Source: Planctomycetota bacterium (GTDB lineage Bacteria; Planctomycetota; UBA11346). From it: a DNA stretch of 33,163 nt. Positions 1-33,163 of the stretch are shown here, piece after piece. Where the stretch lies: contig REDP01000155.1 in the NCBI GenBank assembly GCA_007693455.1, forward strand, positions 1 through 33,163, written 5' to 3'. The position numbers and the translations under genes were made by a program. How positions within the stretch are numbered: position 1 is the first letter of the stretch; the number at the start of each line of letters is the position of its first letter. The notes beneath the pieces are model-generated. The model was not told where the DNA came from. It saw nothing but the letters and a program-made list of their open reading frames with translations, and did no database searches.

Positions 1-307
1 CGGTCGAGAGCGGCTTTTCATTACCCTTGAACTCTCCTTCATCGTGTGTCTCGGTAGCATGGTCATCATTGGTGTACGCCGTGACCGTATTGGAGGCCGC
101 GGCATCTCCTTCGCCTTGCTGAGAAAGATCCTCTGTATCGCCTGATGATTCTTGGTTCAGGGTAGTGGGTTCTTCAGAGTCAGATTCATCATGTGGCGAT
201 GGGTGATGGGATGGACTGCGTGAGCAGGCGGCAAACAGCACGGTTACTGCTAGAGCGAGAGTGGTCAGGCAGATGACATTGATCACGGAGGTGGGATGCG
301 GTTTCAT
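1..307 (-). CDS. Putative lipoprotein, N-terminal part (runs off the window)
   Basis: An open frame on the minus strand starts at ATG 305-307 and is still open at base 1, giving about 102 residues. The N-terminus is a lipoprotein-type signal peptide: Lys2, then a hydrophobic stretch at about residues 8-27 ending LFAAC, with the candidate lipidated Cys28. After Cys28 the chain is low-complexity and polar, rich in Ser, His, Glu, Asp and Thr, as in the flexible linker that follows many lipoprotein anchors. The aliphatic residue of the lipobox is at -4 rather than -3. I recognise no domain in the part present. The gene is divergent from the rhodanese operon, with about 165 bases between the two starts. 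The start and signal peptide are fairly clear; the function is unknown. Confidence 0.7.
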   Translation of the reverse strand, partial: MKPHPTSVINVICLTTLALAVTVLFAACSRSPSHHPSPHDESDSEEPTTLNQESSGDTEDLSQQGEGDAAASNTVTAYTNDDHATETHDEGEFKGNEKPLST

Positions 308-407
308 GCCTGAATTTTGTCATTGTCTGATGGGTGGTGCAATGAGAACTTAGGGGGCTGCCTGGATTGCGGGTGACATTATGCTGTGGTTCGTGAAAAA
401 GCAGTCA

Positions 408-433
408 TTGACATTCCTATAGCGGAATATAAG
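408..433 (+). promoter_or_regulatory. Candidate promoter and operator of the rhodanese/CoADR operon
   Basis: A perfect TTGACA lies at 408-413. It is overlapped by the inverted repeat ATTCC-N6-GGAAT (413-428), which can also be read as ATTC-N8-GAAT. The -10 element is uncertain: TATAAG at 428-433 is only 14 bases away. From memory, ATTC-N8-GAAT matches the core described for persulfide-sensing ArsR-family repressors of the SqrR/BigR type, which control rhodanese-like genes. The identification is inference; the palindrome and its position over the -35 box are seen directly. Confidence 0.45.
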
Positions 434-472
434 ACTACAGTATAAAGCTAACCAATGAAGGAGTATAAAGCC

Positions 473-1060
473 ATGGCCACCGGATCGCTTCCCACAATAA
501 GCTCGCAGGAACTAGCGCGTCAGTTGCAACAATCCCCTGCACCACTGTTGATTGATGTGCGTACTCCTGGTGAGTACGCTGGGGTGCATGTGGCAGGAAG
601 TATTAATCTTCCCTTGCATGCTCTCAAACCAGAGGATCTGCGCGAGCAATTCCCAGATCGAGATATTGCTGTGCTCTGTCAGGCAGGGCAGCGTGCGGCA
701 CAGGCCCAAAAAACCTTGCAACAGTCGGGGATTGAGGGTGTTGTATGTGTTGAGGGAGGTATTCAGGCCTGGATAAACGCCGATCTGCCCGTAGAGCGTG
801 GTAAGGGCGTTATTCCTCTTGATCGACAAATGCAGATTGTTGTTGGACTTTTGATTATAGTTGGCACGGCCCTTGGTTTTTGGCTGCACCCCTATTGGTT
901 GATCGTCCCTGGCTTTGTTGGACTAGGGCTGTTTAATGCTGGATTGACTGGGTTTTGTCCAATGGCGGTGTTCTTAGCAATTATGCCATGGAATCGTTCA
1001 TCCACTTCATGCGGTGTACGTAGCTGTAGTACGGGCGATACTGCTCATCGTTCAGAGTAG
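473..1060 (+). CDS. Membrane-anchored rhodanese (YgaP-like sulfurtransferase)
   Basis: This 195-residue protein has a single rhodanese domain (about residues 8-115, with LIDVRTPGEY and the active loop CQAGQRA, catalytic Cys69). Two C-terminal membrane helices follow (about 118-170) with the TGFCPMA motif of the YgaP/DUF2892 tail. It would carry persulfide sulfur at the inner membrane. The start at 473 is preferred over an upstream ATG at 455 because AAGGAG lies nine bases before 473 and actually overlaps the earlier start. It is followed after 32 bases by a CoA-disulfide-reductase/rhodanese fusion, so the pair probably form a sulfane-sulfur operon. A role in selenium transfer is conceivable from the neighbourhood but not shown. 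The last 20 residues, after the membrane part, are Ser/Thr/Cys-rich and unassigned. Confidence 0.9.
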   Translation: MATGSLPTISSQELARQLQQSPAPLLIDVRTPGEYAGVHVAGSINLPLHALKPEDLREQFPDRDIAVLCQAGQRAAQAQKTLQQSGIEGVVCVEGGIQAWINADLPVERGKGVIPLDRQMQIVVGLLIIVGTALGFWLHPYWLIVPGFVGLGLFNAGLTGFCPMAVFLAIMPWNRSSTSCGVRSCSTGDTAHRSE

Positions 1061-1092
1061 ATTGTTGCTGCGTAAAAAGGGAGGTTATGAGT

Positions 1093-2772
1093 ATGACGAC
1101 GACTATTATTGTTGGTGGTGTGGCAGGGGGAGCCTCATGTGCCGCACGTTTGCGCCGTTTGGATGCGCATCACCGCATTATTATTGTTGAGCGCGGACCG
1201 CATGTGAGTTTTGCCAATTGTGGTTTGCCGTATTATGTGGGTTCGGTCATTGATGATGAGCGCAAATTATTAGTGACCTCGCCGCAGTCGTTGACGGACC
1301 GTTTTGCCCTGGATGTTCGGGTACATACTGAAGCTACCCATATTGATGCACAGCAGCGTCTTATAACCCTTCATGACTTGGCAACAGGACGTACTTACCA
1401 AGAGTCCTACGATAATGTGGTGTTGTCCCCAGGTGCGGCACCGCTGCGCCCTCCCTTTCCTGGCCATGATTTGCCCCAGGTGTACACCATTCGTAATGTC
1501 CCCGATGCCATGCGAGTGCGGCAGGTCATTGATGCCAATGCAGCTCAACCCTTGCGCGCAGTAGTGGTGGGCGGTGGATTTATTGGTATGGAGATGGCCG
1601 AAAACCTTCGTCATCGCGATGTGACCGTTGATTTGATTGAGGGGAGTGAGCAGATTATGCCTCCTTTAGATCGCGATATGGCGGGCCTCCTGCAGACCCA
1701 GGCTGAGGCCCACGGGGTGCGTATTCATTTGCGGCATATGCTCAGTGGTGTCTTTTCCCTGGCATCTGGTGGCGTCCGCGTTGAGGCCACGGGAGCAGAT
1801 GGCGAAGCGCTCCATGTAGAGGCGGATATGGTGGTTTTGGCCATTGGTGTGCGTCCCGAAAGCAGCCTTGCCAAAGCTGCTGGCTGCGACCTTGCTGAGC
1901 GGGGCCATATTATTGTCGATGCGCAGATGCGCACCAGTCAGGAGCATATCTTCGCGGTTGGAGATGCGGTGCAGATCCGCGATGTAGTAAGTGGGCAACC
2001 AACTGCCGTTCCCTTGGCGGGGCCAGCAAATCGTCAGGGACGTGTGGCCGCTGATGTGATAGTGGGACGGTCGGGACGTTCCGCACAATTTCGCGGCACC
2101 CAAGCCACAGCTGTTTTAGGTGCTTTCGGACTGACCGCAGCAACCACAGGCCTTTCTCTTAAGCAGTGTCGTAGCTATGGTATCGAACATGCTGTGGTCC
2201 GCTTGCATCCAGGAGATCACGTTGGGTATTACCCAGGCGCTACCCCGATCCACTTACAATTGTGCTTTCATCCCCGCACACGGCGTATTCTTGGTGCTCA
2301 GGCAGTGGGGGAGCACGGTGTTGATAAACGCATAGATGTCATTGCTATGGCCATCCAAATGCAGGCCACGGTTGATGATCTGGCAGAAAGTGAACTGTGC
2401 TATGCGCCGCAATTTGGCGCAGCGAAGGACGCAGTTAACTTAGCCGGAATGATTGCAGCCAATCATTGTGATGGGATTGCTCCAGTGGTCGAGATTGAAT
2501 CCCTCGATAGTTCTCAAGATCTCGTGGTTGATGTGCGGCCAGAGCCGATGCAGCCAGCGGCGTGCTGGCCACAGGCGCAGCATATTCCTCTGACCCAATT
2601 ACGTGATCGTATGCACGAACTCCCCAAAGATCGCCCCTTAGCAATTCTTTGTAACGTAGGTCAAACCGCCCATAATGCTACCTGCCTGCTCCGGCAACAC
2701 GGTTTTGATGCGCGCACCATTACTGGGGGTGAGCGCAGTTTGGGGCTCCTTGGCGCTTGTCAGGAGACCTAG
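1093..2772 (+). CDS. CoA-disulfide reductase with C-terminal rhodanese domain (CoADR-Rhd)
   Basis: A flavin- and NAD(P)H-dependent disulfide/persulfide reductase of 559 residues. The FAD-binding motif IIVGGVAGGASCAARLRR is at the N-terminus. The single redox cysteine is in SFANCGLPYYVG, Cys43, the same number as in the classical CoADR family. A second nucleotide-binding fold begins near AVVVGGGFIGMEMAE (about 160-175). VFAVGDA-type FAD contact and the dimerisation domain follow. Residues from about 470 form a rhodanese domain with the loop CNVGQTA (Cys520). Such fusions reduce CoA polysulfide/persulfide. The start at 1093 has GGAGG eight bases upstream; an ATG at 1087 would be only two bases from it. 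The stop shares the palindrome CTAG with the convergent selD stop. Symbols vary for this family, so none is given. Confidence 0.93.
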   Translation: MTTTIIVGGVAGGASCAARLRRLDAHHRIIIVERGPHVSFANCGLPYYVGSVIDDERKLLVTSPQSLTDRFALDVRVHTEATHIDAQQRLITLHDLATGRTYQESYDNVVLSPGAAPLRPPFPGHDLPQVYTIRNVPDAMRVRQVIDANAAQPLRAVVVGGGFIGMEMAENLRHRDVTVDLIEGSEQIMPPLDRDMAGLLQTQAEAHGVRIHLRHMLSGVFSLASGGVRVEATGADGEALHVEADMVVLAIGVRPESSLAKAAGCDLAERGHIIVDAQMRTSQEHIFAVGDAVQIRDVVSGQPTAVPLAGPANRQGRVAADVIVGRSGRSAQFRGTQATAVLGAFGLTAATTGLSLKQCRSYGIEHAVVRLHPGDHVGYYPGATPIHLQLCFHPRTRRILGAQAVGEHGVDKRIDVIAMAIQMQATVDDLAESELCYAPQFGAAKDAVNLAGMIAANHCDGIAPVVEIESLDSSQDLVVDVRPEPMQPAACWPQAQHIPLTQLRDRMHELPKDRPLAILCNVGQTAHNATCLLRQHGFDARTITGGERSLGLLGACQET

Positions 2773-3818
2773 GCAGGGACAGAGGAAAGAATCTCAACGT
2801 GGGTGGGTCCCTCGACAACCTCGCCGATAATCGCTGCGACGGTATCCCCTCCAGCATGGAGGTCAGCGAGAAGATCCTGCACTTGTTCCTGTGCCACAGC
2901 CATCAAAAGACCGCCGCTGCTTTGCGGATCGCAGGCTGCATGCCGCTGTATGGGGTCAAGATCTTGATCAAGCCGCAGGCGTTCGCCGGCGTAACGAGGA
3001 TTACCATGATCGCCACGTGTCAGACAGCCAGCGGCAATAGCATCGGCCAAACCGGGAAGTAAGGGAAGCCTAGGGCCATAGATGCGCAGATGTGCTGCAC
3101 TGGCGCTAGCGAGTTCAGCGGCATGCCCCACTAGGCCGAAGCCAGTGATATCAGTCGCAGCCCGAATCTGGTAGCGATGGAGGCAAGAGCCAGCATGGGC
3201 ATTGAGGCGGGTTAAACTCGCCGCCAAGGCCTGGGCTCCGGTTGTATCCAAACAGTCTTTTTTGAGGGCGGTGGCAAGAATGCCAGTGCCCAGGGCTTTG
3301 CTGAGGATCAAAGCATCTCCAGGCCTGGCCCCACCATTGGTGATGGCAGATTGCCCCGGCTCAAGTCGTCCAGTAATGGCCAAACCGAAACTCATTTGCT
3401 CGCAGCGAATGCTATGGCCGCCAATAATCGGGCAGGCGGCTTGCGCGCAGATATCGGCTGCCCCTTGCAGTACCTGGGTCAATACCTCGGCCCCCAGGGA
3501 CTCGGGATAATGGACAATGCTCAGGGCGTAGAGGGGGCTTGCGCCCATGGCATAGATATCGGAAAGAGCATTGGCCGCCGCCGCCGCACCGTAGGTGTAG
3601 GGATCATCAACGATGGGGGTAAAAAAATCGGTGGTGGCCACTAGTGCACTGCCATCGGCTTGGGCAAAGACGCCAGCATCATCGCTATCGCCAAACCCAA
3701 CCAACACGCGCTCATCCTGCGGCCAGGTAATCTGTCGCAGGACCTGTTGCAGAAATACCGGGTCAACTTTGGCGGCACAGCCGGCACAGCTGACCGTTTG
3801 GGTGAGTTTGGGGCTCAT
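2769..3818 (-). CDS. selD: Selenide, water dikinase (selenophosphate synthetase)
   Basis: SelD makes selenophosphate from selenide and ATP, the donor for selenocysteine and selenouridine. The 349-residue product has the normal length. The N-terminus holds the catalytic pair Cys14 and Lys17 in CAGCAAK (Cys17/Lys20 in E. coli), so this is the Cys form, not a selenoprotein. GFGDSDDAG, ATTDFFTPIVDDP and GGHS provide the ATP/metal-binding aspartates and glycines. The open frame extends upstream through the tRNA gene to 3947, but the SelD family starts at MSPKLT, with AAAGGG upstream of ATG 3816-3818. It lies 43 bases after the mature 3' end of tRNA-Sec on the same strand and downstream of the transporter, so the group forms a selenium locus. 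It ends in a four-base overlap with the convergent reductase gene. Confidence 0.96.
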   Translation of the reverse strand: MSPKLTQTVSCAGCAAKVDPVFLQQVLRQITWPQDERVLVGFGDSDDAGVFAQADGSALVATTDFFTPIVDDPYTYGAAAAANALSDIYAMGASPLYALSIVHYPESLGAEVLTQVLQGAADICAQAACPIIGGHSIRCEQMSFGLAITGRLEPGQSAITNGGARPGDALILSKALGTGILATALKKDCLDTTGAQALAASLTRLNAHAGSCLHRYQIRAATDITGFGLVGHAAELASASAAHLRIYGPRLPLLPGLADAIAAGCLTRGDHGNPRYAGERLRLDQDLDPIQRHAACDPQSSGGLLMAVAQEQVQDLLADLHAGGDTVAAIIGEVVEGPTHVEILSSVPA

Positions 3819-3861
3819 GGGGATGCCCTTTATGTATGATAGGGTAGGGGAGAAACAGCTA

Positions 3862-3955
3862 TGGCGGGAAAGGATGGGAGTCGAACCCACCTGGGATGCA
3901 GGCACCCCATCACGGCTTTGAAGGCCGGAGGCCGCACCGGCGACCACCCTTCCCC
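3862..3955 (-). tRNA. selC: tRNA-Sec, anticodon UCA
   Basis: Read on the minus strand, the molecule has an 8-bp acceptor stem (GGGGAAGG with CCTTTCCC, one G-U). A 6-bp D stem GGTCGC/GCGGCC has a four-base loop. The anticodon loop is CTTCAAA, with TCA at bases 3919-3921. A long variable arm runs from TGGGGTGC to GCATCCCA. The T arm is GTGGG-TTCGACT-CCCAT, the discriminator is G and an encoded CCA lies at 3862-3864. The long acceptor, 6-bp D stem and UCA anticodon together are diagnostic of selenocysteine tRNA. The anticodon stem has four clear pairs and a C-U mismatch at its outer end. It sits between the transporter permease gene and selD, on the same strand as both. Confidence 0.95.
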
Positions 3956-3958
3956 ATC

Positions 3959-4004
3959 TTCAGCTGCTGAACATGCTATAATCTCCGCAGGGAATGCGGT
4001 GCAA
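3959..4004 (-). promoter_or_regulatory. Candidate tRNA-Sec promoter with overlapping opposite-strand -10 and palindrome
   Basis: On the minus strand TTGCAC (3999-4004) and TATAGC (3975-3980) are 18 bases apart, a plausible but weak promoter for tRNA-Sec. The same bases read on the plus strand give TGCTATAAT (3974-3982), a perfect extended -10 pointing away from the tRNA. Between the -10 and the tRNA 5' end is the 13-base palindrome TTCAGC-T-GCTGAA (3959-3971), which could be an operator or a processing hairpin. Cotranscription from the upstream operon is the alternative source of the tRNA. Confidence 0.35.
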
Positions 4005-4023
4005 TGTGGGATTAGGCCACACT

Positions 4024-4117
4024 CCCAGGGCGGCGCAAAGCTCACCTTGGGTAAGGAATTACCGCTTCGCGGCGTATGCTTTTAGCGCAGAAAGCGCCCA
4101 TTGAGGGCGTTTTCTGC
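4024..4117. repeat. Composite three-hairpin element, copy 1
   Basis: Three stem-loops lie in a row: A (4024-4051, CCCAGGG...CCTTGGG), B (about 4062-4072, CCGC-TTC-GCGG) and C (4087-4117, a 13-bp stem with one G-U and loop ATTGA). Hairpins A and C recur in the same order at 33080-33161. Hairpin A shares CCCAGGGC and CAAAGCT with its partner, and hairpin C shares 26 identical bases with the reverse complement of the other copy. Hairpin C also resembles a weak bidirectional terminator (CGCCC/GGGCG flanked by A and T runs) and would follow the permease gene on the minus strand. The 70 bases between hairpin C and the permease stop hold nothing else I recognise. Confidence 0.6.
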
Positions 4118-4186
4118 TGGCCGATTGGGAGAGTGGTGTTTCCAGGGGAAGGGGCTTTGAATCGCCCTTGCCGCACTCAGATAGTC

Positions 4187-4996
4187 TCATGCGGCAACCA
4201 TGCGTTTGCGCAGGAAACTACTGCACCAATCGACGAGAATAACCAGGGCGAGAATGATCAGAATGAGTGCCGATAGTTCCTGGTATTTGAGTACCCGTTG
4301 GGCAATAATAATTTCTGAGCCAATGCCGCCTGCACCAATAATGCCCAATACCACAGCGGCACGGATATTGCATTCCCAGCGAAACAAAGTGACATCTATC
4401 AGCTGCGGCCAGACCTGGGGAATCACTCCGTGGGTAATAACTTGAAAACGATTGCCGCCGCAACTGCGCACTGCCATAAGGGGTTCGGGTTGTGCGTGTT
4501 CCATGATTTCGTGATAAAATTTCCCCAGCATGCCGGCGCTGTGGATCATGAGTGCCACACAGCCTGCCACCATACCTGGGCCCAATAGGATGACTAAACC
4601 AATGGCTAAAAGTAGTTCTGGGATGGTGCGCAAGCCTCCCAGGAAGCTGCGCACAGGCGCCGGCAGTAAGCGATGTGGCGAGAGGCCGCGCGCCGCCAAC
4701 AGGGCCATGGGAACCGCTAAGACAACGCCGCCAGCAGTTCCCACGACAGACATGATCAGCGTATCCCTAAGAGGCTGGAGCCAATGCCTGGAAAATGGAC
4801 TAAAATCAGGGGGTAGGGTTTGTTGTATCAAAAAATCCAGACGACCGAGCAGGCGCCAGAATAGCCGCACGTCGAGCATGCCGCTGGCCCAGGCGCAGGT
4901 AATGACCACCCCGGTAAGCCCCAGAATGGTCACCAGGGTGCGTATGCGCTGCCAGAAAAGGATGCGCCATTGGCGCTGCCAGGGGGGCTGTGTCAT
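4187..4996 (-). CDS. ABC transporter permease, PhnE-like (probable selenium oxyanion uptake)
   Basis: A polytopic inner-membrane protein of 269 residues with hydrophobic segments near residues 20-40, 78-101, 125-155, 213-232 and 240-262. The permease EAA-type loop is recognisable around residues 170-195 (AVRSCGGNRFQVITHG followed by P). It belongs to the phosphonate/phosphite transporter permease family. It begins directly after the stop of the binding-protein gene (TAG-ATG), so translation is coupled. Position beside tRNA-Sec and selD suggests selenate/selenite-type uptake rather than phosphonate, and there are no C-P lyase or phosphonatase genes nearby. The substrate is inferred from context only. 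Confidence 0.88.
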   Translation of the reverse strand: MTQPPWQRQWRILFWQRIRTLVTILGLTGVVITCAWASGMLDVRLFWRLLGRLDFLIQQTLPPDFSPFSRHWLQPLRDTLIMSVVGTAGGVVLAVPMALLAARGLSPHRLLPAPVRSFLGGLRTIPELLLAIGLVILLGPGMVAGCVALMIHSAGMLGKFYHEIMEHAQPEPLMAVRSCGGNRFQVITHGVIPQVWPQLIDVTLFRWECNIRAAVVLGIIGAGGIGSEIIIAQRVLKYQELSALILIILALVILVDWCSSFLRKRMVAA

Positions 4997-5884
4997 CTAT
5001 CGATAATCCGCCACCGTTTTTTCCAGCTCGCGCACAATATCGTAGTCCTGATCACTCACTGGGCCAAAGCCATCGGCCTGCATGGCTGCCAGGATATCGG
5101 CATCATCCAATTGCAGAAAGGCATCGCGAATGGCTCTTTGCAGGGCAGGGGATAAATCCGAACGCATGGTCCACGGATATTGCGGGTAGGACGGACTTTC
5201 CGCAATCACCACGGCGTGCTGCGGGTCAATGCTGCCTTGTTCCACCAGGCGCGTATAGATGCCTACCGACATCCCGCCAGCAGCTACATTCCCTGTCGCT
5301 ACATTCATCGCTACGGCATCATGGGACCCTAAAAAAACTTCATTGTAGTCATGGCGCGGCCGGAGATTTTCAGCCAAGAGCATGCGTTTCGGGATCAGAT
5401 GACTCGAAGTGGACCCGGGATCGCCATAGGCCATGGTTTTCCCAGCAATATCGCTGATGGTACGCACCCCGCTGTCGGGATTGGCTATAATAATACCGGT
5501 GTAGGTAGTACTCCCGCCGCGTTTTTTAGCGGCAAAGGGTTCAATATGGGTGCCAGCATCTTTGCATACGATGTAGGTGGCAGGGCCAAAATAGGCCAGG
5601 TGCAAATGCCCCGAACGCATGGCCTCCACCATAATGCCATAGTCATGGTGGACCACCAACTCCACTTGGCGTTGCAAGCGTTCTTGCAAAAAGTTTTTGA
5701 GTCCATCATGCAGGCGGAGGATTTCTGCCGGATCTTCATCGGGTAAGAGCGCCACCACTAGCGTTTCCGGCTCAAGATTGCCTTCGGCTTGCGGCGGCGT
5801 ACCGATGCCATCGGGGTCGCTAGAACAAGCCATGCTCACATACAAAATTATGAGTAGCATACTGGTAAATGCGAAGGTGCGCAT
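4997..5884 (-). CDS. ABC transporter substrate-binding lipoprotein, PhnD-like (putative selenate/selenite binder)
   Basis: A periplasmic binding protein of 295 residues. The signal peptide ends VSMAC with Cys20 as probable lipid anchor (aliphatic residue at -4). The PhnD-family core is clear: VVALLPDEDP, the segment MRSGHLHLAYFGPATYIV, IIIANPDSGVRTISDIAGKT and YGDPGSTSSHLIPKRML. I recall a defined clade of this superfamily annotated as a putative selenate-binding component because it co-occurs with selD, and this gene's context fits it. GTG 5891-5893 would overlap the previous stop. ATG 5882-5884 is preferred because GGAG lies eight bases upstream. It is the third of four tightly spaced genes. 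Phosphonate or phosphite binding cannot be excluded from sequence alone. Confidence 0.88.
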   Translation of the reverse strand: MRTFAFTSMLLIILYVSMACSSDPDGIGTPPQAEGNLEPETLVVALLPDEDPAEILRLHDGLKNFLQERLQRQVELVVHHDYGIMVEAMRSGHLHLAYFGPATYIVCKDAGTHIEPFAAKKRGGSTTYTGIIIANPDSGVRTISDIAGKTMAYGDPGSTSSHLIPKRMLLAENLRPRHDYNEVFLGSHDAVAMNVATGNVAAGGMSVGIYTRLVEQGSIDPQHAVVIAESPSYPQYPWTMRSDLSPALQRAIRDAFLQLDDADILAAMQADGFGPVSDQDYDIVRELEKTVADYR

Positions 5885-5889
5885 AGGGA

Positions 5890-6708
5890 TCACTCCATGG
5901 GGATGAGGTGGTGACGGGTCGGGGCAAATACGGGCGGGGGAGCGGCGAGGCTGTGATCGGATTGTTGTGGGTGGTCATTCCCGTAAATCTGGTGGAGATC
6001 GTTGTGGTGTAAGGCAGCCGGAGGCCCATCAAAACAGATACGTCCTTGGCGTAGACCAATAATGCGATCCGCCCAGGATTGCGCCGCCTCCACCTGATGC
6101 AGGCTGACCAGTAAGGCCCGTTGTGGATCGTCGCTTAAGAGCGTGCCCAAAAGCTGTAAAATATCTCGCCCCGTTTGTGGATCGAGACTGGCAATGGGTT
6201 CATCGGCCAGCAGTACCCGAGGGTGCTGCAGGAGAGCGCGGGCAATGCCTACGCGCTGGCGTTGTCCGCCGGAGAGTTGGCGTACCGGACGATGTGCCAG
6301 GGTGCTCAAGCCCACCCGCTCCAAGGCGGCAAAGGCCGCGGTAATATCGGCACGAGGCCACCACCAGCAACTACCCCAGATGCTGCGCCTGCCCAGGCGC
6401 CCCAAGAGCACATGCCACAGGGCGCTTTTGCGAGGAATCAGCGCGTGATCTTGAAATACCATACTCACCTGGCACCGCCATTGCCGAGAATTGGCTGTGC
6501 GCAACTGGGGATCGTCGCTGTAGATCGTGCCCTGCTGCGGCTCTTGCAACTGCGCCAATACACGCAATAGACTTGATTTTCCCGCACCACTGGGGCCCAG
6601 AAGAACGGTGCGTTGACCTGGTGAGAGATGCAGATCCACCCCATCCACCGCAGCGTGTTCGCTACCAGGGTAGCGCACCTGAATGCCCTGGGCGCTGATG
6701 ATACTCAT
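5890..6708 (-). CDS. ABC transporter ATP-binding protein, PhnC-like
   Basis: A 272-residue ATPase with Walker A GPSGAGKS (38-45), Q-loop Gln86 (VFQDH), signature LSGGQ (145-149), Walker B VLLADEP (165-171) and switch His204 in VSLHQ. It energises the permease encoded two genes downstream. Compared with PhnC, the helical region has a Trp-rich insertion (GSCWWWPRAD, near 112-121) where PhnC also carries an extended loop. About 40 residues after the D-loop region form a polar His/Pro-rich tail. It overlaps the desulfurase gene by ATGA and is followed after five bases by the binding-protein start, so the four genes form one operon. Confidence 0.93.
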   Translation of the reverse strand: MSIISAQGIQVRYPGSEHAAVDGVDLHLSPGQRTVLLGPSGAGKSSLLRVLAQLQEPQQGTIYSDDPQLRTANSRQWRCQVSMVFQDHALIPRKSALWHVLLGRLGRRSIWGSCWWWPRADITAAFAALERVGLSTLAHRPVRQLSGGQRQRVGIARALLQHPRVLLADEPIASLDPQTGRDILQLLGTLLSDDPQRALLVSLHQVEAAQSWADRIIGLRQGRICFDGPPAALHHNDLHQIYGNDHPQQSDHSLAAPPPVFAPTRHHLIPME

Positions 6709-7856
6709 GACAGCTGCTCCATAGCGCGATCAATACTTCGGCAGAGTTGACTGAGGTCTTCGGCGGTATTTTCTGGCCCGAAACTGAAACGGAGCGTTGC
6801 CTGCGCCAGTTTGGGATCGACGCCCATCGCCGCGAGACTGGGGCTGGAATGTTGCTGGCCAGCATGGCAGGCTGAGCCAGTGCTGGCAGCCACCTGAGGC
6901 ATGTGCGCCAAGAGGTTAGCGGCACTTATGCCTGGAAGCGCCACAAAGCTAGTATTGGGCAGGCGTGGGGCGTCAGCCCCATGGATGAGCGCGTTATAAC
7001 GCTTGCACAGGTGTGCTTCCAATTGATCCCGCAGGGTTTGCAAACGCGGCATGTGAGTGAGTCTTTGCGGGCAGTCGGCGCAGGCAGCCCCTAGGGCAGC
7101 AATCTGGAGCACATTTTCACTGCCCGCGCGCAGTCCTCGCTCATGGCCAGCGCCACGAATAAGGGGTGGCAAGGGTATTCCTGGGCGGATCCAGAGCGCT
7201 CCCACACCTTTGGGTGCGCCCAATTTATGTCCGGCAATAGCGAGATAATCAGCATCCAACTGACCAACATTCACTGGGATCTTACCCAGTGATTGGGCAG
7301 CATCGCAGCCCACCAACGTTCCCTGAGCGTGAAAGTGCTGACTCAGGGCTGAGATGGGCTGAATAACCCCTGTTTCGTTATGGGCATGCATCACCATGGC
7401 GAGACGCGGGGCTGCATGGGAAGCGGGTTGCGTATCCTCGACAAGCCCCTGGGCGGTGACCGCAATGCGGCTGAGCGTATGTCCGCGCTGAGCCAAATCG
7501 TGTGCCGGTGTGGTTACTGCTGGGTGCTCAATGGCGCTGATTGCCAGGGGACATCCCGGATACATGCGGGCCACACCGTAGAGGATCTGATTCAGGGACT
7601 CGCTGCCCCCAGAGGTGAAAATAATATCCTCTGCCTGGGCCCCAATGGCACCCGCAACCTGGTGGCGTGCGTCTTCTACGATGGCGCGCGCCTGCCGCCC
7701 GGGCGCATGGCTGGCGCTGGGGTTGGCAAAGCCCTGATCCATGGCCTGGAACATGGCGGCCCGCGCCGCCGCCGACAGGGGTGTGCTACCGTTATGATCC
7801 ACATAGATAAATGCGTGGTGCTGCGAATGCGTGGTTGATGACATACGACAATGCAT
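6705..7856 (-). CDS. NifS/IscS-type cysteine desulfurase (possible selenocysteine lyase)
   Basis: A PLP enzyme of 383 residues. N-terminal YVDHNGSTPLS matches the NifS opening, IEHPAV and AHNETGV follow, and the PLP lysine is Lys211 in AGHKLGAPKG. HERGLRAGSENV is the phosphate-binding region, and the persulfide cysteine is Cys330 in STGSACHAGQ. The long loop around Cys330 puts it with group I (IscS/NifS). Such enzymes release sulfur from cysteine or selenium from selenocysteine. Being the first gene of an operon with the transporter, next to selD, it probably delivers selenide. ATG 7844 (MSSTTH) is an alternative start; neither has a strong ribosome-binding site, which fits control by the structured leader. 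No scaffold protein gene (iscU, sufE) is adjacent. Confidence 0.93.
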   Translation of the reverse strand: MHCRMSSTTHSQHHAFIYVDHNGSTPLSAAARAAMFQAMDQGFANPSASHAPGRQARAIVEDARHQVAGAIGAQAEDIIFTSGGSESLNQILYGVARMYPGCPLAISAIEHPAVTTPAHDLAQRGHTLSRIAVTAQGLVEDTQPASHAAPRLAMVMHAHNETGVIQPISALSQHFHAQGTLVGCDAAQSLGKIPVNVGQLDADYLAIAGHKLGAPKGVGALWIRPGIPLPPLIRGAGHERGLRAGSENVLQIAALGAACADCPQRLTHMPRLQTLRDQLEAHLCKRYNALIHGADAPRLPNTSFVALPGISAANLLAHMPQVAASTGSACHAGQQHSSPSLAAMGVDPKLAQATLRFSFGPENTAEDLSQLCRSIDRAMEQLS

Positions 7857-7876
7857 GCCGAATCACCGGGATCGGG

Positions 7877-7913
7877 CTCTCGTACTGGTGCATGATGTTC
7901 GAGAGATGTCTCG
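7877..7913 (-). promoter_or_regulatory. Mutually exclusive hairpins before the desulfurase start
   Basis: On the minus strand CGAGA (7909-7913) pairs with TCTCG (7900-7904) around a four-base loop. The same TCTCG, extended to CTCTCG, can instead pair with CGAGAG (7877-7882) across a 17-base loop. The two structures exclude each other and lie between the UGA leader frame and the desulfurase start at 7856. This is a switch-like layout. No T-run follows, so control of translation is more likely than termination. Confidence 0.35.
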
Positions 7914-7923
7914 GCCACCTGCG

Positions 7924-7986
7924 TTAATGATCTGTGGGCGACACCCTGCCGACCCCAAGAGCGCACAGTCAACGGCGATACGGCAT
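7924..7986 (-). other. UGA-interrupted leader frame with SECIS-like hairpin (candidate)
   Basis: AAGGAG lies four bases before an ATG (7984-7986) opening MPYRR and then TGA (7969-7971). If the UGA is read as selenocysteine the frame runs 14 more codons to TAA, giving 20 residues. Directly after the UGA, CTGT can pair with ACAG (7965-7968 with 7932-7935). Within this lies an upper stem of GGG/CCC, a single bulged U (7952), then four pairs including one G-U, closing the five-base loop AGGGT (7943-7947). Bacterial SECIS elements have this form: a bulged U, an upper stem of at least four pairs and a loop with G near its 5' end, about 16-37 bases after the UGA (21 here). The sequence features are direct; the role is inference. 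Confidence 0.35.
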
Positions 7987-8017
7987 GACGCTCCTTTCGG
8001 GATCGGGTGCAGGGGGA

Positions 8018-8046
8018 ACCATACCAATAAATCTAGCAGCATCCAA
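8018..8046 (-). promoter_or_regulatory. Candidate promoter of the selenium transport operon
   Basis: On the minus strand TTGGAT (8041-8046) and TATGGT (8018-8023) are separated by 17 bases. Transcription from here would give a leader of about 155 bases before the desulfurase, containing the UGA leader frame about 25 bases in. The boxes are imperfect (three and four of six bases). The rest of the 295-base gap between 7857 and the terminator at 8152 shows no other gene. Confidence 0.3.
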
Positions 8047-8151
8047 TCTAATGTCATTGATGGAAAACGCCACAGCCCACGGTGTTTCACGGCGGCCCAA
8101 AGCATGTCATTAATAAGGATGGTCCGCTTTGCGGGAGCATGTTTATAGATC

Positions 8152-8189
8152 AAAAAAAACGCCCCAGCATTAGCGGGGCGTTTTTTTTT
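8152..8189. terminator. Bidirectional intrinsic terminator
   Basis: Eight A residues, the stem CGCCCC/GGGGCG with a nine-base loop, and nine T residues form a symmetrical terminator. It lies 41 bases past the stop of the isomerase-like gene on the minus strand and insulates it from the selenium operon. It can work in both directions. Confidence 0.92.
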
Positions 8190-8229
8190 GGGGGGGTCGG
8201 GATGTCAGTGATCCCAGTGGTAAGCTGTG

Positions 8230-9963
8230 CTAGTGGCCAGCAAGGCGGAGTTTGGCTTCGGTTTCACCGCCGGAGATACGGTAGAGCATGGGAGCCATGC
8301 GATCCAGGCCTTCACTAAAGTCAGGCGTGTTTTCCCAACGGAAGTTGAGGACGTTAGTGAAATCCGAGAACCATTGCCAGCGGCGACGGGGAAGATTTTG
8401 CACCATGTGCATATGGTTGGCTGGGCAGCCATATTTGGTAATGGAGGCCGGCACGTGTTCAAAGGTAACCCAGGTATGCGGCCAGGTGTAGCTGCTGGCA
8501 TGGCAGAAGGCTTCGGCAATCTCGCTGGGCAGTTCCACCGATTGGGCTTCGTCTTGAATCATGGTGAAGGTGCCAGTCAGTTCCGAATAGGCCAGACGAC
8601 CGGCTTGGCATTGGATACCACCGGGGGAAATATACCCGGTAGAGAAGCCGCCGCCGGGGAAGTAATGCTTGAAGACCTCAAACAGGTAGGAGTCCTCAGC
8701 CCAGTCCAGTGACCCGGAGCCAGAGTTATCCATGTCGATGGTGCCGCGTTGCATGTAGGCGGCATTGGGATCCAGGGTGATGCCCAGCTCATCAGCTTTC
8801 TTTTGGATCTCCCAGGGTTCGTACACTTTACGATAGTCGGCAAAGAGAATGGGTTCGCCGCCGGTAAGGGCTGCGTAGCAGATCATGGTGAGGAGACCTT
8901 GCAGGTCATTCTCGGTGGCAAAGGGAATGGCCGCCTTTTTGCCACGATGATCGAAGGTGGAGTTAAAGAGCGCTTCGGCAATATCGGCACAAGCCATGGG
9001 CGTGCCGGTAAGGTCTGACCCCCAGGCCAATTGACTGGTCCAGCCACCGCCAATGCAGTTGAGTTGGGCCATGCGATCGCGCAAGGTGAGATAGAGTTTG
9101 AGCTCTTCTTTGAGTTTTTCCTGGTGCAGCTTGGAGAGCTTGGGCGCCGGATGTTTCTGGGGGTTGCTATAGATATCCAAGCCCTTGGCGCACAGGCCTT
9201 CGGTATCGGTATAGATTTTATTTTTCCACTGCACTTGCGTGACCCAGTGGTAGAGCTCTTTGAGCTCTTCTTTATCAAAGCCTTTGTCATCACGCAGCAT
9301 ATCCGAGAAGATCTTCATGGATTCACGCACGCTCTCTAGGCCAAAATGCTTGCGCGCCGCATGCACGTGGTTGAGCGCGGTTTCCATTTGCATGGAGTCC
9401 ACATCGGAGGCGAAAAAGCGCTTGCCGCGGAGGTAGGAGGCGGCTGCCATGGCCCAACCCAGGTCAAGAATCTCGGTTTTGGTGGCGGGATCAAACTCAG
9501 GATCTTGTCCCACTTCGGGCATGGTGCCGATAATCGCTGGGCAGAGAATGCCCGTTTGCGCATAGGCACCCACCACTGCGTCAACACCCACCACCCCAGG
9601 CTTGGGGGCGTTATTGCCAGCAATACAGGCAATGGGGGTATTACGGGGGAATTGGGCGCTTAAGGCGATGGCAGTTTTGCCGGGGTAAAACCAGGTGTCG
9701 GGAACGATAATTAAGGCTTCGACGCCGGCCTTTTTAAAGGAGGCGGCCACTTCGTCGGCTTGCGCTTCGGTTTCGACGGTGCGATCGGCTACAAAGATAC
9801 CAGGCTTGGCATGACCACACAGGCGAATGCTTTTGAGCACCTTGGCAGTCATGGTAACGATATTGAGCGCCCGTTCACGACTGGGGTCATCAATACGTGG
9901 GTCGCAGGGGGCAAACAGGCCAATGGTGGGGGCTCCGGGGCTGGGCTTTTGCAAATACGCCAT
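8230..9963 (-). CDS. L-fucose isomerase-like protein
   Basis: This 577-residue protein is close in length to FucI and follows its layout. It has an N-terminal Rossmann-like domain (GLFAPCDPRIDD, IVPDTWFYPG, VGAYAQTGI) and a second domain (LRGKRFFASDVDSMQ). The active-site region has ADIAEALFNSTFDHRG, FATEND with Glu351, LFADYR with Asp376, and a C-terminal CPANHMHM with His517. These correspond to the Mn-binding Glu/Asp/His of E. coli FucI. It would interconvert an aldose and a ketose in the cytoplasm, but the true sugar is unknown. No fuculokinase, aldolase or sugar transporter is nearby. ATG 9961-9963 is chosen over upstream frames because AAGGAG lies ten bases before it. It has its own terminator. 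Confidence 0.85.
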   Translation of the reverse strand: MAYLQKPSPGAPTIGLFAPCDPRIDDPSRERALNIVTMTAKVLKSIRLCGHAKPGIFVADRTVETEAQADEVAASFKKAGVEALIIVPDTWFYPGKTAIALSAQFPRNTPIACIAGNNAPKPGVVGVDAVVGAYAQTGILCPAIIGTMPEVGQDPEFDPATKTEILDLGWAMAAASYLRGKRFFASDVDSMQMETALNHVHAARKHFGLESVRESMKIFSDMLRDDKGFDKEELKELYHWVTQVQWKNKIYTDTEGLCAKGLDIYSNPQKHPAPKLSKLHQEKLKEELKLYLTLRDRMAQLNCIGGGWTSQLAWGSDLTGTPMACADIAEALFNSTFDHRGKKAAIPFATENDLQGLLTMICYAALTGGEPILFADYRKVYEPWEIQKKADELGITLDPNAAYMQRGTIDMDNSGSGSLDWAEDSYLFEVFKHYFPGGGFSTGYISPGGIQCQAGRLAYSELTGTFTMIQDEAQSVELPSEIAEAFCHASSYTWPHTWVTFEHVPASITKYGCPANHMHMVQNLPRRRWQWFSDFTNVLNFRWENTPDFSEGLDRMAPMLYRISGGETEAKLRLAGH

Positions 9964-10111
9964 GGTCGATGGACTCCTTGTATGGTGTACGTGAGGTATG
10001 TGGGCTGCCATTCTCGCGATCATGGACAACCAGCGTCTTGTATGCGATGGTCTCGGTGGCCACGCCGATGCCAGTATCAACTGACCCTACTTGCACGAGG
10101 TCTTTCAGTCA

Positions 10112-10134
10112 CTCAAGGACGCAATCCTCGTGAG
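10112..10134. repeat. Intergenic hairpin after the BCCT gene
   Basis: CTCA-AGGA-cgcaa-TCCT-cg-TGAG forms an eight-bp stem with a two-base bulge in the 182-base gap between the transporter stop and the isomerase-like start. No T-run follows on either strand. It may be a Rho-type stop or mRNA-end structure. I see no clear promoter for the isomerase-like gene in the gap. Confidence 0.4.
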
Positions 10135-10145
10135 CCCACGACGCC

Positions 10146-12131
10146 TTAGCCGTCATCGCGTACTTGGTCAAGAAAATGGAGATGGCGCTCGTATTGATCG
10201 AGAACGTCACTCAAAATTTGTTCACGTCGCCACCCCATGATGTCGTAGCCTTGCCCGCCTTCGCGGAGGAATACTTCGGCGCGATAGAAACGCGGTTCAT
10301 TCTTGGCGTCAATGCGTAAACGGGCAAAGGAAGGAGGGGTATACGACACCGGTTTTATGGCGTAGAAAAAATCCATTTCCTCGCCATGTGCCACTTCCAC
10401 CCAAACTTGCCCATCGTCATCGCCATGTACCTGGGCTGTAAGCCCTTCCTTATGCCATTCATTGGCAATGTCCTGTAAAGCAGGCCGTACCATATCAGAG
10501 AGAAAGGCCATGACATCACGTTGCTCTGGCTGACGGGTTACGGTGCGCAGGCGTTCTTGCCACGATACGGGCGATGTGGGGCTTTTGGGCATAACCATGG
10601 CGCGCTCAAGGCTAACACGTTTATTGGCTTCCAGTCGCAGTGCACGAAACAGGCCCCAGCACATAAAACACATAATAACGGTAAATGGCAGAGCACTGGC
10701 GATGGTCGCAGTTTGTAGGGCGACAAGGCCGCCAGCAATCAAGAGTACGGCAGCTACGGTGCCTTCGAGTCCTGCCCAAAACAGGCGCTGCCAGACAGGA
10801 GACTGCTCTTCACCGCCACTGGTCAGCATATCTACGACTAATGATCCTGAGTCAGAGGAGGTGACAAAGAAGGTGATGACCAAAATCGTGGCAGCACCTG
10901 ATACCACTGTGGCAAAGGGGAAGTGCTCTAAAAAGGCGAAGAGGGCAATCGCGGGGTTATCGTTGGCCTGATGCATGAGACTCTCATAGCCTTGCGCAAT
11001 GATGAGATGCAGGGCCGTATCGCCAAAGATGGTCATCCACGCCAAGGTAAAGCCAAGGGGGACAAGCAGGACGCCCACAATAAATTCACGGATGGTGCGT
11101 CCGCGCGAGACACGAGCGATAAACATGCCAACAAAAGGTGACCAGGCTATCCACCATCCCCAATAAAAAATGGTCCAACCACCGATCCAATCGGTGGGTT
11201 CGCGGGCATACAAATTGAAGGTCATACTAAAGATATGGGAGACATAGTCGCCAGTATTTTGTACCAAGGTTTGTAAAAGGAGAACGGTTGGTCCCATAAT
11301 CAATACAAACAGCATCAGGGCAATCGCAAGTACCAGATTGAGTTCGGAGATGCGTTTGATGCCTCCATTAAGACCCATGCCAACGGAAACCGCCGCCAAA
11401 AGAGTAATGCCTGCAATCAGCCATACTTGTATGCCAGTTGATTCGCTTACCCCAAAAAGGTGATGCAAGCCAGCGTTGACTTGCTGTACTCCGACGCCCA
11501 AGGAAGTGGCAACTCCAAAAATAGTTCCAAGTACAGCGAAGGTATCAACTGCATGGCCAATAGGGCTATAGATACGGTCGCCAATAAGCGGATAAAAAGC
11601 TGAACGAATGGTTAGGGGGAGGTCGTGACGAAAAGCAAAGTAGGCCAGCGATAAGGCGACCACAGCATAGATAGCCCAGGCGTGAATACCCCAGTGAAAA
11701 AAGGTCAGACGTATTGCTTGACGGGCAGCATCGATGGTTTGACCATCGCCTTGAGGCGGCGAATGATAATGCATGACTGGTTCGGCTACGCCGTAAAACA
11801 TGAGGCCGATACCCATGCCCGCACTAAAGAGCATGGCAAACCATGATTTGTAACTATAGTCAGGGGATGCGTGATCTGGCCCAAGTTTGATGTCGCCCAT
11901 GCGTGATAGTGCAATAAGAGCAACAAACACCAAGAAAGCGGCTACCGCTAAAACGTAAAACCACCCCACATGATGGACGATCCATGCTTACAGATGAGCC
12001 ATCCATACTTGCAGAGAATCAGGGATAAAGATGGCTACAATGACTAGCGTTAGGGTCAAAGCCAGTGATGTTATAAAAACTGGTGGATTAATCACGTACC
12101 ACGATTGCGCATGAGACTTGGGGTCACTCAT
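10146..12131 (-). pseudogene. BCCT-family transporter (BetT-like), interrupted by in-frame TAA
   Basis: A sodium- or proton-coupled betaine/choline/carnitine transporter. From ATG 12129-12131, with AGGA eight bases upstream, the frame reads INPPVFITSLAL and a first membrane helix. It then meets TAA at codon 48 (11988-11990) and continues without shift as AWIVHHVGWFYVLAVAAF through the whole BCCT core to 10146. FSAGMGIGLMFYGVAEP and the family signature GGWTIFYWGWWIAW are intact. A cytoplasmic tail of about 130 residues resembles that of BetT. The open part alone (GTG 11967-11969, 607 residues) would lack the first helix. A recent nonsense mutation, a sequencing error, or internal initiation could each explain this. 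Everything except the stop looks functional. Substrate is unassigned. Confidence 0.85.
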
Positions 12132-12179
12132 AACCGTATTCCTGTAGGCAGGGTGTGCCTAGCGAGACGATGGGGGTGC

Positions 12180-13538
12180 TTATTTGCCTGATACCCAGGG
12201 ATCGTGGAATGGTTCCTGGGGCCGCTCGATCTGGCAATGGTCATTGTCTGCCAGCTCTGTCAGCAGCCGATCGTCAGCACGAATAGTAAGGAGGGCATCA
12301 TTGCCGACAAAATCCTCTTCAACTACTTGGGCACGTCCACGAATGAAGGCGTACAAAGCACCATCGCCGGCAGAAAAACGCACCCGTACGACCTCTTCGC
12401 GATTGTTGACAAAGCGCAAGATTTCGTTTTTAAGTTCATCCAGGCCGTCTCCATGTTTAGCGCTGATCATGACCGATCCAGGGTAGCGCTTGCGAAAAGC
12501 CAGGGTTAAGGTTTGTGAGTGCGGCTGATCGCATTTGTTGAACACCATAATGGTGGGGATGTCAACCGCGCCGATATCGCTTAAGACTGATTCTACGGCA
12601 TGAATATGCTCTTCCATGCTTGGTTGCGAAGCATCTACCACATGAAGGAGTAAGTTTGCTTCCACTACTTCTGCCAAAGTTGCATGAAAGGAGGCCACTA
12701 GTTTGTGCGGCAGATTGCGAATAAATCCCACCGTATCCGAAAGCACAATGTCATGATGGTGATCAAGATCAAGACGAGAGGTGCGGGTATCCAGGGTGGC
12801 AAAGAGGCGATCTTGCGCCAATACATCGCTATCAGTTAGCGCATTCATAACCGTGGACTTGCCTGCGTTGGTATAGCCAACCAGGGCGATCTTGACGCAA
12901 TTATCGCGCGCGGCGATGGTGCGCTCCTTGCGATCTTCAATGGTTTTGAGTTTTGCTTTTAGGTCAGCAATGCGTAGATCGACAAGGCGACGATCGGTTT
13001 CCAGCTGTTTTTCGCCAGGACCGCGCATGTTCATGCCCGCTTTGATACGGTCGAGGTGGCTCCAGAGGCGCTTGAGACGCGAACGATTGTGCTCCAACTG
13101 GGCCAGTTCTACCGCCAGCATGCTTTGGTGGGTACGCGCTCCGAGGGCGAAAATATGGAGAATTAAGGCCGTATAGTCGACCACCTTGATTTCTAGGAGT
13201 TTTTCCAGGTTTCGTTCCTGGGAAGGGGTAAGGCTGACGTCAAAGACCACCTCAAGGGCTTCATGGTCTTCGACCAAATCCCATATTTCCTTGGCTTTTC
13301 CCGAACCGATATAAGTGGATTTGACGGGGCGTGCAAGGTGCTGCCGCGCGACAGCCACCACCTCACACCCTGCTGTATCCAATAGGGCACGCATCTCGTC
13401 TTCGCGCTCTTGCTCGAGATCACGCTGTGCTGGCGGTACGGTAAGCACCAGGACTACGGGCAGACGTTCGTCATCATTGCGACGTTGGGTCGCGGCCTTG
13501 GTGGCTTGTGGTGGTGCGTGTCGCGGAGGCGAACCCAT
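12180..13538 (-). CDS. hflX: GTPase HflX
   Basis: A ribosome-associated GTPase of 452 residues that splits or rescues stalled 70S ribosomes. The N-terminal HflX domain covers about residues 28-200 (YIGSGKAKEI, VVFDVSLTPSQERNLE, and the helical arm ending MRGPGEKQLETDRR). G1 is GYTNAGKS (221-228), G3 is DTVGFIR (268-274) and G4 is NKCD (334-337). A C-terminal domain follows. ATG 13536-13538 is preferred; an ATG 16 codons earlier would overlap birA by 41 bases. The last sense codons of birA supply the purine-rich AGAGGG upstream. It is the distal gene of the rpsU-birA-hflX run, with the broken BCCT gene 48 bases downstream. Confidence 0.95.
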   Translation of the reverse strand: MGSPPRHAPPQATKAATQRRNDDERLPVVLVLTVPPAQRDLEQEREDEMRALLDTAGCEVVAVARQHLARPVKSTYIGSGKAKEIWDLVEDHEALEVVFDVSLTPSQERNLEKLLEIKVVDYTALILHIFALGARTHQSMLAVELAQLEHNRSRLKRLWSHLDRIKAGMNMRGPGEKQLETDRRLVDLRIADLKAKLKTIEDRKERTIAARDNCVKIALVGYTNAGKSTVMNALTDSDVLAQDRLFATLDTRTSRLDLDHHHDIVLSDTVGFIRNLPHKLVASFHATLAEVVEANLLLHVVDASQPSMEEHIHAVESVLSDIGAVDIPTIMVFNKCDQPHSQTLTLAFRKRYPGSVMISAKHGDGLDELKNEILRFVNNREEVVRVRFSAGDGALYAFIRGRAQVVEEDFVGNDALLTIRADDRLLTELADNDHCQIERPQEPFHDPWVSGK

Positions 13539-13545
13539 ACGTTTT

Positions 13546-14316
13546 TTAGCCCTCTTGGGGAATAGCGGGAAGCTGAATGCGCCCACCGCTTACGGTAAGA
13601 TGCCCACCGTCTGGTTGGGTGAGGAGAAGATGACCGTGGTCGTCTATGCCTGCAGCATATCCCTGAAAGTGTCGTTGGCCATCTATGATATGTATATAAC
13701 TGCCGAACAGATAGTCGTGTTGACGTATGCGCTCAAGCAAAGCCTGCCAGCGACCGTGGTTTAACAGAGCCGCACCCTGCAAGAGCAGGTCACGAACTGC
13801 TGCGATAAAGCCAAGTTCATCTCCAGCATGGATGCCATGGGCGTGGAGACTGCTTGCGGGCATAGCGTTCTCTCCTAAGGCGAGGCTTTCTATGTCGGGC
13901 GAAAGGTTGCAGCCAAGCCCCACTACCACCCGCAGGAGCGGCGATCGCGTGGAGCGACCCTCGCAAAGAATGCCAGCAACTTTGGCTTCACCGAGCATGA
14001 CATCGTTGGGCCACTTGAGTTGACAGCGTGTGGCGATGGCGGCGGCTTTGGCGCGATCATTGATGGTATCAGCTACAGCCAGTCCAGCTACGAGGCTCAG
14101 CTGAGCAGCGGATGCTTGGCGAACATCAATGATAAACGAGCAGGTCACAACGCCCTGTGGACTATGCCATATTCGGCCATGTTGACCGCGACCAGCAGTC
14201 TGTTGCGGGGTGTATACAACGGTGCCGTGATCAAGGGCATCAAGGTGGTCAAGTGCCCAAGAGTTGGTGCTGGCCAGCGAAGCATGTCTGATCAGCCAAT
14301 GGGGGTCTGAGAGCAC
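13546..14316 (-). CDS. birA: Biotin-[acetyl-CoA-carboxylase] ligase
   Basis: Attaches biotin to the carboxyl-carrier protein through biotinyl-AMP. The 256-residue protein has the catalytic loop GRGQHGR (42-48), KWPNDV with Lys101 and KVAGIL. A short SH3-like C-terminal domain follows (YLFGSYIHIIDG onwards). There is no N-terminal helix-turn-helix, so it is a monofunctional ligase without repressor role. The start appears to be GTG (14314-14316) with no obvious ribosome-binding site, so the exact start is uncertain. It lies 83 bases after rpsU and seven bases before hflX. Confidence 0.92.
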   Translation of the reverse strand: MLSDPHWLIRHASLASTNSWALDHLDALDHGTVVYTPQQTAGRGQHGRIWHSPQGVVTCSFIIDVRQASAAQLSLVAGLAVADTINDRAKAAAIATRCQLKWPNDVMLGEAKVAGILCEGRSTRSPLLRVVVGLGCNLSPDIESLALGENAMPASSLHAHGIHAGDELGFIAAVRDLLLQGAALLNHGRWQALLERIRQHDYLFGSYIHIIDGQRHFQGYAAGIDDHGHLLLTQPDGGHLTVSGGRIQLPAIPQEG

Positions 14317-14333
14317 TATCTATGCCCATTGTC

Positions 14334-14364
14334 CAGCCCCGCTGTTGCTGCGAACACGGGGCTG
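14334..14364. repeat. GC-rich hairpin between rpsU and birA
   Basis: CAGCCCCG and CGGGGCTG form an eight-bp stem around a 15-base loop, in the 83-base gap after rpsU. No T-run follows on the minus strand. It may protect the rpsU mRNA end or reduce readthrough into birA, but is not a standard intrinsic terminator. Confidence 0.45.
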
Positions 14365-14399
14365 ACAAGGGGGGAGGAGCGGCGTACCACTAGGAGCAA

Positions 14400-14591
14400 T
14401 TAGACGGCGAGTCGCTCTGCCTGCAAACGCTTTGTGAGCTTGCGGAGTTCGCGCCGACGCCGTTCGCTGGGCTTGTCGTAAAACATACATTTCTTTATGT
14501 CCTTGGTAAGACCTTCTTTTTCGCAGCGTTTCTTGAAACGGCGTAGGGTCTTTTCCAGGGGTTCCCCATTACGGACTTCGACACGGATCAT
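14400..14591 (-). CDS. rpsU: 30S ribosomal protein bS21
   Basis: A 63-residue basic protein with the full bS21 pattern. VRNGEPLEKTLRRFKK is at the N-terminus, a central KKCMFYDKPSERRRREL follows and the tail is Lys/Arg-rich. It binds the 30S platform near the anti-Shine-Dalgarno end of 16S rRNA. AAGGAG lies four bases before the ATG. The 218 bases upstream, to the VOC gene, hold no gene I can support and no convincing promoter. A frame there overlapping the VOC gene looks accidental. Confidence 0.97.
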   Translation of the reverse strand: MIRVEVRNGEPLEKTLRRFKKRCEKEGLTKDIKKCMFYDKPSERRRRELRKLTKRLQAERLAV

Positions 14592-14809
14592 AGCACTCCT
14601 TCGTTCATAGCGTGGGCGTGGGATTCTTGACTACTAAGCGAAAAGGCAAGAGGTGATTTTGGGACTGAGGGGTATGGCTGCTCAAGGCGAGCGTAAAAAA
14701 GAAAGTGTTCGTTGCGCGTAGCAGCGTGCTTGTGTCGCCAAGAAAAGATGTCCATTGGTTTTTGGTAATTAGGAAATTGCCGATATCGTGGGCTTTCATA
14801 GAATGGGGC

Positions 14810-15199
14810 TCATGATCTCTGTGGCCATCCAGGAGCACGTTGGCAAAGCTGCCAGGCAAGGCCCCATGGATCACGGAGCATGGCAATCGCACTTCCGTCC
14901 TCTGGGTGCACCCACTCCACCACCGTGGCTCCAGCACGAGTCAGGCGTTCGGCATCGGCTTGGGCATCCTTGCTGACCAAGGCGAGGTGAAGCTCAGCAG
15001 GTGAGCGCTGGGCGGGATCAGGGCATGGAGCATCGGGGTTGTGGTAGAGCTCCAGCATCATTCCGCAATCAGCACGGAGAAACTGCGCAAAGGGGGCGCT
15101 ATCCTGGGCCACAACACGGGTAAATCCCAAGTGTGTGTGGTACCATGCGGCCATGGATATGGGGTCACTCACGTTAAGGGCAATATGCTCAAAGCGCAT
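14810..15199 (-). CDS. VOC (glyoxalase/bleomycin-resistance fold) family protein
   Basis: A 129-residue single-module vicinal-oxygen-chelate protein. It opens with FEHIALNVSDP (His5). GMMLELYHN carries the first-half Glu, AELHLALVSKD opens the second beta-alpha-beta unit, and AIAMLRDPWGLAWQL is the usual closing motif with the Asp-Pro-x-Gly turn. Family members include glyoxalase I, dioxygenases and resistance proteins, so the reaction cannot be named. It follows the pyridoxamine-oxidase-like gene after seven bases and has no clear ribosome-binding site of its own, so it is probably translated by coupling. Confidence 0.88.
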   Translation of the reverse strand: MRFEHIALNVSDPISMAAWYHTHLGFTRVVAQDSAPFAQFLRADCGMMLELYHNPDAPCPDPAQRSPAELHLALVSKDAQADAERLTRAGATVVEWVHPEDGSAIAMLRDPWGLAWQLCQRAPGWPQRS

Positions 15200-15206
15200 G
15201 GGATGC

Positions 15207-15563
15207 TTACTGATCTAGGTGCAGGATAAGCACGCCTTTAAGGTCGGAGTCATCTCCACTCAAGCCAAAGTTTTGGGCCGCAATAGCGAAATTTTCCCCT
15301 TCGGTTTCGTATTCCACGCGGCCATTGTACTTAAAGGTTTTGTGGTTGGCTTCATCCCAAAAGCAGATCTGAGCACGAGGATTTTCTCGCACATGCTCGA
15401 CTGAAGTGCGAAGGTACATATCACCAATAATGACGGTGTGATCATCGCGAACCCAGTACAGGGCCATTGGAGCTAAATTGGGTTCGCCAGTCTTGGATGC
15501 CGTACCAAGAATGATGGTAACTTGTGCGTCGAGGTGCTCACGAGCAAGATCGCTGATTTTCAT
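15207..15563 (-). CDS. Pyridoxamine 5'-phosphate oxidase-like flavin-fold protein
   Basis: A 118-residue split-barrel protein. The sequence opens with a short helix (ISDLAREHLD). Strand pairs IILGTASKTGEPNLAPM, VIIGDMYLRTSVEHVRENPRAQ and ICFWDEANHKTFKYNGRVEYETEGE follow the classic small PPOX/FMN-binding pattern. It likely binds FMN or F420 as a dimer. The short length and lack of PdxH active-site motifs argue against true pyridoxine biosynthesis. GGAG lies six bases before ATG 15561-15563, 31 bases after rbfA. Confidence 0.85.
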   Translation of the reverse strand: MKISDLAREHLDAQVTIILGTASKTGEPNLAPMALYWVRDDHTVIIGDMYLRTSVEHVRENPRAQICFWDEANHKTFKYNGRVEYETEGENFAIAAQNFGLSGDDSDLKGVLILHLDQ

Positions 15564-15594
15564 GATGTACTCCGCAGCTCAGGTGCCGAAAAAG

Positions 15595-15966
15595 TTAGGA
15601 TTGGGGAGGCGGTGACGGGTCGGAATTGCGCGCTTGGCGGATGAGGTCGTCCATGCGTTGACGGCGGTCTTCTTGCTCATCGTAGGCAAAGAGGAGTCTT
15701 GGCAATAATCGCGTGCGCAGGACGGGGGCAAAGGCGTTAACAATGCGTCCACGGGCACCACTGAGTGCCTTGCGTGCGAGATTGCGGTCTGATTCCGTGC
15801 CGAGGATGGTGTAATAACAGGTGGCTTGCTGGAGGTCGCCGGTCATCTCCACTCGGGTAACGGTAAGAAAGCCCAAGCGGGGATCACGAAGCTCGCGGTG
15901 AATATACACTGCGATCTCGCGCTTGAGTAAGGATTCAAGTTTGGCTTTACGACCAACTGTTGCCAT
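15595..15966 (-). CDS. rbfA: Ribosome-binding factor A
   Basis: RbfA assists late 30S maturation and processing of the 16S rRNA 5' end. The 123-residue protein has the KH-type fold of the family. RKAKLESLLKREIAVYI is helix 1, RDPRLGFLTVTRVEMTGDLQQATCYYTI is the core sheet, and RLLPRLLFAYDEQEDRRQRMDDLI is the conserved LRxxPxLxFxxD-type end. A short Pro/Ser tail follows. It begins five bases after the infB stop, the usual infB-rbfA order. The next gene is not truB, which is unusual. Confidence 0.96.
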   Translation of the reverse strand: MATVGRKAKLESLLKREIAVYIHRELRDPRLGFLTVTRVEMTGDLQQATCYYTILGTESDRNLARKALSGARGRIVNAFAPVLRTRLLPRLLFAYDEQEDRRQRMDDLIRQARNSDPSPPPQS

Positions 15967-15971
15967 GGGAT

Positions 15972-18900
15972 CTACGAAGCGCTTTCCAGGGTACGGGCCA
16001 CCGCTTTCTTGGTATGGAACTCGAAGAGGTCACCTTCCTGGATATCATTCCAGCGATCCAAGGTGAGGCCGCATTCAAAGCCTTCGCGGACTTCCTTAAC
16101 GTCCTCGGTAAAGCGGCGAAGGGTGTCGACTTTGCCTTCGTAAAGAACCACACCATCGCGTGTGAGGCGCATGAATGCTCCCCGCATGACGATGCCATCG
16201 CGAACCAGACAGCCAGCAATGGTGCCAGCCTTGGAGGACCGGAATACCTTGAGCACTTCCGCATGGCCGATGATTTTTTCGACCATATCTGGATCAAGCA
16301 GGCCAGTCATAGCGAGTTTGACTTCATCAATGAGCTCATAGATGACCGTATAGGTTTTTACATCGATACCCTTGGAATCAGCCTCACGGCGGGCACGACT
16401 ATCGGCAATAACGTGGAAGCCTAAGATAATCGCGCCAGATGCCTCGGCGAGGCTGACATCGGTGCTCGTAACTTGGCCAACACCACTGTGGATGAAGTTT
16501 ACCTTCACTTCCTCGGTGGAGAGATCATTCAAGGTTTTGCGCAGGACTTCCAGTGAGCCAGAAGCATCAGCCTTAACGATAAGACGCACTTCTTTTTTCT
16601 GTGCCTCTTCCAGGTCAGAGAAGAGAGAGGCCAGGGTTGTAGTGGTATTTTTGGCGCGTAGTTCTCGATCACGGATCTGATGGGAGCGGGTCTCAGCGAT
16701 TTCCGAGGCAACTTTAAGGCTGTCCACAGTGTGGAAGCGGTCACCGGCGGTAGGCATTTCCGACAAACCGATAGTTTCTACGGCATGGGAAGGCCCAGCT
16801 ATTTGCGGCTGTTCGCCTTTCCAGTTGGACATGCTACGAACACGACCATAACCCGTGCCAGCAAGCACAATGTCGCCGATTGCGAGACTGCCACGACGGA
16901 CCAGAAGCGTGGCGACCACGCCACGGCCTTCACTGATGTGTGCTTCTAATACCGTTCCCGAAGCATTGGCAAAGTGGTTGGACTGCAGTTCAAGTACTTC
17001 GCTTTCCAGGCTAATCCGCTCCAGAAGTTCTTCTAAACCTTGGCGCGTAATGGCACTGGTGCGAATAACACCAGTATCACCACCCCATTCTTCTGGTAGA
17101 AGACCTTGTTCGGCCAACTGACGTAAGACCTTATCAGGATCAGCGCTTTCTCGGTCAATCTTATTCATCGCCACGATGATGGGGACTTGCGCAGCCTTGG
17201 CATGGTTAATTGCTTCAATCGACTGCGGCATCAAGCCATCATCCGCAGCCACCACCACGACAGCAAGATCGGTGACATTGGCACCACGGGCGCGCATTTC
17301 AGTAAATGCGGCGTGGCCTGGGGTATCGACAAAGGTGATGTCCTGGCCTGTGGGCGCAGTAACCGTGTATGCGCCGATGTGCTGGGTAATCCCGCCGGCT
17401 TCGCCAGCTGTTATTTCGGTATGACGAATGGCATCCAGCAAGGAGGTCTTGCCGTGATCCACGTGGCCAAGAATAGTGACCACAGGCGGCCGTGGTGCCA
17501 GATCCTCGGGTTTGTCGTCTTCTTCGTGGGTGGAGATGAGGGTGTCTTCGACATCTTCCTCTTCTTTAACCGTGACTTCCTTTTCGAACTCCATGGCGAT
17601 GAGTTCGATGGCATCACGCTCCATCACGCTATTGATGTTTGCCACTACCCCAGCCATCAAAAGTTTGCCAATAACCGTCGAGGATTTGAGGCCCGAGGCT
17701 TCCGAGAAGTCGCGTACCGTGCACGGCAGGGTAACGGTAAATTCTTTCTTGCCGGAAAGATCTTCTTCCTCGGTGGAAAGAGGACGGCGACGTCCCCCGC
17801 GCCGGACTTCACGCTCTTCGGGCTTATCAGCACGATGATCTTTGCGATCACGACGGGGGCCAGTGCTGCGGCCAGGACCGCCAGGGCCAGCTGGACCGGC
17901 AGGGCCACCCGCAGGCCCTGCTCCGGGACCGGCGGCACCGGTCTTGGAACGATCAATAGGCTTAAAGCGACGCTTGCGGTCGGCTTGTTTGGCCTGCCGC
18001 ACGCGATTTTGCATATCCATGTTGCGACGGATATTGTCCTGAATCATTTTGCGCCGTTCTTCGGCGCTCAGTTCGGAATCTTGGCCATCGGTGCCGGATA
18101 TGGAGCCAACGCGAGGGGACTCAATGACACGGAGGTCGCGCTCGTCCTTCTCTTTGAGGCGATGGTCTGACTTTTCGGCAGTAGCCTTAGCAAGGCTGGC
18201 GAGCTTGGAGCCGATTTTGCCTTTTTTAATGGCGCTGGGGTCAGCATCGACATCTTCTTCTGATTCAGAAGCAGGCTCTGGTGTGGCCTCAACGCTGGTC
18301 GTTTCAGCGGCGGGTTCCGTTGTGGCTTCGCTCGTTTCCGTCTCCACAGGGTGGTCTTGAGAGGGAGTCTCAGGATCTTCAGTGGGGGCAGCAACGATTT
18401 CGTCCGCTGTGTCTGGCGTATCGCTGGAAGCTTTATCGCTAGCCAGATCAGTAGCTTCTTCATTATTCTGTTGAGCTAGGGCCGCTTCTTGCGCACGCAG
18501 GGCCGCAAGTTCTTCGCTTAAGCGAGCTGCTTCCTGTTCGCGGCGGCGCAATTCGTCCTCTGCGGCACGGCGCGCAGTTTCTTCTGCGCTCTCACGTGCG
18601 GCTTCTTCCTGGGCTGCGCGTTGGGCCTCTTCCTCTGCTTCTCGAGCTTTACGCTCTTCGTCTTCACGCCGCTTAGCCAGCGCTTCTTCGTGCTTGCGTC
18701 GTTCCTCGGCAAGCTGAGCCTCGCGCTCTTCTTCGGCTTTACGCTTGGCCTCCACATCTTTACGACGACGCGTTTCCGCAGCCTTTTTGGCTGCCTGTGA
18801 ACGCTTGTGGCGCTCCAGGTACTTTTCGTCAATAATGGGGGCGAACTCTTCACCGTCCACGGTTTCAAGACCATCACACGCCAGGATACGCCGCACGGCA

Positions 18901-19019
18901 TCGGCGTCGAGGGCAGTTTCCATGCCTTCGGAAAGAGTGATCTTGAGATCCTCCTCCACCACTTCGCGTAGGAGTTCTTGGTCTAGGTTATGTTCGAGAG
19001 CCAGCTCGATCAACTTCAT
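15972..19019 (-). CDS. infB: Translation initiation factor IF-2
   Basis: IF2 places initiator tRNA on the 30S subunit and promotes subunit joining. This copy has 1015 residues. The order is an N-terminal IF2-N module ([11 protein letters not shown] to about 60), a highly charged Ala/Glu/Arg coiled coil (about 72-190) and an acidic Pro/Thr segment. A Gly/Pro/Ala-rich stretch (about 360-385) and a second IF2-N (about 425-480) follow. The GTPase has G1 GHVDHGKTS (518-526), DTPGHAAF and NKID, and domains II-IV complete the protein. ATG 19017-19019 fits the family N-terminus; an in-frame GTG at 19067 would add 16 residues. No strong ribosome-binding site is visible before the start. An 8-bp hairpin lies just upstream. 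Confidence 0.97.
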
Positions 19020-19058
19020 ATGCACTGCTATCACATCGGGTAAACGTAGCTTGAGAAG

Positions 19059-19127
19059 CCAAGACACACGTATGTCTTGGCGGGCACCGGAGTACCCAGG
19101 GGGTCAGGGACCCCTGTAAATCAGGGG
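19059..19127 (-). promoter_or_regulatory. nusA-infB junction with alternative hairpins
   Basis: The 101-base gap between nusA and infB starts with three complementary blocks. CCCCTG (19122-19127, containing the nusA stop TGA's first two bases), CAGGGG (19111-19116) and CCCCTG (19097-19102) occur in that order on the minus strand. The middle block can pair with either neighbour but not both. A separate 8-bp hairpin CCAAGACA/TGTCTTGG occupies 19059-19080. A ribosome finishing nusA would mask the first block. This suggests coupling or attenuation between nusA and infB; the function is inference. Confidence 0.4.
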
Positions 19128-20428
19128 CGCATGATGTCGTCATTTGCCGGATCGGCAAGCGACTCTGCTGCGAGGGACTTTTGTAGCTCCTCTTCGGCTT
19201 CGCGCGAGCGCCGTTCCTCTTCTTCGGCACGACGACGGATGAGTTCATTCTTTTCGTCTCGCTCCTCATCGCTGAGGCCAGAATCAGCCATTTCAACGAT
19301 TTGCTCGGCCTTGCCAAAGTCCAGTGGAAGCTGGTCTTCAATGCCTTCGGCGAGCTCAGCTGCACTCAAGCTGGCAATGACACTTAAGGAGTTGAGGAAG
19401 CTGTCGAGGAATACTTCCCGTCCAAAGTCGTCAATCAAGCCAGCGTCAACAAAGCGTTGCAAGACTACCGCGCCAGCGGCACGACGTTCTGCGGCCTGTT
19501 CTTCCGAGCACACATCAATCTTATAGCGGGTTAAACGAGCCGAAAGACGGACATTTTGTCCCGCTTTGCCAATCGCCAATGGCAATTGGTCACGCGAGAC
19601 AACGACATTGGCGCGATCACGGAACTCATCATAAGAGACGCGAAGAATACTTGCCGGCTTGAGGCTGTTGATGATGTATTCGGCAGGATCTTCTGAGAAG
19701 GGAATGATATCAATTTTCTCACCACCGAGTTCATCGGCTATTTTGGTGATACGGCTGCCACGCATTCCGACACAGGCACCCACTGGATCAATACGCGGAT
19801 CTGAAGTATGCACGGCAATTTTGGTGCGCCGACCAGGTTCGCGGACGATGCCTTTGATTTCAATGAGGCCATCGCCGATTTCAGGTACTTCTGAGTAGAA
19901 GAGTTCGCGTACAAAGCCCACGTGGGTGCGGGACAGCACTAAGCGCACGCGCTGTCCTTTTTTCGACACTGTGATCAGGAAGCCGCGAATAACGGCGCCA
20001 GGACGGTATATTTCCCCAGGAATCTGCTCTTCACGGGGCAAGATGGCCTCAGTGCGTCCCAGAGAGACTATGACCATACCCCGCTCTGCCCGCATAACCG
20101 TACCGTTGATAATGGTGTGGCGGCGTCCTAGCCACTCATCGTAAAGAAGGTCGCGTTCGGATTCGCGCAGGCGTTGGGTGATAACTTGTTTGGCAACATT
20201 GGCAACAATGCGGCCTAAGCTTTCCAGCTCGACTGGTTTGTCATCTTCAAAAGCGCGAATTTCTCCCGTCTCTCGATCGATGGTCAGGGTAAAATCACCA
20301 CTGGCTTCAAAGCGTTTTGCGGCCGCTTGCACCAAAGCATGCTCAATTTCATCAAGCATGAGATCTTTATCAAGGCCGCGATCACGACTTATAGAATCAA
20401 TCAAACGAAGAAACTCTTGGGCGTCCAT
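19121..20428 (-). CDS. nusA: Transcription termination/antitermination protein NusA
   Basis: NusA modulates pausing, termination and antitermination on RNA polymerase. The 435-residue protein has the N-terminal polymerase-binding domain (1-125), an S1 domain (about 130-200, GTVMRAERGMVIVSLGRTEAILP) and the KH tandem. The hallmark strings are DPVGACVGMRGSRITKI, GEKIDIIPFSEDPAEYI and LPLAIGKAGQNVRLSARL. A Glu/Arg-rich acidic tail follows instead of the E. coli type helix-hairpin repeats. GGGAG lies eight bases before the ATG. It is first in the nusA-infB-rbfA cluster. The usual rimP is not upstream; a terminator and a glycoside hydrolase gene are. Confidence 0.97.
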   Translation of the reverse strand: MDAQEFLRLIDSISRDRGLDKDLMLDEIEHALVQAAAKRFEASGDFTLTIDRETGEIRAFEDDKPVELESLGRIVANVAKQVITQRLRESERDLLYDEWLGRRHTIINGTVMRAERGMVIVSLGRTEAILPREEQIPGEIYRPGAVIRGFLITVSKKGQRVRLVLSRTHVGFVRELFYSEVPEIGDGLIEIKGIVREPGRRTKIAVHTSDPRIDPVGACVGMRGSRITKIADELGGEKIDIIPFSEDPAEYIINSLKPASILRVSYDEFRDRANVVVSRDQLPLAIGKAGQNVRLSARLTRYKIDVCSEEQAAERRAAGAVVLQRFVDAGLIDDFGREVFLDSFLNSLSVIASLSAAELAEGIEDQLPLDFGKAEQIVEMADSGLSDEERDEKNELIRRRAEEEERRSREAEEELQKSLAAESLADPANDDIMRP

Positions 20429-20484
20429 GTGGGGCGCTCCCTTCGGCTAGGGCGGTGAGGATACGAAAAAGCCAGCAGGGCATG

Positions 20485-20515
20485 AAAAAAGCGTGAGTCC
20501 CGCGACTCACGCTTT
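20485..20515 (-). terminator. Intrinsic terminator after the glycoside hydrolase gene
   Basis: A 12-bp perfect stem AAAGCGTGAGTC/GACTCACGCTTT with a four-base loop runs into six T residues on the minus strand. It lies 53 bases past the hydrolase stop and upstream of nusA, so it separates the two units. The nusA promoter must lie within or just downstream of it; I see no clear boxes there. Confidence 0.9.
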
Positions 20516-20567
20516 GGCGAATTTTCGCTGCTGCGTTGATTGGCAATCTATGATAGGGGGTCTAAAG

Positions 20568-22943
20568 TCAATCGCCGTTCGCTTTATCCCGCAATGGCTT
20601 GTCAGGCGCCTTTTTTTCAGGGAAGAGTTTAAAAGCAAGGTGTCGACGAAAATCTGGGGTGGTGGCTTTGAGCTCGCCATTGTGGGCTTGTATCACGTGC
20701 TCATCAAGGATTATTCCGCGATCGGCATCCCACCATTGCCAGCGCCATGTATGGGTATCGTTGGGGAGACTCATGCGCAGGGTAATGCTGCGATCACTGT
20801 CGCGCTGGCTGCCATCAAACCCCCATGGTCGGTCTATGATATATCCCAGGATGCGTTCAGGATGTTTCCACATGGCCGCCCAGAGCTCATTATCGCCGGT
20901 TTCGAGACGTTGCGCACGGGCTTGTGGCGAACGCAGGTCCTCACCGTGCAAAAAGGCACGCAATGCGTGGTAGGGAGCCCAGAGATTGTTTTGATCCACC
21001 CATTCAAACCACCACAGCATGGGGGAGCCAGCGTGTCCAGCCATTAAGGCGGCCCATGGTCCGCTATGATGCTCAACGATAAGTTGCGGTATGGGTGCGG
21101 CATTCCAATTGCCGCCATATTCAGTCACTAAGACGGGTTTGGAAAATTGGTGCAACCCTTGTCCGGGAGCAGGTGATTGGGTGCTGCGCCAGAGGAGCTG
21201 GTGAATGAGCTCGCCTTCGCCATCGCGTCGAGCATGGTAGGCGTCAATGCAAACAAAGCAGATGCCATCCTGGGCCACAATGGCGCGATCGGGGCGGCGG
21301 AAATCTCCTGACCAATGGGTGGTAACGGGGTGACCATACACGTCCATTGCGTGGAATTGTGCGCTGGTGATTTCATGCCAGCGACGCACATCGTTGCGGC
21401 GGCCGGCGGTAAGATCGACTTCACTCCACAGTTTCCAGGCGAGGATCGCCGGATGATCGGCATAGCGTGCGATCAAATAACGGTGGTAACGATATTGATA
21501 ATCGAGGGCCGCTTGGTCGCGAAAAAAATCGGCTGCGCGACCGACAGGACCGCCAAGCTCATTATTAAAGGGGGAATTGTGCCATTCGCGATCAGTGCGC
21601 TCCGAGCCTTGGCCGTGGTTGCGGATCACCAGGTTGACGCGAATCCCGAGCTCATAGGCAAGGTCAAGGAGGTCATCAAGGCGCTGTGCCTTGGCTTGGG
21701 AATACCGTCCCAGACCGCGAAATTCGGGCCAATCGTCACGCCATTCCAGAGCAAGATTCCAGCTCGACATCCAGATCTCAATGGCATTACCACCAGCAGC
21801 GGCAAATCGTTGGAGATAATCGTGGTAGGTGTATATACCCCGATCGGGAGTAATGAGCGACCCTGTTCGTCGGGCTCCACGACCATCGTTGACTGATCGT
21901 AGATTGATCCCTATAGGCCAATAAAAGTCTCCATTGATGTGGAAAAAGCGCGGGTCATCAGGGTCAACACGCACATAATCATCCCAGGCAGCTCCTGTGA
22001 CCGTCAGTGGGGGGAGTGGCACGTCGATGCAGGGGGAGGAGGAGGTTGGGGGTGATTCCTGGGCACTGCCCAATTGGCTGTCATTCCAGCTGGCTTGCAG
22101 GCGAACATCATACCGGCCAGGCTGGCGCGGTCGCCAGCGCACCGCAAAATGTCCAGAGGACTGAGCGATGGTGCGTTCTTGATCTCCACGATCAAGGCGC
22201 CGCATAGGGACCTTCCAGAACGCCGGAATATGCTCGGTACTGCCGTCTTCCATGCAGGTAAAAACCACGTGAGCACTAAAATGACCAGGATTATAGGGGT
22301 CTGCAGGCAAGGGAGTGGCGCGAAAGGATATGTTCAGGCGTTCGCCGCTGCTGATCTGCCAGGCGTTGCTGTCACTGTCCATATGAGAAAGGTGGAGATC
22401 CTCAATCTGTCGGCGATCAATGCTGCGCTCTGGTGTATGGGTGCTAAAATGCCAGTCTGTGACGGTGACCTTCGCGCTGCTGTTGTCTTGCGTCCAGAAT
22501 AACAGGCCGCCACGGCGCAATTCCGGCAATATCGTGTCATCCCACTGTGCATAATGGCCCACAGCCTGCCAGCCATGGTGGATCAGGGAAAATGACAGAG
22601 TATGCGTGCCTGGGCTAAGGGGTTCACGCCTAAGATGCTGATACCAGGTGCCATCAAAGTCACTCACCCAGGCCCCAACCCCCAAATCAGCTGGGGCATC
22701 CTCGCCCACGCTCACGCTCACGCGAAGTGCTGTAGGTGTGCCGTCAGGCCAATCGGGTGCAGCGACAACAGTGGTAAGGGGGGCTGAGAGCGCTACCGTT
22801 TGCGCACCCGGGGATTCTTGGGCCCATGCCGTATTGGTAGGGTAGGCCAAGGTAAAGAGCATCAACGTCAGTATGGAAGCAAATGCGCGAGAAAGGTGTT
22901 GATGACTTCCCCGCCTCCTGTGCCGCCAGCAGCTCTTATTCAT
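20568..22943 (-). CDS. Exported glycoside hydrolase-like protein (TIM barrel, clan A type)
   Basis: A 791-residue secreted protein. The signal peptide runs to about AWA-QE (residue 41): Arg-rich start, then the hydrophobic segment AFASILTLMLFTLAY. Residues 50-320 look like beta-rich accessory domains (VTVTDWHFST, SGHFAVRWRPRQPGRYDVRL). A barrel follows from FFHINGDFYWPIGINLR (about 333). Candidate acid/base Glu508 is in KLWSEVD and candidate nucleophile Glu608 in VTEYGGN, spaced as in clan GH-A. The family number cannot be given. ATG 22941-22943 overlaps the last eight bases of the upstream gene. Earlier frames would run deep into that gene. A polysaccharide substrate is probable but unknown. 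Confidence 0.82.
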   Translation of the reverse strand: MNKSCWRHRRRGSHQHLSRAFASILTLMLFTLAYPTNTAWAQESPGAQTVALSAPLTTVVAAPDWPDGTPTALRVSVSVGEDAPADLGVGAWVSDFDGTWYQHLRREPLSPGTHTLSFSLIHHGWQAVGHYAQWDDTILPELRRGGLLFWTQDNSSAKVTVTDWHFSTHTPERSIDRRQIEDLHLSHMDSDSNAWQISSGERLNISFRATPLPADPYNPGHFSAHVVFTCMEDGSTEHIPAFWKVPMRRLDRGDQERTIAQSSGHFAVRWRPRQPGRYDVRLQASWNDSQLGSAQESPPTSSSPCIDVPLPPLTVTGAAWDDYVRVDPDDPRFFHINGDFYWPIGINLRSVNDGRGARRTGSLITPDRGIYTYHDYLQRFAAAGGNAIEIWMSSWNLALEWRDDWPEFRGLGRYSQAKAQRLDDLLDLAYELGIRVNLVIRNHGQGSERTDREWHNSPFNNELGGPVGRAADFFRDQAALDYQYRYHRYLIARYADHPAILAWKLWSEVDLTAGRRNDVRRWHEITSAQFHAMDVYGHPVTTHWSGDFRRPDRAIVAQDGICFVCIDAYHARRDGEGELIHQLLWRSTQSPAPGQGLHQFSKPVLVTEYGGNWNAAPIPQLIVEHHSGPWAALMAGHAGSPMLWWFEWVDQNNLWAPYHALRAFLHGEDLRSPQARAQRLETGDNELWAAMWKHPERILGYIIDRPWGFDGSQRDSDRSITLRMSLPNDTHTWRWQWWDADRGIILDEHVIQAHNGELKATTPDFRRHLAFKLFPEKKAPDKPLRDKANGD

Positions 22944-23703
22944 TGGAGGGTGATGGTCTCGACTCCACATAATCTTCAGCCAGACGACGGATATCGGGAT
23001 CGGTGCTGTCCCTGGCATCGTGGATGGCGCGGATGCGTGATGTCTCAGCCCCATCGCCATGAGCCTCCTGTTCACCGCCTTCACGCATTGATTGCTCGGT
23101 AGAAGCGCCAGCGGCATGATTGTCCGTCAGGCCGGGAATCGACGCGTTACCGATAATGTCTGGCCGCAAAGCCAATATCAGCAATAGGGCCATAAGTACG
23201 GCAATGGCAAGGAAACTGAAAAATAAGAGGAAGGCAAGTACCCGGCGGCCGCCCCGCTGCAGCCGCATCACCAAAGCCAGTTGTGCCCGATGATGGTCGC
23301 GCTCTACATCCAGGCCATCAGAGAGCTGCTGGAGTGTAGCCAAGAGCCGTTGATTGGCCTCATCGCGACGGCCAATTTCCTGGCTCAGGGTTTCGTGGGC
23401 CTTGCGACTTGCGGAAGCCGCTGCGGTAAGCTCATTCATTAACGCCGGCAGACGTTCCTGCTCGTTTGCAACCGACTCCAGGAGGCGATTAGTGGAAGTC
23501 AGGTGGTGGTCCAGCTGTTCCACCACGCGTCCCACATGGTGGAACCCTTGTTCCAATTCCTTGATCACAGCCTTACGGCTGAGCTCCGTGCCGCGGTCTT
23601 CGTTTTCCTGATCAACAGCAACTTGGGAGCTTTCGGCGTCTTCACGCGACTCGCCAAGGTTCTCACTGCGACGGAAGATGCGGGTCCAATCTTTGAATGC
23701 CAT
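22936..23703 (-). CDS. Coiled-coil protein with one transmembrane segment
   Basis: I do not recognise this 255-residue protein. The first 45 residues are polar and acidic. Residues about 45-150 are predicted coiled coil (VIKELEQGFHHVGRVVEQLD, LLATLQQLSDGLDVERDHHR). A strong membrane helix lies at about 154-179 (VLAFLLFFSFLAIAVLMALLLI), and a polar tail with Asp/Glu/Arg ends the chain. With no signal peptide, the coiled coil is probably cytoplasmic and the tail outside. AAAGGAGG before ATG 23701-23703 fixes the start. Its stop region overlaps the hydrolase start, so expression is coupled. It could tether or organise the secreted hydrolase, but nothing shows this. Confidence 0.8.
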   Translation of the reverse strand: MAFKDWTRIFRRSENLGESREDAESSQVAVDQENEDRGTELSRKAVIKELEQGFHHVGRVVEQLDHHLTSTNRLLESVANEQERLPALMNELTAAASASRKAHETLSQEIGRRDEANQRLLATLQQLSDGLDVERDHHRAQLALVMRLQRGGRRVLAFLLFFSFLAIAVLMALLLILALRPDIIGNASIPGLTDNHAAGASTEQSMREGGEQEAHGDGAETSRIRAIHDARDSTDPDIRRLAEDYVESRPSPSNE

Positions 23704-23881
23704 GGGTCTATCTTCCTCCTTTGCGGTAAATCGCAAGCCCCGGATTGACGAACCGTAACCTTGGGCCTGCGTTGAACATGCGCAAGCTCTGGGGATTGCC
23801 GTACGTCCTGTCTCTAGGATAGTGGCGGTTTTCACTGGAGCATGTCAAATTGCCTGCAGCATGGGCTTGCTGACTCGTGCA

Positions 23882-23926
23882 CGCTTGCACAAGCGCTGTG
23901 GGTGAACATGGGTGGAGCATCTCCAC
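23882..23926. promoter_or_regulatory. Two palindromes in the divergent intergenic region
   Basis: CGCTTG-CA-CAAGCG (23882-23895) and GTGGAG-CAT-CTCCAC (23912-23926) are perfect inverted repeats in the 248-base gap between divergent genes. They lie close to the start of the plus-strand gene. A TTGACA is present on the minus strand at about 23846-23851 without a good -10 at normal spacing. The palindromes could be operators or mRNA hairpins. Confidence 0.35.
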
Positions 23927-23951
23927 TCTGATAACTTTGTAAAGGTGTCGC

Positions 23952-25724
23952 ATGCAGTACTTTGATCCTCAACATCGAAAACCACAACGCTTGGTGACCC
24001 GTAATCGGCGTAATGACCCGTTTATGAAGCGGCGTGAAATCATTGTCGTGGGTATGCTGGCCTTTACCCTTGCGGTGGTGTTGTTTGCCTTTTTGCCGGA
24101 AACCTGTTCGGGTAAACACGATGTGGAAAATCCTGGTGATCCCCATGCCATTGTTCCCATGCCCTATCCTGATCTACGCGATCTCGGTCCCCTGGCCAAC
24201 GAAGAAGATATCGAGCACTTTGCCGATCGCATTGCCGAGTACCTTGAGCGGCCGGATCGTATTTTTGGTCAACCCATGGCGGTGATCATTGGTTGGGCGC
24301 GGCAACAGTTAGCCCATGATGCGGAGCATAGGGTAGGCCTGCCCATGCGAGTGACCGCTAGCGATGTCTCCCGCTCAAGCGCGGATCCCCAGTTTCGCCT
24401 GCGTAACGGTGCGCGGGTGGCATTGAGTGGACTTTTATTGGAACGCCATCCCGCGCCCATCGTGGCCACTGACGAGGACGACAGCGAAGACGCAGAAGTA
24501 ACTGAAGATTGGTATCGTTTTCTCATCCAAGTGGAGCCAGAGATCTATTTTCAAGCGCTCGTCCGTGGTCCTGCGGCAGAGTTGTTAGAGGGTAAAGAAA
24601 TCAATTTGGTGGGGCGTTATGTAGGTATGGAGCAACATACCTCGGTACGTGATGATGGTAGTGCAAGGGCAGAAGATGTTTCACTGCTCACCATTGTTGC
24701 CCAGCAGGGCCGTGAGCGCAGTCGGGATCGAGCAGCCGAGACTACCCGCCTCCTGCGTTTGGGGGTGCCCGATGCCCCAGGGGTTGGGGCATGGCGAAGT
24801 GATCCATCGGTATTCGATAACGTCGAAGACACCAATATACGCCTGGAGCGTCGTCCTTATTATTACCTTCTCGGCAAGGTCTTGCGAGATCGTAGTACCC
24901 CCAATGCGTATGCTGATGCGGCTAATGCTATGCTTATGGAAGAAGAACTGCATCATCATGCTCCCGACTATCGCGGTAAGCCCTTTACCCTTACGGGACA
25001 AGTGCTGCGCGCCTGGGAAGACTGGGAAGTCGCGCGCGACCAACCGTTCGGTGTGGCGCGGGTAATCCGTATGTGGTTATGGGCATTTGTGCCCGAAGAG
25101 CGCACCGTCGTGGTGGAGGGGCAAGAGCGCCATATAACCACATCGCAAATCGCCGTCTATGAAGTGGCTGCTATTGCCCAAGGTGACACAGCCATGCCCC
25201 AACCAGGCGATCGCATTACTGCTACCGGCCGTTTCTTTAAAATACAACGCTACATAACCAACGAAAACTTTGTCTTCAATCGTGGTTCCTTAGCGGATGA
25301 AGATCGTGCATTGTCTGACTCGGTATACTTTAAGATGTTTGTGAGTGACGGCTTTGAGCGCACCCCACCCCGGGAGCCAACCAGTATTTTTGTTCTCAAA
25401 GTGGGGTTCTTGGTGGTTTTCACCAGTATGTTGATTTTCTTTGTGCGACTTATGGATCGCGAACGGGTGCGTTTGGATGATTATAAGCGCCCCGTGCGCC
25501 GCCTTCGCAAGGCGCGACGGGAACTGCGCAAACGGGCTGCTGCCGAGGCCAAACAGTCGCAAGACCCCTTGTCCGAGGATTCCCCAGCCCTAAGCGAAGA
25601 TCTCAGTCAAGACACCAACAGTGAGGACGCTGGAGAACACGGTGATGAGCAAGAGCCTGGCGATGCCGATGATGATGGTGACGATGACCAAGACCCCGCC
25701 AATGACGAGCGCCGTGATTCGTGA
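23952..25724 (+). CDS. Unknown membrane protein with two TM helices and acidic tail
   Basis: I do not recognise this 590-residue protein. A Lys/Arg-rich N-terminus is followed by a membrane helix (about 29-49). A large domain of about 425 residues is predicted to lie in the periplasm, then a second helix (about 478-498, IFVLKVGFLVVFTSMLIFFV). After it come a basic stretch (RRLRKARRELRKRAAAE) and a 50-residue tail dominated by Asp, Glu and Ser. The large domain contains recurring beta-like segments (VALSGLLLERHP, EINLVGRYVG, FTLTGQVLRAWEDW, DRITATGRFFKIQRYI) that suggest repeated OB-like barrels. AAAGGTG lies six bases before the ATG. Its stop overlaps the LpxH-like start by one base. Function unknown, envelope role likely. 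Confidence 0.85.
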   Translation: MQYFDPQHRKPQRLVTRNRRNDPFMKRREIIVVGMLAFTLAVVLFAFLPETCSGKHDVENPGDPHAIVPMPYPDLRDLGPLANEEDIEHFADRIAEYLERPDRIFGQPMAVIIGWARQQLAHDAEHRVGLPMRVTASDVSRSSADPQFRLRNGARVALSGLLLERHPAPIVATDEDDSEDAEVTEDWYRFLIQVEPEIYFQALVRGPAAELLEGKEINLVGRYVGMEQHTSVRDDGSARAEDVSLLTIVAQQGRERSRDRAAETTRLLRLGVPDAPGVGAWRSDPSVFDNVEDTNIRLERRPYYYLLGKVLRDRSTPNAYADAANAMLMEEELHHHAPDYRGKPFTLTGQVLRAWEDWEVARDQPFGVARVIRMWLWAFVPEERTVVVEGQERHITTSQIAVYEVAAIAQGDTAMPQPGDRITATGRFFKIQRYITNENFVFNRGSLADEDRALSDSVYFKMFVSDGFERTPPREPTSIFVLKVGFLVVFTSMLIFFVRLMDRERVRLDDYKRPVRRLRKARRELRKRAAAEAKQSQDPLSEDSPALSEDLSQDTNSEDAGEHGDEQEPGDADDDGDDDQDPANDERRDS

Positions 25725-26470
25725 TGGCATCGACATCTTCAGCACGGGTTATTATATGTGGTGATATGCATCTACGCCCCCATGACAGGGGTGCTTTTCT
25801 GATGTTTTTGGCTGATTTAGGGCAACGGCCAGCGGCGCATTTGGTCATTCTTGGCGATCTCTTCGAATACTGGCTTGATGGCCCCGTGGCGCAGCGCGCC
25901 TACCAAGGATTATTTGTCCGTTTGCAGGCCTTACATCAGCAAGGATGGCACATACACTTGGTCCCAGGCAATCGCGAATTGGCAGGGGGAGGCTACTTGC
26001 GTACCGCAGTGCCGTGGCACGTGCACCCGCACAGCTGTGATGTGCACTGCTATGGTAAGCGCTTGCGTATCGTTCATGGCGACCGCTTAGTACGTGATCC
26101 TGGATACCGTTTTATGGTTGCCCATCTCAAGGGCTGGTGGTGTATGGCGTGGCGCCGCTGTTTGCCCTTGTCGCTGCAGGTATTCATTGCCCGCTCTTTG
26201 CGCGCCTTCTCTCGCCGTAAGCAACGCCGAGTCAGTGAGCTCGGCGCGGCCCTGTCTCTGCTCGACCCACGTCGTGTGCAAGCTGCGGCAGTTCATTGTG
26301 ATACGCTCATTGCCGGGCATATCCATCAGCAACTCCAACGTCATATACGCGGCATCGAGTTTGTCCTATGCGGACACTGGGAAGCCGATCATGGCAGTTG
26401 GGTGGAGGTGGATGCAGCAGGACATATTACCCTGTGTAAGCAATCCTGGAGCCTCAATGCCGCAGGATGA
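25724..26470 (+). CDS. Calcineurin-like phosphoesterase, LpxH-like (UDP-2,3-diacylglucosamine hydrolase family)
   Basis: A 248-residue metallophosphoesterase. The metal motifs are GDMHLRP (GDxH), LGDLFEYW (GDxxE), PGNRE (GNxx), IVHGD and AGHIHQ (GHxH). The GDLFEYW and GNR elements are those of the LpxH/LpxH2 branch, which cleaves UDP-2,3-diacylglucosamine to lipid X in lipid A synthesis. A central basic region (SLRAFSRRKQRR) fits LpxH's membrane-facing lid. ATG 25724-25726 overlaps the preceding TGA by one base, so it is coupled to the unknown membrane protein. Other lipid A genes are not in the window, so assignment beyond family is moderate. Confidence 0.85.
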   Translation: MASTSSARVIICGDMHLRPHDRGAFLMFLADLGQRPAAHLVILGDLFEYWLDGPVAQRAYQGLFVRLQALHQQGWHIHLVPGNRELAGGGYLRTAVPWHVHPHSCDVHCYGKRLRIVHGDRLVRDPGYRFMVAHLKGWWCMAWRRCLPLSLQVFIARSLRAFSRRKQRRVSELGAALSLLDPRRVQAAAVHCDTLIAGHIHQQLQRHIRGIEFVLCGHWEADHGSWVEVDAAGHITLCKQSWSLNAAG

Positions 26471-26634
26471 GCAACCAGGGCTCAGCTTTGAGTCGCCTTG
26501 ATGGCTGCAGGGAGGCGGCCCTTGCCATGATTGAGGGCTGTCCACACTCACGCTTCGTTCGTTTGCATCTTCGCGCCACAGCGAAAGGAATGATCCATGC
26601 ATTATCTTACTCGCGGCTTTACCTTCTCTGCTAG
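26467..26634 (+). CDS. Possible 55-residue small protein
   Basis: The frame begins with ATG overlapping the LpxH-like stop (ATGA) and ends at TAG 26632-26634, overlapping the next gene by 38 bases in another frame. The peptide (SNQGSALSRLDGCREAAL...) is mixed, amphipathic and basic towards the middle. It fills an otherwise empty 126-base gap. No ribosome-binding site is evident and the overlap with the synthase start is long, so it may be chance. I recognise no family. Confidence 0.22.
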   Translation: MSNQGSALSRLDGCREAALAMIEGCPHSRFVRLHLRATAKGMIHALSYSRLYLLC

Positions 26635-27004
26635 CCATCGCCTCCACAACCCGCAAATGAGTGGCGAGGATAATGCCTGCGCCTTTGGTATGTGTGAAAA
26701 CGTTCATGGGCATAATTACCGCATGGAGATTACCGTGCGCGGGGAGCTTGATGCCCAGCGAGGCTTTTTCTGCAATGTCATGGATCTCAAGCAGGTTGTG
26801 GATGAATTGGTTGCAGACCCCTGCGAGCACCAATTCCTCAATGATATCCCCTTATTTGAGGGAGTGGTTCCCACCACGATGGAAAATCTCTCGCAGCGCA
26901 TCTGGCAGGTGCTTGAGCCAGCCTTGGCAGCACGCAGCATGGAACTCTATGAGGTGCTGCTTGCTGAAACGCCTGATAATATCGTACGTTTGCGCAAGGA
27001 CTAA
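26597..27004 (+). CDS. 6-pyruvoyl-tetrahydropterin synthase family protein (PTPS/QueD)
   Basis: A 135-residue T-fold enzyme acting on dihydroneopterin triphosphate, either for tetrahydrobiopterin-type pterins or for queuosine (QueD). FSASHRL supplies zinc ligand His14. CAFGMCENVHGHNY supplies Cys33 as candidate proton-relay cysteine and His37/His39 as zinc ligands. DLK (63-65), PTTMENLSQRIW and LAETPDN complete the substrate site. The GHNY plus PTTMENL pattern is closer to animal-type PTPS than to E. coli QueD, so no symbol is given. AAAGGA lies before the ATG. It is followed three bases later by a small unknown gene. Confidence 0.92.
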   Translation: MHYLTRGFTFSASHRLHNPQMSGEDNACAFGMCENVHGHNYRMEITVRGELDAQRGFFCNVMDLKQVVDELVADPCEHQFLNDIPLFEGVVPTTMENLSQRIWQVLEPALAARSMELYEVLLAETPDNIVRLRKD

Positions 27005-27007
27005 GCC

Positions 27008-27310
27008 ATGGCCATGCGCATTGACTTGGAGTTCGCCAAACCCCTCAGTCGAGAGCAGCGGATTTCCTTACATCTTGCCCTCGCGGCCTTACCCAAAACT
27101 GCGCGCGTGCGGGTCATTAAAGGGGGGCATGCGGTGGTGGTAATGGGAGAAGCGCTGGGCGTTGATCGGGTGCGGGCTGCTTTGCAGGAGGAAGGAGTCC
27201 AGGCAGAGCGCATTCGCACCAGTTTGAGTGATGAAGAAGATTTGCGCGCCGATGAGATTAGCGAGGATCATCCTGATGGTAGGGAACGCTTGCGGCCAAT
27301 CGGTCGCTAA
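27008..27310 (+). CDS. Small unknown protein
   Basis: I do not recognise this 100-residue protein. Residues 1-70 alternate strands and helices (MRIDLEFAKPLSREQRISLH, VRVIKGGHAVVVMGEALG, DRVRAALQEEGV), consistent with a small alpha/beta sandwich of ferredoxin-like type. The last 30 residues are acidic and charged. It starts three bases after the synthase stop with AAGGA inside the synthase 3' end, so the two are cotranscribed. Its 3' end overlaps the convergent lipoprotein gene by 53 bases. Confidence 0.7.
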   Translation: MAMRIDLEFAKPLSREQRISLHLALAALPKTARVRVIKGGHAVVVMGEALGVDRVRAALQEEGVQAERIRTSLSDEEDLRADEISEDHPDGRERLRPIGR

Positions 27311-27932
27311 CGTAGCGTGTAAAGGTGCTCGGTGAGTTAAGCACCGTGCGCCATCCTCCTAAGACCTCATTGCCTTGACCCCGCTGCGCTTGATACCATT
27401 CACGAATATCGTCTTGGGTTGAGCGTAGGGCGGCATCCCACATTCCCGTGGCACTCCAGAGCACGCTCCCGTCTCGACAATCAATCAAATAGAGGGTGAC
27501 GCCAATGGCGACGGGGTCGAAGCTTTGCCAATGGCCAATACGGCCGATTAAGACGGCATCACTGCCAAAGTCCTCGCGCAGTCGGCGTAGGGCATCGTGT
27601 TCAACTCGGTTGCTGCGCAGGGGGTCACTGCTAAAGTAATTGTCGCGTTCTGAGGCATCCATGCTGACCATTTCAAAGCGATTGAGCTCAGTCAGACTGC
27701 GGGTGAGGTTGTGATCAATGGTTGCCGCGCTGGAGCCAATATCGCGGCTACGGTAGAGCGGCATGGTGACCACGCGTATGGTTCCTTCAAGACCTGGGTC
27801 GCGAAAAGTGGAAAACTCGCGCGCCTCATGGGATTGAGAGCCACGAGAGCAGGCACTGGTAATGAGCAGGCTGCTGCACAAGAGCATAAACGTGAGTATC
27901 TTAAAGCCGGCTCCACACTGCGGTACAGTCAT
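27258..27932 (-). CDS. Lipoprotein with CsgG/LpoB-like fold
   Basis: A 224-residue exported protein. The signal peptide ends LITSAC (Cys28, aliphatic residue at -4). The mature part has the pattern of the CsgG/LpoB/DUF799 group. VVTMPLYRSRDIG is an early strand, then a helix with LTRSLTELNRFEMVSM. GSDAVLIGRIGHWQSFDPVAIGVTLYLIDCRDGSVLWSATG is split over strand-turn-strand units as in that fold. Members activate penicillin-binding proteins or form secretion pores; which applies here is unknown. Its ATG overlaps the upstream lipoprotein stop by four bases. It is the last of three lipoprotein genes and overlaps a convergent gene at its 3' end. Confidence 0.78.
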   Translation of the reverse strand: MTVPQCGAGFKILTFMLLCSSLLITSACSRGSQSHEAREFSTFRDPGLEGTIRVVTMPLYRSRDIGSSAATIDHNLTRSLTELNRFEMVSMDASERDNYFSSDPLRSNRVEHDALRRLREDFGSDAVLIGRIGHWQSFDPVAIGVTLYLIDCRDGSVLWSATGMWDAALRSTQDDIREWYQAQRGQGNEVLGGWRTVLNSPSTFTRYVSDRLAASVPYHQDDPR

Positions 27933-28663
27933 TGTCGCGCCCTTTCTCTTGGGGTATCCTCCATATCCCGCGGGCGCAGGGTAGCTGCTTCTCCGCGAAG
28001 ACGAGATTGCAAGGTAATGAGGCGCTGGCTATCATCGCTGCGCATGGTAATGACTTCGCGCATGAGATCGAAGAAGCGCCGTTCCACCCGTAGGCGCTCA
28101 ACTTCGGTGGCGGCCAGGAGGTCTTGCGTGCGCTGGAGTTCACGCAGGACTTCCCGTCGTTCCTGCTGCACGGCTTCGAGTTGGTCGTCGGCGTCGCGCA
28201 GCATGCTGACTTGAATGCGTAATCGTTCACCTCGTTCTTCACTAGAAGCTAAGCGTTCGCGCAGCTGCCGGGTTTGATCGCGGGACTCATCGAGTTGCTC
28301 CGCCAGCGCCGATTTCTCCGTCTCTAGGGCATGCAGTCGAGCCAGCATGGAACTGTCGCCCTGATCGCGATCATGGCGCAGTGAAGGGCCCATGCGGTAG
28401 GCGCCACGGCCAGCCGCACGCAGGGCTTGTTCGAGATCCTTGATGCGTTGCTCCATGTCGCTCATCGTGGTGCGTTGGCTGGTAATGATGCGTTGGTATT
28501 CATCGTTATCACGCCGCCGATCATGGCTGTCACCAGGGAGAATCAGGGGTTCAAGGTGCATATCCTTCTGACTGTGCGGTTGGCGCGATTGTTCACCGCA
28601 GCCAATCAGAAGGGGGAGAGCAATGCTGATGGTGAGGATGTATTTCCAGGGTGAGCGTTGCAT
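27929..28663 (-). CDS. Coiled-coil lipoprotein, paralogue of the upstream gene
   Basis: A 244-residue protein. The signal peptide ends LIGC, a good lipobox with Cys22. A polar linker with Asp/Arg is followed by a long predicted coiled coil (about 65-185: MEQRIKDLEQAL, ARLHALETEKSALAEQLDES, EAVQQERREVLRELQRTQ). The C-terminal section EVERLRVERRFFDLMREV...LQSRL closely matches the end of the gene upstream. That indicates a duplicated domain. It starts three bases after that gene and overlaps the next by ATGA. Function is unknown; a lipid-anchored periplasmic rod or spacer is a fair guess. Confidence 0.8.
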   Translation of the reverse strand: MQRSPWKYILTISIALPLLIGCGEQSRQPHSQKDMHLEPLILPGDSHDRRRDNDEYQRIITSQRTTMSDMEQRIKDLEQALRAAGRGAYRMGPSLRHDRDQGDSSMLARLHALETEKSALAEQLDESRDQTRQLRERLASSEERGERLRIQVSMLRDADDQLEAVQQERREVLRELQRTQDLLAATEVERLRVERRFFDLMREVITMRSDDSQRLITLQSRLRGEAATLRPRDMEDTPRERARQ

Positions 28664-28666
28664 GCT

Positions 28667-30046
28667 TTATTCCTCCTCCTGGGGGCCGTGAACCATCTCT
28701 GCGAGGTTACGATGCAGGCGATCCTGGAGTTGTTTAAGTGATGGATTGGATCCTGGAAGACGGAGTACTTGCGTGGCAAGATCAAAGTAATTGCGTTCAG
28801 CCTGGAGGCGCAAAACCTCAAGCCCAGATAAGCGCTCGCGCAGCGCTTCCAATCGAGATTGACTGCGCGCAAGTTCTTGCTCAAGATTGGCGCTGCGCAC
28901 TTGCAGGGTGCGTGCTTCGCCGCTGTCGCTTCCGCTTTCAATTTCTCCCGTCGCAACGATGAGCTGTTCGCGGACGTCATGTAACTCGGCCAATAAGTCA
29001 TTGCGTTCGCGACTCACGCGTTCCAGGCGGGCGAGAACGGTTTCTTCGCGGCCCTCATCCCCCACCAATACTGCCGGTGCGCGGCTGCCAGGTAAGCCGA
29101 GGCGTACCTCAAGTTCACGGATGCGCTGCTCAAGAATTTCGCGCGTTTCCAGCTCTGCACGTATTTCCCTCTGCCACGCCTGACGATCGCGACCACGTTG
29201 CTCTTCGGCCTGGCGCAGACGCTGTAGGGTCACCTGCAGCTCTTGACTGAGCGTTTCGATCTGCGTTTGCAGACGAGCATTTTCGCCGGCTAATCGACGC
29301 ACTTCATCACGGCGGCGATCGCGATCGCGGCGCAATTCTTGCACGGCTTCATCGGCCAAAGCTTCGCGTACAGCACTCAGCTCTGTGCGGTGTTCACTCT
29401 CCCGGCGCTGGAGTGTGCGGCTGTGTTCTTCTTGCAGTTGGCTGATGGCCTGCTCATGCTCTTCATGGAGATCGTTTATCTGTTGCTGGTAATGCTGCTC
29501 CAAGCGTTGCAGTTCCTGCTGAAAATTGCGTCGTAGTTCGCTAAACTGTTGGTGACGGTCGTCATCGTCGCGTTCCTGTCGCTGGCTTTCTTCTTGCACG
29601 CGTCGTGAAACCGCGCCGCTGGCCGCCAGCTCGCTGACATCATCTATTACCATGACCGGATCACCCACGGCAATGGGATTGCGTCGGTCAAGGAGACCAA
29701 TTTGCCGTGCTAAGCTTAATTCCGGCTCGGGTACGCTGAGCACTTGGAGCATGCCCTTCAGGTAGCCATCTTGCTCTGGATCAAGCACCCGCATCAGTGT
29801 CCCAGGAGTAATCTCATGATCACTGCCCAGGGGGATCTCGACTAATGTTTGCCCATCGCTTTCGCTTATGGTGCTAATCGCGCTGCGGAGATCACGCGGT
29901 TGCTGTGCCTGGGCCCTTTGCGCCTCAGCATCCGGCGATGAATGCTGTTGAGCATCAGCCGATGTGTCTCCACGACCGCATGCCACCAACGAGCATGCGG
30001 CAAGCAACGTAGAGAAACACAGGAACTGTGTAGAGAATCGCCACAT
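28667..30046 (-). CDS. Long coiled-coil lipoprotein
   Basis: A 459-residue protein, first gene of the three-lipoprotein operon. ATG 30044-30046 with AAGGAAG upstream gives a signal peptide with two possible lipid cysteines, LAAC (Cys18) and LVAC (Cys23, the better placed). A short Ser/Ala/Gln linker leads to a beta domain (about 55-150: TLVEIPLGSDHEITPGTLMRVL, PIAVGDPVMVI) like the SH3/FlgT-type C-terminal module. A coiled coil of about 240 residues follows, rich in Arg, Glu and Gln. The end, EVLRLQAERNYFDLATQV...LQDRL (410-450), is shared with the downstream gene. It is divergent from ferritin. I cannot name a family. Confidence 0.82.
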   Translation of the reverse strand: MWRFSTQFLCFSTLLAACSLVACGRGDTSADAQQHSSPDAEAQRAQAQQPRDLRSAISTISESDGQTLVEIPLGSDHEITPGTLMRVLDPEQDGYLKGMLQVLSVPEPELSLARQIGLLDRRNPIAVGDPVMVIDDVSELAASGAVSRRVQEESQRQERDDDDRHQQFSELRRNFQQELQRLEQHYQQQINDLHEEHEQAISQLQEEHSRTLQRRESEHRTELSAVREALADEAVQELRRDRDRRRDEVRRLAGENARLQTQIETLSQELQVTLQRLRQAEEQRGRDRQAWQREIRAELETREILEQRIRELEVRLGLPGSRAPAVLVGDEGREETVLARLERVSRERNDLLAELHDVREQLIVATGEIESGSDSGEARTLQVRSANLEQELARSQSRLEALRERLSGLEVLRLQAERNYFDLATQVLRLPGSNPSLKQLQDRLHRNLAEMVHGPQEEE

Positions 30047-30117
30047 GTAGTGCTTCCTTCCCAGGGTCTGAGTATATGAAAGCATCTATCGTGCCAGATG
30101 CATGCTCCCTCTCAGGC

Positions 30118-30146
30118 TTGTCATGTGGGGGAAACCTGCTTATCTA
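30118..30146 (+). promoter_or_regulatory. Candidate ferritin promoter
   Basis: TTGTCA (30118-30123, five of six) and TATCTA (30141-30146) are 17 bases apart, in the divergent gap between the lipoprotein operon and ferritin. Transcription would start about 65 bases before the ferritin ATG. I see no clear Fur box here. Confidence 0.35.
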
Positions 30147-30218
30147 GTCCTTGATCCTGGCCATTGCCCAGGCGATGCAGCCAGTGCACTCTCAACCCGA
30201 CTTCAGAGGAGTCCCAAG

Positions 30219-30713
30219 ATGTTACTTGATAATACCATTGCTAAAGCCCTTAATGATCATGTTTCGGTGGAGCTTGCCGGATCAGTCAGCTACCTATCCA
30301 TGGCAGCGTGGGCAGATATCGAAGGCCTCAGTGGCTTTGCCAGTCATTTCCGCAAGGAAGCGGCAGGTGAATATGATCATATGAATCAGTTTGTAGCCTA
30401 CCTCAGTGACCGTGACTATCAGGCCACCTTCAATGCCATTCCTGCCCCGCGTAGCCAATGGGCCAGTGTTGAAGAGGCTATGGTCCATGCTTATGAGATG
30501 GAACTTGACCTTACCAAACGGATTAATGATCTGGTGGCTCAGGCGCGTGCGGCGAGTGATTATTTTACCGAAGCATTCCTGGCCGGGTTTATTCCACAGC
30601 AAATTACCGATACCGCAGAAAGTGAAGAATTGCTGAAGCGGGTGCGCATGGCCAAAGATGGTCAAGGGATCCTCATTATTGATCAGCAAATTGCTACCCA
30701 GGCCGCTGGCTAA
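30219..30713 (+). CDS. Non-haem ferritin
   Basis: An iron-storage protein of 164 residues, matching FtnA in length. Ferroxidase ligands are visible: Glu18 (SVELAGSVSYLSMAAW, with Tyr25), Glu51 and His54 (GEYDHM) and Glu95 (AYEMELDLTKRIN). Gln128 is kept, but the position of FtnA Glu130 is Asp131, the FtnA Glu49 position is Gly50 and Glu126 is Gln127. The diiron site is therefore probably active but the third iron site looks changed. ATG 30219 is chosen for GAGGAG eight bases upstream; an in-frame start 39 codons earlier has none. It is followed by a TonB-dependent receptor, linking it to iron handling. Confidence 0.94.
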   Translation: MLLDNTIAKALNDHVSVELAGSVSYLSMAAWADIEGLSGFASHFRKEAAGEYDHMNQFVAYLSDRDYQATFNAIPAPRSQWASVEEAMVHAYEMELDLTKRINDLVAQARAASDYFTEAFLAGFIPQQITDTAESEELLKRVRMAKDGQGILIIDQQIATQAAG

Positions 30714-30745
30714 AGCTTACCCGCAGCAGTTTGGCCTAGGGTAAT

Positions 30746-30791
30746 GTCAATGCCATGAACATTCGGTGATGCGAAAGTTTATGGCATTGGC
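30746..30791. repeat. 15-bp hairpin between ferritin and receptor genes
   Basis: Bases 30746-30760 pair fully with 30777-30791 (core AATGCCAT/ATGGCATT, two G-U pairs) around a 16-base loop. TTTT follows after one base. The position, 33 bases past the ferritin stop and 57 before the receptor ATG, fits a weak terminator for ferritin or a receptor leader element. No cobalamin-riboswitch box is seen. Confidence 0.5.
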
Positions 30792-30847
30792 GTTTTGGCT
30801 TCCTTGAAAGGCTGTAGTTTGGCCTGAGTGTGGCTTATTGCTTAGCC

Positions 30848-33061
30848 ATGCGAATACAACAGCTCATTTCACTCCCTCTTACCGCCCTTGCCAGTGCAAT
30901 CCTCAGCCCCACTCCAGCAGCCATGGCTGAAGAACCAGGGAATGGCCCGCCAGGGCGATCTTTAGTCGTTCATGCTACACGTTTGGCCGACGACCCGTTA
31001 CAGCAACCCTATGCGTTCTATCGTCACCAGCGCAGCGATTTGGATATGGCGATTGGTCGAAGCCTGCTGGATCGTATAAATTATGGTCCTGGGGTATTTG
31101 TCCAATCCACTGCCCCCAACCAATCCAGCCCATATGTTCGCGGTTTAACCGGTGAACAGACCTTGCTCATGCTTGATGGTATCCGCTTGTCCCATGCGGC
31201 TATGCGGCCAGGCCCCAATCAGTATAGTGCCCTCATTCCCGACATGAGTGTGGATTCAGTGGATGTGGTCTTGGGGGCCTCAGCGGCAGCCACAGGATCA
31301 GACGGCCTGACGGGAGTCCTCGATCTGCGGCTTGCTGAGGCAGGTCGTGGTGTGGATGTGCCACTTTCAGGATGGGCGACAGCACGGGTAGAGACAGCCC
31401 AGGGAGCCCAAACAGCTCTTGGCATCGATGGCCGCTATCGGGGGTGGACCTATTCCTTGGAAATGGGTATGGACCGTTACCACAAGCGCGTGGGCGGCAA
31501 GGATACCCAGCGGCGTTTGCTCGACGATCCGGCTCAAGGCAACCATATTCCCAACACCGACTTTGAACAACGCCATACAGCCCTGCGTCTTGCCTATGAT
31601 GGCTTGGCAGAGCATCGCTTCCATCTCTCCGCAGGGCATACGTATCAGGACACCGCGCCCCGCCCCGATGGATATGCTGCCAATAGTGGAGACCCCAACC
31701 GTATTGCCCGTTACTTCGATCCTCATCGCTTCACTTATCTTCACTTGGGACATGTTTGGAATCCCGATCAGAGAGGTTCATTCCAGCAATGGCGCAGCCG
31801 TGCTTGGTTGCATTATAATGATGAGCACCAAGTGCGGGAACGTGTCGCGGGCGCTGGCTATCGACGAGAGGTCTTTGATAATGCTATTCGCGTCCTTGGC
31901 GCCTCCACGGAGGGGACGTGGCAGTTCGCCGAGCATTCGTTGAGCGTTGGTATTGAAGGAACACACGAGTCCACAAGTAATGATTATGCCCGTTTCGAGG
32001 GGGCTGATCAAGATGCTGCCACCCGCGTGGGGAGTGATCTTCAGGATCGTCAGCGCAGTACCTTACCTGATGGCAGTCGTTATACATCCGTAGCCTTTTT
32101 TGCTCAAGATCGCTGGCTATTTGCTCCCGATTGGGAGTTGCTGATGGGTGCCCGACTCACCCATGTGGACTGGAGTAGTCCCGTGGAGCAGCGCAGTGGT
32201 TTTACCCAGGATCGGGTATCAGGAACCCTTACCGATGTCAGCGGGGGTATTCGCCTTGGTTGGTATATTGATGCCGAGTCAATGCTTTTCGCGGGCCTGG
32301 GCCGAGCCTTTCGCGCGCCCAACCTGACCAACTTGACAGGAACCGTTGATCGTGGATCGAGTGGAGTGCAAGTAGTGGGCAATGATACCCTTGATGCGGA
32401 AGTGTCGTACACTGCAGAGGTGGGCTGGAAGTACCATTCTTTTGACAATGATAGCGTGCAGATTACCACCTTTTACACCATGATAGATGATCTAATCCAG
32501 CCCGTATTTCGTGACTCAACAGGCGATGGAAATGTGGATTCGGCACGGATGGAAAATGCCTTTGGTGCCGATCTCTATGGGGTTGAACTGGCGTGGGACC
32601 ATGCCCTGCCAGGCCTGGATGCAAGTATTCTGGGCTTGCAGCGCTTAGCTCTTGTGGGGTCGGGGTCATGGATTCATGCAGATGTGGAGCTGACCCAACC
32701 TGATGGCAGCGTTGAGCGCGAACCGCTGAGTCGAGCTAACCGACTCTATGGCCGCATGGGAATTAAGGCTGAATGGGGTGATGGCTGGTGGCTGCGGCCG
32801 CAAGTGCGCTGGCATGCCCGTTATCGGCGTACTGCGTCATCCGATGCTAATGATCGCCGCATGACCATGGTTGGCGATAATGATGGCAGTATGCCTGGGT
32901 ATGCAGTCTACGATGTCAGCGTGGGTTGGCAGGGAGACGATGGCAATCGCTGGATTCAAGCATCACTGGAAAATATTGGCAATCACTCCTATCGTGAGCC
33001 GGGATCATCGGTAGACGGCCCAGGTTTAAATGTCGGCTTGGCAGGAGGCTTGCGTTTTTAG
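30848..33061 (+). CDS. TonB-dependent outer-membrane receptor
   Basis: A 737-residue outer-membrane active transporter. The signal peptide MRIQQLISLPLTALASA ends near AMA-EE (about residue 28). SLVVHATR is a likely TonB box. The plug domain holds GVFVQSTAPNQSSPYVRG, TLLMLDGIRLSHA and VDVVLGASAAATGSDGLTGVLDL. The rest is barrel, including FAGLGRAFRAPNLTNLTG, a C-terminal TonB-receptor pattern, and it ends with Phe as outer-membrane beta-barrels do. The NQYSALIPDM and GVLDL strings are reminiscent of haem/catecholate-type receptors. The ligand is not determined, but ferritin next door points to iron. ATG 30846-30848 puts the signal peptide at the N-terminus; GTG 30830 would add six residues. 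Neither has a clear ribosome-binding site. Confidence 0.92.
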   Translation: MRIQQLISLPLTALASAILSPTPAAMAEEPGNGPPGRSLVVHATRLADDPLQQPYAFYRHQRSDLDMAIGRSLLDRINYGPGVFVQSTAPNQSSPYVRGLTGEQTLLMLDGIRLSHAAMRPGPNQYSALIPDMSVDSVDVVLGASAAATGSDGLTGVLDLRLAEAGRGVDVPLSGWATARVETAQGAQTALGIDGRYRGWTYSLEMGMDRYHKRVGGKDTQRRLLDDPAQGNHIPNTDFEQRHTALRLAYDGLAEHRFHLSAGHTYQDTAPRPDGYAANSGDPNRIARYFDPHRFTYLHLGHVWNPDQRGSFQQWRSRAWLHYNDEHQVRERVAGAGYRREVFDNAIRVLGASTEGTWQFAEHSLSVGIEGTHESTSNDYARFEGADQDAATRVGSDLQDRQRSTLPDGSRYTSVAFFAQDRWLFAPDWELLMGARLTHVDWSSPVEQRSGFTQDRVSGTLTDVSGGIRLGWYIDAESMLFAGLGRAFRAPNLTNLTGTVDRGSSGVQVVGNDTLDAEVSYTAEVGWKYHSFDNDSVQITTFYTMIDDLIQPVFRDSTGDGNVDSARMENAFGADLYGVELAWDHALPGLDASILGLQRLALVGSGSWIHADVELTQPDGSVEREPLSRANRLYGRMGIKAEWGDGWWLRPQVRWHARYRRTASSDANDRRMTMVGDNDGSMPGYAVYDVSVGWQGDDGNRWIQASLENIGNHSYREPGSSVDGPGLNVGLAGGLRF

Positions 33062-33079
33062 TTCTAAGGCCGCGTCATA

Positions 33080-33161
33080 CCCAGGGCAGCTCAAAGCTTG
33101 TCCCTGGGACCGCCGCTCTCCCGAGCGGCCTGCATAAACGCCCTCAATGGGCGCTTTCTGC
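33080..33161. repeat. Composite three-hairpin element, copy 2
   Basis: The 102 bases after the receptor stop hold three hairpins: A (33080-33108, CCCAGGG...CCCTGGG), B (33112-33129, GCCGCTC-TCCC-GAGCGGC) and C (33132-33161, AACGCCC-TCAAT-GGGCGCTT core). They match copy 1 at 4024-4117 in order and, for A and C, in sequence. Hairpin C could end receptor transcription. Both copies lie 3' of a gene, with hairpin C in the same sense relative to that gene. Confidence 0.6.
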
Positions 33162-33163
33162 AC

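Follow-up and report, generated by a model that had tools for sequence, protein, structure and literature searches.

The closest described system is the leader of the E. coli selAB operon, which reportedly, in work attributed to Thanbichler and Bock, carries a SECIS-like element serving SelB-mediated translational control, the SelB complex on this element being said to lower expression. The title of that leader study is cited in PMC8124441. For the SECIS elements of bacterial selenoprotein genes, a published model (PMC13188914) places the apical loop 16–37 nt from the UGA, with a folding energy of −7.5 kcal/mol or lower; as the criterion for the upper stem, 4–16 bp was used. The sensing and import of selenium by bacteria is an open question. 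According to the literature, prokaryotes have yielded no specific transporter with high affinity for selenium (PMC13188914, 2026), and a selenium-specific high-affinity transporter is known from no organism (PMC11097638, 2024).

We here describe, on the minus strand of a stretch of 33,163 nt that was analyzed as a whole (the window), a leader that resembles that of E. coli selAB in two respects: a SECIS hairpin of the SelB type lies in the 5′ leader of an operon for selenium machinery, as is the case in the window, in a relative of the same genus (G001) and in one of the same family (G012), and the proposed sensor is a feedback via the SelB–Sec-tRNA complex. It differs in that the window hairpin follows the UGA of a mini-ORF at a spacing proper for Sec insertion, and in that the controlled operon would encode a desulfurase, an ABC transporter, selC and selD rather than selAB. 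The selA-selB genes of the same genome had no such element within the contig examined, and none of the loci examined, including those of relatives, had a SECIS-type leader before selA, selB or selD. With the SECIS elements of selenoprotein mRNAs the leader shares the UGA, the 16–37 nt to the apical loop, the upper stem and the loop G, its structure being the same as in the CxxU and CGHU selenoprotein genes of the family, whereas it serves a 20-codon frame without conserved peptide and not a selenoprotein. The proposed mechanism is a novel form of leader control by SelB and SECIS. Our literature search, with subscription literature mostly outside its coverage, turned up no earlier description of a UGA-SECIS leader in bacteria, and if decoding of the UGA is the sensing step, we know of no earlier selenocysteine leader-peptide sensor.

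The leader is found between the end of an upstream fucose-isomerase-like gene (8230) and the start of nifS (7856). A Shine–Dalgarno sequence AAAGGAG (7991..7997) precedes the mini-ORF ATG CCG TAT CGC CGT UGA ... UAA (7924..7986), with its ATG at 7986–7984, its UGA at 7971–7969 and its UAA stop at 7926–7924. Read with the UGA (7969..7971) as the predicted Sec codon, the product would be MPYRR-U-LCALGVGRVSPTDH. A spacer of 13 nt separates the UGA from the hairpin GGG-U-CGGCA-GGG-UGUCG-CCC (7936..7955), whose bulged U (7952..7952) is base 17 counted from the UGA, and which RNAfold folds into a 5-bp upper stem with a GGG triloop at −8.8 kcal/mol. The Shine–Dalgarno sequence, ATG, UGA and bulged-U hairpin of the original prediction were hence borne out (7997–7924), its ‘five codons’ before the UGA holding if the ATG is counted, as four codons lie between ATG and UGA, and its four upper pairs with loop AGGGU being an alternative reading of the same hairpin. 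It had also placed these features about 70 bases upstream of a NifS-PhnCDE-tRNA-Sec-selD locus, and both the gene order and the distance (67 nt from the mini-ORF stop to the nifS ATG) agreed. Farther upstream, at 8152–8190, there is an inverted repeat rich in GC, with an A-run on one side and a T-run on the other, resembling a bidirectional terminator at the boundary of the upstream gene and the leader; our terminator scan, limited to loops of 8 nt, may have missed it.

Downstream of the leader the genes follow in the order nifS-phnC-phnD-phnE-tRNA-Sec-selD on the same strand, with the ends of the first four overlapping or abutting. The nifS-like cysteine desulfurase gene (6705..7856) matched PF00266 and, below cut-off, TIGR03402 (298 bits, cut-off 530.75), and the phnC-like ABC transporter ATPase gene (5890..6708) gave 242 bits with TIGR02315 (cut-off 266.1). 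Above cut-off were the genes for the phnD-like substrate-binding protein (4997..5893; TIGR01098, 211.5 bits, cut-off 112.05) and the phnE-like ABC permease (4187..4996; TIGR01097, 250 bits), as well as selD for selenophosphate synthetase (2769..3947; TIGR00476, 328.7 bits), the true start of which is internal to this frame, after the tRNA-Sec. The tRNA-Sec gene (selC, anticodon UCA, 3862..3955) was found with ARAGORN and gave 79.4 bits with RF01852. A tRNA-Sec directly 5′ of selD, as at 3955–3862 of the window, was also seen in four other loci (L194, L195, L196 and L198), and in several of these five cases it lies within an open frame continuing into selD. The source genome, a draft assembly that is 91% complete, also has selA and selB (contig L041), together with tRNA-Sec, selD and a CxxU selenoprotein gene with the same hairpin, and selB was found in all three leader-bearing genomes.

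Like the proteins of TIGR04553, a putative selenate ABC transporter family, the window PhnD is a binding protein of the phnD type whose gene is found with selenium genes, but its score of 160.8 bits is below the cut-off of 250 for that family. It is a candidate binder of a selenium compound. That selenium is the substrate of PhnCDE is suggested by the operon content and now also by the leader, which is a strong pointer in this regard, the substrate itself not being known. A leader that reads selenium status by Sec recoding would, if real, at once identify the PhnCDE-like system as a genuine transporter of selenium.

For the analysis of conservation we used PhnD as the probe in a sample of 392 genomes of the phylum. 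With NifS as query the best matches in a sample of relatives reached at most 45% identity, and the same-genus relative has no nifS at the transporter locus, so that the conserved partner of the leader is the transporter and not NifS. Only two other genomes of the 392 had a PhnD of more than 50% identity, G001 (63%) and G012 (56%), with no further orthologues above that level in the order. All three genomes with the orthologous transporter (at least 55% identity) carry UGA-N13/14-3bp-U-5bp-GGN, located 5′ of phnC in both relatives and 5′ of the operon start (nifS) in the window; the element is known from these three loci only, all of one family. The G001 leader reads GAGGAGGACGCC ATG CAA CGC GTC UGA-N14-GAG-U-CGGCA-GGC-UGUCG-CUC ... 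UAA, with GAGGAGG ahead of the ATG, and that of G012 reads CCU UGA-N13-GAU-U-CGGCA-GGA-UGUCG-AUC, on a contig also bearing selB, tRNA-Sec and selD. A core of 14 nt, TCGGCAGGNTGTCG, is identical in all three leaders, outside of which the leaders had no significant mutual similarity. The lower-stem pairs change by compensation, from GGG/CCC in the window to GAG/CUC in G001 and GAU/AUC in G012, with the UGA kept at 13, 14 and 13 nt from the hairpin, respectively.

A Shine–Dalgarno sequence with ATG is clear in two leaders only (window and G001), the sole in-frame start for the UGA frame of G012 being a GTG without a proper Shine–Dalgarno sequence. The predicted peptides of the relatives, MQRV-U-TRALRSRQAVAPP in G001 and (GTG)VLVTWKP-U-KPPCRFGRMSIETRAKRADVVNISAPSFQFI in G012, resemble neither each other nor that of the window, be it before or after Sec (MPYRR-U-LCALG, MQRV-U-TRALR and VLVTWKP-U-KPPCR). 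From the read-through stop to the first gene there are 67 nt in the window, about 136 nt in G001 and 12 nt in G012, and no downstream structure common to the three leaders was found. In G012 (L076, 8369–8460, minus strand) the phnC Shine–Dalgarno sequence is inside a 10-bp hairpin, the loop of which includes the stop that ends the read-through leader frame, with another strong hairpin 5′ thereof. An overlapping frame in the window (7863–8153), passing through the leader hairpin and ending 6 nt before nifS, was discarded, its relatives having, in sequences read by eye, no counterpart except for residues forced by the core.

We compared the leader hairpins with SECIS elements of selenoprotein genes from the same family. 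A molybdopterin formate dehydrogenase as their source had to be given up, none scoring above cut-off in the genome, and a gene beside selA was used instead. This gene (L041, 4960–5952, plus strand, on contig C37 of the same genome), divergent from selA-selB, encodes a secreted-looking, thioredoxin-like CxxU protein of 330 aa with one in-frame UGA within a CRGU motif and without any match in Pfam or NCBIfam. G001, G012, G010, G009 and G021 have homologues in which a single TGA occupies this position, a second branch carries CGHU or SGHU (G012, G013 and G022), and other paralogues have CxxC; because of this Sec/Cys exchange the CxxU and CGHU genes are true selenoprotein genes. The hairpins after their Sec UGA consist of 3 bp, a bulged U (C in G009), 4–5 bp and a loop of GGU, GUU or GGG. 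Their distance from the UGA is 12 nt in three CGHU-type genes versus 13–14 nt in the leaders, while in the CxxU branch the hairpin is farther away, in some cases with an extra hairpin between.

When 12 SECIS elements were aligned, 94.8% of the cells paired, with double changes at seven of the eight pairs and T as the bulged base in 11 of the 12, and slid controls for the pairing all gave 50% or less. A shuffle control on the number of doubly changed pairs was weaker (12/500), kinship not having been removed. A covariance model built on nine selenoprotein SECIS elements and no leader, run unfiltered on the window and three contigs, ranked the CxxU gene, a training member, at 27.5 bits and the three leaders at 22.0, 22.0 and 20.5 bits, over a background of at most 11.7 bits; the leaders had E-values of 0.002–0.006, and the next match an E-value of 2. 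The leader hairpins have a GGN triloop, a 5-bp upper stem (within the 4–16 bp allowed) and a 3-bp lower stem, and the distance from UGA to GGN loop, 22 nt in the window and G012 and 23 nt in G001, is within 16–37 nt. The 20-nt hairpin alone folded at −8.8 (window), −6.7 (G001) and −5.3 kcal/mol (G012), and with 55 nt of context at −15.8, −11.7 and −8.2 kcal/mol. A conserved protein sequence flanking the UGA, as is a criterion for selenoprotein genes, is lacking in the leaders. Judged from its sequence, and without SelB-binding data, the hairpin of the leader is a genuine SECIS as used in this lineage.

In 6 Mb simulated by a first-order Markov model with the dinucleotide make-up of the window, a UGA followed after 11–16 nt by a hairpin of this form arose 13 times, of which six had an in-frame start and none a Shine–Dalgarno sequence with ATG; in the real window it occurs once, at the leader. 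Chance as the origin of the leader element is excluded, the element being settled as real by its conservation and by the covariance model, for which only SECIS elements independent of the leaders had been used. The original prediction, in which it was stressed that chance must be excluded, thereby passed its preset test, with the UGA frame and bulged-U hairpin kept in three of three genomes, the expected covarying stem was found as two compensatory lower-stem changes among the three leaders, and the hairpin it had called SECIS-like could be upgraded to a SECIS of the type used by selenoproteins of the lineage. The core pattern alone was discarded as a marker (33 matches in 23 family genomes, nearly all in GC-rich, coding-like sequence), although a UGA about 16–20 nt 5′ of the core occurred only in the three leaders among 30 inspected core occurrences (0/27 of the others), and a wide gapped pattern scan was drowned in chance matches. 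Across the 392 genomes, model R1 gave the leaders, CGHU-type genes and otherwise weak matches only, those inspected being without diagnostic context. Four more distant PhnCDE systems (L077 and L079–L081), with identities of about 47%, all lacked the element and were taken as a different clade; in L077, L080 and L081 the sequence 5′ of PhnCDE resembles LysR-type regulator genes, and L078, cut by its contig end, was left out of this comparison.

A SECIS at such a distance from a UGA recruits SelB–GTP–Sec-tRNA. Since the leader hairpin matches the selenoprotein SECIS of the lineage, the leader UGA very probably attracts SelB with Sec-tRNA, the binding of SelB being inferred. Sec insertion in E. 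coli needs enough selenium and competes with RF2 (PMC4513850), and the leader should consequently report the level of Sec-tRNA. In the mechanism that we propose, nifS-phnCDE-selC-selD would be transcribed with a leader frame of roughly 20 codons having its own Shine–Dalgarno sequence and ATG. With abundant Sec-tRNA, SelB–GTP–Sec-tRNA would dock on the SECIS and the UGA would be read as Sec, or the complex would sit on the leader, and with selenium in short supply ribosomes would stop or pause there. Different stretches of the leader RNA would be covered in the two cases, which may in this way set translation or transcript survival of the selenium-supply genes. As in attenuators of the trp and his type, a short ORF led by a Shine–Dalgarno sequence lies before a supply operon and codon decoding would report one amino acid; the differences are that a single UGA is decoded by SelB and that no intrinsic terminator or antiterminator was found, with no intrinsic terminator in 7700–8260, a range that takes in the window leader. 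The analogy to amino-acid attenuators drawn beforehand can therefore be kept for the Shine–Dalgarno–ATG start, clear in two of three leaders, and not for the terminator, the lack of which before nifS makes translation-level control or another route of termination likelier than a trp-type attenuator.

By analogy with E. coli selAB, uptake genes would more usually be under negative feedback, and high Sec may lead to less uptake here, a direction that we favor somewhat as a prior but that is not established. With the G012 read-through frame ending in the loop of the stable hairpin in which the phnC Shine–Dalgarno sequence is enclosed, reading through the UGA could open phnC, i.e. give selenium-dependent activation; the leaders of the window and G001 are without this arrangement.

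That the leader senses selenium, with either UGA recoding versus termination or SelB occupancy controlling the operon, we consider likely, SelB binding, Sec insertion and regulation all being inferences made without expression or selenium-response data. One sub-case of such sensing, differing in the role of the UGA, is control by SelB alone as in E. coli selAB, where SelB–GTP–Sec-tRNA on the 5′ hairpin would block or alter translation of the first gene and the UGA and mini-ORF would be incidental or serve ribosome positioning. The SECIS structure being the best-conserved part, the lack of a convincing start codon and Shine–Dalgarno sequence in the UGA frame of G012 and the precedent of E. coli selAB keep this possible, if doubtful, in view of a UGA at 13, 14 and 13 nt in all three leaders (roughly a 5% chance each, for a range of three positions) and of the Shine–Dalgarno sequence and ATG ahead of it in two. 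We lean, by no more than a little, to a Sec-recoding leader, the first such, which would read selenium status through the decoding of one UGA via SelB and SECIS, and would control tRNA-Sec, SelD and an ABC transporter dedicated to selenium uptake. If true, leader-peptide sensing would come to include the 21st amino acid as well as recoding, and the SECIS-UGA leader, a short RNA suited to reporter fusions, offers a testable sensor.

Readings without selenium sensing fared worse. A very small selenoprotein of about 20 aa, itself the important product, would account for the presence of Shine–Dalgarno sequence, ATG, UGA, SECIS and stop, yet the peptides of the three genomes differ on both sides of Sec and we find this reading improbable. 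The near-palindromic core 5′ of transporter genes could be a DNA operator, with a transcription factor binding the inverted repeat CGRCA-NNN-TGTCG; such a site would explain neither the G-T position that in all three leaders pairs only as RNA (G-U), nor the T unpaired on one side only, also in all three, nor the location 3′ of Shine–Dalgarno sequence and ATG in two leaders at a fixed distance from the UGA, nor the same structure within selenoprotein coding sequences after the Sec UGA, and it is disfavored as very improbable. Scarcely credible is a functionless remnant of a selenoprotein gene that has decayed: the G012 leader hairpin is indeed like the SECIS of that genome's own CxxU gene (16/20 bases), but the element has been kept at the same place in three genomes despite diverged flanks, with compensatory stem changes.

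In another family of the phylum (L042 in G035, 192–2393), a gene for a NifS-like desulfurase is directly followed by selD, with the leader element absent from the 188 nt available. The window, finally, holds a BetT-like BCCT transporter gene (12131–10146, minus strand) with an in-frame TAA near 11988 after 47 plausible N-terminal codons, which could reflect a pseudogene, a sequencing error or a GTG start further downstream.
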